A stretch of 60,504 nucleotides of DNA from Elusimicrobiota bacterium (lineage in GTDB: Bacteria > Elusimicrobiota > Elusimicrobia > JACQPE01): NCBI GenBank assembly GCA_016180815.1, contig JACPAN010000003.1, forward strand, positions 78,570 to 139,073, written 5' to 3'. The position numbers were made by a program, and so were the translations under genes. Below the pieces are notes generated by a model that searched no databases, had not been told where the DNA came from, and worked only from the letters and a program-made list of their open reading frames with translations. Shown piece by piece: positions 1-60,504 of the stretch (positions within the stretch are counted from its first letter, which is position 1; each line of letters begins with the position of its first letter).

Positions 1-125
1 TGGACACCAGCCTCATCCGCCACGCGTCCGGCCAGGGTGTTTAAAAATAAAGCTCCAATAAAAGCCGTCAGCGCGATCAGCAATTCCGTCGCCCGGCTTA
101 GGGGGTGTTCCGGAAAATTTTGCAT
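1..125 (-). CDS. partial membrane protein, N-terminus only
   Basis: The first 41 codons of a minus-strand gene run off the left edge of the window. After about 11 polar residues there is a hydrophobic stretch (LLIALTAFIGALFL) that could be a membrane segment, then NTLAGRVADEAGV. An in-frame ATG at 137 would add four residues; neither start has a clear Shine-Dalgarno. It lies 59 bases downstream of the HExxH gene on the same strand and could be co-transcribed with it. Too little is present to name a family. Confidence 0.45.
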   Translation of the reverse strand, partial: MQNFPEHPLSRATELLIALTAFIGALFLNTLAGRVADEAGV

Positions 126-183
126 CCGCAGAGGCATAAGCGTTATATCTTACAACTGATCCGCCCGCCGGAAAGAAGCGAAT

Positions 184-1059
184 TTAGAAATCCGAGCCGT
201 AGGCCAGCATCGGCTCTGCGGACACGGAGGGCTGCCTTGAAAGAAAAGAGCAGGCTTCGACGAATTCCTGGCACCAGGCGTCTTGCGCTTGGCGCCATTC
301 ATTCCGGTGAAAGGCCAGGGCGGCCCTGGCCTTTCGCCTGGTCGAACCTCTTGTTAATTCGGCCAAGGAAGGCAGATGCAGATAAAACGGCGAGTGTTCC
401 ACGAATTCGCTCAAGCCTGCGGCGCCCTCCTCCTGCCAGCGGTTCCAAAGCTGAGTTTTGATATGCCCGACAAGTTCACTGCGATAACGGAAGGCATCCG
501 GATAAAAACGGTGGACTTCGTCAAAAGCCGCGACTTCCGCCAAAAATCCGCTGATTTCGCCCTCTTTGGTCGGTTTTAATCCAGGGTACAGCCGGTCGTT
601 GATGGCATGCCGGAGTTCATGGGCCAGGACCGGCGCAAAATGGGCGGCCAGGTAGCGCAACGCTTTCTTGCGCGGAGCGCCTTGTTTCAAGAGCTCGCCA
701 TACAGCGCTTCCAGGCGGGTTTGATTGATGACGATATGCCCATGCCCGTAAACGGCGTCGGAATATGGGGAGATCAGGCAGGGTGAATCGGCGCTGATGG
801 AAACCTCGATGGCCGACATTTCACGGCATTCGGCATCAAGCGAGGGGAGGCGGCAAAGGATTTTTTTAAGCTGGCGAAGAATGGTGCCGTTGGCATACGT
901 GTCGCCGGGCACGGATGCAACATGCCGGGGCGCCGGGGAGAATCCGGCGATTTGCATGGCGCTGCTGTGGCGGTGCATGTCGGCAGGCGTCTGATTGCGG
1001 TTGAAAACCAGAAAAGCAAGGCTTGCCGCAAGGCTGATCAGAAGGCCTGTTTTTTTCAT
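184..1059 (-). CDS. secreted protein with HExxH metallopeptidase-like motif
   Basis: 291 residues. An N-terminal hydrophobic segment (about residues 5-20, after MKK) looks like a signal peptide or anchor. Residues 147-151 read HELRH inside an otherwise helical stretch, the HExxH signature of zinc metallopeptidases, and acidic residues about 20-30 further on (EGEISGFLAEVAAF) could supply the third ligand. I do not recognise the family. A -10 box TATCCT sits 7 nt before the ATG, so the gene may be leaderless and the first of its unit. A role in the periplasm is inferred from the signal sequence only. The motif could be fortuitous. Confidence 0.7.
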   Translation of the reverse strand: MKKTGLLISLAASLAFLVFNRNQTPADMHRHSSAMQIAGFSPAPRHVASVPGDTYANGTILRQLKKILCRLPSLDAECREMSAIEVSISADSPCLISPYSDAVYGHGHIVINQTRLEALYGELLKQGAPRKKALRYLAAHFAPVLAHELRHAINDRLYPGLKPTKEGEISGFLAEVAAFDEVHRFYPDAFRYRSELVGHIKTQLWNRWQEEGAAGLSEFVEHSPFYLHLPSLAELTRGSTRRKARAALAFHRNEWRQAQDAWCQEFVEACSFLSRQPSVSAEPMLAYGSDF

Positions 1060-1066
1060 TACTTTA

Positions 1067-1072
1067 AGGATA
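1067..1072 (-). promoter_or_regulatory. -10 box TATCCT, gap 7 nt to ATG
   Basis: TATCCT read on the minus strand ends 7 nt before the ATG at 1059 and has G at the -14 position. There is no convincing -35. Predicts a leaderless or nearly leaderless transcript. Confidence 0.4.
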
Positions 1073-1120
1073 GCTTTTACCCTTAAATTTTCCCTGGGCC
1101 CAAAGGGGCTGTTTTCCGTC

Positions 1121-1132
1121 GGACTTAAGTCC
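1121..1132. repeat. perfect palindrome GGACTTAAGTCC
   Basis: Twelve-base perfect palindrome in the divergent space between the HExxH gene and the GAF-PAS gene. A related 13-base palindrome, GGGACTAAGTCCC, lies at 24216-24228 in another divergent promoter region, and a half-site-like AAAGTCCTA follows here at 1149-1157. Possibly a regulator site or a dispersed short repeat. Confidence 0.45.
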
Positions 1133-1183
1133 CAGATCAGCCTGCCCTAAAGTCCTACCCCGAAGCCGGTCGTTTCGATGGGG

Positions 1184-1189
1184 TATAAT
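1184..1189 (+). promoter_or_regulatory. -10 box TATAAT, gap 7 nt to ATG
   Basis: A perfect Pribnow box preceded by GGG ends 7 nt before the ATG at 1197, so transcription would start at or next to the start codon. No -35 hexamer is visible 16-18 nt upstream. Confidence 0.65.
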
Positions 1190-1196
1190 AACGGTG

Positions 1197-2066
1197 ATGT
1201 TAGGACTTTTTCATTACCGGATTCTCTGCGATGTTTTGAGCAATGTGCACCTGCTGCGGGATCGCCAGGCCGTAGCGGATTTCGTGCTGATGAAGGTCGC
1301 GCAGGCGCTTAATGCCGAGGGCGGAACGATTTTTTTGATGAATGAGGGGGGTTTATTGACGCCATCGGCCGCCTATGGAGCCCCCTTGGAAACGCTCAAA
1401 TCCATCACTTTTCCCGTGGGGCAGGGTTTGGTGGGGTGGGTGGTTCGATTCAAAGAGCCTCTCAAAGTGGATGATGTCAAAAGCGACGCCCGTTTTTCCG
1501 GCGCAGCGGACAGGAGGACCAATTTTGATACGCGTTCGGTGGTGGCCGCCCCCATTTTATTCGGCGAGAAAGTGGAAGGCGCCATCGAATTTTTAAACAA
1601 AAAGGACGGCCGTTTTACGGACGCCGATCTTGAGTTGATTTCCATCCTGGGCCGTGAAATCGGCTCGGCGTTCGAAAAAGCCGCGTTGGAAGAAAACGTT
1701 CGCAGAAATACCGCTCTTGAGTGGGCCGTGAATAATTTTCATGCAGGCGTGATCGTGGCCGATCCCAATAACATGATTTTAACGGCCAATGCCCGGGCTA
1801 GGGAGATTTTAAACACCGAATCCTTTCAACTGGCGGCCGGGGGCCGTCTCGATGAGTTGGCGAATAGTTGGCCGGAATTGGCCCATTCGATCAATCAAGT
1901 GATCGAGACCACTCTGCCCATCGCCCGGCAGGAAACCCAGCGTTACCCGTCTAAAATCGTGGGGTTTTCCTGCGTTCCCGTGACGGATCGAGAGGGCACG
2001 CTCGCCGGCGCCGCTCTTTTATTGCAGGATATTACCCCGGCAGCGGCCCGCTCAGCGTCGAATTAG
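1197..2066 (+). CDS. GAF-PAS sensory protein without output domain
   Basis: 289 residues. The N-terminal two thirds is a GAF domain: a helix, then AEGGTIFLMNEGG, the VGQGLVGWVV loop, RSVVAAPILF and GAIEFLNKK. It is followed by a helical linker and a PAS-like domain containing AGVIVADPNNMILTANARA. No kinase, cyclase, GGDEF or HTH region follows, so it is a stand-alone sensor or adaptor, probably cytoplasmic. A GTG at 1194 is also possible, but ATG 1197 is chosen because the TATAAT at 1184-1189 places the transcript start there. It is divergent from the HExxH gene. The ligand is unknown. Confidence 0.85.
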   Translation: MLGLFHYRILCDVLSNVHLLRDRQAVADFVLMKVAQALNAEGGTIFLMNEGGLLTPSAAYGAPLETLKSITFPVGQGLVGWVVRFKEPLKVDDVKSDARFSGAADRRTNFDTRSVVAAPILFGEKVEGAIEFLNKKDGRFTDADLELISILGREIGSAFEKAALEENVRRNTALEWAVNNFHAGVIVADPNNMILTANARAREILNTESFQLAAGGRLDELANSWPELAHSINQVIETTLPIARQETQRYPSKIVGFSCVPVTDREGTLAGAALLLQDITPAAARSASN

Positions 2067-2086
2067 TTTTTTGACCGCCGGCCGCA

Positions 2087-4180
2087 TTAATACGCGTGTT
2101 CAATCTTGGCGTCGGGATAGTAATGGTTCAGGATTTGCGCGGCGGAGATTTTTTCTTTGCCTTGATTGATCATGCCGACTTGACACGCGCCCCGGCCGTG
2201 GCCGTAGCCCCGTCCAATGAACAGAAAGTAGCGTTGTTCTTTGTTGATGCGGATGGGGATCATGGTAAATTGCGCCGAGCGCAGCGCCCCCGGAGCCAGG
2301 GCTTGGCGGATGGCGAAATCTTCATCAATGATGCGGCTTGATTTGTTTCCCGACAGCCGGATTCTTCGGACGCGTCCGTCGAAGCCGCGTTCCTCAATGG
2401 CTACGGATTTGAGGTAGCCGATTTCCGGGTAGGCGTTGCGCGCTTTTTGGGCGAGTTGCTCCATGCTGAGGAAGCGGACCCAGGAAAATCGTGGCGCCGT
2501 TTCAAAGCACCACTGCGCCCCGGTTTTTTGGAAGGGGGCGAATTCGAGGAATTGGGTCAATTGCTGCGGGTTTAACTGAGCCATCGATTGTGCGGCGTCA
2601 AGACCGGGCGCCAAAGAATGGGCGCCCGGCCGCAAGTCCTTTCTGTCGCCGTCGCGCAGCAAGCCCCCGCAGCTGGCGTGGTACCAGATTTGAAAAAAGA
2701 CATCGTCTTTCTTGACGACTTGCCCGAAGGTGGCGCGCACCGCTTCATTGGCGGATTGGGTTTCGCCTAAAAAACCCTTGTACACCTGGCAGTGAACCTG
2801 ATCGCAGGCGTCGAAGGGATGATTTTTCCGGGCATGGTAGCGATCCTGGTCCCGGCGCCAGAGCGCATAGGATCGCGCCAGGATGGCTTGGGCTTTCAAG
2901 GCTTCTTCCGGGCTCGACCCGCCGATTTCATAGGGCAAAACGCCGAATAGGTATTCTTCAAGCCCGATTTCGTTGATCGCGAAGAATCCTTCTTGTCGGG
3001 CGACGATCAAGACATGGCCGCGGACCTGAAGATCGGAGCGGATGGATTCGGTCAGGCCCCATGGCCGGGCTCCTTTGATCAGGAAGCTTCCGCGGGCCGG
3101 GTCATCGGTTTTAAAGAGAACGCTGTTGGCCACTCTAAATTCCTGGTTTCCTTTCAGCAGAGCGATCATGGCCGTAGGCGTGGATAGAAACAGCACGCGC
3201 CAACTTTCATCCGTTTTTCCTTTGGCCAAGTCGCCTTCTTGCGCCAGGGTGACGGAAAATGAGGACCCGGCGATTATGCTGAGTTCGGAAAGCGCCTGCG
3301 GTTCGCCGTTGGCTGTTGCAAAGAGTCCGACGCGCAGGGCCGGGCTTCGTTCGGTCAGGGCGTCTTTGACCAGCCTGGGCCAAGCCGTGGCAAAACCCGT
3401 TTCCCGGTCCGCCAACAACACATCCACGGGTTTTAAGGTGTGGGCGGCGTAGGCTTTGAAAATCTTTTCGTAAGCCGGGTCTTTTTCCGCCGAAAGGTAA
3501 CGCCGGGCGTCAAGATAAGCGCTGTCGATATCCCCATACCCGGCTTGGATATCGGCTAAAAAACGGCGGGCTTCTTGCTGTGTGGGGTCGATGCTCAGGG
3601 CGAGGCGCAGTTTTTCGAGCGCGCAGGGCGCTCTTTTTAAATGCTGGCAATTCATGCCTTCCAAATACCGGGCCGCTCCCAAGGAGACCCGTTCCTGCTC
3701 GGCTAAGTAATCTAAATTGGCATTGGATCCGCCGTAATCTTTGCTGATATGCTGGGTCACGGCCAGCATCAATGTGATGAGCCGAAGCAGCGCTTGTTCC
3801 GAATCATTTTCCGGCGGCGTCAAGAACCCCACGGCCTTGGTCCAAGACTCCTGGGCGAGGGAGAAATTGCCTTGCATCAGATGATTGCGGCCCAGATGGT
3901 AGAGGATGAAGGGGTCGATAGAGCCGGCTTCCGCATTGAGCGCCGTCCAGACGGCGAAGGCTTCCCGGTGTTTTTCTTGAGCCTCCAGGCTTAAAGCCAG
4001 GGAAATCCGGGATTCCTTATCGTTTAAATCCCGCGCCAGAACGTAGCGGAACGCGCTTTCGGCGCGGGCGAATTGGGCCCGGAAAAAATGAACGTTGCCT
4101 TCGTTCTTGGCCCGGGCGGCGTCATCGGCGATTTGCGCGAAGGAGGGAAACGCGGATAAAACAAGGAGAAGCGCGATCAA
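2087..4180 (-). CDS. TPR protein with C-terminal SpoIID/LytB domain
   Basis: 697 residues with a signal peptide (MIALLLVLSAFPSFAQ). Residues 20-250 form TPR-like helical repeats. The C-terminal 300 residues are a SpoIID/LytB domain: GLEEYLFGVLPYEIG (residues 406-420; E418 corresponds to the catalytic Glu of SpoIID), ALKAQAILARSYAL, the CGG segment, and GYGHGRGACQVGM near the end. SpoIID enzymes are lytic transglycosylases acting on denuded glycan strands, so a periplasmic peptidoglycan role is inferred; nothing suggests sporulation. The ATG overlaps the pgi stop by 4 bases, so the two are translationally coupled. Confidence 0.88.
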   Translation of the reverse strand: MIALLLVLSAFPSFAQIADDAARAKNEGNVHFFRAQFARAESAFRYVLARDLNDKESRISLALSLEAQEKHREAFAVWTALNAEAGSIDPFILYHLGRNHLMQGNFSLAQESWTKAVGFLTPPENDSEQALLRLITLMLAVTQHISKDYGGSNANLDYLAEQERVSLGAARYLEGMNCQHLKRAPCALEKLRLALSIDPTQQEARRFLADIQAGYGDIDSAYLDARRYLSAEKDPAYEKIFKAYAAHTLKPVDVLLADRETGFATAWPRLVKDALTERSPALRVGLFATANGEPQALSELSIIAGSSFSVTLAQEGDLAKGKTDESWRVLFLSTPTAMIALLKGNQEFRVANSVLFKTDDPARGSFLIKGARPWGLTESIRSDLQVRGHVLIVARQEGFFAINEIGLEEYLFGVLPYEIGGSSPEEALKAQAILARSYALWRRDQDRYHARKNHPFDACDQVHCQVYKGFLGETQSANEAVRATFGQVVKKDDVFFQIWYHASCGGLLRDGDRKDLRPGAHSLAPGLDAAQSMAQLNPQQLTQFLEFAPFQKTGAQWCFETAPRFSWVRFLSMEQLAQKARNAYPEIGYLKSVAIEERGFDGRVRRIRLSGNKSSRIIDEDFAIRQALAPGALRSAQFTMIPIRINKEQRYFLFIGRGYGHGRGACQVGMINQGKEKISAAQILNHYYPDAKIEHAY

Positions 4181-5385
4181 TGATGTTGAAGAAGCTGCCG
4201 GGTGTATTGTTTTTGGAGTTCGACCATCGGCTGATCGAACGGATTGATGCCGAAGAGCCGGCCCATGGCCACGGTCGCCAGATGGAAAAATTGGACCAAC
4301 TCGCCGTAAGCGGCTTCGTCATGGCGCTTGATGTTGATGCGCAGAACTTTGATTCCGCGCTGCGCAAGCGAGCGCGCCGTGCCTTCGCAGGAGGCGCGGA
4401 AGGCACGCTCGATCGCCGCCAGGCTGTCCGGATCGATCGCCGCGGGAGATTCTTGCCCAACGGATTCATCCGAGCTTAAAATTGTCGCGGCTTTGTCTTT
4501 CGGCCCGTCCAAATAGAGCTGCAGCAGCGAATGTTGGTCCCGCGTTCCGATGAATTTCAGCGGCGCCGGCCCGCGGCCTTTTTTGCCCAGGGATTCGGCC
4601 GCCAGCTGCAGCAGAAGCTCGCCGAATTCCTGCAGGCGGTCATCGTAGAAGAAAAAACCCAGAATTTTTTTACCGGCCTTGACTTCGCGGCCGAGCAGAT
4701 CGGCGTAGCTCAGCGCCCAATCGCAATGTTCGATGGCGGCCGCCGCGCCGCGGCTGATCGAAGGCAAATCAAGGCCCATCAGCCCGGCGGCGACATAGGT
4801 GACGGGAGAAAAGCTTGAAAAGCGCCCGCCGATATCCTCTTGCAAGGGGAGGACGGAAATTCTGTTCCTCGCGGCCCAGCGTTCAAGGGGATTGCCGGCG
4901 CCCGGCGTAGTGGTGACCAGAAACCGCTCTTTCCAGTTTTTGTTATCGATGCCCTGGACCGCCTTGACGGTCAATTGTTTGAGGAGCTCCACCTCCAGGG
5001 TGGAACCGCTTTTTGAAACGATATGAAACAGGGTTTGATCGAGTCGTTCGGTCAGAGCCGGATGTTTTGTCAGGGTCGCCGGATCAATGGTGTCTAAAAC
5101 CCAGATTTCCGGGCGTTTGGCGCGGCCGGAGAAAAAATGAATCAAGGATTTGACCGGCAAGGCGCTGCCTCCGATCCCCAAAATGCAGTAATTGTTAAAA
5201 CCGAGCTTGCGTTTTTTGTTGAGCTCGGACTTTATGGTCTTGATGTCATCGGCATCCGGAGGCTTGAGGAAACCCAGCGGCTGGGACGATTTCTTCCACT
5301 CCCCGACCATTTCAGCCAGGGTTTCGCGCCGGCTCCCTTTGGTCCAGGAGAAAGCAAGGGACGACTCATGATCGGTAGAAATCAT
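4177..5385 (-). CDS. pgi: glucose-6-phosphate isomerase
   Basis: 402 residues, a short bacterial form of phosphoglucose isomerase, interconverting glucose-6-phosphate and fructose-6-phosphate. Sugar-phosphate (SIS) features are visible: CILGIGGSALPVKSL, HIVSKSGSTLEVE and the GGRFSSFSPVTYV signature. The C-terminal lysine-containing segment reads NPFDQPMVELQKQYTRQ. Two adjacent ATGs exist (5388 and 5385). A -10 box TAAAAT ends 8 nt before the second, which I prefer as a leaderless start. Downstream it overlaps the TPR-SpoIID gene by 4 bases. Confidence 0.93.
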   Translation of the reverse strand: MISTDHESSLAFSWTKGSRRETLAEMVGEWKKSSQPLGFLKPPDADDIKTIKSELNKKRKLGFNNYCILGIGGSALPVKSLIHFFSGRAKRPEIWVLDTIDPATLTKHPALTERLDQTLFHIVSKSGSTLEVELLKQLTVKAVQGIDNKNWKERFLVTTTPGAGNPLERWAARNRISVLPLQEDIGGRFSSFSPVTYVAAGLMGLDLPSISRGAAAAIEHCDWALSYADLLGREVKAGKKILGFFFYDDRLQEFGELLLQLAAESLGKKGRGPAPLKFIGTRDQHSLLQLYLDGPKDKAATILSSDESVGQESPAAIDPDSLAAIERAFRASCEGTARSLAQRGIKVLRINIKRHDEAAYGELVQFFHLATVAMGRLFGINPFDQPMVELQKQYTRQLLQHH

Positions 5386-5393
5386 CATCAGGA

Positions 5394-5399
5394 ATTTTA
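5394..5399 (-). promoter_or_regulatory. -10 box TAAAAT for pgi
   Basis: TAAAAT with G at -14 lies 5 nt before the ATG at 5388 and 8 nt before the ATG at 5385. No -35 seen. The spacing favours the second ATG as a leaderless start. Confidence 0.5.
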
Positions 5400-5429
5400 G
5401 CGTTTAATGAAGAGCGGGAGGATGGTTAT

Positions 5430-7520
5430 TTACTCTTTGACGTAGTCCAGGGCTTCGCAGGTGGCGCGGATGAGGCGGCCGTCCAATTTGATGGTGCGCG
5501 GCACCAGCCCCCCTTTGGTTCCCTGCGCCGAATTAAGGCTTAATTCCCGGTAAAAATCCATGAACTCTAGGCGTAGATGCGGTCCTTTTGCGCGCACGGA
5601 GTAGTCGTTCATGATTTTCCAGCGCAAGCGGCTGTGTTTTTCTTTGTTCAGCCACGAGTGGCGGGCGAAAAATTCTTGAAGAGCGGACTCAAATTCAGCT
5701 AAAAATTCCCTGCTTTGGGGTAAATTAGCGGCGACATCCTCGCTGTTTAAGGGCGTCATCATTCCGGGCGGCCAATACAAAACTTTGATCTGCCCGCTGT
5801 CTTTGGGCAGGCTCAGCGCCATTTTAACGCGCAGGGCCTGTTTGTTATTGGCCGCGAATTCGCATCGAAACTGTCCGGCGAATCCATCCTGGGCCGTCGC
5901 GATTTGACGCGTGAAGATTTCCGCGGGCCGGGGTTTGAATTTTTTATCCAGCATCGGCTCAAGAACAGCGATATGGGAGAGAAGCCGCACGCTTTTTTTG
6001 CGGCTTTTGTTCATTTCGAATTTGGCTGAGAAATAGGAAAGCCAGGCTTCCCGGTCTTTGCCTCCTTTGCTTTGGAGTTGGCTCAAGTGCAGCATGATTT
6101 CAGGCTCATGGCTGTCTTGGGCGGTGCGCTCAAGGATTTCAAGCGCTTCCTTCGTGCGGCCCATTTTAAAAAGCACCCAAGCCATGCTGTCTTGATAGGA
6201 CGGATTTTTGGGGTCTGCTTGGACCGCTTTGGCGACCAACCGATGGGCTTCATCCAAGTTTTTGCCCATCTCAGCCCAGGTGAATCCCAGGGCATTCGAA
6301 AAAACCGGGTCATCCGGCATGCGGTAGTAAAGATCGTTTAAGACGCTCTCCATGCACGCGTAATCCTCGAGCTCCCCGCAGATCAAGGCATAGGCATAAG
6401 CCATTTCCTGCCAGTCGGGTTTTTTCTTATAGAGCTCGGCCAGGGTATTCTTGGCTTTGGCGTATTCGCCCAGGTCTTCGTAGCCTAAAGCCAAAAAATA
6501 AGCGATATCGTGATTGTCCGGGAACAGTTTTTGCCGTTCCTCTAAAACGCCGACCGCGGCCCGAAGATTATCCAGATGAAGCAGGTAAAAGCTTTCTTTC
6601 AGCGCGAAGACGGCTTCTCGTCGGGCGATTCCGGGGTGTTCGTGCAGCACGGCCAGCGCCTCATCCCAGGCCTCGGTTTTCTCCAGCATATCGAGCAACA
6701 GGCCCATGGCCTGGATATTATCCGGTTCCTGCTCTAAAACCTCCATCAGACAGCTGCGTTTGCTCTCCTCGTCCTCTTGAACGGCGCAGAGTTTCAGGCG
6801 TAACGGGCTATTTTGCGGGTCTTCGCTCAACGCGCGGTTGAGGTAACCCCAAAGTTCGTCGAGTTTCCCGAATTTTTTATAGGCGTTGATCATGCCGTCG
6901 ACGGTTTCCGCGTCATCGGGGTCCTCTTCAAAGGCCCGGCGGTAGCTGTGCATGGATTCCGGGTTGTTTGATTCCATTTCGTAGTAGCCTTTGATTTTGA
7001 GGAGGTCGGCGTTGGGCGGGGAAACGTTCAGATAGGAGTCAAGGTATTGCAGCGCGTTGCGCCTGTCATCGAGTGAAGCGTAAAGGGAAATCAGGCCCAG
7101 AAGAATGTTGGGGTCCTGGGGTTTGAGCGCTCTGGCTTCCAAGAGAGCCCGCAACGCCTCTTTGGTGCGGCCCATGGCTTGGAGCACCTGGGCTTCAAGA
7201 TAGAGGCTTGAGGCGTCTCTGGGTTTTATTTGCCGGGCGATTTGGGAATAAACCCTGGCGATTTCGATTTGGCGCAAGTCCAGGGCCACTTCCACGATTT
7301 CTTCAAGCAATTCGTAGGCCATGGGATTGGTCTGATAGGCCAGAATGAGCTCGGTCAGGGCTTTTTCGGGCTCGTCGGAGCGCTGATAAAGCATGTATTT
7401 AAGGTAGTGGTGCATGGAAATGCGCGGGAACGGCTCCTCCTCTTGGATGGCAGAGGATGCGACCCAGGCAAACCGGCTGCCGGCGGCAAGGAAAAAGGTG
7501 ATGATCAGTAGTCGACGCAT
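5430..7520 (-). CDS. secreted TPR-repeat protein
   Basis: 696 residues with an N-terminal signal peptide (LLIITFFLAAGSRFAWVASS). Most of residues 30-500 are tandem TPR units with the usual small and aromatic residue pattern (for example SLYLEAQVLQAMGRTKEALR, DNIQAMGLLLDMLEKTEAWD). The C-terminal 200 residues (about 500-696) are mixed alpha/beta without a motif I recognise. TPR proteins of this size usually scaffold envelope complexes; no enzymatic role is visible. It lies 41 bases upstream of pgi on the same strand. No clear promoter box at leaderless spacing is present. Confidence 0.8.
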   Translation of the reverse strand: MRRLLIITFFLAAGSRFAWVASSAIQEEEPFPRISMHHYLKYMLYQRSDEPEKALTELILAYQTNPMAYELLEEIVEVALDLRQIEIARVYSQIARQIKPRDASSLYLEAQVLQAMGRTKEALRALLEARALKPQDPNILLGLISLYASLDDRRNALQYLDSYLNVSPPNADLLKIKGYYEMESNNPESMHSYRRAFEEDPDDAETVDGMINAYKKFGKLDELWGYLNRALSEDPQNSPLRLKLCAVQEDEESKRSCLMEVLEQEPDNIQAMGLLLDMLEKTEAWDEALAVLHEHPGIARREAVFALKESFYLLHLDNLRAAVGVLEERQKLFPDNHDIAYFLALGYEDLGEYAKAKNTLAELYKKKPDWQEMAYAYALICGELEDYACMESVLNDLYYRMPDDPVFSNALGFTWAEMGKNLDEAHRLVAKAVQADPKNPSYQDSMAWVLFKMGRTKEALEILERTAQDSHEPEIMLHLSQLQSKGGKDREAWLSYFSAKFEMNKSRKKSVRLLSHIAVLEPMLDKKFKPRPAEIFTRQIATAQDGFAGQFRCEFAANNKQALRVKMALSLPKDSGQIKVLYWPPGMMTPLNSEDVAANLPQSREFLAEFESALQEFFARHSWLNKEKHSRLRWKIMNDYSVRAKGPHLRLEFMDFYRELSLNSAQGTKGGLVPRTIKLDGRLIRATCEALDYVKE

Positions 7521-7598
7521 GGCTCTTTGATATTTTGACTCAAGAAAAGCATTTTTGCACTAGGGTAATTTTTGCGGCGTCAAACCTGAGGCTGGTTT

Positions 7599-8837
7599 TT
7601 AATTCGCTTGATTGAGCAAGGCCGCCGCCCGCTCGATAATTTGTTGAGCGGTTTCGGCTTTTGAGGCCAGGGGAAGATGGACAGGGGGCCGGTCCGGGGT
7701 CAGGAGCGTGACTTTGTTTGTGTCGACGTCGAACCCGGCGTCAGGCCCTGCGACGTCGTTGGCCACGATTAAATCCAGGCCTTTAGCCTTCATTTTGGCT
7801 TTGGCATTGGTCAATAAATTTTCGGTTTCCGCGGCGAACCCGATGATGATTTTAGGCGATCCCTGTCGCCGTCGACGGAGCCCGGCTTCAAGAAGAATAT
7901 CTGCGGTCGTTTCAAGCTCGATGACGCGCAAACCATGTTCTTTTTTTATTTTTTTTGTTTCTTGGCGTTTCGGTTTGAAATCAGCCACGGCTGCAGCCAT
8001 AATCAGGACATCCGCCCGTTCTAATTCATTAAGCACCGCGTCGGCCATGTCTTGAGCGCTGTTGACGTTGAGGCGCGCGGCTCCTTCCGGCGTGGCCAAG
8101 GCAACCGGCCCGGCGATCAACGTGACCTCGGCCCCCTGGTCCAGGGCCGCTTGGGCCAGGGCGAACCCCTGTTTACCCGAAGACCGGTTGGTCAACACGC
8201 GCGCCGGATCGATGGGCTCCTGGGTCGGGCCTGCGGTAATGAGAAATTTTTTTCCCCGAAGCGGGCCTCGGCGGCTCAAGCAATAACGCAGGCGTCCGAA
8301 AATCCTGCCGGGCTCAGCCATCCGGCCGGTTGCCGTCAGGCCTGAGGCGAGCCGGCCGTCTTCGGGATCAATGAGAATCACGCCGCGTTTTTTAAGAAGC
8401 CGGACATTATCCTGGACGGCGGCATTCATCCACATGCCTGCATCCATGGCCGCGGCCGCGACAATGGGGCATTGCGCCGAGAGCGCGGTCAGGCCGAGCA
8501 AATCATCCGCCAGTCCATGGGCCAGCTTGGCCAACCGGCTCGCTGTGGCCGGGGCAATGATCAAAGCGTCGGCATTTTTGGCCAAACCCACGTGCAGGAC
8601 ATGGGCTTGGGCGCCCCATAAATCCGAATCCGTAAAAACAGGACGGCCGGTGAGCGATTGAAACGTCAGCGCCGTGATGAACTTGGCCGCGGATGAGGTT
8701 AAAATCACGTCCACCGAGGCTCCGGCCTGAGTGAAACGGCTGGCCAAATAGGCGGCTTTATAAGCGGCGATGCTGCCGGTGACGCCTAAGACCAGGCGTT
8801 TATTCTCAAGCGGGGGACAGGAAGCAATCGTGGTCAT
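7599..8837 (-). CDS. coaBC: CoaBC: PPC decarboxylase / PPC synthetase
   Basis: 412 residues. The N-terminal half (about 1-190) is the flavoprotein phosphopantothenoylcysteine decarboxylase: LGVTGSIAAYKAAYLA, IIAPATASRLAKLAHG. The C-terminal half is the synthetase (LITAGPTQEPIDPARVLTN, MAAAVADFKP). Together they convert 4-phosphopantothenate to 4-phosphopantetheine. Two conserved decarboxylase motifs are variant: the usual PxMN..MW reads AAAMDAGMW, and the usual LACG flap reads GRLASGLTATGRMAEP with Ser for Cys. I recall a similar variant in Bacteroidetes Dfp proteins, so it is probably functional. Last gene of panB-panC-coaX-coaBC; overlaps coaX by 4 bases. Confidence 0.94.
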   Translation of the reverse strand: MTTIASCPPLENKRLVLGVTGSIAAYKAAYLASRFTQAGASVDVILTSSAAKFITALTFQSLTGRPVFTDSDLWGAQAHVLHVGLAKNADALIIAPATASRLAKLAHGLADDLLGLTALSAQCPIVAAAAMDAGMWMNAAVQDNVRLLKKRGVILIDPEDGRLASGLTATGRMAEPGRIFGRLRYCLSRRGPLRGKKFLITAGPTQEPIDPARVLTNRSSGKQGFALAQAALDQGAEVTLIAGPVALATPEGAARLNVNSAQDMADAVLNELERADVLIMAAAVADFKPKRQETKKIKKEHGLRVIELETTADILLEAGLRRRRQGSPKIIIGFAAETENLLTNAKAKMKAKGLDLIVANDVAGPDAGFDVDTNKVTLLTPDRPPVHLPLASKAETAQQIIERAAALLNQAN

Positions 8838-9655
8838 CGGGCCCCCGTTAAATTCACGGCTTTTTTTTGCTTGGGAGGGTATTTTGCCTGCGGCATATTC
8901 ATTTCATAAATCAGGCGCAACCCGTCAAGAGTCAACCAGGGCGCTTTGATTTCAATGACCGGCGTTTCCGCGGCAATCAGATCGAGGAGGCCGCCCGTGC
9001 CCACCACTTTCATGCTCGGGCCCAACTCCTTTCGGAAACGGCTCACGATCCCCTCAATCAGGCCCACATAGCCGAAGAGCACGCCCGCTTGCATGGAATG
9101 AACGGTGTTTTTCCCGATGACGGACGGCGGCCTGGCGATTTCGATGCGCGGCAGTTTAGCCGTGCGCTTGTACAAGGATTCTGTGGCGACGCCGATTCCG
9201 GGGGCGATGGCGCCGCCTAAATAGTCGCCGTTTTCCGAGATCGCGTCAAAGGTGGTGGCTGTGCCGAAATCAACGATGCAAGCCGGTCCGCCGTAAAGTC
9301 GGAAAGCGGCCACCGCATCCACCACTCGATCCGCGCCCACGCTTTTGGGATCGTCATAGCGGATGCTCATTCCTGTTTTAACGCCGGCATCCACGACCAG
9401 CGCTTCAACGCCCAAGTAACGGCGGCAAAGTTCCATCCAAAATCCGGTTAACGGCGGCACAACCGAGGCTAAGACCGCTCCGGCGACGGCTGCGGGGTCG
9501 ATGTTTTCGTGACGGAGCAGGCCCAGAATTTTCAACCCGTATTCATCGGCTGTGCTGGCATGATTCGTGGCCAGGCGCCAGGAGCTTTTCAGTTTGTCCC
9601 GGTCAAAGAGACCCAGGGTGATATTGGTGTTGCCGATATCAATGGCCAGCAGCAT
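8834..9655 (-). CDS. coaX: type III pantothenate kinase
   Basis: 273 residues. ASKHA-fold kinase phosphorylating pantothenate with ATP: MLLAIDIGNTNITLGLF (phosphate loop), the GADRVVDAVAAF core, VDFGTATTFDAI and GGAIAPGIG. The start at 9655 is chosen over a 17-codon upstream extension because MLLAIDIGNTN is the family N-terminus and a GGGAG Shine-Dalgarno precedes it by 8 nt. It overlaps panC by 17 bases and coaBC by 4. Its presence beside panB/panC indicates CoA synthesis uses the type III enzyme in this organism. Confidence 0.95.
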   Translation of the reverse strand: MLLAIDIGNTNITLGLFDRDKLKSSWRLATNHASTADEYGLKILGLLRHENIDPAAVAGAVLASVVPPLTGFWMELCRRYLGVEALVVDAGVKTGMSIRYDDPKSVGADRVVDAVAAFRLYGGPACIVDFGTATTFDAISENGDYLGGAIAPGIGVATESLYKRTAKLPRIEIARPPSVIGKNTVHSMQAGVLFGYVGLIEGIVSRFRKELGPSMKVVGTGGLLDLIAAETPVIEIKAPWLTLDGLRLIYEMNMPQAKYPPKQKKAVNLTGAR

Positions 9656-10532
9656 AGGAAAGACTCCCGGACGATAAGCGGCCTGTTTGCCAGCGCCCCG
9701 CTTCAAGAAGAAAATTATCGATTAGTCTCGTTGAGCCGATGCGCACAGCCAGGGAGAAAAGCGCGTTCGGGCCCAGGACGTCAAGCTCCACAAGCGTTTC
9801 CGGGCGGCTGATGGAAACATAGTCGATTCTGGCCAGGGGTTCGTTGAGGATGATTTTGCGCATGGCGCTTTTAAGCGTTTCGGGCTGGCGCTCTCCCCGG
9901 TTATAAGCCAAGCGCGCCGCTTCGAGCGCTTGATGAAGAATCACGGCCGCCCGGCGCTCATTCGGATTTAAATAACCGTTTCTTGACGACATGGCCAAGC
10001 CGTCCGCTTCCCGGATAATCGGGCAGGCCACAATATGGACCGGCATATTCAAATCAAGGGCCATGCGCCGGATGACGGTCAATTGCTGGGCGTCTTTTTG
10101 CCCGAAATAAGCGTATTGAGGTTGAACCTGATTAAATAGCTTGGCGACAACCGTGGCCACGCCGCGGAAATGCCCGGGCCGGACCGTTCCCTCCAGGGGC
10201 AGGGACATTCGTTCGACATTGATATAGGTCTGAAAGCCTTCAGGGTAAATGGTTCCGACAGAAGGCGCCCAGACAAGATCGGGGTTGAGATCCTTGAGCA
10301 TATGAAGATCATGATCCAGGGTGCGCGGGTAGCGTTCAAAATCTTCATGAGGGCCGAATTGGGCCGGGTTGACGAAGACGCTGATGATCACCGAGGCGCA
10401 TTCTTCCTTGGCCCGTTGAACCAACGATAGATGCCCTTCGTGGAGGTAGCCCATCGTGGGTACAAAACCAAGGGGCTCGGTCAGAGCAAGCCTCGCTCGG
10501 CGAAGTTCGTTGAGATCAGTGACGACCCGCAT
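9639..10532 (-). CDS. panC: pantothenate synthetase
   Basis: 297 residues. Condenses pantoate with beta-alanine using ATP. The HIGH-like nucleotide motif is VPTMGYLHEGHLSLV near the N-terminus, followed by SVFVNPAQFGPHEDFERYPR, VRPGHFRGVATVVAKLFN, FGQKDAQQ and the KMSKS-like MSSRNGYL. It overlaps panB by 17 bases upstream and coaX by 17 bases downstream, giving a tightly packed operon. panD (beta-alanine supply) is not in the window. Confidence 0.96.
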   Translation of the reverse strand: MRVVTDLNELRRARLALTEPLGFVPTMGYLHEGHLSLVQRAKEECASVIISVFVNPAQFGPHEDFERYPRTLDHDLHMLKDLNPDLVWAPSVGTIYPEGFQTYINVERMSLPLEGTVRPGHFRGVATVVAKLFNQVQPQYAYFGQKDAQQLTVIRRMALDLNMPVHIVACPIIREADGLAMSSRNGYLNPNERRAAVILHQALEAARLAYNRGERQPETLKSAMRKIILNEPLARIDYVSISRPETLVELDVLGPNALFSLAVRIGSTRLIDNFLLEAGRWQTGRLSSGSLSYAAGH

Positions 10533-11403
10533 AGGAATGTTCGGCCTCCTTCAAAAAATATTCCCATTCGGCATCATTGATGGCGTAAGCGTGATCATGG
10601 ACCGGAAACATTTTCGTTTCCACATCCTTTTTATAAGCGGCGATAGCGCCGGCTATGTTTTGATGTAATTGACCGTAGCGCCGGACGAATTTCGGGGTGA
10701 ACCGGTCAAAAAATCCGAGCATATCGTGGAGCACCAGAATTTGCCCATCGCAGCCTGAGCCTGCGCCGATGCCTACGGTGGGGATGGACAAGCGCTGGGA
10801 AATAAACGATGCCACTCGATCCGGGATGGATTCCAAAACAACGGCAAAACACCCGGCTGCCTCAAGAGCCAGTGCATCGTCTAATATTTTTAAAGCGGCT
10901 TGCGCGGTTCGCCCCTGACTCTTAAAACCGCCGAATTTACGCACGGATTGAGGGGTCAGCCCCAAATGGCCCATCACCGGAATCCCTGCGGCGATAATGG
11001 CCTTGACCGCGTTGAGCATTTCCCGGCCGCCTTCGAGTTTGACCGCATCCATCCCCGCTTCCTGAAGGAACCGCCCCGCGTTTTTGACGGCTTCGGCAAC
11101 GGAGGCTTGATACGATAGAAACGGCATATCACCGATCAAGAGCGCGCGTTTGGCGCCTCTGGAGACGGCCTTGGCATGATGGATCATGTCCTCCATGGTG
11201 ACGGGCAACGTCGTTTCATAGCCTAGAACCACCATGCCGAGCGAATCCCCGACCAGAATCGAGTCGATCCCGGCCTGATCCACGGCCAACGCCGTCGGGT
11301 AATCATAGGCGGTGAGCATCGTGATGGGTTGACGTTCAAGTTTTTTACGTTGAACGTCGGCAATGGTGATTTTTTGGGCAGGCGTAAGATGATCGTTCAT
11401 CAT
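10516..11403 (-). CDS. panB: 3-methyl-2-oxobutanoate hydroxymethyltransferase
   Basis: 295 residues. Transfers a hydroxymethyl group from methylene-THF to ketoisovalerate to make ketopantoate. TIM-barrel motifs: MLTAYDYPTALAVDQAGID, ILVGDSLGMVVLGY, VKLEGG, VMGHLGLTPQSVRKFGGF, VGIGAGSGCDGQILVLHD. First gene of the CoA operon. Two adjacent in-frame ATGs (11403, 11400). Unlike many genes here it has a leader of about 33 nt downstream of a TATAAT box. Divergent from the GNA1162-like lipoprotein. Confidence 0.96.
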   Translation of the reverse strand: MMNDHLTPAQKITIADVQRKKLERQPITMLTAYDYPTALAVDQAGIDSILVGDSLGMVVLGYETTLPVTMEDMIHHAKAVSRGAKRALLIGDMPFLSYQASVAEAVKNAGRFLQEAGMDAVKLEGGREMLNAVKAIIAAGIPVMGHLGLTPQSVRKFGGFKSQGRTAQAALKILDDALALEAAGCFAVVLESIPDRVASFISQRLSIPTVGIGAGSGCDGQILVLHDMLGFFDRFTPKFVRRYGQLHQNIAGAIAAYKKDVETKMFPVHDHAYAINDAEWEYFLKEAEHSYAGRH

Positions 11404-11442
11404 AACCGTCTCGGCCCGTTTCCGGGTCCAAGCGACACTCTT

Positions 11443-11448
11443 ATTATA
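11443..11448 (-). promoter_or_regulatory. -10 box TATAAT for panB operon
   Basis: A perfect TATAAT on the minus strand about 40 nt before the panB ATG, giving a leader of about 33 nt. No riboswitch-like structure is evident in this short leader. Confidence 0.5.
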
Positions 11449-11480
11449 ACTTTATCGGCTGATTGCCTTGAGCAGTGATG

Positions 11481-11486
11481 TAAACT
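11481..11486 (+). promoter_or_regulatory. -10 box TAAACT, gap 9 nt to ATG
   Basis: TAAACT ends 9 nt before the ATG at 11496, in the divergent region with panB. Leaderless spacing. Weaker than others because it lacks G at -14. Confidence 0.35.
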
Positions 11487-11495
11487 AGTGTACGC

Positions 11496-12143
11496 ATGAG
11501 ACCAATCCTGGCTGTTTTTTTATGCGTAGTCTTGGCCGCTTGCGCGGCTTCCTCCAAAAAAACCGGTCTGATCTCAAATCATCGAATAGCCCTGTTTCCC
11601 CTGGCCAACGATTCCAACGATCTTGAGGCGCCGTCTTTGGTTCGGGTGGCTCTTTTTAAAGAGATGGGAAAGAAGGGGCATCTTCTTATTCCGATGGAAG
11701 AAATAGACGCTCAATTAAAAGAGATGGGCGTAACGGACGGCGGGCAATTGGGCGCGATCGATGTCGAACGGCTTCGGGAAAAAATACCGGCCGATCGTTT
11801 TTGTTATGGAACCCTGGTGGAGTTCACCTTTAAGAGCGCCGTGGCTTTAAGCCAGCGTAAAGTGGAAATTCGGTTGAAACTGGTGGACGCTCACAACGGA
11901 GCCGTTCTTTATGAACGCCAGGAATCCGGCGTCACCACCCGAGGAGGCACGGACGCGGCCGGGGATTTGGTTTTAAACGTGGCCGGCAAAGTGGTCAAAT
12001 CAGTCAAAGACGGGGCCAAAAAATTAATGCCTGCGCAGACCGGTAAAAAAGCCATGGATGCCACCGATGCCTTGGCTGATGTGGAATTAACCGCTGAAAC
12101 CGATGAAGCCATCCGCAAACTGCTTGAAAAATTCCCTAAGTAA
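11496..12143 (+). CDS. GNA1162/DUF799-like lipoprotein
   Basis: 215 residues. Lipoprotein signal with lipobox LAAC (Cys 16): a hydrophobic run MRPILAVFLCVVLAAC followed by AASSKK. The mature part contains RIALFPLANDSNDLEAPSLV and a YGTLVEF strand, resembling the GNA1162/DUF799 putative outer-membrane lipoproteins. In proteobacteria that family often sits beside CsgG and a DUF4810 protein; neither is here. The C-terminal 70 residues are charged and helical. Family assignment is from memory and moderate. It converges on tsaB with a 3-base gap. Confidence 0.7.
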   Translation: MRPILAVFLCVVLAACAASSKKTGLISNHRIALFPLANDSNDLEAPSLVRVALFKEMGKKGHLLIPMEEIDAQLKEMGVTDGGQLGAIDVERLREKIPADRFCYGTLVEFTFKSAVALSQRKVEIRLKLVDAHNGAVLYERQESGVTTRGGTDAAGDLVLNVAGKVVKSVKDGAKKLMPAQTGKKAMDATDALADVELTAETDEAIRKLLEKFPK

Positions 12144-12146
12144 TTT

Positions 12147-12803
12147 TTATTTCCGGCGCGTCGGCGCGTTCCAAGTATTCTTTAGATAAATCGGTTTGGG
12201 CAATTGCGGGGGCTTGATCCAGCGTCGATCCGTTTTGGCCGCGGCTAAAGCCATGGATAAAAGCCGCTCTGCGCTGGGAATTTCTTCTTTAGGGTTGAAT
12301 CCGAATTGTTTCGCCAGGGCCACGGTTTTTTCCTTGAGGTTTTCTTGAACGTAGTAGAGCGCCGTCACGGTTTTACCGGGAGCTTTTTTGGCGAATAAAT
12401 CCTCAAGTGCAGGATAAGCCTTCAGCCGGGATTCTTCGGCGGCCACATAGGCTCCGCTGAACGCCACGACGCGCAGCAGACGGCTAGGGCCGCCGCAGGA
12501 CCAGGCCATCAGATCGCCGACCGAAGGCGCGAAAACGGGGGTTTGATGAAGGCCGGCCCAGGTGTTGATGATGCTCAGGCCCAAGCGTACTCCGGTGAAG
12601 CGGCCCGGTCCGGTGGTTGCGGCTAAAAAATCAAGGTTGTTCAGCCTCAGGCCCGTCTTTTTGAGGGCCGGGGGGAAGCGCCGCCAAAAAATGTTTTCAT
12701 GGTTCCATCCCGCATCCAAGAATAATTTGGCCGCTATCCGGCCGTTTTTAAGAATGGCGAAGCTTAAATAGGTGCCCGATGTTTCAACGGCGATCGCGTT
12801 CAA
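12147..12803 (-). CDS. tsaB: tRNA t6A biosynthesis protein TsaB
   Basis: 218 residues. ASKHA-fold partner of TsaD in threonylcarbamoylation of A37 in ANN-decoding tRNAs. Visible motifs: AIAVETSGTYLSFAIL at the N-terminus, then TTGPGRFTGVRLGLSIINTW (the typical GPGSFTGLRIG region with R for S). The C-terminal half is divergent, as usual for TsaB. Catalytic metal ligands are absent, as expected. It follows the 74-residue membrane protein by 11 bases in the same direction. tsaD, tsaC and tsaE are not in the window. Confidence 0.88.
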   Translation of the reverse strand: MNAIAVETSGTYLSFAILKNGRIAAKLFLDAGWNHENIFWRRFPPALKKTGLRLNNLDFLAATTGPGRFTGVRLGLSIINTWAGLHQTPVFAPSVGDLMAWSCGGPSRLLRVVAFSGAYVAAEESRLKAYPALEDLFAKKAPGKTVTALYYVQENLKEKTVALAKQFGFNPKEEIPSAERLLSMALAAAKTDRRWIKPPQLPKPIYLKNTWNAPTRRK

Positions 12804-12814
12804 CGGTGTTTGGG

Positions 12815-13039
12815 TTATTGCTTTTGGAGCGTTTTCTGCAGGTCGATGGCGCCTTCTTCGACTTGGCCGCGAAGTTTTTCATTAATAGCTTCTTTTTGCT
12901 CCTGCACTTTTTCTTCAATCTTATCCCGACCCGTTTCAACGATGCCTTCGACTCGATGGGCGAGCCAATTGGGAGGGGGCACAACCGAGGCCAAGAGCCA
13001 GCCCACGATTAATCCCAGGAGGAAGAACAGATTCCTCAT
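12815..13039 (-). CDS. small membrane-anchored coiled-coil protein
   Basis: 74 residues: one N-terminal membrane segment (LFFLLGLIVGWLLASVV), then a highly charged helical tail (KIEEKVQEQKEAINEKLRGQ) that reads as a coiled coil. Not a recognised family; resembles YtxH/DUF-type small anchors only in general architecture. The ATG overlaps the stop of the CoA-binding gene by 4 bases, and tsaB follows after 11 bases, so it is probably expressed with them. Confidence 0.7.
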   Translation of the reverse strand: MRNLFFLLGLIVGWLLASVVPPPNWLAHRVEGIVETGRDKIEEKVQEQKEAINEKLRGQVEEGAIDLQKTLQKQ

Positions 13040-13479
13040 GAGCCAAGCCCCATGTGTTCGACTTTGGTGCAGGCGTTCATGACCACTTTTAAGCCCGCGG
13101 CCTTCGCTTTTTTAGCGGCTTCATTGTGGATGATGCCTAATTGCATCCAAACGGCTTTGGCTTTGATTTTAATGGCTTGATCCACGATGTCGGGAACAGC
13201 CGCCGTCTCGCGGAAAATATCCACCAAATCCACTTTTTCCGGGACTTCGAGAAGCGAGGGGTAGCAAGGTTCGCCCAGAATTTCTTTGTGCCCGGGATTA
13301 ACCGGAATAATTTTGTAACCCCGAGCTTTCAGGTACCTGGCCACATCATGGCTGGGCCGCTCAGGTTTCGGGGAAAGCCCGACCACGGCGATGGTTTTGG
13401 CTGTTTTTAGGATTCCGGCCATTTCTTCGGATGAGGCGTTGAAAGCAGGAACCTCGCAGAAGGGCTCTTTTTCAGACAT
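13036..13479 (-). CDS. CoA-binding domain protein (YccU-like)
   Basis: 147 residues. Single Rossmann-type CoA_binding_2 domain: TIAVVGLSPKPERPSHDVA, YLKARGYKIIPVNPG, GEPCYPSLLEVPEKVDLVDI, AVWMQLGI and MNACTKVEH. Proteins of this family resemble the CoA-binding domain of succinyl-CoA synthetase alpha; the cellular role is uncertain. A GGGAG Shine-Dalgarno 7 nt before the ATG makes this one of the clearly SD-led starts. Divergent from the CoA transferase gene, with only 36 bases between start codons. Confidence 0.88.
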   Translation of the reverse strand: MSEKEPFCEVPAFNASSEEMAGILKTAKTIAVVGLSPKPERPSHDVARYLKARGYKIIPVNPGHKEILGEPCYPSLLEVPEKVDLVDIFRETAAVPDIVDQAIKIKAKAVWMQLGIIHNEAAKKAKAAGLKVVMNACTKVEHMGLGS

Positions 13480-13500
13480 AATAATGCTCCCGTACGTTAT

Positions 13501-13506
13501 TATGGT
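13501..13506 (+). promoter_or_regulatory. possible -10 box TATGGT, gap 9 nt
   Basis: TATGGT ends 9 nt before the ATG at 13516; an overlapping TATTAT at 13498-13503 is an alternative with a gap of 12. Weak. Confidence 0.25.
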
Positions 13507-13515
13507 ATTTCTGAT

Positions 13516-14694
13516 ATGACATTTGGCGCGGTTTCGGCCAAGCCTCCTCTTTCCGGGGTCAGGGTTTTGGATTTGAGCCGGATTTTGCCCGGGCCTTTCG
13601 CGAGCATGGTTTTATCTGATTTGGGCGCGGAAGTAACCAATGTGGTGATGCCTAAAATGATCGATCCTTTATTGGCATGGTTTCCTTCGGGACCGGCACA
13701 CGCCATGCTTTCCGCGACACTCTATCGCGGTAAAAAATCCGCGGTTATTAATTTCAAGAAAGAAGAAGGGCGGCGCTTGGTTTTACGATTGGCCAAGCAA
13801 GCCGATGTTTTTATCGAGGGTTTTCGCGCGGGCACGCTGTCGAAAATCGGTCTGGGCTACCGGGACATCGTCCGGGTCAACCCCAAGATTATTTATTGCT
13901 CGCTGTCGGGGTACGGGCAAACCGGGCCCATGCGCCATTGGGCGAGCCATGACATCAATTATCTGGCCTACGCCGGTTTGCTGTCTTTGGTCGGGGAAGC
14001 CGGCCGGCCGCCCGTTCTTGCGCCGTTGCCCATCGGCGATATCGGCGGGGGAAGTTTATTCGCCGCGATCGCCGTGATTGCGGCTCTTTATGAGCGCAAG
14101 ATCAGCGGGCGCGGGCAATTCGTCGACGCCGCCATTCTTGACGGCCTTTTTTCTTGGATGTTTTTGCCCTATGCCGAGCATTTGGCTAACGGCGGGTTAA
14201 AACGCGGCTGTCTGCAATTGGCCGGGCGCGATCCTTTTTACGGCGTATATGAAACAGCCGACGGGCGGCATTTGGCCGTGGGCGCGGTGGAGATGGTTTA
14301 TCGGGAACGGCTGTTGACCTTGGTCGGCCGGGAGGATTTGAAACAATACCTAGGCGATATCGGGCGCTGGGAGTTTTTAAGAAAAGAGTTGTCGACGATC
14401 TTAAAGACCAAGACCCTTGAGCAATGGCGTGCGATCCTGGAAGGCCCGGAAACCTGCGTGTCGCCTGTTTTGACGCTCGATGAAGCTTTGACCAACGACC
14501 ATCTTCAGGCGCGGGGAAGAGTCCGCAAAGGAGCGCTCCCAATGATCGGGCATCCTTTCGCTTTTTCCCGGTCCAAAATAAAGACGCGGCTTAAGCCGTT
14601 TCGCGTGGGCCGCGATACGCTTGGCGTTTTGCGCGGCCTGGGGTTAAAAACGGAAAGAATTAACGATCTGCGCCGAAAGCGGATCGTCCAGTAG
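13516..14694 (+). CDS. CaiB/BaiF CoA transferase, methylacyl-CoA racemase-like
   Basis: 392 residues, a full-length class III CoA-transferase-fold protein: GVRVLDLSRILPGPFASMVL at the N-terminus, DVFIEGFRAGTLSKIGLGY, IIYCSLSGYGQTGP. The racemase-type active-site residues are present: ASHDINYLAYAG (His) and PIGDIGGGSLFAAIA (Asp), which in alpha-methylacyl-CoA racemases carry out 1,1-proton transfer. That favours an epimerase over a CoA transferase, but substrate is unknown. No beta-oxidation genes adjoin it. It converges on the SPFH gene with a 9-base gap. Confidence 0.88.
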   Translation: MTFGAVSAKPPLSGVRVLDLSRILPGPFASMVLSDLGAEVTNVVMPKMIDPLLAWFPSGPAHAMLSATLYRGKKSAVINFKKEEGRRLVLRLAKQADVFIEGFRAGTLSKIGLGYRDIVRVNPKIIYCSLSGYGQTGPMRHWASHDINYLAYAGLLSLVGEAGRPPVLAPLPIGDIGGGSLFAAIAVIAALYERKISGRGQFVDAAILDGLFSWMFLPYAEHLANGGLKRGCLQLAGRDPFYGVYETADGRHLAVGAVEMVYRERLLTLVGREDLKQYLGDIGRWEFLRKELSTILKTKTLEQWRAILEGPETCVSPVLTLDEALTNDHLQARGRVRKGALPMIGHPFAFSRSKIKTRLKPFRVGRDTLGVLRGLGLKTERINDLRRKRIVQ

Positions 14695-14703
14695 CCGCTG
14701 CGC

Positions 14704-15630
14704 TTAGTGGCCGCCGGGCCGCATGCTGGTTAAATCAAGTAACGGGGTGGCCCCTTTGTCGCTCATCATGACCTGGGGCATTTGTCCGTTCCATTTTTCA
14801 ATCGCCAGTTTCTGAACCTCGACTTGGCGCAATTGAATGAGCTGGGACGTGATCGCGTCGCGCTGCATTTTCAGCGATTCGGCTTCGGCGCGGGCCGTGG
14901 CGATTTTTTGCTCGGCCTCAACCTTAATTCTGTCCAGGTCGCGTTTTGCTTTCAGAGCCTGCTGTTCCGCGACCTGCTTTTGCTCAATGGACTCCGCAAA
15001 GGAGCGCGAGAATTCAAAGTCCGTAATATAGATTTCTTCGGTTTTGATATGGGCGAATCGAACCTGGTGATCGACCACGTCGCGAATCATGCGTTTGACG
15101 TCGTCGCGCCGGGTGACGAGTTCTTCGGCGGTGAAGCGGGCCGTGGCTTGTTTAATGGCCTCTTGAACAGCGGGGCTGATCACCTTGTCCGCATAACCAA
15201 GCCCGAAATCCCTGTAAATGATAGGCGTTTGACCGGGATCGGGACGGTAGTTTAAGGTGACTTTTGAGTGAACGGTTTGGAGGTCTTTGGATTGGGCCGT
15301 GGCATCGTACGTGTCTTTTTGAACGCGCACGTCCATGAGCGTCACTTGCTGCACGAAGGGCATCACAAAGTTCAACCCTTCGCCCAGCGGCTTGGGGCGT
15401 ACGCCTTTCTGCAGCACATCATAAACAACGGCCCGGTGGCCGGCCGGAACGATGACAACCGCGTCATCGGCCAACGTCGCGATGATGGCCAAGGCGAACA
15501 AACCTCCGGCATAGCGCACCAACAGCACGGAAAGCTGATCCCAGAGAACCCCGTGTTTGAAGTCGAGCCAGCTGTTTCTGTTTAAAATGAGCAGAACGGC
15601 GGCGATAATTGCGGCTAGCGTGAAATACAT
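14704..15630 (-). CDS. SPFH/prohibitin-domain membrane protein
   Basis: 308 residues. Two hydrophobic stretches at the N-terminus (FTLAAIIAAVLLIL and LFALAIIATL), then an SPFH/Band 7 domain (VIVPAGHRAVVYD, EGLNFVMPFVQQVTLMDVRV, YDATAQSKD, TEEIYITDFEFSRSFAESIE) and a long coiled coil of charged and Ala residues (about 215-275). Prohibitin-like proteins form large ring assemblies on membranes. The start at 15630 is chosen because a GGAGG sequence lies 7 nt before it and residues upstream are not SPFH-like. It overlaps the 78-residue gene upstream by one base (TGATG). Confidence 0.88.
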   Translation of the reverse strand: MYFTLAAIIAAVLLILNRNSWLDFKHGVLWDQLSVLLVRYAGGLFALAIIATLADDAVVIVPAGHRAVVYDVLQKGVRPKPLGEGLNFVMPFVQQVTLMDVRVQKDTYDATAQSKDLQTVHSKVTLNYRPDPGQTPIIYRDFGLGYADKVISPAVQEAIKQATARFTAEELVTRRDDVKRMIRDVVDHQVRFAHIKTEEIYITDFEFSRSFAESIEQKQVAEQQALKAKRDLDRIKVEAEQKIATARAEAESLKMQRDAITSQLIQLRQVEVQKLAIEKWNGQMPQVMMSDKGATPLLDLTSMRPGGH

Positions 15631-15866
15631 CAAGACCTCCTCTTCCAAATGGCGACGGTGACGGCCACGGCGATTGCGCCTAAAACCAGGCCCAGCTCCG
15701 GATTTCTGAAGCGCAGCATCAAAATAGCGGCCGCGCACCAAAGAAGAGCCGTAACAATCGCTTTCTCCAGAGATTGGAATCCCTGCGGCGCCGGCCGGCC
15801 CAGGCCGTCTTCTTCATGGCCGTTTAAGCCCAGCAAGCGCTTCAACCAGCTATCGTTTTCGTCCAT
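15630..15866 (-). CDS. small two-helix membrane protein
   Basis: 78 residues. A polar N-terminus, then two predicted membrane segments (AIVTALLWCAAAILML and LGLVLGAIAVAVTVAIW). Not recognised. It is coupled by a TGATG overlap to the SPFH gene and may be a partner of that complex. A -10 box TACAAT ends 9 nt before its ATG. Confidence 0.65.
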   Translation of the reverse strand: MDENDSWLKRLLGLNGHEEDGLGRPAPQGFQSLEKAIVTALLWCAAAILMLRFRNPELGLVLGAIAVAVTVAIWKRRS

Positions 15867-15875
15867 CGCAAATTC

Positions 15876-15881
15876 ATTGTA
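15876..15881 (-). promoter_or_regulatory. -10 box TACAAT, gap 9 nt to ATG
   Basis: TACAAT on the minus strand 9 nt before the ATG at 15866; leaderless-type spacing for the small membrane protein/SPFH operon. Confidence 0.4.
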
Positions 15882-15938
15882 ATAAACATGCTTTGATCAT
15901 CCAAGGAGTTACGGAACAGGTAGGCGGAACAAAAACGA

Positions 15939-15944
15939 TAAGAT
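15939..15944 (+). promoter_or_regulatory. -10 box TAAGAT, gap 7 nt to ATG 15952
   Basis: TAAGAT with G at -14 overlaps an upstream in-frame ATG (15943) and ends 7 nt before the ATG at 15952, which argues that 15952 is the real, leaderless start. Confidence 0.4.
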
Positions 15945-15951
15945 GAAAGCA

Positions 15952-16977
15952 ATGAACCCGGATTCCTCGGCGGTCGTTGTTAACGGGCTCTCTAAGACGT
16001 TTAAGATTCCCAAACGCAATCCGGGATTTATGGGCGCGCTGGCCGCGCTCATTCGCCGTCACTATACGATGGTGGAAGCGGTTCGGGATTTAAGTTTTAC
16101 GATCCCCGGCGGGGGATTGGTCGGGTTTTTGGGCCCCAACGGCGCGGGCAAAACCACGACGCTGAAAATGATTTCCGGTTTGCTTCACCCCGACGCCGGT
16201 TTGGTGCGCACGCTGGGCTTTGTTCCCCGTGAGCGCCCCTACGAATTTTTGCGGCAAATCACGTTGGTGATCGGCAATCGTTCTCAATTGTGGTGGGAGC
16301 TACCGATTGAAGAATCCTTATTGTTAAACAAAGAGATTTACGAACTTTCGGACGATTTTTACAAGGAAAGCCTGGGGGAATTGGTTGAGTTGCTGGAGCT
16401 TTCCGAACTGTTGAACGTGCCCGCTAAAAAGCTTTCGTTGGGCCAGCGCATGAAGGCGGAACTGGCCGCGGCGCTTTTGCACCGGCCGAAATTGCTGCTG
16501 CTTGATGAGCCGACGTTGGGCTTGGATGTCGTGATGCAGAATAAAATCAGGGGATTTCTCCAAGAGTACAATCAACGCCGAGGGGCGACCATTTTGCTCA
16601 CCAGCCACAACATGGAAGACATCGCCCAGCTTTGCCGCCGCGTTTTGATCATCGATCAGGGGCGGCTGTTGTACGATGGTCCGCTGAAGAAACTTGTTGA
16701 TCAGTACGCCCCAACCAAAAAAATACGCGTTGATTTTGCGCAAGCGCCCGCTCCGGGGTCCCTTCAGGATTCCGGGTTGACGGCCATCAACGGCTCCGGG
16801 CTTGCCGCTGAAGTTAACGTCGCCCGGGAACGGGTTTCGGCTTCGGCGGCGGAGCTCTTGGAACGTTCGGGTAAAACCCTGCCCGCGATTTCAGACATTA
16901 CGATCGAAGAGCCGGCGGTGGAAGATGTGATCCGGACGATTTTCGCGGGAGCTAAGCCCGCTGCCAAAGAGGGTTGA
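15952..16977 (+). CDS. ABC transporter ATP-binding protein, ABC-2 export type
   Basis: 341 residues. Complete nucleotide-binding domain: Walker A FLGPNGAGKTTTLKMISG, signature LSLGQRMKAELAAALLHRP, Walker B LLLLDEPTLGLD and the H-loop LLTSHNMED. The insert MGALAALIRRHYTMVEAVRD before Walker A and the 100-residue C-terminal tail match the ABC-2/YadG-like export subgroup. No permease gene is adjacent: the next gene converges on it. The partner must be encoded elsewhere. The 3' end overlaps the SseB-like gene by 26 bases. Start at 15952 preferred over 15943 on promoter position. Confidence 0.9.
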   Translation: MNPDSSAVVVNGLSKTFKIPKRNPGFMGALAALIRRHYTMVEAVRDLSFTIPGGGLVGFLGPNGAGKTTTLKMISGLLHPDAGLVRTLGFVPRERPYEFLRQITLVIGNRSQLWWELPIEESLLLNKEIYELSDDFYKESLGELVELLELSELLNVPAKKLSLGQRMKAELAAALLHRPKLLLLDEPTLGLDVVMQNKIRGFLQEYNQRRGATILLTSHNMEDIAQLCRRVLIIDQGRLLYDGPLKKLVDQYAPTKKIRVDFAQAPAPGSLQDSGLTAINGSGLAAEVNVARERVSASAAELLERSGKTLPAISDITIEEPAVEDVIRTIFAGAKPAAKEG

Positions 16978-17719
16978 TGGCCTCTTGGATTTTTTCGGCC
17001 ATGGCCCGGTCGATGAGCATGAAATCCATGTATTGCCCGACCGGCAGGTATTTGGCGATGGGCGTGGCCATGGACTCCAACCAACGAGCTAAGTCGTTTT
17101 CATCGCCCTGAGCCTCTACGCCCAGAACCAGGTGGGGATCACCGCCTTCATAAGTGGCTTGAAAAAGATAAGCGGCGCGCGCGGCCGGCTGGCAATCCAG
17201 GCTTAGGCGCAAAAAACGCTCCAGCTGCGGAGCGACGCCGCCGGGCGGCTCCTCGATATTGACGGAAATTTCTCGCGAGGCTTCGGCCGTGATGGTCCCG
17301 TTGGTTTCTTTGACCGCGGAAAATCCTTGAATCAGCAGTTGAATTTCGGCGCGGGTTAAAAAACCGCGCGGATCGGGCCCGGCCATATTGATGAGAATAA
17401 TCTCGACGCCGGCCTCATCGGCGAGCGCCGCAATTTCACGGCCGGAGGCGGCGATGCAGGTGACCTCTTCTTTCCATTGAATCGCCGCTTCGCGCGAGGT
17501 GAAGACGGCCAGCGCCGCTTGGCCCTGGGAGTTTTTCAAAATTTCAATTTGATGATCCTGGTCTTGGGGATTTTCCGGAGGCGTGCCGGGGACGAACAGG
17601 GAGCTTTTTAGAAAGCTTTGGTAGAGAGCCTGCCGGGTTTTTTTGTTGTCGGATTCGGCCAAATCAGCCAAGGCCTTCTCAAGCGCCGAATTTTTTAACG
17701 GATGAATTTCCCTGCTCAT
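16952..17719 (-). CDS. SseB-family protein
   Basis: 255 residues. The N-terminal half resembles the SseB N-terminal domain (LEKALADLAE, LYQSFLKSSLFVPGTP, ALAVFTSREAAIQW); the C-terminal half resembles the SseB C-terminal domain (RAAYLFQATYEGGDPHLVLGV, YMDFMLIDRAMAEKI). SseB was named for enhanced serine sensitivity in Escherichia coli, but its biochemical role is unclear. Probably cytoplasmic. Its own promoter (TACACT, gap 8) suggests a single-gene unit. It is antisense to the last 26 bases of the ABC ATPase gene. Confidence 0.78.
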   Translation of the reverse strand: MSREIHPLKNSALEKALADLAESDNKKTRQALYQSFLKSSLFVPGTPPENPQDQDHQIEILKNSQGQAALAVFTSREAAIQWKEEVTCIAASGREIAALADEAGVEIILINMAGPDPRGFLTRAEIQLLIQGFSAVKETNGTITAEASREISVNIEEPPGGVAPQLERFLRLSLDCQPAARAAYLFQATYEGGDPHLVLGVEAQGDENDLARWLESMATPIAKYLPVGQYMDFMLIDRAMAEKIQEAINPLWQRA

Positions 17720-17727
17720 GCTTTTAC

Positions 17728-17733
17728 AGTGTA
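17728..17733 (-). promoter_or_regulatory. -10 box TACACT, gap 8 nt to ATG
   Basis: TACACT on the minus strand 8 nt before the ATG at 17719; leaderless-type spacing, no G at -14. Confidence 0.35.
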
Positions 17734-17745
17734 GAGCCTTGAATG

Positions 17746-17781
17746 AAAAAAAGCCATAGCGAATTTGAAAATGAAAATTCG
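17746..17781 (-). terminator. weak terminator after the CPA2 antiporter gene
   Basis: Reading the minus strand after the antiporter stop, a 7-bp AT-rich stem (CGAATTT/AAATTCG, loop of 8) is followed after about 7 nt by a run of T. The stem is weak and the T-run is displaced, so this is tentative. Confidence 0.3.
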
Positions 17782-17783
17782 TT

Positions 17784-19496
17784 CTAAACGGCGGTCGTTT
17801 GAGGATGATCGCAGGAGCGATCTTCGGGGACGTCGGCAGGCGATGATTCTTTGATGAGCTCTAAAATTTTGGAACCGGCCAGTTTCGCCGGAACGAGGGC
17901 ATGGGCCGCCCCTTCGTCCAGCAGCCGTTCGGCTTGGGCATGGTCGTCCGCCGTAGCGATAAAGCGCGCATTGGGAGACAATGCTTTGGTCAAGCGCAGC
18001 AACCGTTCATTAGTCGTTCCTCTGAGGAACGTATCCGAGATGGTGCAACAGACAATGGAGGCTTTCTCAAGATGAAGGTGGCTGAGGGTTTCGGCGTGAG
18101 CCAAGTCGCCGTACACCCATTTGACGCCTTTATGTTCCAACCGTTCTTTCAAGCCCGCATTGTAATCGATGACCAGCATCCGGTTTAAGAGTTGAGGGGA
18201 TTCCTCCTCGATGGTGTCGATTAGAGCTAAGCCTTCCCTGAAGCAGCCCAGCATGACGATATCCCTCTGTGCTTCGGGTGACGGCTGGGCCGGGTCCGTA
18301 CGCCGTTCGCGCAGGCCCAGGGATTCCAGCCACCGGCTCAGGGTTCTGGCCAAGCGGTCGTTATAAGCGATGATATAGGTCGACGCCAAAGAAGCCAGGA
18401 GCATGGCGCCGAGAATCGTGGAAGCGAACGTTTCCCGCACATGACCGAATTCTACGCCTAAGGCCACCATCACCAGGGAGAATTCGCTGATTTGGGCCAA
18501 ATTCAGCGCAGTAACAAGGCCGAGCCTTAAGCCTTTTCCTTGGCGGTAAAGAACCGCGGTCACGCTGATGAGCCGGCTCGCAATGACGAAACCGACGGCC
18601 AACCCTGCCGTCATTAAAAAAGTTCCGTCCGGGCGCGGCATTTTTAGACCCAAGGAGACGAAAAACAGCGTGGTGAAGAAATCCCGGATTCCGGTCAATT
18701 TGGAGCCGACATCCGTTCCATAGGGAAATGTGCCGATGGAAATGCCCGCGATCAAAGCCCCCATTTCTTTGGAAAGCCCGGCGCGCTCGGCCAGCATAGT
18801 CAGGACGAAACACCAGGATGCCGATGTTAAGAGCACCAATTCCGGGTTTTTGGCCGATGCTCGAAACAGGCGGCTCAGGCCATATCGGCTGATCACAAAA
18901 GCTAACGCCACCAGCGCCGCGCCTAAGCCCAGAGAAGCGGCGATGCCGGTTAATTCGGGATTGCTTAAATTCGGCTGGATCGCCATAAAAGCTACGGCAA
19001 AGATGTCTTGAACGATCAGGACGCCGATGGTCAAGCGGCCGGCTGTCGTGTGCGCCTCAAATTTGTCGTGTAGAAGCTTGACGGCGATCATGGTCGAGCT
19101 CATGGCCAGGGCCACCGAGAGATAAAGGAGCTCGAACCCTTCCGGACGAAAACCATAGTCCACCAGGCTGAAAAAGGCGAAGCCCAGGGCCATGCAGCAG
19201 AAAATTTGCGCGGCGCCGAGCGTCAACATGGCGCGGCCCATTTTGGCGATTTCTTTCAAATTGATCTCAAGGCCGATGATAAAGAGGAGGAAAATCAGGC
19301 CGATCTCGGAAATTAATTCGATGGAATCCGGTTCCGTGACCAGGCCCAGGCCCAACTGGGGTCCCAGGATAACGCCGCCTAAAACGTAGCCTAGAATGGC
19401 CGGCTGGCCCAGCAGGCGCAGAATATGCGCCGAACAAGCCGCGAACACGATCGAGAGGCTGATATCCGTCAGCAGGTGCAGGGACCCATGCGTCAC
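17784..19496 (-). CDS. CPA2-family cation:proton antiporter, Kef-type
   Basis: 570 residues. About 12 membrane segments over residues 8-380 form a Na+/H+ exchanger domain (ILGYVLGGVILGPQLGLGLV, LGLIFLLFIIGLEINLKEI), followed by a cytoplasmic TrkA-N-like Rossmann domain (about 410-550; HLHLEKASIVCCTISDTFLR). The usual GxGxxG nucleotide loop is degenerate (LGCFREGLALI). Likely potassium or sodium efflux in exchange for protons. The start is GTG at 19496, because a TATAAT box ends exactly 7 nt before it. Divergent from nadA; the two promoters lie within 57 bases. Confidence 0.88.
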   Translation of the reverse strand: MTHGSLHLLTDISLSIVFAACSAHILRLLGQPAILGYVLGGVILGPQLGLGLVTEPDSIELISEIGLIFLLFIIGLEINLKEIAKMGRAMLTLGAAQIFCCMALGFAFFSLVDYGFRPEGFELLYLSVALAMSSTMIAVKLLHDKFEAHTTAGRLTIGVLIVQDIFAVAFMAIQPNLSNPELTGIAASLGLGAALVALAFVISRYGLSRLFRASAKNPELVLLTSASWCFVLTMLAERAGLSKEMGALIAGISIGTFPYGTDVGSKLTGIRDFFTTLFFVSLGLKMPRPDGTFLMTAGLAVGFVIASRLISVTAVLYRQGKGLRLGLVTALNLAQISEFSLVMVALGVEFGHVRETFASTILGAMLLASLASTYIIAYNDRLARTLSRWLESLGLRERRTDPAQPSPEAQRDIVMLGCFREGLALIDTIEEESPQLLNRMLVIDYNAGLKERLEHKGVKWVYGDLAHAETLSHLHLEKASIVCCTISDTFLRGTTNERLLRLTKALSPNARFIATADDHAQAERLLDEGAAHALVPAKLAGSKILELIKESSPADVPEDRSCDHPQTTAV

Positions 19497-19503
19497 GAGG
19501 AGT

Positions 19504-19509
19504 ATTATA
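19504..19509 (-). promoter_or_regulatory. -10 box TATAAT, gap 7 nt to GTG
   Basis: Perfect TATAAT preceded by a run of G on the minus strand; 7 nt to the GTG at 19496. No -35 at 16-18 nt. Leaderless with a GTG start is predicted. Confidence 0.6.
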
Positions 19510-19539
19510 CCCCCGGGTAGGACGATCGGTGATTGGTGG

Positions 19540-19545
19540 TAAAAT
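19540..19545 (+). promoter_or_regulatory. extended -10 TGGTAAAAT for nadA
   Basis: TAAAAT at 19540-19545 with TGG before it (extended -10). It lies 4 nt before the ATG at 19550 and 7 nt before the ATG at 19553, favouring the latter as leaderless start. Confidence 0.55.
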
Positions 19546-19552
19546 AAAAATG

Positions 19553-20590
19553 ATGAGTGAGAAAACCCTGTTACCGACGAAGAAAGAGATCGACGACGAG
19601 GCCGCGCGCCTTGAGGCCAAGGGCCTGCTTCAATTGGGCGGGCATACCGAAGAAACGCTGCTCTTGACCGCGGAAAAAACCTGGCGCATCAATCGTCTCA
19701 AAGCGCAAAACAATGCGGTGATCCCGGCGCATGTGTATCAGCGGGCCGAGATTCTTTTGGGGATCGCCGACTTTACCGGAGACTCCTATCGTTTGGCCAA
19801 GCTTTGCACCGAGGTCAAGGCCGAGCGCATTGTTTTTTGCGGGGTTCGTTTTATGGCGGAAACAGCCAAGATTTTAAACCCGGAGAAAACCGTTATCCTT
19901 CCCGCGCTTGAAGCCGGTTGTTCGCTGGCGGAGAGCATCACCGGCGAGGATGTCCGAAAACTCAAGGCCCGCCACCCCGGCGTTCCGGCGGTCTGTTATA
20001 TCAACACCACGGCCGACGTCAAAGCCGAATGCGACGCCGTGGTTACCAGCGCCAATGCGCGCACAATTTTGGAAAAGCTTTACCGGCAGCACCCGAAGCT
20101 GATTTTTTTGCCGGATGAGCTGATGGGCAAGAATTTAGCCCGCGATTTAAACAAGAAATTGGGCGAGGAAATGATTATTTGGAAGGGAACCTGCATCGTT
20201 CACGAGGATTTTGACGCCTCATGGGTCCAGCGTTACCGTCAAGAATACCCGGGGGTTAAAATTTTGGCGCATACCGAGTGCAGCCCAAGTTTGGTTGAAA
20301 TCGTGGATTTTGCCGGGGGCACCGGCGACATGATGAAGTACGTCAAGAATACAGACGCCTCCTACTATATGCTGGTTACCGAATGCGGGTTAGGCGACTT
20401 GGCCCGGACCGAATTTCCCGGTAAAAAATTTGTGCCGATGTGCCGGCTATGCCCTTACATGAAATCCGTGGATTTGGATCATGTGGAACAAGCATTGCGC
20501 AATCCCGGACCCGATCATATCATCGAAGTTTCCGAAGGCATTCGCGTCAAGGCCAAAAAAGCCATCGACGCGATGTTCGCGCTGGCTTAA
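19553..20590 (+). CDS. nadA: quinolinate synthase A
   Basis: 345 residues. 4Fe-4S enzyme condensing iminoaspartate with dihydroxyacetone phosphate to quinolinate in NAD synthesis. Cluster cysteines are visible in IVFCGVRFMAETAKIL, HTECSPSLVEIVDF and CRLCPYMKSV; substrate-binding segments include PAHVYQRAEI and YINTTADVKAECDAVVTSAN. The upstream extension to 19529 is rejected because it contains the -10 box. nadB and nadC are not nearby. The stop overlaps the convergent cupin gene by 4 bases. Confidence 0.95.
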   Translation: MSEKTLLPTKKEIDDEAARLEAKGLLQLGGHTEETLLLTAEKTWRINRLKAQNNAVIPAHVYQRAEILLGIADFTGDSYRLAKLCTEVKAERIVFCGVRFMAETAKILNPEKTVILPALEAGCSLAESITGEDVRKLKARHPGVPAVCYINTTADVKAECDAVVTSANARTILEKLYRQHPKLIFLPDELMGKNLARDLNKKLGEEMIIWKGTCIVHEDFDASWVQRYRQEYPGVKILAHTECSPSLVEIVDFAGGTGDMMKYVKNTDASYYMLVTECGLGDLARTEFPGKKFVPMCRLCPYMKSVDLDHVEQALRNPGPDHIIEVSEGIRVKAKKAIDAMFALA

Positions 20591-20907
20591 GACGCTTTTC
20601 CCGCCGGCGTCACCACGTAAACATAATCGAGCCGCTCCCGCCCGTTGTTTTTGACATTGTGCCAGGTGCCGGGGGGAATATAGCAGATGATTTGCCGGCT
20701 GACGGCCAGAGGTTTTTGCCCATCGATTTCAACCACGCCGGCGCCGGAGCGGACAATAATCATTTCTTCGCGCTCGCCGGTCGAATGCCGTCCTGATTCC
20801 TCGCCGACGGCAAGCACCACGTGCCCTGATTTCATGCCTGCGGTTTCCGGCGGCCCGGACAGCAGGCGTTCTTGGCGCTCGGTCAGCTCGATGAGTTTGG
20901 GTTTCAT
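20587..20907 (-). CDS. cupin-domain protein
   Basis: 106 residues, a single small cupin barrel: SGHVVLAVGEESGRHSTGER, EEMIIVRSGAGVVEIDG, ICYIPPGTWHNVKNNG. Several metal-ligand positions are present (H in GRHS, EE, H in TWHNV). No enzyme function can be assigned. It is divergent from thrC and convergent with nadA. A GATAAT box lies 15 nt before the ATG and a GGAG sequence about 11 nt before it. Confidence 0.82.
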   Translation of the reverse strand: MKPKLIELTERQERLLSGPPETAGMKSGHVVLAVGEESGRHSTGEREEMIIVRSGAGVVEIDGQKPLAVSRQIICYIPPGTWHNVKNNGRERLDYVYVVTPAGKAS

Positions 20908-20950
20908 AGCTTAAGGGCTCCTATTATCCTTAAATAAGGCCGGTTGAGCC

Positions 20951-22006
20951 ATGGGCATTATTGATCGTTATCGGGAGCACCTTCCAGTCACCGGGAAAAC
21001 TCCGGTTATCTCCTTAAACGAAGGCGGCACTCCCCTGGTTGCCGTCGATCGGCTGGGGCAAAAATTAAATTTGCCCAAAGAGAGCCTCTACTGCAAGGTT
21101 GAAGGGGCGAATCCTACCGGTTCCTTTAAGGATCGGGGCATGACGTTGGCGATTTCAAAGGCTGTTGAGGAAGGGGCCAAAGCGGTTGTCTGCGCCTCAA
21201 CCGGAAATACCGCGGCTTCGGCCGCCGCTTATGCGGCGCGCGCCGGATTGCCCTGTTTTGTTTTTTTGCCCAAGGGGCATGTGGCCGCGGGCAAGCTATC
21301 CCAAGCGGTCATCCACGGGGCCAAAGTGATCGAGGTTAAGGGTAATTTCGATCAATGTTTAAAATTAGTTCGCGAGGCTGCGGTTCGATTCAATCTTACG
21401 ATCGTCAACTCAACCAATCCTTATCGCTTGGAAGGCCAAAAAACCGCGGCTTTTGAGATTTGCTCGGCATTGGGTCGCGCCCCGGATTATCAATTCATGC
21501 CCGTCGGCAATGCCGGCAATATCACGGCTTATTGGCGGGGGTATAAAGAATATTTGCGCAATCAACAATTGCCCAGGATGATGGGATTTCAGGCCAAGGG
21601 CGCGGCGCCTATTGTCCTGGGCAAGCCCGTTAAGAACCCGGCAACAGTGGCGACGGCCATTAGAATCGGCCATCCGGCATCATGGAAAGGCGCGCTGGCG
21701 GCCCGGGATGAGTCCGGCGGCGCCATCGACACGGTGACGGACAAGGAAATATTGGAGGCGTACCGGTTGCTGGCTCAAACCGAGGGCGTTTTTTGCGAGC
21801 CGTCTTCGGCGGCCGGGGTCGCCGGGTTGATTAAATACGCTAAAAATCGCCGTCTAAAAATCGAATCCGGAATGAAAATCGTCTGCATTTTAACCGGCCA
21901 CGGTTTGAAAGACCCGGACAGCCCGTTTCGCTTTAAGAGCAAATCGATGACGGTCAAGCCGGACATGAAATCCGTGGAGGCCGCGCTTAAGCGTATCCTG
22001 CGATGA
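20951..22006 (+). CDS. thrC: threonine synthase
   Basis: 351 residues, the shorter form of this PLP enzyme, converting O-phosphohomoserine to threonine. The PLP lysine is in NPTGSFKDRGMTLAISKA; the phosphate-binding loop is MPVGNAGNITAYWRG; other motifs are STGNTAASAAAYAARAG and EPSSAAGVAGLIKYA. It overlaps thrB by 4 bases, so the two are co-translated. hom is encoded separately at 37781-38809. No attenuator-like leader was seen in the 43 bases upstream. Confidence 0.95.
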   Translation: MGIIDRYREHLPVTGKTPVISLNEGGTPLVAVDRLGQKLNLPKESLYCKVEGANPTGSFKDRGMTLAISKAVEEGAKAVVCASTGNTAASAAAYAARAGLPCFVFLPKGHVAAGKLSQAVIHGAKVIEVKGNFDQCLKLVREAAVRFNLTIVNSTNPYRLEGQKTAAFEICSALGRAPDYQFMPVGNAGNITAYWRGYKEYLRNQQLPRMMGFQAKGAAPIVLGKPVKNPATVATAIRIGHPASWKGALAARDESGGAIDTVTDKEILEAYRLLAQTEGVFCEPSSAAGVAGLIKYAKNRRLKIESGMKIVCILTGHGLKDPDSPFRFKSKSMTVKPDMKSVEAALKRILR

Positions 22007-22881
22007 AAAAAGTCTGGATCCGCGTTCCCGGCTCATCAGGCAATTTAGGCTCCGGTTTCGATGTGGCGGCCGCGGCCTTGGGCGTTTATCTGGAATTGGA
22101 GCTTGAGGTCGTGCCTAAGGCGCAGGGCATGCCTTATCAGCCCAAAAATTTAATTGTTCGGACGGCTTGGCCGCTTTTGCAAAAAGCTTTTCCTAAAAAT
22201 GGTTTTCGTTTTCGTTCAAAAGACGGCATCCCCATGGGCAAGGGGCTGGGCTCCTCGGCCGCGGCGCGCTTGGCGGCCTTGGTTGCGGCGCGTCTCTTGA
22301 CGAAACGCGAGGACCATGATGAAGAAACGTTAACGCAAGCAGCCCGCCTTGAGGGGCATCCTGATAATGCCGCAGCCTCGCTTTACGGCGGATTCTGCTT
22401 GTCTTGGTTTGCCGGCGGCAAAGTTCAGGCTTATTCCCGAAAAATGCCCCGTGAATTGGCCGCCGTGATTTGCATCCCCTCTTTTAATCTACCCACGGAA
22501 AAAGCCCGGCGCATTTTGCCTAAAAGCGTTCCCAGGCAGGACGCGGTTTTTAATTTAGGGAGGCTGGCTTCTCTCTTTTGCGCGTTGGAAACTAAACAAT
22601 TCGGCCAGCTTAAATCAGCTCTGGAAGACCGGCTGCATCAGCCCTATCGCGCCCGTTTGATTCCCGGTTTAAATCAGGTGATCGAATCCGCGCTTAAAAG
22701 CGGAGCGCTGGGCGCTTGTTTATCGGGAGCCGGCCCTTCTGTTTTGGCTGTCGTGGATCAACGAAAAGACCCCGGCGCCATCGGCGAAGCCATGGAACGC
22801 GCTTTCGCCGGACGCCGAATCCAAAGCCGGGCCCAGGTTTATTTATTTGACAACAAGGGATTTAAATCGGAAAGAAACTAG
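22003..22881 (+). CDS. thrB: homoserine kinase
   Basis: 292 residues. GHMP kinase phosphorylating homoserine, the step before thrC. The N-terminus IRVPGSSGNLGSGFDVAAAA and the ATP loop GIPMGKGLGSSAAARLAAL are diagnostic, with EGHPDNAAASLYGGFCLSW and the C-terminal GACLSGAGPSVLAVV. Translationally coupled to thrC (ATGA-type overlap). It converges on the unknown membrane protein gene at 22888 with a 6-base gap and no visible terminator. Confidence 0.94.
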   Translation: MKKVWIRVPGSSGNLGSGFDVAAAALGVYLELELEVVPKAQGMPYQPKNLIVRTAWPLLQKAFPKNGFRFRSKDGIPMGKGLGSSAAARLAALVAARLLTKREDHDEETLTQAARLEGHPDNAAASLYGGFCLSWFAGGKVQAYSRKMPRELAAVICIPSFNLPTEKARRILPKSVPRQDAVFNLGRLASLFCALETKQFGQLKSALEDRLHQPYRARLIPGLNQVIESALKSGALGACLSGAGPSVLAVVDQRKDPGAIGEAMERAFAGRRIQSRAQVYLFDNKGFKSERN

Positions 22882-22887
22882 GCGGGG

Positions 22888-23559
22888 TTATTCTCGCCAA
22901 CGTTCTACGAGTATAGCGCCGAATAGGCCCAATACGGATGAGGTCCAGAAATAAACATTGTAATCGATCAACCCGGCTTTAAAAATCAATCCTGTGGCGA
23001 TGCCTCCGGCAATCCCGGCCGCAAGGCTTGATAACCCCAAGCGTTCTTGCCGTTGCCGACTTTGGTCAAGAAGGTTGAAAGTTAGGGCTCCGGCAAAGCC
23101 GCTGATCGCCCCGGAAACGCCCGTTCTTTTGAGCATGCCCCGCCTTCCCATTGCTATTGTGTACGAGGTGGCCATCATGGCCGTCATCATCGCCGCGCCT
23201 ACGGATTCGTTAAGAATGGGGTTCTTTTTTGGAATGCCGGTCATTTTTACAAGCTTGATATTCATGGGCGTTATATTTGGGGCCGTATTTTCCATCAGGC
23301 TAGTAACCGGCAACGGAGTGAGAATTGTTGGTGATGCCGCTGATGCGGGATTAGCCGCGTGATTGTTCATATTGTTTTTTACGGCAGAGCGTCCGTCCAT
23401 CCGGCGTTGAAGCGAATATTCAATCGGCAGCGCCTCCCTGGCGGACGCGGCCGTTGAATCAACGGGAGTGAGCGATAAGAAAATAACGGCCGTCAAAGCT
23501 GATGGAATCAGCCGATTGTGGTTTAAAGCCGGTTTTTTGGCTTTGTTATTTTTCCGCAT
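22888..23559 (-). CDS. unknown membrane protein
   Basis: 223 residues. A signal/anchor segment (SALTAVIFLSLTPVDSTAASA), a low-complexity Asn/Pro/Ala/Thr middle (residues 60-110), then four or so hydrophobic segments with Gly-zipper character (GVSGAISGFAGALTFNLL, SSLAAGIAGGIATGLIFKAG, TSSVLGLFGAILVE). No family recognised. It follows a second unknown protein by 2 bases and the pair is divergent from an HTH regulator, which may control them. Confidence 0.6.
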   Translation of the reverse strand: MRKNNKAKKPALNHNRLIPSALTAVIFLSLTPVDSTAASAREALPIEYSLQRRMDGRSAVKNNMNNHAANPASAASPTILTPLPVTSLMENTAPNITPMNIKLVKMTGIPKKNPILNESVGAAMMTAMMATSYTIAMGRRGMLKRTGVSGAISGFAGALTFNLLDQSRQRQERLGLSSLAAGIAGGIATGLIFKAGLIDYNVYFWTSSVLGLFGAILVERWRE

Positions 23560-23561
23560 CT

Positions 23562-24128
23562 TTAGGAGTTGGGAAGCAGTTCTTCTTCAACGGACAAGAT
23601 ATCTTCCTCGATCTTGTTGAGTTGTTTTTCGTGAGACCTGACAACGAATCTTTGATATTCAACTTCTTGTTTAGCGGAGTGTTTGGCTTGGTTGATCAAT
23701 CGGGCTGAAGCAAAAGAAGCCGCCGAAAGGACTCCCAGAATAGAAGCGGCTATCCACCATCCTGGAACCATTGAAAGCAGCGAGAGTCCGGCCAACAGCC
23801 AACCCATCGCATCCGTGCCAATCTCGGGACCAATTAGTTTTCTAGATTTTTCATCAGCCCTCTCCACGTTGCGCTGGGCCCGGTTCTTAAGTTCTGTGGT
23901 TTCCAGCTTCATTTCGTAAAGTTCATGCAGCCGCCTGAGTTTGGCGATGCGTTCCTCGCGGCGGTTGCTCACGGGTACGGGTCCGGCCTGCCGGCCTTGT
24001 CCGGCGCCGCCGTCCATGATTTGTTCCAACTGCTGCCTTTGCTTTAAAGTTTCATTTTCTTGAGCCTGGATATCGATGGGCACGAAATAAATTAACGCAA
24101 TTGCGGCGGGTATGATTCTCGCTTTCAT
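23562..24128 (-). CDS. unknown secreted coiled-coil/membrane protein
   Basis: 188 residues. Signal peptide (IIPAAIALIYFVPIDIQA), a Gln/Glu-rich helix, a charged coiled coil (RIAKLRRLHELYEMKLETTE), a hydrophobic hairpin (WLLAGLSLLSMVPGWWIAAS...), and a C-terminal coiled coil. Not recognised. A strong AGGAGG Shine-Dalgarno 8 nt before the ATG contrasts with the leaderless genes around it. It is the first gene of a two-gene unit with 22888-23559. Confidence 0.65.
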   Translation of the reverse strand: MKARIIPAAIALIYFVPIDIQAQENETLKQRQQLEQIMDGGAGQGRQAGPVPVSNRREERIAKLRRLHELYEMKLETTELKNRAQRNVERADEKSRKLIGPEIGTDAMGWLLAGLSLLSMVPGWWIAASILGVLSAASFASARLINQAKHSAKQEVEYQRFVVRSHEKQLNKIEEDILSVEEELLPNS

Positions 24129-24215
24129 GGCAGGGGCCTCCTTTATTCATTACTAACCCAATCAAGATAACACCCGCTGTTCCCGGTGAATAGAGTCTTC
24201 TGGGGCCTGGAAGGG

Positions 24216-24228
24216 GGGACTAAGTCCC
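24216..24228. repeat. palindrome GGGACTAAGTCCC
   Basis: A 13-base palindrome (6-bp arms, central A) in the divergent region upstream of the HTH gene; closely related to the palindrome at 1121-1132. Confidence 0.45.
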
Positions 24229-24254
24229 ACGCAATTAGACTGATATTTTTTCAG

Positions 24255-24281
24255 CTATAGTTCAATCAAATTGAACTATAG
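24255..24281. promoter_or_regulatory. 12-bp inverted repeat, probable operator
   Basis: CTATAGTTCAAT, a 3-base spacer CAA, and ATTGAACTATAG form a perfect 27-base palindrome. It covers the -35 position (TTCAAT, 24261-24266, 17 bp from the -10) and most of the spacer of the promoter at 24284-24289. This is a classic repressor position, most simply autoregulation by the adjacent HTH protein. Confidence 0.75.
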
Positions 24282-24283
24282 GC

Positions 24284-24289
24284 TATAAT
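24284..24289 (+). promoter_or_regulatory. -10 box TATAAT, gap 9 nt to ATG
   Basis: Perfect TATAAT with G at -14, 17 bp from a TTCAAT -35-like element; ends 9 nt before the ATG at 24299. Confidence 0.65.
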
Positions 24290-24298
24290 GAAGACAAC

Positions 24299-25168
24299 AT
24301 GCCTTATGAATTCGGTCCGGTTCTAAGGAAACTGCGCGAAGGGGCGGGGTATTCCTCAGCCTATGCGTTTTACCACACTAACGGCGGACGCCGGCTTTTC
24401 GGCGTCAATTACAACCAGTATTTGAATATCGAGCAGGGGCGTTCCTTGCCGCGCGCGCCCGTGGTCACGGCCGTAGCGACCATACTGCGATTGCGCCATA
24501 CCGAAGGGGCTTTAGGGAGGCTGATGTCGGCCTATCTTCGCTCTCTTTTCGGGGGCGAAGGGTTTCGCAGCGTATTGGCGCCTTTGCTGAAGCCTCCGGT
24601 TGAATCCCGCAGCGCGCATCCTCTGGGCAAAGCCATTGCAAAGGCCAGAGCCGGGCGGCAATTGGTCCTGGGCCCAAATCAAGCGCAAATCATCGAGCGC
24701 TCGGCGTCGCATTATTGGGCGCTTCAGATTTTTAGCGAGGACATGGGTTCTTGGACCGTACAGTATTTGGCCGCACTTTTGGGATTCTCCCAGGCGGTTA
24801 TCGTGAAAGTTTTGAACGATTTTTACCGATGGGGATTGATCAAAAAAGAAAAAGATGGACGCTATACGAGCGCAATGGGGGACAAAATCGTTGTTCATCC
24901 GGTCCGTTACGACGCAAAAAATCCCTTTGTCTCCAAGCCTAATCAAAGCCTCGGGAAACATTGGGATGAGATGCAACGGCGTAAAGGCGGTAGAGAGATT
25001 TTTCGCCGCGTCATGACCATGCGCGCCGCCGAATCCGAACTGATCCAATATATCCCTTATCTGGCGCAGGCGACATTAGGGAGCGAAATTTATGCGGTGA
25101 AAGAACCCAAGCCAGATTCCGCTTTTTATGTCGTGGAGTCGAGGATCAGAAGGATTTTTCGGTTTTAG
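24299..25168 (+). CDS. HTH transcriptional regulator, TIGR02147/DUF4423-like
   Basis: 289 residues. The N-terminal 60 residues look like an XRE-type helix-turn-helix (LRKLREGAGYSSAYAFYH, YNQYLNIEQGRSLPRAPVV). Residues 150-190 form a second, winged-helix-like unit (LAALLGFSQAVIVKVLNDFY, GLIKKEKDGRYTSA). This two-HTH layout resembles the TIGR02147/DUF4423 regulators known from Fibrobacter and Bdellovibrio; that link is by architecture and moderate. The gene has a leaderless-type start and a 27-base palindrome over its promoter, consistent with autorepression. Its 3' end overlaps the convergent sugar dehydrogenase gene by 4 bases. Confidence 0.75.
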   Translation: MPYEFGPVLRKLREGAGYSSAYAFYHTNGGRRLFGVNYNQYLNIEQGRSLPRAPVVTAVATILRLRHTEGALGRLMSAYLRSLFGGEGFRSVLAPLLKPPVESRSAHPLGKAIAKARAGRQLVLGPNQAQIIERSASHYWALQIFSEDMGSWTVQYLAALLGFSQAVIVKVLNDFYRWGLIKKEKDGRYTSAMGDKIVVHPVRYDAKNPFVSKPNQSLGKHWDEMQRRKGGREIFRRVMTMRAAESELIQYIPYLAQATLGSEIYAVKEPKPDSAFYVVESRIRRIFRF

Positions 25169-26301
25169 GGAACAAGCTTGAGGATGCTGCCGCGTTCATG
25201 ATCCACTAAATAAATTTCACCTTCAGGATCCCGGCCTAAAGCGCTGATTTTTTCCCAGTGTTTTCCATCCGGGTTGAGTTCGCGCCACTCTTTGTGTTCG
25301 GTGGTCTTGCCGTTTTTATGGCGAAATGAACGCAGTGTGCCGCTGCAATAGTCGGCATAAAAATAAATACCCTGAAGTTTGGTGTCGGGACCCCGGTAAA
25401 CATAGCCGCCGGTGACGCTGCAGTCTCCTTGTTCGTAGAGGGGGTAAACATGGACCGGAGGAGTCAATCCTGCTGGATCACATTCTTTTGACTTGTAGCA
25501 TTCCAGGCCTTCCATGATATTCCAGCCGTAATTTTTGCCGCCGCCTTGGCGGGTGTCTTCCACATCGATTTCTTCCCATTTGTTTTGGCCGACGTCGCCG
25601 ATATAGAGGAAGCGGCCGTCAAAACTGAATCGCCAAGGGTTCCTTAGTCCGAAAGCCCAGATTTCCGGTTTGATCCCAGGATTGTCTTTGGCCTCATCGG
25701 CCAAGGGGTTGGATGGCGGTACCGTGTATTGTACCGGCGTGGAAACGTCCAGCCTTAGGATTTTGCCCAGCAAGGTCGTCAGTTTTTGAGCGTTGCCCTG
25801 AGGATCGCCCCGCGAACCGCCGTCGCCTAAAGCGATGTAGAGATAACCGTCCGGCCCGAATTCGATTTGCCCGCCGTTGTGGTTTGAGTAGGGCTGTTGT
25901 TGGCGCAGGAGCACGCGTTCGGTTGAGGCATCGGCTTGGCCGCCGGCCGCTTTGTATTCCGCGATCACCGTATCTCCGTTTTTGTCCGTGTAATGGGCGA
26001 ACAACCGTCCGTTTTTAAGGAAGTCCGGATGCAGGGCGATGTCGAAGAGCCCTTGTTCCGAGGAGGCCGATAAAAATCTGGTTACTTTGCGGTTTAAGTC
26101 CAAAAAAGGTTTTTTGTCGGGCCGGCCGTTCTCGATGACGCGGACGTAGCCTTTTTGTTCGACGATATAAGCTTTCCCCGAGGAGTCGAATTTCAAGCTG
26201 ACCGGATGCTTGAAGCCGGTCGCCACCGTCTTCATTGTGATTGCCGGCGGCGCGGCCGAAACAGTCACATTGAATAACAAGACGGCAATGAGAAATGCCA
26301 T
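25165..26301 (-). CDS. PQQ-dependent aldose (sorbosone) dehydrogenase-like protein
   Basis: 378 residues with a signal peptide (FLIAVLLFNVTVSAAPP). A six-bladed propeller of the soluble glucose/sorbosone dehydrogenase (YliI-like) family: SEQGLFDIALHPDF, YSNHNGGQIEFGPDGYLYIA, LGDGGSRGDPQGNAQ, GLRNPWRFSFDG, YIGDVGQNKWEEID, YGWNIMEGLECY, VTGGYVYRG. Members oxidise sugars in the periplasm with PQQ and Ca2+; no PQQ-synthesis genes are in the window. It starts immediately after the stop of the barrel protein gene upstream (TAAATG), so the two form an operon. Confidence 0.88.
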   Translation of the reverse strand: MAFLIAVLLFNVTVSAAPPAITMKTVATGFKHPVSLKFDSSGKAYIVEQKGYVRVIENGRPDKKPFLDLNRKVTRFLSASSEQGLFDIALHPDFLKNGRLFAHYTDKNGDTVIAEYKAAGGQADASTERVLLRQQQPYSNHNGGQIEFGPDGYLYIALGDGGSRGDPQGNAQKLTTLLGKILRLDVSTPVQYTVPPSNPLADEAKDNPGIKPEIWAFGLRNPWRFSFDGRFLYIGDVGQNKWEEIDVEDTRQGGGKNYGWNIMEGLECYKSKECDPAGLTPPVHVYPLYEQGDCSVTGGYVYRGPDTKLQGIYFYADYCSGTLRSFRHKNGKTTEHKEWRELNPDGKHWEKISALGRDPEGEIYLVDHERGSILKLVP

Positions 26302-27066
26302 TTAAAAGGACGTTTCAACGGCCAGGGAGTATTTTTTTATCGAAGCGCCGTTGCTGCGGCGTTCCTGGCTGTGAGTGGCTTTGAGTTTTCCGGCTGAGAT
26401 TAAAGCCCAGCTTAGTCCTCCCCCGCGTTCGGCGATGCTGTATTCGCCTGGATTGGAGGGATTGCCTGAATCGAAGAATTCGCGCCATGATCCGTAAAAC
26501 GTGAATATTCGTAAAGCCTCTTTCCAGGTATAGCCCAATTGATAGGATTGAGACCCGGCGTCTTTGTTCTGAGTGGCCGGGCCTTCCAGCGCGGTTTGGA
26601 TATAACCCGCTCGGACCGAAGCATCCCAGCCTGACAGCGGGCTAAAGCGCAGGCCCGCTTCTCCTGTGGTCACTTTGGCGTCGGTAAAGCGCCGGTAATT
26701 GCCCCTGACAAAGGGCTCCAGGGTATAACCGGGACTCGGCAGATAGAAAATGACTTCGCTTATTTGGCGGTAAAGCACGGCGGCTTTGGGTGTAAAGCCG
26801 GCCTTCAAATCCCAGCCAAGGGGGCCCAGTTTGCCGACAATCCCTCCATGAACGGTGTTGTCTTGGCGTTTGAAACGCGATGTGCGGTAATACTCGATAT
26901 ACCCCGTCCCTTTTTTTCCGCGTTCTTGAAGCCGGAGGCTCCAAATTCGCGAAGGCGAGAAGAAACTGAGATCCCAGTATTCGTAACCCCATTCAGTGTT
27001 TAAGGCCTGCGCGCCGGCCGGGGTTAAAGCAATCAAAAGCAACGCGGTCTTTATGTTGATACCCAT
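26302..27066 (-). CDS. predicted outer-membrane beta-barrel protein
   Basis: 254 residues. Signal peptide (IKTALLLIALTPAGAQA), then alternating hydrophobic and polar strands rich in Tyr, Trp and Gly, ending in the aromatic residue F (LAVETSF), typical of BAM-inserted barrels. Family not recognised. Operon partner of the sugar dehydrogenase, so it could be a porin-like channel for its substrate (inference). It is divergent from the GMC operon; a palindromic TTTATATAAA at 27079-27088 may provide -10 boxes in both directions. Confidence 0.65.
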   Translation of the reverse strand: MGINIKTALLLIALTPAGAQALNTEWGYEYWDLSFFSPSRIWSLRLQERGKKGTGYIEYYRTSRFKRQDNTVHGGIVGKLGPLGWDLKAGFTPKAAVLYRQISEVIFYLPSPGYTLEPFVRGNYRRFTDAKVTTGEAGLRFSPLSGWDASVRAGYIQTALEGPATQNKDAGSQSYQLGYTWKEALRIFTFYGSWREFFDSGNPSNPGEYSIAERGGGLSWALISAGKLKATHSQERRSNGASIKKYSLAVETSF

Positions 27067-27081
27067 ACCAGCCTGCTTTTA

Positions 27082-27087
27082 TATAAA
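27082..27087 (+). promoter_or_regulatory. -10 box TATAAA, gap 8 nt to ATG
   Basis: TATAAA ends 8 nt before the ATG at 27096. It sits within the palindrome TTTATATAAA, which on the other strand gives a TATAAA 11 nt before the ATG at 27066. Confidence 0.45.
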
Positions 27088-27095
27088 CTTCTTCC

Positions 27096-27500
27096 ATGCT
27101 TGTGTTTTCCGACGGACAAAAAGGAGTTTTATGGGTTTTGGCGCAAACGATTGCGCCTGATGTCGCATTGTTAACCCAGACCCAAAAGACGGATTTTTTC
27201 CTGACCATCGAAAATGCCTTGTCCAAGCGGCCCCAAACCATGCAGCGGCAATTTTTGCTGTTTCTTAAAGCCATCGATGTTTTATCCGTTTTGCGCTATG
27301 GAAAATCGTTAAGCCGGTTGGACGCAACTGGGCGCTCCCGGCTTTGTCGTTGGCTGCAAGAGGGACCAATCGGCCTTTTGCGTAACGGATTTTGGGGTTT
27401 AAAAACTTTAATTTTTATGGGTTATTACGGACGGACCGAAATCAACGAGCCGGTCGGGTACCGTCCTTCCAAACAAGGCAATACTCTTTTAAAGCGTTGA
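27096..27500 (+). CDS. GMC-associated small subunit (gluconate 2-DH subunit 3-like)
   Basis: 134 residues, mostly helical. It resembles the small gluconate 2-dehydrogenase subunit 3-type proteins that precede GMC flavoproteins: an N-terminal LWVLAQTIAPDV, a central FLLFLKAIDVLSVLRYGK, LRNGFWGLKTLIFMGYYG and a C-terminal EINEPVGYRP. No Tat or Sec signal is seen, unlike many members, so a cytoplasmic complex is inferred. Its TGA overlaps the start of the GMC gene (TGATG), implying stoichiometric expression. First gene of the four-gene operon. Confidence 0.68.
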   Translation: MLVFSDGQKGVLWVLAQTIAPDVALLTQTQKTDFFLTIENALSKRPQTMQRQFLLFLKAIDVLSVLRYGKSLSRLDATGRSRLCRWLQEGPIGLLRNGFWGLKTLIFMGYYGRTEINEPVGYRPSKQGNTLLKR

Positions 27501-29023
27501 TGCATACCAAAGAATTCGACATCGTGGTCGTGGGTTCCGGCGCCGGGGGCGGCGCCGTGGCCAAGGAATTGGCTCCCCTGGCGGCCCATGGAATGAAAAT
27601 CGCGGTTTTGGAATGGGGCCCAAAATTCCGGGAAGCGGATTACACGGGCCGGGAAGTGGAAATGGCCAACCGTCTTTATTTTGACGGCGGCGGTTTTTTA
27701 ACCAAGGATCGCAATATGACGCTCGCCTTTGCCCGCGCTTACGGGGGTTCGACCGTGGTTTACACCGGCACCTCGCTGGTGATCCCCAAGGAAACGCTCG
27801 GGCGATGGGGCGTTCCCGGATTATCCTGGGATGATTTGAGCAGGCGTTCCCAAAAATATAAAGAAGAAAATAACGTTCATTTGCTTGAACCTGATTTGAT
27901 TAATGACAATAACCGTTTGTTTTATGAGGGCTGCCGGCAATTGGGCTACCAGGTCGAACAATTTCCGTTGAATTTGAAAGGTTGTCAGGGTTCGGGCATG
28001 TGCAATATGGGCTGCCCGAATGCGGCCAAACAGGGCACTCATCGCGTCCAGCTCCCGGCCGCGGAAAAACAAGGCGTTCAGGTGATCACCCGCTGCGAGG
28101 TCAAGCGCATCGATATGGAAACCCGCGCGCTTGAGGCCGTCGTCCACCCCCAAGAAAGCGTGGGGGAGCCCTCAAAATGGGCGCCGGGCCGATATCAAAT
28201 TAAGGCCAAAATCGTTGTTGTTGCCGCCGGGGCGGTCAACAGCCCGGCTTTACTGTTGCGATCGGGGTTGGGGGGCAGGCTGCCGGCTTTGGGGCGCTAT
28301 TGGACATGCCACCCGGCTTTGATTTTGGTCGCTCAGCATGACCGGTCCATTACTAACTATTACGGTCATCCTAAAAGCTACTACTGCGATGAATTCGTCG
28401 ACCCCGACAAGTTTTTGCTGGAAACCTGCATGTACTTTCCCTTTGTCACAGCCAAGAATCTGGCGGGTTTCGGGCCCGAACACGCGTCCATGATGAAGCG
28501 GATGGACCGATTGCAAATGATTCTTGTTCTGGCGTTAGATGAGGCGCTGGCTCAAAACCGCGTCACGATCGATCATGAGGGCAATCCGGTGGTTGATTAC
28601 CGCATCGGGGATCAAACCATCGATTCGTTCGTCGCTTCCATGCGCGCCTCGGCCAAGATTTTCTTCGCCGCCGGCGCCCGGCGCGTGCATGCTCCGGCCG
28701 CCAAGAAGTTTTTTATCGAGGCCGAAGAAAAAAATCAGATCGACGCTCTCATCACCCGTGATGATTTCAAGCTGGGCAAGGTTTCCATTTCCGCCGCGCA
28801 TTTGATGGGCGGCTGCCGTATGGGAACGAATGCCCAAGATTCGGTGACCGATGTTTGGGGCCAGGTGCATGGGCTGCCTTGGTTGTTTGCGGCGGATGCA
28901 AGCTTGTTCCCTAAATGCGCCCAGATCAATCCTTATTTGACGATTATGGCTTTGGCGGATCGAGCGGCTGAGGCCGTTCGCAGCAGGGTTGGGGAACTCA
29001 AGACCCAGCCCGTGGGGGTTTAA
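27500..29023 (+). CDS. GMC-family FAD oxidoreductase
   Basis: 507 residues. FAD-binding Rossmann motif DIVVVGSGAGGGAVAKELA at the N-terminus, GGSTVVYTGTSLVIPKE, and the cysteine-rich segment KGCQGSGMCNMGCPNAAKQG seen in the alcohol-oxidase/choline-dehydrogenase-like subgroup. The catalytic His is in AHLMGGCRMG and the C-terminal NPYLTIMALADRAAE closes the active site. It likely oxidises an alcohol to an aldehyde or ketone; substrate unknown. An upstream start at 27392 is rejected because 27500 gives the GMC N-terminus and a TGATG overlap. It overlaps the ThDP gene by one base (TAATG). Confidence 0.9.
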   Translation: MHTKEFDIVVVGSGAGGGAVAKELAPLAAHGMKIAVLEWGPKFREADYTGREVEMANRLYFDGGGFLTKDRNMTLAFARAYGGSTVVYTGTSLVIPKETLGRWGVPGLSWDDLSRRSQKYKEENNVHLLEPDLINDNNRLFYEGCRQLGYQVEQFPLNLKGCQGSGMCNMGCPNAAKQGTHRVQLPAAEKQGVQVITRCEVKRIDMETRALEAVVHPQESVGEPSKWAPGRYQIKAKIVVVAAGAVNSPALLLRSGLGGRLPALGRYWTCHPALILVAQHDRSITNYYGHPKSYYCDEFVDPDKFLLETCMYFPFVTAKNLAGFGPEHASMMKRMDRLQMILVLALDEALAQNRVTIDHEGNPVVDYRIGDQTIDSFVASMRASAKIFFAAGARRVHAPAAKKFFIEAEEKNQIDALITRDDFKLGKVSISAAHLMGGCRMGTNAQDSVTDVWGQVHGLPWLFAADASLFPKCAQINPYLTIMALADRAAEAVRSRVGELKTQPVGV

Positions 29024-30750
29024 TGAAATTAACAGGCGCTGATTTGGTCGTTAAAGCTTTGGAAGCCGAGGGCGTTCGCTGGACATTCGGCATTCCGGGC
29101 ACGCATAACACCGAGCTCTACGATGCGTTGGAGCGCTCCGAGCAGGTGACCCCGATGCTGGTGACTGATGAGCAATGCGCTTCATTCATGGCGGACGGGG
29201 TCTCCCGCACGTCGGATCAAGTGGGCGTGGCCAATGTGGTGCCCGGAGCCGGGGTGACGCATTGCCTTTCCGGGGTGGGGGAAGCCTTCATGGACAATGT
29301 GCCTTTGGTTGTTCTGGCCACGGGTATGCGCCGGGACACGGGCAAATCTTATCAACTGCATCATATCGATCAATTGGCGATTTTGCGTCCGATCACCAAA
29401 GCGGCGTTCAGGCCCGAGCGCCCGGAGGATATTTACCCGATTGTCCGCCAAGCGTTCGCCATCGCGCGAAGCGGCACGCCGGGTCCTGTGGCCGTTGAAA
29501 TCCCGGCGAATTTTTTCCTTTTCAGCCATGAGATCGGGCCGCTCAGCTACGACGGAGCGGGGTCGTTGCGTCCGCCCGAGGCTTCTTCGGGAGATTTGGA
29601 CCAAGCAGCCCGCCTGCTTGAGGGCGCGGCGTTCCCCGCGCTTTATATCGGCAACGGGGCCAAGGCCTGCCAAGCGGAATTAATCGAATTGGCCGAAAAA
29701 CTGGGCGCGCCCGTGGTCACGACGGTCCAGGGAAAAGGCGTTTTTCCGGAGCATCATCCCCTTTGGCTTTGGAACACGTTCGGGAATGCGGCCCCGGCCT
29801 TTGTCCGCAACATTATGGACCGGGCGGATTGTTTATTGGCCATCGGCTGCCGGTTCGGCGAGGTGGCCACGGCCAGCTACGGTTTGCAGACGCCGGAAAA
29901 TTTGATTCATGTGGATATTAATAAGGATGTTTTTCATAAAAATTATCCGGCCAAGCTGGCCGTTGAATCGGACGCGGGCGTATTTGTCCGGGGCTTGCTG
30001 GAGCGGCTCAAGCGGCGTCCCCAGAACGCGGCGTTAAAAGAGGAAATTCGCCGGGGGCATGAGGATATTTGGAACGATTGGCGCCAATCGCCCAGCAAGG
30101 AACGCGTGACCCCGTCTTTGTTTTTATCCTCGCTCCAAAAGATTCTGGGCCCGGATGCCATTTATGCCACGGATTCCGGCAACGGCACGTTCGTGGCCAT
30201 GGAAATGCTGCGCCTTGATCAACCCGGCTGTTTTATCGGGCCCATTGATTATTCCTGCATGGGTTATTCGGTGCCGGCAGCTATCGGCGCGAAACTCGTT
30301 AACCCTGACCGGCCGGTGGCGGCTTTAGCCGGCGACGGCGCTTTGTTGATGACCGGCTTGGAATTGATGAGCGCCTCGCATTACGGGATCGCGCCGTTGA
30401 TTTTTGTGCTCAGAGACGGGGAGTTAAGCCAAATCGTTCAGTTCCAGCGGACCAGCTTGAACCGGGATACGTGCAGCGTGCTTCATCCGTATGACTTGGA
30501 AGCCTTGGCTAAATCCTGCCATGCCCACTATTGTGATTTGCCTAATGACGCGGCCATCGATAAAACGATTCATGCGGCATTGGAAAAAGCCAAGGATAAA
30601 AAACCCGTGGTGATCAATGTGGCCATCGATTATTCCCAAAAAACATTTTTCACCAAAGGCGTGGTTAAAACCAATCTTTGGCGATTGCCTTGGAGCGAGC
30701 GCCTGAGGATGCTCGGCCGCGCCGCTTACCGCCATTTGATTGCCCGCTAA
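29023..30750 (+). CDS. ThDP-dependent enzyme, acetolactate synthase-like
   Basis: 575 residues, three-domain POX/AHAS-type enzyme: N-terminal Pyr domain with the catalytic Glu in LVTDEQCASFMADG, central domain (ARLLEGAAFPALYIGNGAKA), C-terminal PP domain with GDGALLMTGLELMSASHYG. The ThDP metal motif normally continues with Asn, but the corresponding place reads FVLRDGELSQIVQF with Asp. No IlvN-like regulatory subunit is nearby, and the context (GMC oxidoreductase, hydrolase) argues against branched-chain amino-acid synthesis. A decarboxylase or carboligase acting on the GMC product is a reasonable inference. Confidence 0.86.
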   Translation: MKLTGADLVVKALEAEGVRWTFGIPGTHNTELYDALERSEQVTPMLVTDEQCASFMADGVSRTSDQVGVANVVPGAGVTHCLSGVGEAFMDNVPLVVLATGMRRDTGKSYQLHHIDQLAILRPITKAAFRPERPEDIYPIVRQAFAIARSGTPGPVAVEIPANFFLFSHEIGPLSYDGAGSLRPPEASSGDLDQAARLLEGAAFPALYIGNGAKACQAELIELAEKLGAPVVTTVQGKGVFPEHHPLWLWNTFGNAAPAFVRNIMDRADCLLAIGCRFGEVATASYGLQTPENLIHVDINKDVFHKNYPAKLAVESDAGVFVRGLLERLKRRPQNAALKEEIRRGHEDIWNDWRQSPSKERVTPSLFLSSLQKILGPDAIYATDSGNGTFVAMEMLRLDQPGCFIGPIDYSCMGYSVPAAIGAKLVNPDRPVAALAGDGALLMTGLELMSASHYGIAPLIFVLRDGELSQIVQFQRTSLNRDTCSVLHPYDLEALAKSCHAHYCDLPNDAAIDKTIHAALEKAKDKKPVVINVAIDYSQKTFFTKGVVKTNLWRLPWSERLRMLGRAAYRHLIAR

Positions 30751-30765
30751 AACCAGCCTTTGAAA

Positions 30766-31587
30766 ATGTTTTCCGCGCTGGTTGTTTTCATTGTTTTGGG
30801 GGGACTGGTTTATTTCGGCCTCCGGGCGTTTGAGCAGGCGAATATTTATTTTCCAGACCGCGTTGTGGCGGCCACGCCGCGGGAAGCGGGGCTTGCCTTT
30901 GAAGATATTCATTTGACCAGCCAAGACGGCGTTGCCATTTGCGGCTGGTGGATGCCCCATTCCCGGGCTCAGGCGACGGTTCTTTTTCTTCATGGCAACG
31001 GCGGCAATATCAGCCATCGGATGGCGACATTGGCGGGATTTCATGAACACGGTTTTAGTGTTTTCATCATCGATTACCGAGGTTATGGCCAAAGCGCCGG
31101 CCGGCCATCCGAACAAGGGCTTTATCGCGACGCGTTGGCCGCTTATGGGTTTTTGGCGGACAAAAAGAATATTCTCCCGGACGACGTTGTTCTTTTCGGC
31201 GAGTCGTTGGGCGGGATGGTGGCCGCTGATTTGGCGAGCCGCGTGAAAATTCGCGCCATCATCACAGAAGGCTCCCCTTCCTCGGCCGTAGACATGGGGG
31301 AAATGATGTTTCCTTTTTTGCCGGTGCGACGCTTTCTCAAGCAGCGTTTTGAAGCCGCGGATAAGCTGGCCCGCGTCAGCGCTCCCAAATTGATTATTCA
31401 TAGCCGGGACGATGAAATCGTTCCCTTTGCCCTTGGCGAACGTCTGTTCCAGGCAGCCAAGGAACCTAAGGAGTTCTGGGCGATTAGCGGCAGCCATTGC
31501 GCGGGTCCGAGCATTTCGGGTGAACTCTATTGGGATAAAATCGAGGAGTTTCTGGCAAAATCAGATATTGCGAATCGAAGGCTTTAA
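30766..31587 (+). CDS. alpha/beta hydrolase, BEM46/ABHD17-like
   Basis: 273 residues. One N-terminal membrane anchor (LVVFIVLGGLVYFGLRAF) precedes a serine hydrolase domain: oxyanion HGNGGNISHR, nucleophile elbow VLFGESLGGMVAADLA, Asp in IHSRDDEIVPF, and His in ISGSHCAGP. A TTG at 30760 is possible but ATG 30766 is preferred. It follows the ThDP gene by 15 bases and ends 3 bases before the aspartate kinase, so it belongs to the same transcription unit. The active site would face the side determined by the anchor; substrate unknown. Confidence 0.85.
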   Translation: MFSALVVFIVLGGLVYFGLRAFEQANIYFPDRVVAATPREAGLAFEDIHLTSQDGVAICGWWMPHSRAQATVLFLHGNGGNISHRMATLAGFHEHGFSVFIIDYRGYGQSAGRPSEQGLYRDALAAYGFLADKKNILPDDVVLFGESLGGMVAADLASRVKIRAIITEGSPSSAVDMGEMMFPFLPVRRFLKQRFEAADKLARVSAPKLIIHSRDDEIVPFALGERLFQAAKEPKEFWAISGSHCAGPSISGELYWDKIEEFLAKSDIANRRL

Positions 31588-31590
31588 TTG

Positions 31591-32844
31591 ATGCTGCGTG
31601 TTGTTAAATTAGGCGGTTCTACTTTAGCCACCCCTGAACAAGTTCGGGCTATGGCACAGGCCTTAGCCACCATGCACCGGGGCCAAGAGAAAGTTTTGGC
31701 CGTGGTCTCAGCCATGGGAAAAACCACGGACCATCTTTATGACGCTTTTATCCGCGCTGCCGGCGAAAGGGCGGATGCCCTGGATTTGGAACGTTTTTTA
31801 TCCCAAGGAGAATGGGCCTCGGCCCAACTTTTGGCCGCTGCGCTCAAGACTGCCGGTCAAGATTCGGTCGCCATCACCCCATGGGACAAAAATTGGCCGT
31901 TGGCCGTCGCTCTTCAAAATCACGCCGCTCCCCTGAAGGAAAAAGTCAATGAAATCAGGAATTTCAAACTGCTGACATCATCAAAGCGCATGGTTCACAA
32001 CGTGATCGGCGGGCATTTGAAAGCCGGACGCATTCCGGTTGTCTGCGGGTTCGTGGCTAAAAATCAATCGGGCGAAGTGGTGACCTTGGGCCGCGGCGGC
32101 AGCGATATTTCCGCTTTTTTGCTGGCGGATATCCTGAAAGCCGATGAAGTGATTTTGGTCAAAGACGTGGATGGTGTTTTGCCCTGGGACCCCAATGTGG
32201 CGGGCGTTCACCCCAAGGCCAAAGTCGCTCATCTTGAGGCCAAGGAGCTTTATTTTTTGTCTTCGGCGGGCTCGCGCGTGGTTCATCCTGGGGCTCTGCG
32301 CTATCTTAAAGCGGGCAAAAAGGCACGCGTGATCTCCTATAAAAGCGATGATTGGGCCAAGGGCGGAACCGAAATTTTGAAGACGCCGCACGCCGCCTTG
32401 CGTCTATTGGACATCCCGTTGGCGGCTTTGACGTTCATCGGCAGGGACTTGGTGTCGACGCCCGGCATTCTTTATGAGATCAGCCGGCCGCTGAAGGAAA
32501 CGGGCGTTTCGATTTATTCGATTACAGTCAGCGAATCCTTTCTTGCCGTTTACGTCCCTGAGAAAGACTGCGAAAAAGCCTATGGGTTCTTAGCTGAGGT
32601 GGCCGCGCGTATCCCTCAATTAAAGAGCTCGGCCGTTAAAAAGGGTTTGGTTAAGATCACCGTATCCAGCGAAGAATCGATTGAGGCTCCGGGCGCGATC
32701 GAGCGCTTGGTGCGTCCCATCGCCAGGGCGGGGTTGAACGTCTGGGAAATCGTCACCATTCATTCGGATATCATGCTGTTCGTTGAGAAACCCTTGGCTC
32801 AAAAAGTCGTTCGGTCGCTCAAGCGTTCCTTAAAAACAAAATGA
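31591..32844 (+). CDS. aspartate kinase, second copy
   Basis: 417 residues. Amino-acid kinase domain with VVKLGGSTLATPEQV, VVSAMGKTTDHLYDA, VTLGRGGSDISAFLLADIL and VKDVDGVLPWDPN, followed by two ACT-like regulatory regions (about 290-415). It phosphorylates aspartate at the head of the Lys/Thr/Met pathway; the motifs are more divergent than those of the copy at 36256-37497 (KLGGST instead of KFGGTS). Two isozymes often differ in feedback control. It ends the GMC/ThDP transcription unit; its TGA lies inside a 10-bp hairpin that acts as terminator for the opposite strand. Confidence 0.88.
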   Translation: MLRVVKLGGSTLATPEQVRAMAQALATMHRGQEKVLAVVSAMGKTTDHLYDAFIRAAGERADALDLERFLSQGEWASAQLLAAALKTAGQDSVAITPWDKNWPLAVALQNHAAPLKEKVNEIRNFKLLTSSKRMVHNVIGGHLKAGRIPVVCGFVAKNQSGEVVTLGRGGSDISAFLLADILKADEVILVKDVDGVLPWDPNVAGVHPKAKVAHLEAKELYFLSSAGSRVVHPGALRYLKAGKKARVISYKSDDWAKGGTEILKTPHAALRLLDIPLAALTFIGRDLVSTPGILYEISRPLKETGVSIYSITVSESFLAVYVPEKDCEKAYGFLAEVAARIPQLKSSAVKKGLVKITVSSEESIEAPGAIERLVRPIARAGLNVWEIVTIHSDIMLFVEKPLAQKVVRSLKRSLKTK

Positions 32845-32866
32845 AGGAAGCTTCCAGCTTCCTTCA
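32842..32866 (-). terminator. intrinsic terminator of the minus-strand ncRNA
   Basis: A perfect 10-bp stem (TGAAGGAAGC/GCTTCCTTCA) with a 5-nt loop. Read on the minus strand it is followed directly by TTTTGTTTTT, a good U-tract; on the plus strand only TTGCTTC follows. The stem includes the stop codon of the aspartate kinase gene, and the U-tract lies inside that gene on the other strand. Confidence 0.75.
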
Positions 32867-33085
32867 TTGCTTCGGCATAGTTTAAGCACAGCGGCCTTCG
32901 GTAGCCAGGCTGCCCTATCGCCCACCGGCGGCTCGCTCCGCTTGCGTGGGGGAAGAGTGCTTCGCGGTTCCCTTTTATTTTGGGGGTTAAGGGATCGCCG
33001 CTTTTGAGGCAACAGGGCCCATGGCTTCGCGTCCCCGACTTTCAAAGAACGGGTTTGCCGTTTCGAGGCGGTCGCTGAGGCAACC
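32842..33085 (-). ncRNA. GEMM-I-like (cyclic-dinucleotide) RNA with large inserted domain
   Basis: On the minus strand the GEMM-I core is recognisable: GGCAAACC (33059-33052), a short P2 helix (CCCG/CGGG), GGGGACGCGAAGCC (33036-33023), and a 3' half reading GGGCAGCCTGGCTACCG (32915-32899). P1 closes with CAGCG/CGCTG and GCCTCG/CGAAGGC (33077-33064 with 32900-32889). P3 is a 10-bp helix CCCTGTTGCC/GGCGATAGGG (33017-33008 with 32922-32913). Inside P3, instead of a small loop, are 85 nt that fold into their own hairpins (GCGG..TCCCTT/AAGGGA.CCGC; CCCAC/GTGGG). The RNA ends at the terminator above. A possible promoter is TTGACC-17-AATAGT around 33117-33089. No same-strand gene follows. The remaining bases of the 314-base gap show nothing further. 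Confidence 0.72.
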
Positions 33086-33158
33086 ATCAACTATTGACCG
33101 GAAACGAGGATTGGTCAAGGGGGGTCGCTGTTTCAATCCGGTGGAGCGGTGTTAAAAT

Positions 33159-34484
33159 TTAGGCCGTTTTTCGATTCTTTAGAGACTTGTTGAGAACCCG
33201 ACGTAAAATATCGATCGAACGGTCGATTTCTTTTTTGGTGACGGTCAGCGGAGGGCAGAACCTGATGGTATTGGGACCGCTGCCTAAGAGCAGGAGCCCG
33301 GCGTTGAAGCAGTTATCGACGATCAAATCCCTCAACGCTCCGGCCCGTTTCTTGGTGACGCGATCCGTCACCATCTCGACGCCGATCATCAGACCCAAGC
33401 CCCGCACGTCGCCGATGGGCTCGAACTCATCCTGGAGCGCCTTAAGATTCTGCATCAAGTAGCGGCCCTGGATTTGCGCGTTGTTGATCAATTCTGTTTC
33501 AAGCAGTTTGATGGTGACGAGCGCGGCTTCAGCCGCCACCGGATTGCCGCCGAATGTGGAGGCATGGGCTCCGGGCGGCCAGGTCATCAGGCTTTTTTTG
33601 GCGACCAGCGCGCCCAAGGGCAGGCCGGAGGCGATGCCTTTGGCCAGCGCGATCATATCCGGATTCACGCCGAAATGTTCCACCGCGAACATGCGTCCGG
33701 TTCTTCCCATGCCGGATTGGACTTCATCGGCTAATACAAGAATGCCGTACTTGCGGGCGATTTGTTGAACGCGGGCGAGCCATTCCGGCGGCGGCACCAC
33801 GTAGCCGCCTTCTCCTTGAACGGGTTCAACCGCAATGGCGGCCACCTCCTCGGGAGGGACCGTGGTCCGGAACATTTCATCTTCAATGTAATCCGCGCAC
33901 GCGATTTTGCAGGACGGGTATTTTAGATTCAGGGGGCATCGGTAGCAGTAGGCGTAGGGCGCGTGATTGGTTTGCGGCAGAAGCGGAGCAAAACCGCGCC
34001 GTTGAACGGCCTTCGAATTGGTCAAGGACAGCGCTCCGAAGGTGCGGCCGTGAAAAGCGCCGATAAAGGAAATAAAACGGGGCCGCCGCGTCGCGTAGCG
34101 GGCCAATTTCATGCCGGCTTCAATGGCCTCGGCGCCGGAATTGCCGAAGAAAACCGATCCGCGCTCTTTGCCCGGGAACAGTTCGGATAGTTTTTCGGCC
34201 AATTTGATTTGGGCCGGGTAATAGAAATCCGTACCGGACATATGGATGAGCTCTGCCGCTTGTTTTTGAACGGCGCGGACGACTTGCGGATGGCAGTGGC
34301 CGGTGGATACTGTGGCGATGCCGGCCGAAAAATCAAGGTACTCGCGGCCGTCCGCATCCCAGACGCGCGCGCCGCGTCCGCGCACGATGACCGCAGGGTA
34401 GCCGCGGGTATAGGAGGGGGAAATGACGCGACTATCCCTCGCGATCCATTGTTTGGCTTTTGGCCCTGCTTTAAATTTAGTCAT
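33159..34484 (-). CDS. class III PLP aminotransferase (or racemase-type relative)
   Basis: 441 residues. Fold-type I, class III: GNSGAEAIEAGMKLARYAT, FHGRTFGALSLTNSK, VQGEGGYVVPPPEWL, LADEVQSGMGRTGRMF and the PLP lysine in ALAKGIASGLPLGALV. The segment YCYRCPLNLKYPSC resembles archaeal/thermophile members annotated as acetylornithine or 4-aminobutyrate aminotransferases; some of those are ornithine aminotransferases or amino-acid racemases, so substrate stays open. It ends the hom-lysC operon, and the GEMM-like RNA lies directly downstream on the same strand. Confidence 0.88.
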   Translation of the reverse strand: MTKFKAGPKAKQWIARDSRVISPSYTRGYPAVIVRGRGARVWDADGREYLDFSAGIATVSTGHCHPQVVRAVQKQAAELIHMSGTDFYYPAQIKLAEKLSELFPGKERGSVFFGNSGAEAIEAGMKLARYATRRPRFISFIGAFHGRTFGALSLTNSKAVQRRGFAPLLPQTNHAPYAYCYRCPLNLKYPSCKIACADYIEDEMFRTTVPPEEVAAIAVEPVQGEGGYVVPPPEWLARVQQIARKYGILVLADEVQSGMGRTGRMFAVEHFGVNPDMIALAKGIASGLPLGALVAKKSLMTWPPGAHASTFGGNPVAAEAALVTIKLLETELINNAQIQGRYLMQNLKALQDEFEPIGDVRGLGLMIGVEMVTDRVTKKRAGALRDLIVDNCFNAGLLLLGSGPNTIRFCPPLTVTKKEIDRSIDILRRVLNKSLKNRKTA

Positions 34485-34491
34485 GGATGGC

Positions 34492-35226
34492 TCAGTCTAG
34501 CGTTTTTGAAGATTCCGAGGGGTTTTTGAGCGTCACCAGCAAGATGCGTCCATCGTTAAAGAAAGGGTAGCCTTTATCGTTTTTGCCTTTGTTGGGAATA
34601 TGCGCCATGGGACGCCATTCTAAAGATTCGACCCAGCGCGATCCTTTGAGCGTTCCAGCGATATGGTCGCGTTCCATGTTCATATCCGGGTCCGGCACAT
34701 GGGAGAGATCATGCCAACGCACGCTTAAATCAAAATCTCCGTGGCCCCACCACAAATACCGTTGTTTTTGATCGATATGGGGCAATTTCCAAAGCCGGAA
34801 ATGATGCCGCTTGGCGATGGGGGTGATGACCTGGGCCCAATTATGATCCTGGATGCGGCCGTTGAGCTTGTAAAGGTTCATGGGGGGAAATTTGGTCAGG
34901 CGTTCCCAGCGGACAATCTGGGCCAGGCCTTCTCGAATGGATTGCGGGATGGACAGGGCCAAGCGGGTCCAGCCCGCTTCCTCAAGAGCGCCGATGATCT
35001 GCTCTTCACTGCCGATGAACGCCATATTCCAGGCATTGCCGACCCGGCCCAGGCGTCCCGTATTGCGGGCCGGCAGCGTGGGCAATAGCCCGTCAAAGGA
35101 GGGGACCGCGCTGAGCGTTTCCACCGGAAAAGGTTCAGCCCTGGTCGGCCAAATGAAATCGCCGAAGAGCGCGGTCAACAGCGCTCCGGTTAAAATAATG
35201 CCGAAGCCGGCGGCGCGTTTGTTCAT
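34492..35226 (-). CDS. LssY C-terminal-domain-like secreted protein
   Basis: 244 residues. N-terminal hydrophobic segment (FGIILTGALLTALFGDFIW), then a domain resembling the LssY C-terminal region: GNAWNMAFIGSEEQIIGALE, EAGWTRLALSI, HHFRLWKLPHI, YLWWGHGDFDLSVRWHD and DPDMNMERDHI. LssY-type domains are found with type I secretion or PAP2-like proteins, but their role is not established. The start at 35226 is chosen over an upstream extension: it gives a normal signal/anchor and lies 10 nt after a GATAAT box. The aminotransferase gene follows 7 bases downstream. Confidence 0.72.
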   Translation of the reverse strand: MNKRAAGFGIILTGALLTALFGDFIWPTRAEPFPVETLSAVPSFDGLLPTLPARNTGRLGRVGNAWNMAFIGSEEQIIGALEEAGWTRLALSIPQSIREGLAQIVRWERLTKFPPMNLYKLNGRIQDHNWAQVITPIAKRHHFRLWKLPHIDQKQRYLWWGHGDFDLSVRWHDLSHVPDPDMNMERDHIAGTLKGSRWVESLEWRPMAHIPNKGKNDKGYPFFNDGRILLVTLKNPSESSKTLD

Positions 35227-35285
35227 GATGGAAGAGATTATCTCAAATGCCCGCTGGGAACGGGTGCGGGGGCGAAACCGCGCTC

Positions 35286-36284
35286 TTAAAAACGAAGCAG
35301 GCATTGGGCCGTGAACGCGTCGTTGTCGATTTGTTTTTTTGGGTCTTCTTCGCGTCCGGCGTCGTATTGCACGCTCAGGCGGAAATCGTTGGAGAAGTAA
35401 TAATGGATCGTGGCGCGCGTCGTCATTTGCCGGTCGTTCCTTGTCTGCCGGTCCGGATCATAGGATTCGAAACGGACGACGGGCCGCAAGCGCTGCAGCC
35501 ATTCGAGCTTGCGATAGGCCTCCGGCGAAAAAATACCCAAAGCCGCGTCCATTTGGATGAACCAGCCGTCGCTGACTAAGGTTCCGTCCTGGCCCCTGTG
35601 GTATTCGGCGCGCAGGTTTTGGCCGGGCGGTCCCAGGCGCAGTTCGCCGCCGAAGCGATTGCGGAGCACGGGTCCCGCCGAATCCGCCTGATCGCCCAGA
35701 TAAGCGTAGCCGCCCAGGGCGAATTCCCGCCATTCGCCGCCCAAGCGCCCGGCGAACGATTTTTTACCCGTATCATCCGCGGCATTAGGGCCGGCGCCGT
35801 TGACGGCAGCGGCTCCCAAGTGGAACATTTTCCAGCGGCCTTTGATTTTGGCGCCGATATCCGTTCCTTCGGGCTCCCGGTTAAACAGGCGCCGGGCGAA
35901 AAGAGCCGGTTCGGAAAAATCAAGATCAGGCAGAGCAGCCGTAATTTCACGGCTGACCGGAATGGAGATTTGTCCGGCTTCGATATCCCAGCGGGGGAAA
36001 ACCTCATACTCTAAATAGGCGTGGCGCAGCCCTTCTTGTCGGCTGTGCAATTTATTCAACACCAAGCGGGCACGCATGGCGACTTTGGGGTGCGGCTTGT
36101 AGAGGGCATGAAGTAAGGTTTCGCCGACGGTGAAAGCATCCACGGCTCCAGTCGACGTGTCCGCCGTGTAACGGACGATCAAATGCCCGCCCCAATGAAG
36201 CGTGCCGGTTGAAATTTCTTGAGCCGAGGCGGCGCCGGCGAAGAGGCCCGCCGAGCTAAGAACGGCGGCCCAAATGAAACGCAT
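35286..36284 (-). CDS. porin-like outer-membrane protein
   Basis: 332 residues. Signal peptide (MRFIWAAVLSSAGLFAGAASAQ), then repeated amphipathic strands characteristic of phosphate-selective porin O/P-type proteins (FPRWDIEAGQISIPVSREI, GTDIGAKIKGRWKMFHLGAA, RFGGELRLGPPGQNLRAEYH) and a C-terminal aromatic (CLLRF). The initiation codon lies inside the 3' end of lysC (29-base overlap), so it belongs to the same transcript. Linking a porin to aspartate-family genes is unusual; substrate unknown. Confidence 0.78.
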   Translation of the reverse strand: MRFIWAAVLSSAGLFAGAASAQEISTGTLHWGGHLIVRYTADTSTGAVDAFTVGETLLHALYKPHPKVAMRARLVLNKLHSRQEGLRHAYLEYEVFPRWDIEAGQISIPVSREITAALPDLDFSEPALFARRLFNREPEGTDIGAKIKGRWKMFHLGAAAVNGAGPNAADDTGKKSFAGRLGGEWREFALGGYAYLGDQADSAGPVLRNRFGGELRLGPPGQNLRAEYHRGQDGTLVSDGWFIQMDAALGIFSPEAYRKLEWLQRLRPVVRFESYDPDRQTRNDRQMTTRATIHYYFSNDFRLSVQYDAGREEDPKKQIDNDAFTAQCLLRF

Positions 36285-37497
36285 CGTGAAGCGCGCGCAA
36301 TGCCTCGGCCGCTTGATTGGCGTTGATGAGGCAGGCGATTTTAATGTCGGAATTGGCGATCATCTGAATGTTGATTTTGTGATCGGCCAGCGTTTGAAAA
36401 ACTTTGGCGGCCAGGATGCTTTCGTTGCGCAGCCCGGTGCCCACGACCGAAACTTTGGCGCAGGATTCTTCAATCGCCACATGTTCGGCCCCCAGCATCC
36501 GGCAGGCGCGTTCCATGGCTTTGTGCGCTCTGGGGGCCACGCCGCGATTGACGGTGATGGAAATATCGTTGACGCCTTTTTCTCTGGCCGCGGATTGAAC
36601 GATCATATCCACCGGGATATTCTCTTTAGCCAACTCGGCGAAGAGTTGGGCGGCCGCGCCCGGACGGTCCGGGACATTCTTGACGGTTAGTTTGGTCAGG
36701 TTCCGGTCCAGGGCCACGCCCGATACTTGGGCTTCTTCCATGCCCCTGCGTTTATTTTTGATATCCATAATCCAGGTTCCCTCCTCATTGGTAAACGAGC
36801 ATTTGACGTGAATCGGAACGCCGAAGCGTTTGGCCACCTCGATGGAGCGCGGCTGCATCACCTGGGCCCCGGCCGAGGCCAGCTCAAGCATGGCGTCGTA
36901 GGAAATCCGGTGAATTTTTTTGGCGGTCGGCACCAGGCGCGGGTCCGCGGTATAGACGCCTTCGACGTCCGTATAAATCTCACACGCTTCGGCGTCAAAC
37001 GCCGAGGCCAGGGCCACGGCCGTCAAATCCGACCCGCCGCGGCCGAGCGTGGTGATTTCCCCGTGGGGGTTGATCCCTTGAAAACCCGCGACCACGACCG
37101 CCTTATTTTCGCTTAATGCCCTGTTGATTTTTTCGGGTTGAATGCGGACGATTTTGGCCATGGTGTGCGTATTGGTGGCTAGGATGCCGGCTTGAGGGCC
37201 GGTCAGCGATACGGCGTCGACGCCCCGCGCCTTCAAGGCCATGGCGAACAGCGCGATGCCGACTTGTTCGCCGGTGGCCAAGAGCATATCCATTTCTCTG
37301 GAATCGGGATCGCGGGTCACGCTTTTGGCCAGATCGATCAATTCATCGGTCATTTCTCCCGGAGCGGAGACGACCACGATGACGCGCCGGCCGTGTTTTT
37401 TGGCGCGGGCGACTTTGGCGGCGGAGCTTAAAATTCGTTCGGGATTGGCGACCGAAGTGCCGCCGAATTTCATGACGAGAAGTTTTTTAGAGCTCAT
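36256..37497 (-). CDS. lysC: aspartate kinase
   Basis: 413 residues. Canonical LysC: LVMKFGGTSVANPERI, VVVVSAPGEMTDEL, TLGRGGSDLTAVALA, YTDVEGVYTADPRLV and two C-terminal ACT domains (VKNVPDRPGAAAQLFAEL, VSVVGTGLRNESILAAKVF). First step of the aspartate pathway. It follows the ACT-domain gene with a 4-base overlap and hom before that, so hom-ACT-lysC is one coupled unit. Confidence 0.95.
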   Translation of the reverse strand: MSSKKLLVMKFGGTSVANPERILSSAAKVARAKKHGRRVIVVVSAPGEMTDELIDLAKSVTRDPDSREMDMLLATGEQVGIALFAMALKARGVDAVSLTGPQAGILATNTHTMAKIVRIQPEKINRALSENKAVVVAGFQGINPHGEITTLGRGGSDLTAVALASAFDAEACEIYTDVEGVYTADPRLVPTAKKIHRISYDAMLELASAGAQVMQPRSIEVAKRFGVPIHVKCSFTNEEGTWIMDIKNKRRGMEEAQVSGVALDRNLTKLTVKNVPDRPGAAAQLFAELAKENIPVDMIVQSAAREKGVNDISITVNRGVAPRAHKAMERACRMLGAEHVAIEESCAKVSVVGTGLRNESILAAKVFQTLADHKINIQMIANSDIKIACLINANQAAEALRALHDAFHLGRRS

Positions 37498-37784
37498 CCA
37501 CGAATGCGCAAGAAACTTCGGCAGTCAATATCCCGGCGCAAGGACCGGAAGGAGGCCAACGCTTTTTGCACGGCGTCTTCACGGCCCGGGTGGGTGACGG
37601 CGACAATCGGCGCCCGGCCTTTTTCTTTGGGCAACCCGGCCAAAGCGTCTTGATAAATTTGGGCGATGGAAATACCGCAGCGTCCGAAAATGCCCGCGAT
37701 TTTTGCCAGCACGCCCGGACGGTCGCCGGCGGCGAAGCGCAGATAATAAGAATAACGGGTTTGCCGCATGGCCAGAGCGGTCAC
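37494..37784 (-). CDS. detached ACT domain of homoserine dehydrogenase
   Basis: 96 residues forming one ACT domain: YSYYLRFAAGDRPGVLAKIAG, GISIAQIYQDA, PIVAVTHPGREDAVQKAL, ending in SFLRIRG. In most bacteria this sequence is the C-terminal regulatory domain of Hom. Here the catalytic part stops (TGA) and this reading frame starts with an overlapping GTG (GTGA), so the regulatory domain is a separate polypeptide. It is expected to bind threonine and associate with Hom. A sequencing frameshift is an alternative, but the tidy overlap favours real fission. Confidence 0.85.
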   Translation of the reverse strand: MTALAMRQTRYSYYLRFAAGDRPGVLAKIAGIFGRCGISIAQIYQDALAGLPKEKGRAPIVAVTHPGREDAVQKALASFRSLRRDIDCRSFLRIRG

Positions 37785-38809
37785 CGCATCTGGGCCGGCA
37801 GTTGCATTTGAGCCGAAGAGAGGATCAATTGCCCTAAATCAACCAGATCGGAAAGCACTGAGCTGGCCGCGGGCAGGGCGCCGGCGCCTTTGCCTTGGAA
37901 ATAAATCGTTCCGGCGGCATCGGTGGATACGGCAATGGCGTTGTATTCGTCGTCTACTGTAGCCATAGGGTCGGTGATGGGAATCAGGCAAGGATGGACG
38001 CGGGCGGATACGCGCGCGCCGGTGTTGATTTCGGCAATGCCCAGGAGCCTGGGCACCAGGGAAAGCCGGTTTTGCGCGAACAGAATATCCGTTAAATTCA
38101 GACGCTCGATCCCTTCGCGGTAAACGGTCGCAGGGGAGACCCAGCTTCCCGATGCCAGGGAGGCGAGTATGGAAAGTTTGTGCGCCGTATCCGCGCCGCT
38201 GGTGTCCAAGCTGGGGTCGGCTTCCGCAAAGCCCAGGCGCTGGGCCTGGGTGAGCGCCTCCTTATAGGGCATGGCGTCGCGCATCATGCGCGTTAAGATG
38301 TAATTGGTCGTGCCGTTTAAAATACCTTCGATCCGATGGATGCGCGAGGCGACCAGGCCTTCGCGGATGGAGCGGATGATGGGGATGCCGCTGGCCACCG
38401 CGGCCTCGAAGAAAAGATGGGCGTTATTTCTGCGGGCCGCGCCCAGGAGCTCCGGCCAGCAAGTGGCCAGCATCAATTTATTGGCGGTGATGACGTGGCG
38501 TCCGCTGCGCAGGGCTTCGAGCGTCAGGCGGCGGGCTTGCGTCAGGCCGCCCATCAACTCGATGACGATATCAACGCGGGGATCGCCAAGCAGCGGCTTG
38601 ATATTGCGAGTGACGCGGGTTTCGGAAGGCAGCCGGAGATTTTTTATTTTTTTATCCGGGTGGCGGTCGCAAACCCAAAGAAACCTCAACTCAACGCCCA
38701 GCCGGCGCTCGAGCGCTGTTTTTTGTTTGATCAACAGTTGGCAGAAGCCGCGCCCCACATGGCCCAAGCCGACCAACGCCAAGCCAAGCGACTGTTTTGA
38801 GCGCTGCAT
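37781..38809 (-). CDS. hom: homoserine dehydrogenase, catalytic part
   Basis: 342 residues: NAD(P)-binding domain (LALVGLGHVGRGFCQLL) and catalytic domain (VIELMGG, HVITANKLMLA, FFEAAVASGIPIIRSIREG, EGILNGTTNYILTRM, GFAEADPSLDTSGADTAHKL, GKGAGALPAASSVLSDLVD). Reduces aspartate semialdehyde to homoserine. The usual ACT domain is missing from this chain and is encoded by the next, overlapping gene. First gene of the hom-ACT-lysC-porin-LssY-aminotransferase unit; a TGATAAACT extended -10 ends 6 nt before the ATG. Confidence 0.94.
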   Translation of the reverse strand: MQRSKQSLGLALVGLGHVGRGFCQLLIKQKTALERRLGVELRFLWVCDRHPDKKIKNLRLPSETRVTRNIKPLLGDPRVDIVIELMGGLTQARRLTLEALRSGRHVITANKLMLATCWPELLGAARRNNAHLFFEAAVASGIPIIRSIREGLVASRIHRIEGILNGTTNYILTRMMRDAMPYKEALTQAQRLGFAEADPSLDTSGADTAHKLSILASLASGSWVSPATVYREGIERLNLTDILFAQNRLSLVPRLLGIAEINTGARVSARVHPCLIPITDPMATVDDEYNAIAVSTDAAGTIYFQGKGAGALPAASSVLSDLVDLGQLILSSAQMQLPAQMR

Positions 38810-38815
38810 GGACGC

Positions 38816-38821
38816 AGTTTA
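38816..38821 (-). promoter_or_regulatory. extended -10 TGATAAACT for hom operon
   Basis: TAAACT preceded by TGA, 6 nt before the hom ATG at 38809. Leaderless-type spacing at the head of a six-gene operon. Confidence 0.45.
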
Positions 38822-38901
38822 TCAAAGCCCGAAATAGACATTTGTTGGGGCCCTGCTTGTTTTTGGAGAATTCCGGCACTAAGCTTAATCAGGGAGTGAT
38901 T

Positions 38902-39546
38902 ATGCGCGGGTTGTTGTGGTTTTTATTTTTATTGGCCGTGCCTGCTGTCTGGGCGGGTTCGCCGGCGAAATTGCAGGTGGCCAGGGGAACGGTTCATGTG
39001 CTGCGGGTCAATTCCACTTTGTGGCTGCCGATTGAAACCGGCATCGACGTTTTCGAGGGGGACAAAATCCGCGGCCAGGCCGATACCAGGGCCATGCTGT
39101 TTCTGCCCGACGGTTCAACCGCGGACATCGGGCCCTGGAGTCTGATTCACGTCGATTCGTTTTTATCGCAACAGCGAAGTTTTCGTTTGGAGATGGGCAC
39201 CATCCGCAGCGTCATCGCCCATTTTTTAGGCGGTTTCCAAATCGTGACCCCGACCGCCGTCTGCGCCGTGCGTGGGACAGATTTTTCAGTTTCCGTCGAT
39301 CCCGATTTAAAAGGCAAGACCACGGTCGAAGTTCACGGCGGGCAGGTCCATGTTCGCGACAATCAAGGGAAGACGACGTTATTGGCCGCAGGCGACAGCG
39401 TCGTCGTCCTGGCCCAAGGCATGCAGGAACCCCTGCGCGCTCCAAAACCCCCGCCGAACAAGCCTCTTCACGAGGGTTTTTCCAAAAAGACGTTTTATTT
39501 CTTAGGGATATTGGGCGCGGCGGTCGCCGCGATTTTGCTCCTGTAA
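38902..39546 (+). CDS. FecR-domain secreted protein
   Basis: 214 residues. Signal peptide (GLLWFLFLLAVPAVWAG), then a FecR-like domain: GTVHVLRVNSTLWLPIETGI, DVFEGDKIRGQADTRAMLFL, GTIRSVIAHF, VTPTAVCAVRGTDFSVSVD, VHGGQVHVRD. A C-terminal hydrophobic helix (FLGILGAAVAAILLL) may anchor it. There is no ECF sigma factor or TonB receptor nearby, so it is not the classical FecR signalling protein. The start is set by a GGAGTG Shine-Dalgarno 5 nt before the ATG. A BamA-like gene follows 28 bases later. Confidence 0.83.
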   Translation: MRGLLWFLFLLAVPAVWAGSPAKLQVARGTVHVLRVNSTLWLPIETGIDVFEGDKIRGQADTRAMLFLPDGSTADIGPWSLIHVDSFLSQQRSFRLEMGTIRSVIAHFLGGFQIVTPTAVCAVRGTDFSVSVDPDLKGKTTVEVHGGQVHVRDNQGKTTLLAAGDSVVVLAQGMQEPLRAPKPPPNKPLHEGFSKKTFYFLGILGAAVAAILLL

Positions 39547-39574
39547 TAATTCCTATATTTGGCAAAATTGTTAA

Positions 39575-41185
39575 TTGAGCCATCTGTTTTTATTCTTGTG
39601 GGCGGCGTCTGTCGGGGCGCAGGAACCTGCGCGCGTCGGCCAAATTGAGATTCAACGCATCGATGTTTTTGACACCGCTCATCCCGATGAAAACAGACCG
39701 CCGTATACTTGGGTCAACAAGCTCCATATCCTGACCAGAGAAAGCGTCGTGCGCCGGGAAATTTTGTTGGAACCCGGCGACACGTTTGATCCTTATCTTG
39801 TTGAAAATTCGGAGCGCAATTTGCGCGCCTATCCGTTCATTAAATCGGCTCAAATCGAGCCTTGGGATAGACCCGACGGAACCGTCGGCTTGATGGTCCG
39901 GGTTCAGGACACCTGGACGACCGATATCTCTCCGTCCATCGGATTCGCCGCCGGAGAGCAAAAGTTCGGCATGCTTCTTCGGGAAAGGAATTTTTTAGGC
40001 CGGGGCAAAACCCTTGAGACGAATTATAACGACGGTTTCGGCACGGTCAGCCGCGGCTTTTCTTACCGAGATCCCCGCGTTTGGGGCAGCCGGTTAAGCG
40101 CGCGCTTGTATCACTCAAATTCAAGCCAGGGTTATGACACGGAAGTCAGCCTGGCCCTGCCCGTTTATTCTTTGCTGACCCCGTATTCCACCGGCGTGCA
40201 GGGCCGTCATGGAACGACCGTTGATCCTATTTATAAGAGCGGCGAAGAGGTGGCGCGCATCCGCGAAGAGTACCGCGGTTATGAAGCCTTCGTCGGCCAT
40301 CCCTTGACGGCCACCAGCCGCCGGGCGGTGCGCAGCACCTACGGTTACGCCTTTGTCGAGAACGTGTTCGGTTCATCCGTAACCGGATCGAGCTTCGCGC
40401 TCCCCGATGACCGCCGCTTGAGCATGATCAAGTGGACCGTGGATTACGAAGAGTCGGATTATTTTTCCGATAATCTCATCAATAAATTCGAGCTGATCGA
40501 AGACATTAATTTAGGCTGGCAGGCGCAGGCCAGGCTGGCCTATGCATCGCGCGATTTAGGCGCCTTGCGCAACGAGGTGCTGCCCCGGCTGACCGTGCGC
40601 AAGGGGCAGCGTTTGGGGCCGAGACAATTTTTGCTTGAAGGCGGCGGCGTTTATTTCATTTATGGCGATTCCCAATGGCGGCATGTGGTGGCTTCGGCGT
40701 ACGGTTCCTATTACCGCAAAAGTTTTTTGATACCCAAAAACACCTTGGTCATCCACGGCGAAATAGCCAACGGCCTGCGCCTGCAGAGGGATTCACAGTT
40801 GATGTTGGGCGGCAATGCCGGTCTCAGAGGCTACCGGTTTAACGCCTTTACCGGCACCAGAAGTTTATTGTTTAACGCCGAGTCCCGGTTTTATGCGATT
40901 GAAGACTGGCTGCATATCGTTTCCATCGCCCCGATTCTTTTTTGGGACGCGGGCTATGTTTGGTCCGAAGGCGAGCAGCGCAAGGCTCGCGACTTAAAGC
41001 ACAATGTGGGCTTGGGTTTGAGGCTCGGGTTCACGCGCAGCGCCACGGTGCCTGTCGTGCGCATGGATTTATCTTATGCGCCCAACAAAGAGGGCACGGT
41101 CGGAGGAGGGTGGGTTTTTTCAGCCGGGATTCACCACACGTTCGATTTCGCGGACAACGCTTTGCGCCGCGTCAGCCGCGATTAA
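39575..41185 (+). CDS. BamA/TamA-like outer-membrane protein
   Basis: 536 residues, starting with TTG. Signal peptide (SHLFLFLWAASVGAQ), one or two POTRA-like domains (VVRREILLEPGDTFDPYLVE, SERNLRAYPFIKSAQIE), then a 16-strand-type barrel with NFLGRGKTLETNYNDGFG and the Omp85 signature GLRGYRFNAFTGTRSLLFN. It is shorter than canonical BamA, so a TamA-like or accessory Omp85 role is more likely. It may act with the FecR-domain protein encoded immediately upstream. Confidence 0.82.
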   Translation: MSHLFLFLWAASVGAQEPARVGQIEIQRIDVFDTAHPDENRPPYTWVNKLHILTRESVVRREILLEPGDTFDPYLVENSERNLRAYPFIKSAQIEPWDRPDGTVGLMVRVQDTWTTDISPSIGFAAGEQKFGMLLRERNFLGRGKTLETNYNDGFGTVSRGFSYRDPRVWGSRLSARLYHSNSSQGYDTEVSLALPVYSLLTPYSTGVQGRHGTTVDPIYKSGEEVARIREEYRGYEAFVGHPLTATSRRAVRSTYGYAFVENVFGSSVTGSSFALPDDRRLSMIKWTVDYEESDYFSDNLINKFELIEDINLGWQAQARLAYASRDLGALRNEVLPRLTVRKGQRLGPRQFLLEGGGVYFIYGDSQWRHVVASAYGSYYRKSFLIPKNTLVIHGEIANGLRLQRDSQLMLGGNAGLRGYRFNAFTGTRSLLFNAESRFYAIEDWLHIVSIAPILFWDAGYVWSEGEQRKARDLKHNVGLGLRLGFTRSATVPVVRMDLSYAPNKEGTVGGGWVFSAGIHHTFDFADNALRRVSRD

Positions 41186-41296
41186 CGGTCCCTAAGGGGC
41201 GCCAATCCCCCACAAATCAAAAAAATTAACCCTGGCGAAGATAGGGGGGGTCTGTTAGATTTGTGATAGACAAACTTTTCTTGGAAAATCCAGGCG

Positions 41297-41680
41297 ATGC
41301 CAAAAAAGATATTAGTAGTCGATGACGATCCCAACGCCCGAGAGCTCATCCGTTTGGTTCTTTCCAAATATGATTGCGAAGTGATGGAAGCGGCCAACGG
41401 CCAAGAGGGCCTCGATGTCGCTTTGAAAGAAAGACCCGGTCTGATCATCACCGATCACTTGATGCCCAATTTTACCGGCTACGAACTTTTCCAGCGCGTG
41501 CGGGCGGAGACCGCCATGAAGAAGACGCGCTTCATCATGGTGACGACCAAACATTTCGACAGCGAGTTTCCCGAGCTTTTGAAGCTGGAGGGTTGCGATT
41601 TCGTTTCTAAACCGTTCCATGTGGCTTCCTTGGTCGGCGCCATCGAACGGCTGCTCGGCCCCTTGCCTTTTAAGATATAA
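41297..41680 (+). CDS. single-domain response regulator (CheY-like)
   Basis: 127 residues, a stand-alone receiver: KILVVDDDPNARELIRLVL, phospho-acceptor Asp in LIITDHLMPNFTGYEL, conserved Thr in FIMVTTKHFDS, and Lys in CDFVSKPFH. No output domain. It is followed by a close paralogue 56 bases downstream. No histidine kinase is in the window. No Shine-Dalgarno is apparent before the ATG. Confidence 0.92.
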   Translation: MPKKILVVDDDPNARELIRLVLSKYDCEVMEAANGQEGLDVALKERPGLIITDHLMPNFTGYELFQRVRAETAMKKTRFIMVTTKHFDSEFPELLKLEGCDFVSKPFHVASLVGAIERLLGPLPFKI

Positions 41681-41691
41681 AGGTCTATTGC

Positions 41692-41720
41692 TTGACAAGC
41701 CCAAAGCCCGCTATCATAAA
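41692..41720 (+). promoter_or_regulatory. sigma-70-type promoter TTGACA-17-CATAAA
   Basis: TTGACA at 41692-41697 and CATAAA at 41715-41720, 17 bp apart, about 15 nt before the ATG of the second receiver gene. One of the few perfect -35 boxes in the window. Gives a very short leader without SD. Confidence 0.55.
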
Positions 41721-41735
41721 AGCGCCGTTATCCCC

Positions 41736-42122
41736 ATGGCGACAAAAAAGATTTTGCTAGTCGACGACGACCCCAACTCCCGGGAGCTTTTGCGTTTGGC
41801 GCTGGGTCCTTACGAATGCCGGCTGTTCGAGGCTGCGGACGGAGCCGAGGCTTTGTCGATGGCCCAGCGCGAGCGGCCCGACCTGATCATCCTCGATCAC
41901 ATGATGCCTAAAATGACGGGTTATGAGCTGTTTCATAAAATCCGCGAAGACTCGACGTTATCGGCGACGCGTTTTATTATGGTGACCGTCAAGCATTTCG
42001 ACAGCCAATTCCCCGAACGCCTGCGTCTGGAGGGCTGCGAATTCATCGCCAAACCTTATGATTTCTACGCTTTATATGCCCTGATCCAAAAAGTGCTCGG
42101 CCCGTTGGACCCAAGGCGCTGA
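41736..42122 (+). CDS. single-domain response regulator, paralogue
   Basis: 128 residues. Receiver domain paralogous to the preceding gene: KILLVDDDPNSRELLRLAL, phospho-acceptor in LIILDHMMPKMTGYEL, FIMVTVKHFDSQFPERL, Lys in CEFIAKPYD. The KHFDS-F-PE-L stretch shared by both indicates tandem duplication. The start at 41736 is chosen because the receiver begins there and a TTGACA promoter lies just upstream; the longer frame would read through the preceding gene's end. It has its own promoter, suggesting independent regulation. Confidence 0.92.
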   Translation: MATKKILLVDDDPNSRELLRLALGPYECRLFEAADGAEALSMAQRERPDLIILDHMMPKMTGYELFHKIREDSTLSATRFIMVTVKHFDSQFPERLRLEGCEFIAKPYDFYALYALIQKVLGPLDPRR

Positions 42123-42143
42123 GCGCATCCATTCCTGAACCGC

Positions 42144-42149
42144 TAGAAT
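42144..42149 (+). promoter_or_regulatory. -10 box TAGAAT, gap 7 nt to ATG
   Basis: TAGAAT with G at -14 ends 7 nt before the murG ATG at 42157. Leaderless-type spacing. Confidence 0.5.
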
Positions 42150-42156
42150 TCAGCCC

Positions 42157-43305
42157 ATGAGCGCCCAGCGAAAAATTGTCTTGGCCGTGGGCCTGACCGG
42201 CGGGCACATTTATCCGGCTTTGGCTCTGGCCGAGGAGCTTCAAGAGCAGGGGTGGAGCTGTCTTTTTGTGGCGAGGGCGCAAAGCGAACTAGCCCGGCGC
42301 CTCCTGGAGGAAGGAGGCCATGCGGTTTTATCGTTGGACGCTTTGGGCTGGCCCCGAGGGTGGCGTTCCCTGGGCCGGATACCCATTTTTGCCGTTAAGC
42401 AAGCGCGTTCCTTTTTTTTGTGCCGGCGGGCTTTAAAGGATTGGAAGCCTGATGCGGTCGTAGGGTTCGGCAGCTATGTCTCGTTTCCCGTTCTTCTGGC
42501 GGCAAAAACATTGGGCTTAACGACGATTATTTTTGAGCCCAATGCTGTGATGGGCTTGGCGAATCGCGTTTTTGCGCCATTGGCGGATAAAATCGCTTTG
42601 GCCATGCCTGGGGCGCGGCATTCGGTTTCCGGCCCTAAATTTTTGTTTGTGGAGCCGCCGTTGCGGCGGCGTTTGAAAGAATCCATGTCCGTCGGTCCCG
42701 AAGAAGCCAGGCGGCGCTTGGGGCTGGAGCCCGGCCTGCCCTGCGTGCTTGTGTTCGGGGGAAGTCAAGGAGCTTATTCGCTCAACCAAGCCGCGATCGC
42801 AACGTTGAAAACCTTGCACGATGAAGGCCGTCGTTTTTCTTTTTTTCATGTGACCGGTTCTTCGGCGTTTGAACGAATGAGCCAAGCATACGCAGCCGAT
42901 GGGCCGTTGGCCGGCTTGGGCCGCTGCGCCGGTTATTTCGACGAGATGGGTTTGGCCTATCGGGCCGCTGATTGCGTCGTGTCGCGCGCCGGAGCCATGA
43001 CCTGCCTTGAATTGCTGTATTTTCAAAAGAAAGCCGTTTTGATCCCTTTGGCGGCGTCGACGGAATCTCATCAGCAGGAGAATGCGCGATGTCTCGAACG
43101 TTTGGGAATAGCTACAATCGTAAACGACGACGCCCGGCTTGAGGCCGGTCTGACGGAAGCCTTAAGACAGGCGCTGGGATCCGGCCGTCAGCCGTTTCCC
43201 CGGGGTTCCCGCGAACAATCCGCGGAATCGTTTCAGGCTGCGACGCTTGGGATGATTCCTTTGGCGAAGCTGGTCCGCGGGGAAGCGCGCATCGACAAAA
43301 CTTAG
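42157..43305 (+). CDS. murG: MurG glycosyltransferase
   Basis: 382 residues. Transfers GlcNAc from UDP-GlcNAc to lipid I at the inner face of the membrane, making lipid II. GT-B fold with VGLTGGHIYPALALAEEL at the N-terminus (canonical GGTGGHxxPA with Leu for Gly), VVGFGSYVSFPVLLAA, FEPNAVMGLANR, LVFGGSQGAYSLNQA, VSRAGAMTCLELLYF, and STESHQQENA. Isolated from the division/cell-wall cluster. It leads a plus-strand run murG-surE-barrel-barrel-asnB-uvrB. Confidence 0.9.
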   Translation: MSAQRKIVLAVGLTGGHIYPALALAEELQEQGWSCLFVARAQSELARRLLEEGGHAVLSLDALGWPRGWRSLGRIPIFAVKQARSFFLCRRALKDWKPDAVVGFGSYVSFPVLLAAKTLGLTTIIFEPNAVMGLANRVFAPLADKIALAMPGARHSVSGPKFLFVEPPLRRRLKESMSVGPEEARRRLGLEPGLPCVLVFGGSQGAYSLNQAAIATLKTLHDEGRRFSFFHVTGSSAFERMSQAYAADGPLAGLGRCAGYFDEMGLAYRAADCVVSRAGAMTCLELLYFQKKAVLIPLAASTESHQQENARCLERLGIATIVNDDARLEAGLTEALRQALGSGRQPFPRGSREQSAESFQAATLGMIPLAKLVRGEARIDKT

Positions 43306-43312
43306 AAACGAT

Positions 43313-44074
43313 ATGCCCAAACGAAAAATTTTAATTACCAACGACGACGGCATTTACGGTCCCGGGCTTAAGGCTTTGGAACGGGCCTTAGCCAAGTTTG
43401 CCGACGTTTTCGTCATTGTCCCGGATCAAGAGCGTTCCACGGCCAGCCACTCGTTGACCCTTCATAAACCCCTTAGGGTCCGCCAAATTTCAAAGCGAAC
43501 GTATATTCTTAACGGAACGCCGGCGGATTGCGCCCGTTTCGGACTATTGCACCTGTTGAGCGGGCGCATGGACCTGGTGGTTTCGGGCATCAACAGCGGG
43601 CTGAATTTGGGCGAAGACGTTATTTATTCGGGAACCGTGGCCGCGGCTGTTGAGGCGACCATGATCGGCGTGCCCGCCATCGCGGTTTCAAGAACGCCGG
43701 AGGCAAATCCGGCCGCCTTTTCCGGCGCCGCTGAAATCGCGGCGCGCGTCGCCAAAGGCGTTCTGCGGCACGGGCTGCCCGAGGGGATCACTCTTAATGT
43801 GAACGTGCCTTCGGGGAAGAGAAACGGGACATCCGGGATCAAGGGGTGCCGCGTGACTCATTTGGGCCATCGTCTTTATGGAAAAAAAGTCACGATGCGC
43901 AGCGATCCCAGGGGCCACCGGTACTATTGGCTTTTGGCTAAAAACGTCCAGGGCGTGCCCACGCCCGGCAGTGATGTCGAAAGTTTTGAGCAAGGGTATG
44001 CGACGATTACGCCGATCGGCCTTGACTGGACCGCGGTCCAATATCTTGCCGATCTCAAGAAGTGGAAGATCTGA
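43313..44074 (+). CDS. surE: 5'-nucleotidase SurE
   Basis: 253 residues. Metal-dependent survival protein that dephosphorylates nucleoside monophosphates. ILITNDDGIYGPGLKAL carries the two metal-binding Asp residues; also VPDQERSTASHSLTL, LNGTPADCARFG, VVSGINSGLNLGEDVIYSGT. It lies 7 bases after murG, and the following gene starts at the next base after its stop, so it sits within an operon. Confidence 0.95.
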   Translation: MPKRKILITNDDGIYGPGLKALERALAKFADVFVIVPDQERSTASHSLTLHKPLRVRQISKRTYILNGTPADCARFGLLHLLSGRMDLVVSGINSGLNLGEDVIYSGTVAAAVEATMIGVPAIAVSRTPEANPAAFSGAAEIAARVAKGVLRHGLPEGITLNVNVPSGKRNGTSGIKGCRVTHLGHRLYGKKVTMRSDPRGHRYYWLLAKNVQGVPTPGSDVESFEQGYATITPIGLDWTAVQYLADLKKWKI

Positions 44075-44824
44075 GTGGCTAAATTTTTTATTTTTGTTTT
44101 GGGGATCGTTTTGGCCGGCGTTCCTTTGTCCGGGGGGGAGTTGCAGGTTTCTTTCGGTCCGGCGAACTATGAAGTCGAGGGCGCCGGGCCCGGAGGCCAT
44201 ATTTGGGAGGAGAAACCCTCCTACGAAAACCGTCCTTATATGGAAGTGGAGTACCAGACTCGATTTCGGGAGAACCCCGTCGTTCACCAAACTTACAAAA
44301 AGTTCAAGTGGCAGTATTTGGACGGGCAGCGCCGCGCCATGAGCAATCAGCAGATCAGGCGCCGAGTGGAAACAATGAATGTGTCGGCCGGGTGGGGGTG
44401 GGTTTTTCCGACCGGACTTGGGTTTGAATTGGGCCCGATTCTATTGAGCCAACGGCATCGTTTGGATGATTTGGTCGGCGACGGGCGCCAATCTCATTCG
44501 ACCGTTCGCTTGGGCACGTATTTTAGTTCCGTGTGGTTCGGCCATCGCGGCCCTTGGAAAGGAGAATTCGCCGGTTCAATCGGCGTGGCCGGATGGCCGG
44601 ATCGCCAATCCGTCTATAGCGAGCTGATGCTGTCCTTGGCCCGTTCCTTGGGCGGCGGCCCTTGGTCTATGGGCGTCAAATATGGCGGCGTTTTTTGGCA
44701 GTTTAGCCGGGACGCCAATCTAACGGGCAATGTCGGCTCGTTTTCCGATGCCGTCGTTCTTTTTAAGAATACGGAAACGGACGCTAAATTATTAATGCTG
44801 AGCGTTTCACGGCGCATCAAATGA
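44075..44824 (+). CDS. predicted outer-membrane beta-barrel protein
   Basis: 249 residues with a GTG start directly after the surE stop. Signal peptide (FFIFVLGIVLAGVPLSGG), then alternating strands rich in aromatic residues (VSAGWGWVFPTGLGFELGPI, STVRLGTYFSSVWFG, SLGGGPWSMGVKYGG). Family not recognised. Its stop overlaps the next barrel-like gene by 4 bases, and the pair may form one envelope structure. Confidence 0.65.
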   Translation: MAKFFIFVLGIVLAGVPLSGGELQVSFGPANYEVEGAGPGGHIWEEKPSYENRPYMEVEYQTRFRENPVVHQTYKKFKWQYLDGQRRAMSNQQIRRRVETMNVSAGWGWVFPTGLGFELGPILLSQRHRLDDLVGDGRQSHSTVRLGTYFSSVWFGHRGPWKGEFAGSIGVAGWPDRQSVYSELMLSLARSLGGGPWSMGVKYGGVFWQFSRDANLTGNVGSFSDAVVLFKNTETDAKLLMLSVSRRIK

Positions 44825-45687
44825 GCACAAAAGTCATGAAGGCGGTTTTGTTGACGGCGGCCGTTGTTTGGCGGCCGGCGGCTTTGAATGCGATGACCAT
44901 ACGCTTGGGGTGGCTGCCTGAAGGCAGGATGCGTTATGAGGCTTTTTCCGTCAATCCCAACCGGCGCCCGGATTACCTCAACAGCGAAATGTCGAAAAGT
45001 TTTTTTTGGGAAGCTCTTTGGAGGCACCCGGCTTATCCCGAGTTCGGCATCGATCTTCGAGCCGTTCAGTTCGGCAGGACGTTGGCTTTGGAGCGGGTCG
45101 GCAATTATCAGTCGGCGCCCATGCGTATTTCCGTCCAAGCGTGGCAACTGGTGGCTGAGCGGGATTTGGCCTCGGGTCCGAACGGATTTTTGGCCGGCAT
45201 GGCCGGCATGGGAGTCGTCACCAATCAATTTGAACGGTCGCGTCATATCCTCATCAACGGCGTCGATGTCAGCTCCGAGGTCGGGCTCGATCCAAGCGGA
45301 ACGCAGAGGAGCGGAATTCGCGTATCCATCGAAAATTTTGCTTTGCCGTTGGGCGCGCGCTGGCAGCAGTTCTGGAGCCCGTCGATGTATACAGAAACCG
45401 TGTTGAACTACTCATTTTTGATGGATTTGACGGACGTGTTCAGCGGTTCTTCGCCCTTCAGCGGCTGGGCGTCCCAGGCGCGCGTGATGCTTGGTTGGAA
45501 ACTTGGCTCCTCGTGGGAGGTTTTTGGAGGAGGCATCGGTTATGTCAATCATATGGCCGCTCCTACGGGACAGGGGGGATTGCGGCTGAGGGGAGGCCCT
45601 CAGGCGCCTGAAGGCATTTACGTGTTATGGCAGGAGAATGAAGTGCGTATGTCCGCCGCTTTTCTGGGCGTTGGTTTTAGCTTTTGA
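44821..45687 (+). CDS. predicted outer-membrane protein
   Basis: 288 residues. N-terminal signal (MKAVLLTAAVVWRPAALNA), then strand-rich sequence with frequent Gly/Trp/Phe (MRISVQAWQLVAERDLASG, WASQARVMLGWKLGSSWEVF) and a terminal Phe (FLGVGFSF), consistent with a BAM-inserted barrel. Not recognised. Translationally coupled to the barrel gene upstream; asnB starts 17 bases downstream. Confidence 0.63.
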   Translation: MSTKVMKAVLLTAAVVWRPAALNAMTIRLGWLPEGRMRYEAFSVNPNRRPDYLNSEMSKSFFWEALWRHPAYPEFGIDLRAVQFGRTLALERVGNYQSAPMRISVQAWQLVAERDLASGPNGFLAGMAGMGVVTNQFERSRHILINGVDVSSEVGLDPSGTQRSGIRVSIENFALPLGARWQQFWSPSMYTETVLNYSFLMDLTDVFSGSSPFSGWASQARVMLGWKLGSSWEVFGGGIGYVNHMAAPTGQGGLRLRGGPQAPEGIYVLWQENEVRMSAAFLGVGFSF

Positions 45688-45704
45688 TTTGATGGACGAT
45701 TTCC

Positions 45705-47660
45705 ATGTGCGGCATCACCGGTTTTTTTAGGCTTCCGAACGCCCGGAGTTTTTTCGGCTCTCCTCAAGAGGCCGAGGCCTTGCTCAAGCGCATGACGAGC
45801 GCCATGACTCATCGCGGCCCTGACGACGACGGTTATCTCATCGACGGTCCGCTATGGATGGGGATGCGGCGCCTCAAAATTATCGATTTGGCCGGCGGCC
45901 GCCAGCCGATTTTCAATGAAGATGAAAGCGTGGGCGTTGTTTTCAACGGTGAAATTTACAATTACATCGAATTGCGCCGCGAGCTTGAAACCCGCGGCCA
46001 CCGGTTTAAAACGAATTCCGACACGGAAGTCCTTGTCCATCTTTACGAGGAGCACGGCCTTGATTTTCCCGAGCGCTTGCGCGGCATGTTCGCCTTCGCC
46101 TTATGGGATCGAGGCAAGCAGCGCTTGGTTCTCGGCCGCGATCCGTTCGGCATCAAGCCGCTTTATTGGGGTATTTTCGACGGGTGGCTGGTGTTCGGTT
46201 CGGAAATCAAGGCCGTGCTTCCTTGCCCGGCCGTATTGACGGAAATAGATCCCTCGGCCGTCGACGATCACTTAACGCTGATGTATATCCCGACGCCGAA
46301 GACGATTTATAAACATCTCTTTAAATTGGAACCCGGATCATTGATGACCATCGACGCGCAGGGCCGCCGGGAAACCCATTCTTACTGGCGCGGGTTGCCG
46401 TCTCAAACGGGCCTCAACGGCGGGCTTTCGCATAACCTTCGCGAAACTCTTGACCGGCTGGAAGCGGTTCTTTCGGACTGCGTCCGGATCAGTTTAAGAA
46501 GCGACGTGCCCCTGGGCGTTTTTTTATCCGGCGGCCTTGATTCGGCGGCCATGGCTTATTTCGCCAAACAGCATAAACCGGATTTAAAAACATTCACCGT
46601 CTCCTTCGCCGAAGCCAGCTATGACGAGGGACAGGAGGCTCAGGCCATCGCCCGGCATTTAGGCACGGATCACACGGATATCCGTATGGAGTACCCGAAG
46701 GATTTGGCCGCCTACGCGTCCAACGTGCTGGCCGCCTTCGATGAACCGTTCGGCGATACCTCGGCTCTGCCGACGTACATGCTTTGCAAATTGGCGCGCC
46801 GGCATTTGACGGTGTGTTTATCCGGCGATGGAGGGGATGAGCTGTTCGGCGGTTACCCGACGTTTACCGCGACCAAGGTGATGCGTTACTACAGCCGCCT
46901 GCCCCGTGTTTTGACGGGGAAAATTATCCCATGGCTGGCCGGACGCCTGCCCACGAGTTTTGAGCGCGTGAGTTGGGACTATAAAATCAAACGGTTTGCC
47001 GGCCAGGCGCTCCTGGACGATTACCGCCAGGCGCATTTCGCCTGGCGCGGGGCGTTCAGTTGGCATGACCGGGCCGATCTTTACCAAGACTCATATTGGG
47101 CCGGTCTTTCTTCCCGGCGGCCGTATGATTCCGTGCTCGGGCGTTTTGATGAGGCCGCGGGCGCCCCGTTTATGGATCAATTGTTTTACGTGGATCGCAC
47201 CAGTTATTTGCTCGATGAATTTTTGGTCAAAACCGATCGCATGAGCATGGCGCATTCGTTGGAAGTGCGGCCGCCGATGCTTGATACGTTGCTGGCCGAG
47301 ATGGCCAATCAAATCCCGGCTCATTGGAAAGTGCGCGGTTTGACGACCAAATGGATTTTTCGCCGCTTGCTCAAGGGCAAGCTTCCTGATTCCATCCTTA
47401 AGCTTCCCAAAAAGGGATTCACTCCGCCGCTGGCCCATTGGTTGACGGACCCGGCTTTTCAGGGTTTCGTCCGGGAATCCGTCAATGCCGGGGCGTTGGC
47501 TTCGATGCGCGTCATCCGGCCCCAGGTCGTTGAGCGTCTGCTTGAAGAACATCGTCTCAACAGGGCGGATCATAGTCGTAAGCTTTGGGTTCTTCTGGGC
47601 TTGGGTCTTTTTGCCGAGCGCCATGCCAAACACGCCCTTCAAGCTCAAAAGCCGTTTTAA
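45705..47660 (+). CDS. asnB: asparagine synthase, glutamine-hydrolysing
   Basis: 651 residues. N-terminal class II glutaminase with the nucleophile Cys2 (MCGITGFFRLP), THRGPDDDGYLID, VVFNGEIYNYIELR and KTNSDTEVLVH; C-terminal ATP-pyrophosphatase domain with VFLSGGLDSAAMAYFA and CLSGDGGDELFGGYPTF. The length (about 650) matches the AsnB group often found in polysaccharide or exosortase loci, so the acceptor may be aspartate or a glycan precursor; I cannot decide. Its last 38 bases overlap the start of uvrB. Confidence 0.92.
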   Translation: MCGITGFFRLPNARSFFGSPQEAEALLKRMTSAMTHRGPDDDGYLIDGPLWMGMRRLKIIDLAGGRQPIFNEDESVGVVFNGEIYNYIELRRELETRGHRFKTNSDTEVLVHLYEEHGLDFPERLRGMFAFALWDRGKQRLVLGRDPFGIKPLYWGIFDGWLVFGSEIKAVLPCPAVLTEIDPSAVDDHLTLMYIPTPKTIYKHLFKLEPGSLMTIDAQGRRETHSYWRGLPSQTGLNGGLSHNLRETLDRLEAVLSDCVRISLRSDVPLGVFLSGGLDSAAMAYFAKQHKPDLKTFTVSFAEASYDEGQEAQAIARHLGTDHTDIRMEYPKDLAAYASNVLAAFDEPFGDTSALPTYMLCKLARRHLTVCLSGDGGDELFGGYPTFTATKVMRYYSRLPRVLTGKIIPWLAGRLPTSFERVSWDYKIKRFAGQALLDDYRQAHFAWRGAFSWHDRADLYQDSYWAGLSSRRPYDSVLGRFDEAAGAPFMDQLFYVDRTSYLLDEFLVKTDRMSMAHSLEVRPPMLDTLLAEMANQIPAHWKVRGLTTKWIFRRLLKGKLPDSILKLPKKGFTPPLAHWLTDPAFQGFVRESVNAGALASMRVIRPQVVERLLEEHRLNRADHSRKLWVLLGLGLFAERHAKHALQAQKPF

Positions 47661-49659
47661 GCCGTCCGGCGATCAGCCGCAGGCCGTCAAAAAACTGTTG
47701 GCCGGGCTAAAAGCCGGTTGCCGCCATCAGGTTCTCTTGGGCGTGACCGGCAGCGGAAAAACGTTTACCGCAGCCAATGCCATCGCCCAATGGGGCCGGC
47801 CCGTCTTGGTCATCTCCCACAATAAAGTTCTGGCAGCCCAGCTTTACGCGGAGTTTAAAAGCTTTTTTCCGAACAACGCGGTGGAGTATTTCATTTCGTA
47901 TTACGATTATTATCAGCCTGAAGCGTATATTCCCCAAACCGACACGTATATCGAGAAAGATGCGGCCATCAATGAGCATATCGAGCGTTTGAGGTTGAAG
48001 GCCACGTCGTCCTTGGTCAGCCGCAACGACGTGATTGTAGTGGCGTCGGTGTCTTCGATTTACAATATCGGCGATCCTCAGGACGTCCAGGATTTATGCC
48101 TGTACCTTGAAACCCGCGGTGAGCATGCCCGCGATCGTTTGACCGATGAGTTGATCCGTCTGCAGTATGAGCGCAATGAGCTTGATTTGGCGCCCGGGCG
48201 CTTTCGCGTGCGCGGCGGCCGGATCGAGATTTTTCCGCCTTATGCCGAGCATCCCGTGCGCGTGACTATGGACGGGGATCAGGTTTCATGCATCGAGGAA
48301 ATCCATCGGGTGACCGGCGATGCCGTCGGCCGCAAGGTTTCCCTGCATGTGTACCCGGCCAAGCACTTCGTGACTCCGCCTTCGAGAATCCAGGCGGCGT
48401 TGACGACGATCGCCCAGGAACTCGAGGAGCGTTTAGCCCAGCTTCGTTCCCAGAATAAGCTTTTAGAGGCCCAGCGCCTGCAAAGCCGAACCAAATACGA
48501 TATGGCCATGATGAAATCCATGGGTTTTTGCCACGGCATCGAAAATTACTCTAGGCATATTTCCGGGCGGGGCTCCGGCGAACGGCCGTTTTGTTTGTTG
48601 GATTATTTCTCCAAGGATTTTTTGATGCTCATCGATGAGAGCCATGTCACCCTACCCCAGGTGCGCGGCATGTATGAGGGCGACCGCTCAAGAAAAGAAA
48701 TTTTGATCGAGCACGGTTTTCGCCTGCCGAGCGCGCTGGATAACCGGCCGCTGAAATTCAAGGAGTTTGAGAGCCTGTTGAATCAAGCGATTTACATCTC
48801 CGCCACCCCGGGACCTTACGAACTGTCGCTGGCCGGAGAATCCATCATCGAACAAATCGTGCGCCCGACCGGCTTAGTGGACCCTGATGTGCTGATTCAT
48901 CCCATCAAAGGGCAAATGGACCATCTGTTGGGGGAAATCAACGAACGGGTGAAAACCAAGGAGCGCGTGTTGATCACCACCTTGACCAAACGCATGGCCG
49001 AGGACCTGAACGCCTATCTGGCAGGCAAAGGCTTGCGCGTGCGTTACCTGCATTCCGATATTCAATCCTTGGAGCGGATCAAAATTTTGAAAGATTTGCG
49101 CCTCGGCCATTTTGACGTTTTGGTGGGGGTCAACCTGCTGCGGGAGGGCCTTGATTTGCCTGAAGTATCCTTGGTGGCGATTTTAGACGCGGACAAAGAG
49201 GGATTTTTGCGCTCCGATACCACGATTATTCAAATCTGCGGCCGGGCCGCCCGGCATTTGAAGGGCAAGGTCATCATGTACGCCGATCAAATGACGGGCT
49301 CCATGAAACGCGCCTTGGATGAAATGGAACGCCGCCGTAAATTGCAAACCAGTTATAACGCAAAGAACAAAATTACGCCCCGGCAAATCGTCAAAAGCGT
49401 CGAAGACTTGGCGGAGTTCGGGGTTCAGGCTAAAATGCGCGGCTTAAGCCTGGTGAGGGAAGGGGTGGGCTGGCCCGAAGACAAGAAAAAAGCGCCTCAG
49501 TTGATTAAGGAATTGGAAGAGCAAATGAAAGAGGCGGCGGAACGGCTGGATTTTGAAGTGGCCGCGGCCCTGCGGGATCAGATTTTTGAGTTGAAGGCCA
49601 TGCTGCCTAAGACGCCGGATAAGAAAAAAATCAGCCCGGGCCGGGCTAATCGGAGCTGA
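47623..49659 (+). CDS. uvrB: excinuclease ABC subunit B
   Basis: 678 residues, full length. DNA damage-verification helicase of nucleotide excision repair: RFKPSGDQPQAVKKLLAGL, Walker A LGVTGSGKTFTAAN, YYDYYQPEAYIPQTDTYIEK (the beta-hairpin), DESHVTLPQVRGMY (Walker B), VLVGVNLLREGLDLPEVSL, QICGRAARH, and a C-terminal UVR motif (LEEQMKEAAERLDFEVAAAL). The start is placed at 47623 inside the asnB 3' end, because the long upstream extension is not UvrB-like. It converges on the next gene, with a 14-base overlap. Confidence 0.97.
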   Translation: MPNTPFKLKSRFKPSGDQPQAVKKLLAGLKAGCRHQVLLGVTGSGKTFTAANAIAQWGRPVLVISHNKVLAAQLYAEFKSFFPNNAVEYFISYYDYYQPEAYIPQTDTYIEKDAAINEHIERLRLKATSSLVSRNDVIVVASVSSIYNIGDPQDVQDLCLYLETRGEHARDRLTDELIRLQYERNELDLAPGRFRVRGGRIEIFPPYAEHPVRVTMDGDQVSCIEEIHRVTGDAVGRKVSLHVYPAKHFVTPPSRIQAALTTIAQELEERLAQLRSQNKLLEAQRLQSRTKYDMAMMKSMGFCHGIENYSRHISGRGSGERPFCLLDYFSKDFLMLIDESHVTLPQVRGMYEGDRSRKEILIEHGFRLPSALDNRPLKFKEFESLLNQAIYISATPGPYELSLAGESIIEQIVRPTGLVDPDVLIHPIKGQMDHLLGEINERVKTKERVLITTLTKRMAEDLNAYLAGKGLRVRYLHSDIQSLERIKILKDLRLGHFDVLVGVNLLREGLDLPEVSLVAILDADKEGFLRSDTTIIQICGRAARHLKGKVIMYADQMTGSMKRALDEMERRRKLQTSYNAKNKITPRQIVKSVEDLAEFGVQAKMRGLSLVREGVGWPEDKKKAPQLIKELEEQMKEAAERLDFEVAAALRDQIFELKAMLPKTPDKKKISPGRANRS

Positions 49660-50173
49660 CGCAGGCGCTGGGCCCGCGCCGCAGCGTGAGTATTTGCTTG
49701 CGCACTTTTTTGGACGCGGCCTCTGCGTATTCAATATTGCCGCTTAGATATTCAAGGCCGCCGTTGTTGATCGTGCCGGCGTGGTTGGCGACGGTTGTGA
49801 TGCTTTCGCCGAAGAGGTTCCAGCAATATAAATTAACGTTAATGGATCCGTCTTCCGGAATCCTGTTTTTAGATGCCGCTATTTTATTGACGGCATTGCC
49901 GCAAGCATCATCGAATACCTGCGCCTTTGTTTCTAGTTCATCGGGGTCATCGATCGTCGTATGGTCTTCTTGGGCCGCGCGCAGGTTATCAATGATTTCA
50001 TTAATGCTGGACCTGACCAGATTGCAAGCCGCCACAAGCCGGTCCTCTTCAACCTGAAGATCGTTTTTCGAAACTTCCGTGGAACGGCTCTCATCGGGAT
50101 GGACAACCCGGGCTTTGGCCCAAGCGGTTTGATTGATCATGAAACACAGGCTCAACATGGCAAGTCTTCTCAT
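49646..50173 (-). CDS. unknown secreted protein
   Basis: 175 residues. Signal peptide (LAMLSLCFMINQTAWA), then a mostly helical acidic protein with four mature-region cysteines (AACNLVR, DDACGNA, LYCWNLFG, SACVSSD) that could form disulphides. No family recognised. A TGTTACTCT extended -10 ends 9 nt before the ATG. The 3' end overlaps uvrB by 14 bases on the opposite strand. Confidence 0.65.
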   Translation of the reverse strand: MRRLAMLSLCFMINQTAWAKARVVHPDESRSTEVSKNDLQVEEDRLVAACNLVRSSINEIIDNLRAAQEDHTTIDDPDELETKAQVFDDACGNAVNKIAASKNRIPEDGSINVNLYCWNLFGESITTVANHAGTINNGGLEYLSGNIEYAEAASKKVRKQILTLRRGPSACVSSD

Positions 50174-50182
50174 AGCTTCTTA

Positions 50183-50188
50183 AGAGTA
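50183..50188 (-). promoter_or_regulatory. extended -10 TGTTACTCT, gap 9 nt
   Basis: TACTCT preceded by TGT on the minus strand, 9 nt before the ATG at 50173. Confidence 0.35.
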
Positions 50189-50230
50189 ACAGCGAAATTT
50201 ATTTTGCGCCAGGGGGGTGCGTGTTCGTTT

Positions 50231-51559
50231 TTAAATTTCCAGGCGGGCTGTTCGTAGCGGCCGCGGCCCGTCCAGGGAGATCGAAACCACCATATCGCTC
50301 AACACATTAACCACGGATCGGGCGCGCGCGATAATCCAATCAACGGTCAAAATGAGGGGGAGAAGTTCCGTCGGCAGGCCGACGGTGACCAGAACCAGGG
50401 AAAGGGACACAAAGCCCGCTTCCGGGACTCCGGCTACGCCCATGGCTGCAATGAGGCAGAAAAACGCCATCACCAATTGCTGGCCGAGGCCTAGATCAAG
50501 CCCATGCGCCTGGGCGATAAAAAGAGCGGCCATGGCTTCATAAAGGATAATGCCGTCATTGTTTAAATTCGTGCCCACGCAGGCGCCCAGCGCCGAGGAC
50601 GCTTTATTGACGCCTAAGGAATCCAGCGCTTTGAGCGTCAGGGGCAACGTCGCCAGGCTTGAGTTGGCGCCAAAGGAATAAATCGCCGGTTCCTTGACGG
50701 TTTGCCAGAATCGTCTCAGGTTCATTCGCGCGTACAGGGAAATCCAGAGTTGATAGGTGCTCAGGCTGTGCAAGGTGAGCCCTAACAGCGCGACGCCCAC
50801 GTAAACGCCCAGTCCTTTAAACGGGGCGAATCCATATTGCCCAACGGCCTTGGCCACCACGCCGAACACCGCCATCGGCGCCAAGAGAATAATCCACCCT
50901 AGAATAATTTCCATGAGGCGCTGCAGGGCGGCCATGGAATTTTCGATCATTTGATGGAAATTTTCGCCGAACCCTTTTTCCTCTGAACGCAGACGCCTGA
51001 GCCCGAAGCCGAGCAAAAGGGCGATGATGATGATGGGGATCACCGCGTTTTCAGCAAATGGCTGGATGAAATTGGCGGGGATATAGGAAGAAATCGTTTT
51101 CCAGATATCGATTTTTTGATTCACAATGGCGCCGTTGGCCGGCAGCCCCGTGGATGCGGCCGCGATCGAAGCCAAGTGGCGGCCGGGTTGAAGGAGATTG
51201 GAAAGCGCCAAACCGATGCCGAGCGCAATGCTTGCGTTGATGAGCGCGATGCCCGCCATTTTGGCTCCGCTTTTTAAATTGACGTCCGCTTTAAGCACGG
51301 CATTGACGATGGCGAAAAATAATAACGGCGTGGCCGCTGCTTTGATCAACTGGATGACGATTTTGCCCAATTCGCCCAAGGGGGATGCCTGCGGTCCCAG
51401 CGCCAAACCCAACAGGGAACCGGCGGCCATCGCCGCCATGATTTGCATGGACATGGGGATGCTTTTTTGTTTTTTGGTTTTCCGGCCTGCGGGAACCCCT
51501 AGCTCCAGAGGCGCATTTGTTCCCATCCGGGATGTTGCAGGCACACTGAATTTAAGCAT
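50231..51559 (-). CDS. dicarboxylate/amino acid:cation symporter (DAACS)
   Basis: 442 residues, about eight membrane helices plus two re-entrant loops, GltP/GltPh-like. Recognisable: TPLLFFAIVNAVLKAD, the first re-entrant loop SFGANSSLATLPLTL, ALGACVGTNLNNDGIILYEA and DWIIARARSVVNVLSD. In the family the substrate/cation motif is usually NMDGT; here it reads NNDGI, and the usual DR..T region reads ARARSV. Transport of acidic or neutral amino acids is therefore uncertain. The first 35 residues are polar; a later start near MSMQIMAAMAAG is possible. Confidence 0.88.
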   Translation of the reverse strand: MLKFSVPATSRMGTNAPLELGVPAGRKTKKQKSIPMSMQIMAAMAAGSLLGLALGPQASPLGELGKIVIQLIKAAATPLLFFAIVNAVLKADVNLKSGAKMAGIALINASIALGIGLALSNLLQPGRHLASIAAASTGLPANGAIVNQKIDIWKTISSYIPANFIQPFAENAVIPIIIIALLLGFGLRRLRSEEKGFGENFHQMIENSMAALQRLMEIILGWIILLAPMAVFGVVAKAVGQYGFAPFKGLGVYVGVALLGLTLHSLSTYQLWISLYARMNLRRFWQTVKEPAIYSFGANSSLATLPLTLKALDSLGVNKASSALGACVGTNLNNDGIILYEAMAALFIAQAHGLDLGLGQQLVMAFFCLIAAMGVAGVPEAGFVSLSLVLVTVGLPTELLPLILTVDWIIARARSVVNVLSDMVVSISLDGPRPLRTARLEI

Positions 51560-51584
51560 AGGGGCAAGCCGGATGCCAGGCTGG

Positions 51585-51590
51585 TATAAT
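51585..51590 (+). promoter_or_regulatory. extended -10 TGGTATAAT, gap 7 nt
   Basis: Perfect extended -10 ending 7 nt before the ATG at 51598; no -35. Strong leaderless candidate. Confidence 0.65.
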
Positions 51591-51597
51591 CAAAACC

Positions 51598-52815
51598 ATG
51601 CTTCCGTCGAGAAAGTATTGGGTTGTTTTAGCGGGCGACGCTGCCGCCATATTCTTTTCTTTTTTCTGGGTTACCCTTTTGCGGCGATGGTCGGAAGCCG
51701 TGGCCGTACCCGATTTTTTGCTGAACCATTTTCTGTTGTTTTCCGCCTTGACTGTCTGTTGGCTGTGGCTGTTTCATTTGTGCGGGCTTTATGAGATGCG
51801 CCAGCTGCGCCGCCATGATGAGGGTATTTTGGCGGTCGGCATCGTGACCGCCGTGCTGTTGACTTCCCTGGCCCTGTTTTTTATTTCAGGAATTTTCAAT
51901 ATCCCCGCGCCGAAAACCATTCTTGTTCTGGGGGCGCTGATGTCCGGCGCCTTAATTCATTATTGGCGCCTGTATTTAAGGAAACGTTGGAATAACGAAG
52001 CGGGCAGCGAGGAGCCGGCGGCGGATCAACCCGTTGTTTTTGACCGGCGGCTGCTGGCGGCGCCCGGCGTCGACGGCTATCATGAATCGTTGAAAAACGC
52101 CGTGTTGGCGGGCCGCAATGTTTTCAGCTCTTTTTCTTATCAAGCGATTGAATCCGGCAAAATCCCGGTGGATGAAATGACAGCCGAGTGGCTGGTGGAG
52201 CGGGTCTGTTCGCCGACGAGCGCGCGGACGTTTTACGGAGTGATCAAGAGAGCCTCGGATATTTTCCTGACCTTTTTTCTATTGAGCCAGGTGGCCTTGA
52301 CCGCTGTCGTGGTCGCTTGCTGGGTGCGCTTTGTTCTGGGGCCCGGCATTTTTTATCGTCAGGAGCGCGTGGGCTTGGGCGGCAGGCGTTTCACGATCTG
52401 GAAATTCAGGACCATGAAACGGGTTGATGAGCTGCCGCCCGGCAAAGCGCTGACGCTCGAGGATGATCCGCGCGTGCCAAAATCCTTGCGCTGGGTGCGC
52501 CGGATGCATATGGATGAATTGCCTCAACTGATCAACGTTTTAAAGGGTGAAATGTCGCTGGTGGGTCCGCGTCCGGAGCAGTCCCCGATCACCGAGGAAC
52601 TCGAAAAGGCCATTCCCTATTATTGGGTTCGCCACAGCACGCCCCCGGGTTTGACCGGCTGGGCTCAGATTAATATGGGTTATGCGGGTAATCTCGACGA
52701 CGCCAAAGAGCGTTTCGCTTACGATCTGTACTATTTGGCCAACAGAAATTTTTGGCTTGATTTATCCATTCTGGTTCGAACGCTCAAAAACGTGATTTTC
52801 GCAAGCGGCCGCTGA
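51598..52815 (+). CDS. bacterial sugar transferase, undecaprenyl-phosphate type
   Basis: 405 residues. Four N-terminal membrane segments, a short soluble linker, another membrane segment (FLLSQVALTAVVVACWV) and the catalytic domain: YRQERVGLGGRRFTIWKFRTMK, HMDELPQLINVLKGEMSLVGPRPE, TPPGLTGWAQI and the C-terminal YDLYYLANRNFWLDL. It transfers a sugar-1-phosphate to the lipid carrier, initiating exopolysaccharide or O-antigen repeat synthesis. It is about 60 residues shorter than WbaP-like proteins because the central nucleotide-binding-like domain is reduced. Followed after 5 bases by a GT39-like gene. Confidence 0.92.
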   Translation: MLPSRKYWVVLAGDAAAIFFSFFWVTLLRRWSEAVAVPDFLLNHFLLFSALTVCWLWLFHLCGLYEMRQLRRHDEGILAVGIVTAVLLTSLALFFISGIFNIPAPKTILVLGALMSGALIHYWRLYLRKRWNNEAGSEEPAADQPVVFDRRLLAAPGVDGYHESLKNAVLAGRNVFSSFSYQAIESGKIPVDEMTAEWLVERVCSPTSARTFYGVIKRASDIFLTFFLLSQVALTAVVVACWVRFVLGPGIFYRQERVGLGGRRFTIWKFRTMKRVDELPPGKALTLEDDPRVPKSLRWVRRMHMDELPQLINVLKGEMSLVGPRPEQSPITEELEKAIPYYWVRHSTPPGLTGWAQINMGYAGNLDDAKERFAYDLYYLANRNFWLDLSILVRTLKNVIFASGR

Positions 52816-52820
52816 TTTTT

Positions 52821-54086
52821 TTGGCTCAAAAATTTCAAACCGTTCGGCTGGCGGTCTTGTTCGCCTACGCCGCCGGTCTTTTGTCCATCGGCTTGAGCAA
52901 AGACTGGCGGTTGATCCATGAGGACAACGGCGCTTTTTATACCACCGTCGCTTTAAGCCATCTAAGGTTGGGTTTGGGCGAAACGCGAGCCCATGATTTT
53001 TTGGTGGAGAGGGACGCGGGCCGAAAAATTGCGTACGGGCATCATCCGCCGGGGATCGGGTTGATTTTAGCGGGCGCCTTTAAATTAACCGGTTCGGATG
53101 ATCCTGCCGTGGCCCGAGGCGCGGCCATTGTCTTTCATCTGGGCAGTTTGGCGATCATGGTCGCGCTTGTTCGATCGTTGCTTGGCTTTGCTGCGGCGCT
53201 TTGGGCCGGTTTTTTCATGGCGACTTTGCCCATGGGCGCTTTTTTCGGGCGCATGCCCGGCTATGAGCCGTTCGGGCTTTTTGCGGTGATGCTTCAGCTG
53301 TTCTCCTGGAGCCGGTACCGAGGAACGGGGTCGGCAAAATTTTTGGGATTTTTGTTTCTCGGGGTCATCCTGGGGGGGTTGATTGATTGGGCGCCTCTTT
53401 TCTTTAGTTTGGGTCTTTTTCTGTTTGAATGCCGGCAGTTGATTCGCGGCCGCGGCCATGGGCCGCTTGTCCTGGTGTTGGGCGTATCCGGGATCGGGAT
53501 TTTTGCTTTGAACATTGTCCATCTTTATTGGGCTCAGGGCGGTTCATTGGAGACGTTTCTTCGGGTGCTTGGCCGAAATAAAATTATTGCGCACAGCAAG
53601 TTCAACATTGCCGAGTTTGCGTTGAGTCAAATCGAGCGTTTCCGTCGGTACTTTTCCCATGCAGGACTTCTGGCTGTTTTGTGTTCGGCTTGGGCTTTGA
53701 CGCGTCCCCATTCGCGGGTATCTCGATGGCTGGGCATGACGGCCGCGTCCGATACATGGCGCGCTTTAATGGCGGTTTCCGGCTTGGCGGCTTTAGCCTA
53801 TGTTTGCGCGGCGCCCAAATGGGCCAAGGTGCATCATTTTTGGCAGTTTTATTTTTTGCCTTATACCGTTTGTTCCCTGGTTTTTTTCTGGCCGGCACTT
53901 CAACAATGGATCAACAAAAAAGGCCGGGCTCAATGGTGGCCCCTGGCGGCCTTATTTTGGATTGAGCTGGGGGCCAGTTCGGCGTATACGCTTTACGCCC
54001 GGCACACGCGTCCTTCGGCCTACACCCTTAACGCCGTGGGAGAATTTCGCGCGAATTATCTGCTTCCTTCTTCTCTAAGCCGCTAA
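52821..54086 (+). CDS. GT39-like integral membrane glycosyltransferase
   Basis: 421 residues with a TTG start. About ten hydrophobic segments. The first loop has the ArnT/PMT-like pattern of an acidic pair (IHEDNGAFYTT) followed by a second loop AYGHHPPGIGLILAGAF, where lipid-linked-sugar transferases place their conserved HPP. Likely transfers a sugar from a polyprenyl donor at the membrane; acceptor unknown. It is the second gene after the sugar transferase and probably belongs to the same glycan pathway. It overlaps the convergent aldehyde dehydrogenase gene by 4 bases. Confidence 0.72.
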   Translation: MAQKFQTVRLAVLFAYAAGLLSIGLSKDWRLIHEDNGAFYTTVALSHLRLGLGETRAHDFLVERDAGRKIAYGHHPPGIGLILAGAFKLTGSDDPAVARGAAIVFHLGSLAIMVALVRSLLGFAAALWAGFFMATLPMGAFFGRMPGYEPFGLFAVMLQLFSWSRYRGTGSAKFLGFLFLGVILGGLIDWAPLFFSLGLFLFECRQLIRGRGHGPLVLVLGVSGIGIFALNIVHLYWAQGGSLETFLRVLGRNKIIAHSKFNIAEFALSQIERFRRYFSHAGLLAVLCSAWALTRPHSRVSRWLGMTAASDTWRALMAVSGLAALAYVCAAPKWAKVHHFWQFYFLPYTVCSLVFFWPALQQWINKKGRAQWWPLAALFWIELGASSAYTLYARHTRPSAYTLNAVGEFRANYLLPSSLSR

Positions 54087-55516
54087 ATTTCGCTGAAAAA
54101 AACGGCCTTTGTTTCCGAATAGCCATCCAGCGCTTTCATGCCGAGCTCCCGGCCCAAGCCGCTTTGCTTGTAGCCGCCGAAGGGAGACTCAAGGAAAACG
54201 CTGCTGGAGGAATTAACGGAGAGGACTCCTGTTTTAACCGCTTTGGCTACGCGAATGGCCCGGCCTAAGTCTCTTGTCCACAGAGAGCCCGATAGGCCGT
54301 ACATGGTGTCATTGGCCAGGGTCACAGCCTCTTCTTCGTTGCTAAACGGCAAAACAGCGACGACAGGGCCGAAAATTTCCTCTTGCACGATGGTCATTTT
54401 GGGTTTGGCGTCCGCGAACACGGCCGGCAGGATGTAATACCCTTTGGTTTTGCCGTTGCCGGCGGCGGGGATGGTTCCGCCGCAGCAGAGTTTGGCCTTT
54501 TCTTTTTGTCCGGCGGCCACATAATTTAAAACCGTCTGACGCTGGGCTGCCGATATCATGGGCCCGACTTCGGTTTTTTCATCCAATGGGTCGCCGACTT
54601 TGATGGCTTTGCTGCGTTTGACCAAAGCGTCTAAAAAGCGGTCATAGATTTTTTTGTGGATGATGAAGCGGCTGCGCGCGCAGCAATCCTGCCCGCAATT
54701 GGAAAAGACCGAAAAAACGGAGCCGTTAACCACGGTTTCGACGTCCACGTCGTCGAAAACAATATTGGGGGATTTGCCGCCCAACTCCAGGGACACGCGT
54801 TTAAGCGTTCCGGCGGCGATGCGAAGAATTTCTTTTCCGGTTTCCGTTTCGCCCGTTAAAGAAATTTTGGCGACTTTAGGGTGGCTGACCAAGCGATGGC
54901 CGACTGTTCGGCCCGGGCCGACGAGAACATGAACCACGCCTTCGGGCACCCCGGCCTTAAGGCAGATTTTGCCCAATTCAATAGCCGTCAACGGGGTCCA
55001 GGACGCAGGTTTTAAAACAATGGTATTGCCGCAAGCCAACGCCGGGGCGAGTTTCCAACAGGCAATGACCAGGGGATAATTCCACGGCACAATTAACGCG
55101 CACACGCCGATTGGTTCTTTGAGCGTCACGGAGAGGCCTTTGGCTGCGACCGGATTGACCTCGCCGTAGAACTTGGTGACGGCCCCGCCGTAATATTCAA
55201 AGCAATTGGCGGCTAAATCCACCTCATCGCGCGAATCCCGGATAGGCTTTCCGGTGTTGCCGGTCTCAAGCTGAGCCAAAGCCTCTTTATTTTTTCTGAT
55301 TTCTTCGGCGATGCGAAATAGGATTTTTCCCCGTTCGCGAGGGGATAATTTGGACCAAGGGCCCGATAAAGCGCGCTCGGCGGCTTCAACCGCCGCGTCC
55401 ACCTGTTTTTCATCGGCCGGTTGAAGATGGGCGATGATTCTTTCGGTCGCCGGATTGATGACCTCGATAATTTGTTCTTTGTTTTTTGTTTGCATTTTAA
55501 GCCTCGGTTTTTTCAT
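54083..55516 (-). CDS. NAD(P)-dependent aldehyde dehydrogenase
   Basis: 477 residues. Complete ALDH: PWNYPLVIACWKLAPALACG, NTIVLKPASWTPLTAIEL, LTGETETGKEIL, LELGGKSPNIVFDDVD (Glu), catalytic Cys in FSNCGQDCCARSR, QEEIFGPVVAVLPF, SPFGGYKQSGLGRELG. Related to betaine/gamma-aminobutyraldehyde-type enzymes; substrate not certain. The ATG overlaps the stop of the RelE-like toxin gene by 4 bases (ATGA), an unusual coupling. A second ATG at 55495, with GAGG upstream, is a possible alternative start. Confidence 0.93.
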   Translation of the reverse strand: MKKPRLKMQTKNKEQIIEVINPATERIIAHLQPADEKQVDAAVEAAERALSGPWSKLSPRERGKILFRIAEEIRKNKEALAQLETGNTGKPIRDSRDEVDLAANCFEYYGGAVTKFYGEVNPVAAKGLSVTLKEPIGVCALIVPWNYPLVIACWKLAPALACGNTIVLKPASWTPLTAIELGKICLKAGVPEGVVHVLVGPGRTVGHRLVSHPKVAKISLTGETETGKEILRIAAGTLKRVSLELGGKSPNIVFDDVDVETVVNGSVFSVFSNCGQDCCARSRFIIHKKIYDRFLDALVKRSKAIKVGDPLDEKTEVGPMISAAQRQTVLNYVAAGQKEKAKLCCGGTIPAAGNGKTKGYYILPAVFADAKPKMTIVQEEIFGPVVAVLPFSNEEEAVTLANDTMYGLSGSLWTRDLGRAIRVAKAVKTGVLSVNSSSSVFLESPFGGYKQSGLGRELGMKALDGYSETKAVFFSEI

Positions 55517-55767
55517 CGGTAAGCTTCTTTGCGATGTTTAATGCGGTAAATTAGCACAGTTTTTGAGCGGTCATCGATTTCATAAAGGATTCGGTAATCG
55601 CTGATTCGTAACCTCCAGTTGCGAATCTCACTCTTCAATTTTTTTGAGCCTGCCGGCCTAGGATTATGTTCGAGATTTACGATTGCCTTGATCGCTGCCT
55701 CACGGATATGACCGGGCAAACCATCTAAATCTTTTTCGGCTTTTCGTTCAAGAAAGACGCGGTGCAA
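55513..55767 (-). CDS. RelE/ParE-family toxin
   Basis: 84 residues: VFLERKAEKDLDGLPGHIRE, ALEHNPRP-like segment (VNLEHNPRPAGSKKLK), IRNWRLRISDYRILYEIDD, VLIYRIKHRKEAYR. This is the classic RelE fold, with basic and aromatic residues positioned for ribosome-dependent mRNA cleavage (R in RLRISDYRI; Y near the C-terminus). It follows the antitoxin gene by 4 bases. Activity in this host is unknown. Confidence 0.9.
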   Translation of the reverse strand: MHRVFLERKAEKDLDGLPGHIREAAIKAIVNLEHNPRPAGSKKLKSEIRNWRLRISDYRILYEIDDRSKTVLIYRIKHRKEAYR

Positions 55768-55771
55768 CTAT

Positions 55772-55963
55772 TTAGGATTTTCTTTTGGCGAGATAATCGT
55801 CGAAGCTTCTAAAGCGTAATTTTTTCTTTTTGAGTCGCGCGACTTCTTGAATGTCCTCGGAATCTTCAATTTGTTCAAGCAAATGAAGATAATCTTTGAT
55901 TCCAAGAATCACGGCCACCGGTTTTCCACCGCGAATGATAAATTCCATCGATTCTTTATTCAT
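55772..55963 (-). CDS. Phd/YefM-like antitoxin
   Basis: 63 residues: MEFIIRGGKPVAVILGIKDYLHLLE is the C-terminal part of a Phd/YefM fold (strand, KPVAV, helix), followed by an acidic-basic tail that would wrap the toxin. The N-terminus is shorter than typical Phd antitoxins, lacking most of the first DNA-binding strand-helix, so autoregulation may be altered. A TGTTAGACT extended -10 and TTCAAT -35 (17-bp spacing) lie upstream; 8 nt separate the -10 from the ATG. Confidence 0.8.
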   Translation of the reverse strand: MNKESMEFIIRGGKPVAVILGIKDYLHLLEQIEDSEDIQEVARLKKKKLRFRSFDDYLAKRKS

Positions 55964-55971
55964 TGCTTAAT

Positions 55972-56000
55972 AGTCTAACAGATGTCGCAAGCCTATTGAA
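55972..56000 (-). promoter_or_regulatory. promoter TTCAAT-17-TAGACT of the TA module
   Basis: Minus strand: TTCAAT (56000-55995), 17 bp, then TAGACT (55977-55972) with TGT before it; the -10 ends 8 nt before the antitoxin ATG. Suggests that the TA-aldehyde dehydrogenase unit has its own leaderless promoter. Confidence 0.5.
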
Positions 56001-56052
56001 GGCACCATGATTTTTTCTATAGGTGTCATTTTAAATCGTTTTGAGGTTAAGG

Positions 56053-56661
56053 TCATTGTTCAAATTCTCTATCTTTGAACCAATTTAAAAGCGCTTTTTC
56101 CGGCGAAGCCAGTTTTTCTTTTTTTAAGCGGGATTCCAGGGGATCAAAGATGGTTTTTGTTTTGTCTTTGCCTATTTTGCGAAGCAAAGCATCCAATGTG
56201 TCAAGTTCCCCGGCATTATGAAGCCTAAGCATTTCCTCTAAAATTTCATCGTCATTTAAATGTTTGATATCAATCTCACTTTTGCCTGGCCCAACGTAAG
56301 CTGACCCTCCATAACTTACAAGAGTGCCGTAGACCATTGTGTCAACCCGTGTTGCAATCGGCAGATAGCAAAATGGGAAACAAATCAGGCGGCGATCGAC
56401 ATATACATTGCTTAAGGTACTTGCGCGGCGAAATTGGAGAGCATCCTCGACGGCAGCTCGAAGAGAATCATTTCCCAGCGGTCCTATCCCGAGTATGTAG
56501 TAAGCACTGGAGCTTCCGGACGCAACATCAACGGGCTGTTCAAATTTTGAACCGACAGCATTGGTTGAGACAGTCATTGGAAGATACTGTACGCAGCCGG
56601 TCATTATCATGAGAGGACCAGTTGCTGATATGCGAATAATATATTTGAGTTTTGACAGCAT
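56053..56661 (-). CDS. lipoprotein, TRL/DUF6567-like
   Basis: 202 residues. Lipoprotein signal with lipobox IMTGC (after IIRISATGPLM). The mature part has a G-rich strand (SSAYYILGIGPLGNDSLRAA), a segment SNVYVDRRLICFPFCYLPIA, then TMVYGTLVSYG, resembling the small TRL/DUF6567 lipoproteins in order of elements; moderate confidence. The C-terminal 70 residues are a charged helix. The start at 56661 is chosen because the upstream residues are a His/Arg-rich artefact read through the SDR 3' end. It follows the SDR gene by 2 bases. Confidence 0.65.
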   Translation of the reverse strand: MLSKLKYIIRISATGPLMIMTGCVQYLPMTVSTNAVGSKFEQPVDVASGSSSAYYILGIGPLGNDSLRAAVEDALQFRRASTLSNVYVDRRLICFPFCYLPIATRVDTMVYGTLVSYGGSAYVGPGKSEIDIKHLNDDEILEEMLRLHNAGELDTLDALLRKIGKDKTKTIFDPLESRLKKEKLASPEKALLNWFKDREFEQ

Positions 56662-56663
56662 CG

Positions 56664-57431
56664 CTAAAAATAATTCGACGTGATGCCGCCGTCGATGGTG
56701 ATGGCGGCGCCGTTGGTCCATGTCGATTCGTCGGAGGCTAAGTAGAGGGCCGCGTGCACAATGTCTTCGGGCTTGCCGAAGCGGCCCATGGGGATGCGGT
56801 TCAAGCGTTTGGCTTTTTCCGCCGGTTCTTTAAATAGCCATTCCATCAAGAGAGGCGTTTCAATGGGGCCCGGGCAAATGGCGTTGCTTCGAATGCCTTT
56901 GGGCCCGAATTGCACGGCTAAGGATTTGGTCAGGGCAATCACCCCGCCTTTGCTGGCGGTATAAGCATCCTGGGGCACGGAGCAGCCCACTAAAGCCACA
57001 AATGAGGCGACATTGACGATGGAGCCGCCTTTATTCTCCAAGAGATGAGGGATTCCGTATTTGCATATCAGGTAAATGCCTTTTAAGTTGACATCCTGAG
57101 TTTGATCCCAAATCTCAGGATCGGTATCCGTCACTGAATGATCTTTTTCCAGGAAAATGCCGGCGTTGTTGTAGAGAACGTCGAGTTTGCCGAAGGCTTT
57201 GACCCCGGCTTTGATCGCGCGTTCCACATCCTGGGCTTTAGCCACGTCGCAATGCTCATAAACCGCCTGCCCGCCGCTTGATTTGATTTCAGCCGCCACC
57301 TCGGCCCCGGCCTTATCATTGAGGTCTAAGGCGATGATGTTGGCGCCTTCTTTGGCGAAGATGCGGCAGGCGACTTTGCCCATACCCGAAGCTGCGCCGG
57401 TGATTAAGCAGACTTTATTTTTAAGACGCAT
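56664..57431 (-). CDS. short-chain dehydrogenase/reductase
   Basis: 255 residues, classical SDR: cofactor motif LITGAASGMGKVACRIF, ALDLNDKAG (Asp after strand 2, favouring NAD(H)), NNAGIF, catalytic Ser in NVASFVALVG, Tyr-Lys in YTASKGGVIAL, and CPGPIETPLL. Probably oxidises an alcohol or reduces a ketone; substrate unknown. It starts 2 bases after the glutamine-synthetase-family gene, so the two are co-transcribed. Confidence 0.92.
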   Translation of the reverse strand: MRLKNKVCLITGAASGMGKVACRIFAKEGANIIALDLNDKAGAEVAAEIKSSGGQAVYEHCDVAKAQDVERAIKAGVKAFGKLDVLYNNAGIFLEKDHSVTDTDPEIWDQTQDVNLKGIYLICKYGIPHLLENKGGSIVNVASFVALVGCSVPQDAYTASKGGVIALTKSLAVQFGPKGIRSNAICPGPIETPLLMEWLFKEPAEKAKRLNRIPMGRFGKPEDIVHAALYLASDESTWTNGAAITIDGGITSNYF

Positions 57432-57433
57432 GG

Positions 57434-58879
57434 TTAAATCCTTTCGAAATAGCGCTCGCGTTCCCAGCAGGTGACCGTGCGCTCAAAAGCCGCCAGTTCC
57501 AGGCGCGCTGCATGCAGGTAATGCTCGATCACGCCTTCGCCCAAGGCTTGTTTGGCGACCTTGCTTTTTTCGAGCGCAGCAATGGCCTCATGTAGGCTTT
57601 TGGGGACTTCGGGGACGCCTTTGCTTTCATAGGCATTGGTTTTTGTTTCCGCCGGCGGTTCGATTTTATGTTCAATGCCGTAGATTCCGGCGGCGATAGT
57701 TGCGGCAAAAGCCAGGTAGGGATTGGCGTCCGCGCCCGGTATGCGGTTTTCAACCCGGTAGCTGGGGCCATGGCCCACGATGCGAAAGCCGCAAGTCCGA
57801 TTGTCATGCCCCCAGGCAATGCGCGTGGGCGCGAATGTGCCGGCCTGATAGCGTTTGTAGGAATTGACGCTGGGAGCGAAGAACAGAGCGAATTCCCTGG
57901 CCAAAGCCATTTGTCCGCCCAGCCACCAACGGAAGGTTTTGGTTGGGCTTTGGCCTTCCCAAAATTTGGATTTTTTACCGGTGATATCCCAAAGCGAAGA
58001 GTGAAGGTGGAAACTGGAGCCTGCCAAGCGGCTGTCGTATTTGGCCATGAAGGTCAGGCAAAGATTTTTGGACATGGCGATTTCCTTGGCCCCGTGCTTG
58101 TACACGGTGTGCCGGTCGGCCATTTCCAGGGCATCGGCATAGCGCAAATTAATTTCATGCTGGCCCGGCCCCCATTCGCCTTTGGAGAACTCAACCGGCA
58201 CTCCGGCCGGTTCCATCAAATTGCGGATATCCCGGTTGACGGGTTCTTCTTTGGTGCCTTGCAGGATATGGTAGTCCTCGATATAAGAGCCGAATGTCGC
58301 CAGGTCATGAAATTTTTTTGCTTGGGCCGTTTCATAGGTTTCTTTGAATAGATAAAACTCCAGCTCCGAGGCTGTTTTCGCGCGCAAGCCAAGTCCGCTT
58401 AAGCGTTCGATTTGGCGTTTTAAAATTTGGCGCGGAGCCACCTCAATGGGTTTGCCGGCCTCTGTGTTCAAATCACAGATCACCAGCCCTGTTTTCGGCA
58501 GCCAAGGAAGAACCCTGGCCGTTGTCCAATCCGGAACCAGGTGAAAGTCCTGATACCCTTGGCTCCAACTGGTGAGATTGAAGCCGGGGAGAGGCTCCAT
58601 CTCCATGTCCGCGGTGAGCAAGTAAGCGCAGGCATGCACGCCGGAGTCCGCTGCCTGATCCAAGAAATAAGGCGCGGTCACGCGCTTGCCCATCCAGCGG
58701 CCTTGCATATCCGGAAAGACCATTAAAATTGTGTCGATTTCCCCTGTTTCCGCCAGACGCGCAAGGCCGGTCTGGCCCAGAAGCGATGAGCCTGTCAGCG
58801 GCCCGTCTTTAAGGATAGGACTGGGTTTATGATTGCCTGACGTCGCGGCGTTTTGTGAATGTTTGGTGCGGGTTGACAT
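57434..58879 (-). CDS. glutamine synthetase-family gamma-glutamyl ligase
   Basis: 481 residues. GS fold of the GlnA3/PuuA-like branch: TASELEFYLFKETYE, EFSKGEWGPGQHEINLRYAD (metal Glu/His), SSFHLHSSLWD, SYKRYQAGTFAPT, and ENRIPGADANPYLAFAATI. Members ligate glutamate to ammonia, putrescine or other amines. With an SDR and an aldehyde dehydrogenase downstream, a gamma-glutamyl-amine catabolic role is plausible rather than ammonium assimilation. A GGAGG sequence 5 nt upstream fixes the start at 58879; the upstream TTG overlaps the SD. Confidence 0.88.
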   Translation of the reverse strand: MSTRTKHSQNAATSGNHKPSPILKDGPLTGSSLLGQTGLARLAETGEIDTILMVFPDMQGRWMGKRVTAPYFLDQAADSGVHACAYLLTADMEMEPLPGFNLTSWSQGYQDFHLVPDWTTARVLPWLPKTGLVICDLNTEAGKPIEVAPRQILKRQIERLSGLGLRAKTASELEFYLFKETYETAQAKKFHDLATFGSYIEDYHILQGTKEEPVNRDIRNLMEPAGVPVEFSKGEWGPGQHEINLRYADALEMADRHTVYKHGAKEIAMSKNLCLTFMAKYDSRLAGSSFHLHSSLWDITGKKSKFWEGQSPTKTFRWWLGGQMALAREFALFFAPSVNSYKRYQAGTFAPTRIAWGHDNRTCGFRIVGHGPSYRVENRIPGADANPYLAFAATIAAGIYGIEHKIEPPAETKTNAYESKGVPEVPKSLHEAIAALEKSKVAKQALGEGVIEHYLHAARLELAAFERTVTCWERERYFERI

Positions 58880-58922
58880 TGAAGCCTCCAAGATTCGACG
58901 CTTAAATGGTTATCTTAGGAAA

Positions 58923-59690
58923 CTAAGGCAATTTCCAGAAGGGGTGATATTGGGGGATGAGCCGGATGGGCTGGGTCAATTCATCCCAGGCTAAATTCAG
59001 GAAATTTTTTAGCTGCGTCTGATTCGGAGGCCGGCAGCCGTTTCTCGGGGTGACCGGCTGAAGGGCCACCAGGGGAATTTGAGGGAAATTTTTCAGCAGG
59101 CTGCAGGCGGAAGAAAACTCATCCAAAGCCGTTCTTTGCGTAAGGACGATTTTGACCGTTGTTTTTTCAGGGGCGACGCAAAGAAAACGCTCATGGCGGG
59201 TTAACCAATTTCCATAAGGAAAATTGGGTCTCCAAGCCGGGTCCATAGAAGAAGGCAGTTTAATATCCATGGAAATGAGGTCCATTCGGCTGTGAACGCA
59301 TTTGAGCGCCTCATCCAAAACTCCGCCTGTTTCCAGGTACAGTTTGAACCCCCGGCTTTTAAGTAAAGGGCAGAGTTTTTCAAGCAGGGGGATTTGAAGC
59401 AGGGGTTCTCCTCCGGTGAGGCTGATCCACGTTGAAGCCGGCGAGGCAGTCAGTTGATGGATTTGATGTGAAATTTCTTCCAGATCGGTCTCGATGCCGG
59501 TATTCATGTCCAAGGTGTCCGGCTCATCGCACCAGATACAGCGCAAATTGCACCCGCCGAAACGGACAAAAATCATGGGCGTGCCCAGGAACAACCCTTC
59601 GCCTTGAATCGAGGCAAAAATTTCAACGACCCGCGCTTTTGCCGTGAGGGTAGAGATTGAATCGGGCCTGGGAATGGTTAATGTCGTCAT
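58923..59690 (-). CDS. queE: 7-carboxy-7-deazaguanine synthase QueE
   Basis: 255 residues. Radical SAM enzyme converting CPH4 to CDG in preQ0/queuosine synthesis. The cluster motif is in GGCNLRCIWCDEPDT; EIFASIQGEGLFLGTPMIFV precedes it and WISLTGGEPLLQ follows. Overlaps queC by 4 bases. queD and folE are not adjacent, so the pathway is dispersed. Confidence 0.94.
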   Translation of the reverse strand: MTTLTIPRPDSISTLTAKARVVEIFASIQGEGLFLGTPMIFVRFGGCNLRCIWCDEPDTLDMNTGIETDLEEISHQIHQLTASPASTWISLTGGEPLLQIPLLEKLCPLLKSRGFKLYLETGGVLDEALKCVHSRMDLISMDIKLPSSMDPAWRPNFPYGNWLTRHERFLCVAPEKTTVKIVLTQRTALDEFSSACSLLKNFPQIPLVALQPVTPRNGCRPPNQTQLKNFLNLAWDELTQPIRLIPQYHPFWKLP

Positions 59691-60373
59691 TTAACGTTGA
59701 CATCAATGAGGGGGTCAATTAAACCCGCTTCGCGGAACCCTTTGGCGCGCAGTTTGCAGGAATCGCATCGTCGGCAAGGCCGCCGGCCTCCGGCATAACA
59801 GGACCAAGTCCGTTCCCAAGGCACGCGCAAATCAGCGCCTAATCGGGCGATTTGGGCTTTGGACAGCCCGATTAAGGGCGTCAGGATTTGAATGGTTTGA
59901 CCATTATTGCCCCGTTTCGTTCCTAATTGGGCCGCGCGGCGCATGGCCCTGTAATATTCGGGACGGCAATCAGGGTATCCTGAGTAATCAAGGGCATTGG
60001 GCCCTAAAACAACGGCTTCGGCGTCCAGAGCATCGGCCGCTGAAATGGCATAGGCCAAAAACAATGTATTTCTGCCGGGAACATAAGTGGAGGGGATTCC
60101 ATTTTTTCCGATTTTTGTCATGGAATGCGCGGGAAGCTTGAGCGTTGAATCCAGCAGGCTGGAGCCGCCGGTCCAAGGCAACTTGATGGGGATAACGGCG
60201 CATGCGGCTTTGGCGGCGCGGGCTAAGGCCCGAGCGAAATGAATTTCTTTTTTGTGGCGTTGGCCGTAATCAAAAATCAAACAATGGCATCGATATCCTT
60301 TGTTTTTGGCCCAATAAAGAGCCGCGGCGGAATCCATGCCGCCGGAGAGCAGAACAATGGCTTTCTTAGGCAT
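59687..60373 (-). CDS. queC: 7-cyano-7-deazaguanine synthase QueC
   Basis: 228 residues. ATP-dependent conversion of CDG to preQ0. PP-loop VLLSGGMDSAAALYWA at the N-terminus, FDYGQRHKKEI, TYVPGRNTLFLAYA, and the C-terminal zinc site CYAGGRRPCRRCDSCKLR. An ATG at 60382 would add three residues, but it abuts a TATAAT box by 1 nt; the ATG at 60373, 10 nt after the box, is the better start. It leads queC-queE. Confidence 0.95.
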   Translation of the reverse strand: MPKKAIVLLSGGMDSAAALYWAKNKGYRCHCLIFDYGQRHKKEIHFARALARAAKAACAVIPIKLPWTGGSSLLDSTLKLPAHSMTKIGKNGIPSTYVPGRNTLFLAYAISAADALDAEAVVLGPNALDYSGYPDCRPEYYRAMRRAAQLGTKRGNNGQTIQILTPLIGLSKAQIARLGADLRVPWERTWSCYAGGRRPCRRCDSCKLRAKGFREAGLIDPLIDVNVK

Positions 60374-60383
60374 TGAGGACATT

Positions 60384-60389
60384 ATTATA
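60384..60389 (-). promoter_or_regulatory. -10 box TATAAT, gap 10 nt to ATG 60373
   Basis: Perfect TATAAT with G at -14 on the minus strand; no -35. It implies initiation at or just before the ATG at 60373. Confidence 0.6.
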
Positions 60390-60410
60390 CCGTCGGACAG
60401 AACGCTTAGG

Positions 60411-60504
60411 GTCTGTTAAGGAATTAATGATCAATTTGCCGGGGCAATTTTGGAGCGAGGCAAGGCGCCGCGAGGCGCGGCGTGCCCACAGGGCACGTAA
60501 GCCT
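60411..60504. repeat. partial hairpin-rich repeat at the window edge
   Basis: Three inverted repeats in a row: TTGCC/GGCAA around 60437-60451, GCGCC-GCGA-GGCGC around 60466-60479, and CGTGCCC-ACA-GGGCACG at 60481-60497. No coding frame is supported. The layout and the neighbouring GGTCTGTTAAGGAATTAATG resemble dispersed REP/MITE-like repeats in other genomes (from memory). It is cut by the window end. Confidence 0.45.

Follow-up and report, generated by a model that had tools for sequence, protein, structure and literature searches.

The minus strand of the window, by which we mean the whole stretch of DNA analysed here (60,504 nucleotides of an Elusimicrobiota genome), carries at positions 33068-32896 a true c-di-GMP-I-type riboswitch aptamer, in the rare but known GGC variant with G20, G47 and C92. 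The sensor itself is thus known, and its lone position is the unexpected part. Judging from the sequence and its relatives, this RNA is, on balance, probably an orphaned riboswitch that is still under selection and survives as a free-standing RNA of about 240 nt that binds a ligand.

Identification of the aptamer

By direct reading of the sequence, all core motifs of a GEMM-I-type aptamer were found in place and the aptamer to be complete. In a 601-base cmscan search, the c-di-GMP-I-GGC model (RF03167) aligned over its full length (1-80 of 80) to 33068-32896 on the minus strand with 45.9 bits and an E-value of 1.2e-9. The original prediction of a GEMM-I-type aptamer is supported. The score falls under the RF03167 gathering cut-off of 59 bits, probably because the insert in P3 costs score, and a scan of the whole window at the gathering threshold listed zero Rfam matches. 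The features of the locus are given below; G000 designates the genome of the window and G001-G003 the other examined genomes of its family.

33159-34484, minus strand: upstream gene, class-III aminotransferase (ORF; Pfam PF00202, E 5e-119)
33090-33118, minus strand: promoter-like site TTGACC-17-AATAGT, the sole such site where 0.2 would be expected across the 421 bases scanned, also present in G001 and G002
33070-33085, minus strand: 5' hairpin GGUUGCCUCAGCGACC ahead of the aptamer (minimum-energy fold), corresponding to the GGTTG...GTGACCG switch segments of G001 and G002
32896-33068, minus strand: c-di-GMP-I-GGC aptamer (RF03167), 173 nt with insert (cmscan)
33023-33059, minus strand: P2 region GGCAAACCCG-UUCUUUGAAAGU-CGGGGACGCGAAGCC, with G47 in GACGCG and no GNRA tetraloop (direct reading, loop survey, pattern match)
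33008-33020, minus strand: 5' strand of P3, GGGCCCTGTTGCC (fold)
32924-33007, minus strand: P3 insert, 84 nt, species-specific (cmscan alignment, repeat search, comparison with G003, shuffle test)
32908-32922, minus strand: 3' strand of P3, GGCGATAGGGC-AG-CC, with the AG bulge containing G83 (fold, cmscan alignment)
32840-32868, minus strand: intrinsic terminator with a 13-pair stem and the tail TTGTTTTT (terminator scan; pairing probability near 1 for most pairs)
31588-32844, plus strand: convergent aspartokinase-like gene (ORF; AA_kinase, PF00696, plus ACT domains)

The predicted transcript was folded without constraints, and its minimum-energy fold contained the 5' hairpin, P1, P2, the extended P3 and the terminator, and the leader as a whole was more stable than shuffled versions of it (z -2.5). 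In this fold, P1 (GCCUCG/CGAAGGC) is short, with about six pairs, instead of the long helix that had been proposed. P3 consists of GG/CC, the conserved AG bulge holding G83 and then 11 pairs, GCCCUGUUGCC/GGCGAUAGGGC, and so is longer than the 10 bp claimed. Both partners of the interhelical pair C44-G83 were at the expected positions in the cmscan alignment. The loop survey gave UUCUUUGAAAGU as the P2 loop of the window copy, which is not GNRA; a GNRA tetraloop on P2 is a consensus feature of RF03167, not a defining one.

Homologues lacking compensatory changes in the helices had been named by the original prediction as evidence against the aptamer. Over 96 copies from the class, P2 and P3 covary: 95.6% of the cells were paired, with a score of 0.594 compared to 0.187 for shuffled and at most 0.128 for slid controls, in an alignment that was built with a model fitted to this structure and leans in its favour. 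The window row contributes nothing to the P3 counts, as our own covariance model (R1) misplaced the 3' half of this copy with its long insert. For P1, the sequences offer a single compensatory change, from G-C to A-U in G003.

The pocket base at position 47

In the motif GACGCG, a G takes the place of the usual A at pocket position 47 (sequence and cmscan alignment), and the pocket of the window aptamer therefore reads G20, G47 and C92. The model consensus is GACGCG in RF03167 versus GACGCA in RF01051; the G47 change is therefore already catalogued as the mark of c-di-GMP-I-GGC, and this part is not new. We read the name "GGC" as referring to G20/G47/C92. The window aptamer agrees with RF03167 in the full-length match, these three bases, the AG bulge in P3 and the retained C44 and G83, but differs from it in the missing tetraloop on P2, the additional 84 nt in P3, the geneless downstream region and the score below the gathering cut-off. 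With c-di-GMP-I (GEMM-I, RF01051), for example Vc2 and Vc1 of Vibrio cholerae, it has in common the P1-P2-P3 architecture and the pocket bases 20 and 92, whereas it has G for A47 and no GNRA tetraloop. The c-AMP-GMP (3',3'-cGAMP) riboswitches, GEMM-Ib, use the same scaffold with A at position 20, where the window has G.

The pocket positions are numbered as in Vc2. The pocket bases of the Vc2 aptamer are G20, A47 and C92 (PMC3764141; PMC4744006). In Vc1, a change of the A47 equivalent to U abolished the binding of c-di-GMP (PMC4744006), so position 47 matters. As the hallmark of a catalogued variant, the G in GACGCG may bear on ligand choice, as had been suggested. The GGC variant has been described through models, and in the literature searched we found no paper establishing its ligand. 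The predicted ligand, around which the window aptamer would most likely fold, is a cyclic dinucleotide, either c-di-GMP or a closely related one. With seven GGDEF matches in its genome, the bacterium probably makes c-di-GMP.

The insert in P3

The proposed insertion of 85 nt between the P3 strands is real (84-85 nt), but the length of this arm varies freely in bacteria of the class. RF03167-like RNAs were detected in the genomes of 34 out of 60 relatives. One hundred class copies taken for a length survey had a median length of 82 nt, with 29 of at least 100 nt and a maximum of 143 nt; most measured 70 to 143 nt in total, and the window copy, with 173 nt, exceeds them all. The extra length lies mostly in P3 and, in a few copies, in P2. 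A long P3 as such is ordinary in this class.

The insert folds as three small hairpins at the end of P3, not two as had been predicted, and is not unusually stable (z -0.73; 45 of 200 shuffles were at least as stable). Its identity to the corresponding part of G003 is 41%, at the level of shuffled sequences (mean 48%). It had no second copy in the window genome or the three other family genomes, and no other Rfam family matched it. A mobile-element or repeat origin was dropped, as the insert is single-copy across all four genomes. Neither a separate structured domain (no Rfam match, same z) nor a tandem riboswitch or second aptamer (poor conservation between species in addition) was upheld. 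A kissing-loop contact that would join the P2 loop to the insert in place of the tetraloop-receptor contact, suggested by eye, was rejected, the duplex energies being no better than for shuffled inserts (combined p 0.68). These results suggest that the insert is a peripheral extension of an already variable arm; the second sensor, protein site or tandem module originally envisaged is not supported on present evidence.

G47 copies in the phylum

Among 341 genomes of the phylum, the G47-core pattern marked true aptamers in four only, all from one family (the window genome, G001, G002 and G003); the remaining pattern matches were not compatible with an aptamer. The four copies have total lengths of 114, 116, 117 and 173 nt, all with a long P3, and none has GNRA on P2, compared to most of the A47 copies in the loop survey. 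That G47 is confined to one family, and there invariably accompanied by a long P3 and a P2 lacking the GNRA tetraloop, had not been noted earlier. Class-wide, the correlation between P3 length and GNRA loss was not significant where both could be parsed. As the three traits are joined only in one lineage of four copies, a causal link between them is not required. The window genome (2.85 Mb in 39 contigs) contains three further clear RF03167 copies, each of which has A47 and a GNRA loop. Among named loci, the closest come from groundwater Elusimicrobia.

Genomic context of the window copy and its relatives

The aptamer begins about 90 nt past the stop codon of the aminotransferase gene. Downstream of it, more than 5 kb of the window are free of sense genes: the next four genes, from 32844 back to 27392, are antiparallel (aspartokinase-like, hydrolase, TPP enzyme and one more), and the first sense gene lies at 27066-26302. 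The original prediction had overlooked this gene-less position and the loss of the GNRA tetraloop. A place in the 5' leader of a regulated gene is typical of RF03167 but does not define the aptamer. The terminator overlaps the convergent aspartokinase-like gene at its 3' end. A weak antiterminator candidate of five pairs joins the 5' leader to the 5' arm of the terminator, forming with a probability of about 0.75 if the 3' arm is left out. The window contains a second aspartokinase-like gene (AA_kinase plus ACT) on the opposite strand within about 6 kb, at 36256-37497 (minus) compared to 31588-32844 (plus).

In G003 (loci L046/L131), the G47 RNA likewise lies behind a class-III aminotransferase gene, whose product is 75% identical to that of the window. 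The aptamer cores are 76% identical in the 5' part and 100% in the 3' part, compared to 40 and 52% for the flanks and 48% on average for shuffled sequences. The core has thus been kept while its surroundings were randomised, which speaks for a function without an operon. In G003 the convergent gene is at a distance of more than 600 nt and encodes an alpha/beta hydrolase, versus the aspartokinase-like gene of the window. About 131 nt behind the G003 aptamer there is a hydrophobic ORF of 36 codons (L131:3296-3406) with a good ribosome-binding site (AAAGGAAG before the ATG), possibly a small regulated gene or a gene fragment. The region L131:3225-3759 behind this riboswitch also has a 30-base direct repeat and, with a spacing of 450 nt, perfect inverted repeats of 22 bases, and looks like a small mobile element. 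Given the ORF and the inverted repeats, the G003 RNA may control something there or be disturbed by an insertion.

In G001 and G002, the genomes of loci L045 and L047 by matching positions, the G47 RNA is located upstream of a UPF0164 (PorV-like) outer-membrane gene, with an FG-GAP beta-propeller gene further downstream, and neither genome has a riboswitch after its aminotransferase gene. The promoter-like site has the same -35 start, 17-base spacing and AATnnT as in the window. Two 7-base segments 5' of the aptamer, one around GGTTG and the other GTGACCG, are each matched by an exact complement 3' of it (p about 0.02 per genome), as would be expected if P1 could give way to another pairing in a switch. 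Such segment pairs were found neither in the window nor in G003. The UPF0164 protein is 62% identical between G001 and G002; the best hits in G000 or G003 reach only 38%, so that it has no close counterpart there. In L047, a PIN-like ORF and a small antitoxin-like ORF flank a long near-perfect inverted repeat (5776-5855; a chance-like mir-22 match).

All four genomes have about 20-25 UPF0164/PorV-like outer-membrane protein matches each, and this large family is likely a target of c-di-GMP riboswitches in these bacteria. In the window genome, locus L134 combines an RF03167-like aptamer, a strong terminator and a second, partly degenerate RF01051-like copy (G000:C20:28553-28632 and 28875-28945), and this tandem pair precedes a UPF0164-like outer-membrane gene. 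The strong terminator of this A47 copy stands between aptamer and gene; aptamer plus terminator is therefore a normal arrangement, and at the window locus it is the gene that is absent.

Discussion

We rank a free-standing RNA first, followed by a recent relic, an antisense-acting riboswitch and a 3'-UTR element. This RNA belongs to a family-specific lineage that leads an operon for a UPF0164/PorV-like outer-membrane protein and a beta-propeller protein in two sister genera. In the window, its transcription probably starts at a promoter of its own and stops about 240 nt further on, at the strong intrinsic terminator; the RNA lacks the complementary segments by which the leader versions could switch. 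A riboswitch stranded in this way might act as a sensor, a sponge or an sRNA. This reading draws on the full-model RF03167 match, the P2/P3 covariation, the GGDEF matches and G47 orthologues in all four family genomes examined; on the place behind the aminotransferase common to the window and G003, with the core kept against random insert and flanks; and on the promoter-like site and terminator, the gene-less downstream region and the missing switch segments in both genomes. What counts against it is the score below the gathering cut-off, a position found in two genomes only, a G003 locus that is maybe not gene-less and possible switching through the weak antiterminator pairing. A more elaborate version, in which a free small RNA senses or buffers a cyclic dinucleotide, the P2-P3 contact has been rebuilt through loss of the tetraloop and enlargement of P3, and the G47 pocket perhaps prefers a ligand other than c-di-GMP, appears doubtful.

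The absence of a downstream gene and of switch segments, together with the lack of a close UPF0164 counterpart in G000 and G003, would also be seen in a decaying relic whose operon was lost too recently for the aptamer to have decayed. The common site behind the aminotransferase in the diverged G003, with an intact core in both genomes between randomised flanks, and the retained promoter-like site make a relic rather unlikely. The terminator coincides with the 3' end of the convergent aspartokinase-like gene, to which ligand-dependent read-through would yield an antisense RNA, and in a genome survey the c-di-GMP family was the most antisense-inclined of the riboswitch families, with 152 antisense versus 2,554 sense positions (PMC9943018). 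Yet G003 has a different convergent gene, and the 13-pair terminator stem forms with a probability near 1, and we regard an antisense action as improbable. Riboswitches known to act in antisense or in trans, such as the pocR antisense RNA and SreA of Listeria, resemble the window RNA in that the aptamer is not ahead of a sense gene, but the window RNA has no conserved antisense target and its trans role is only putative. A 3'-UTR element through which a ligand determines where the aminotransferase mRNA ends or how stable it is would suit the short distance to the stop codon and the same preceding gene in G003; it is very improbable given the separate promoter-like site, common to leader versions without an adjacent aminotransferase gene, and the aminotransferase genes of G001 and G002 that have no riboswitch behind them.

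The RNA of the window belongs to a small natural series within one family, in which G47, a long P3 and a P2 without the tetraloop occur together alongside ordinary A47 copies in the same genomes. This series allows a direct test of whether G47 alters the ligand, and of whether an aptamer can persist as a free RNA once its gene is gone.
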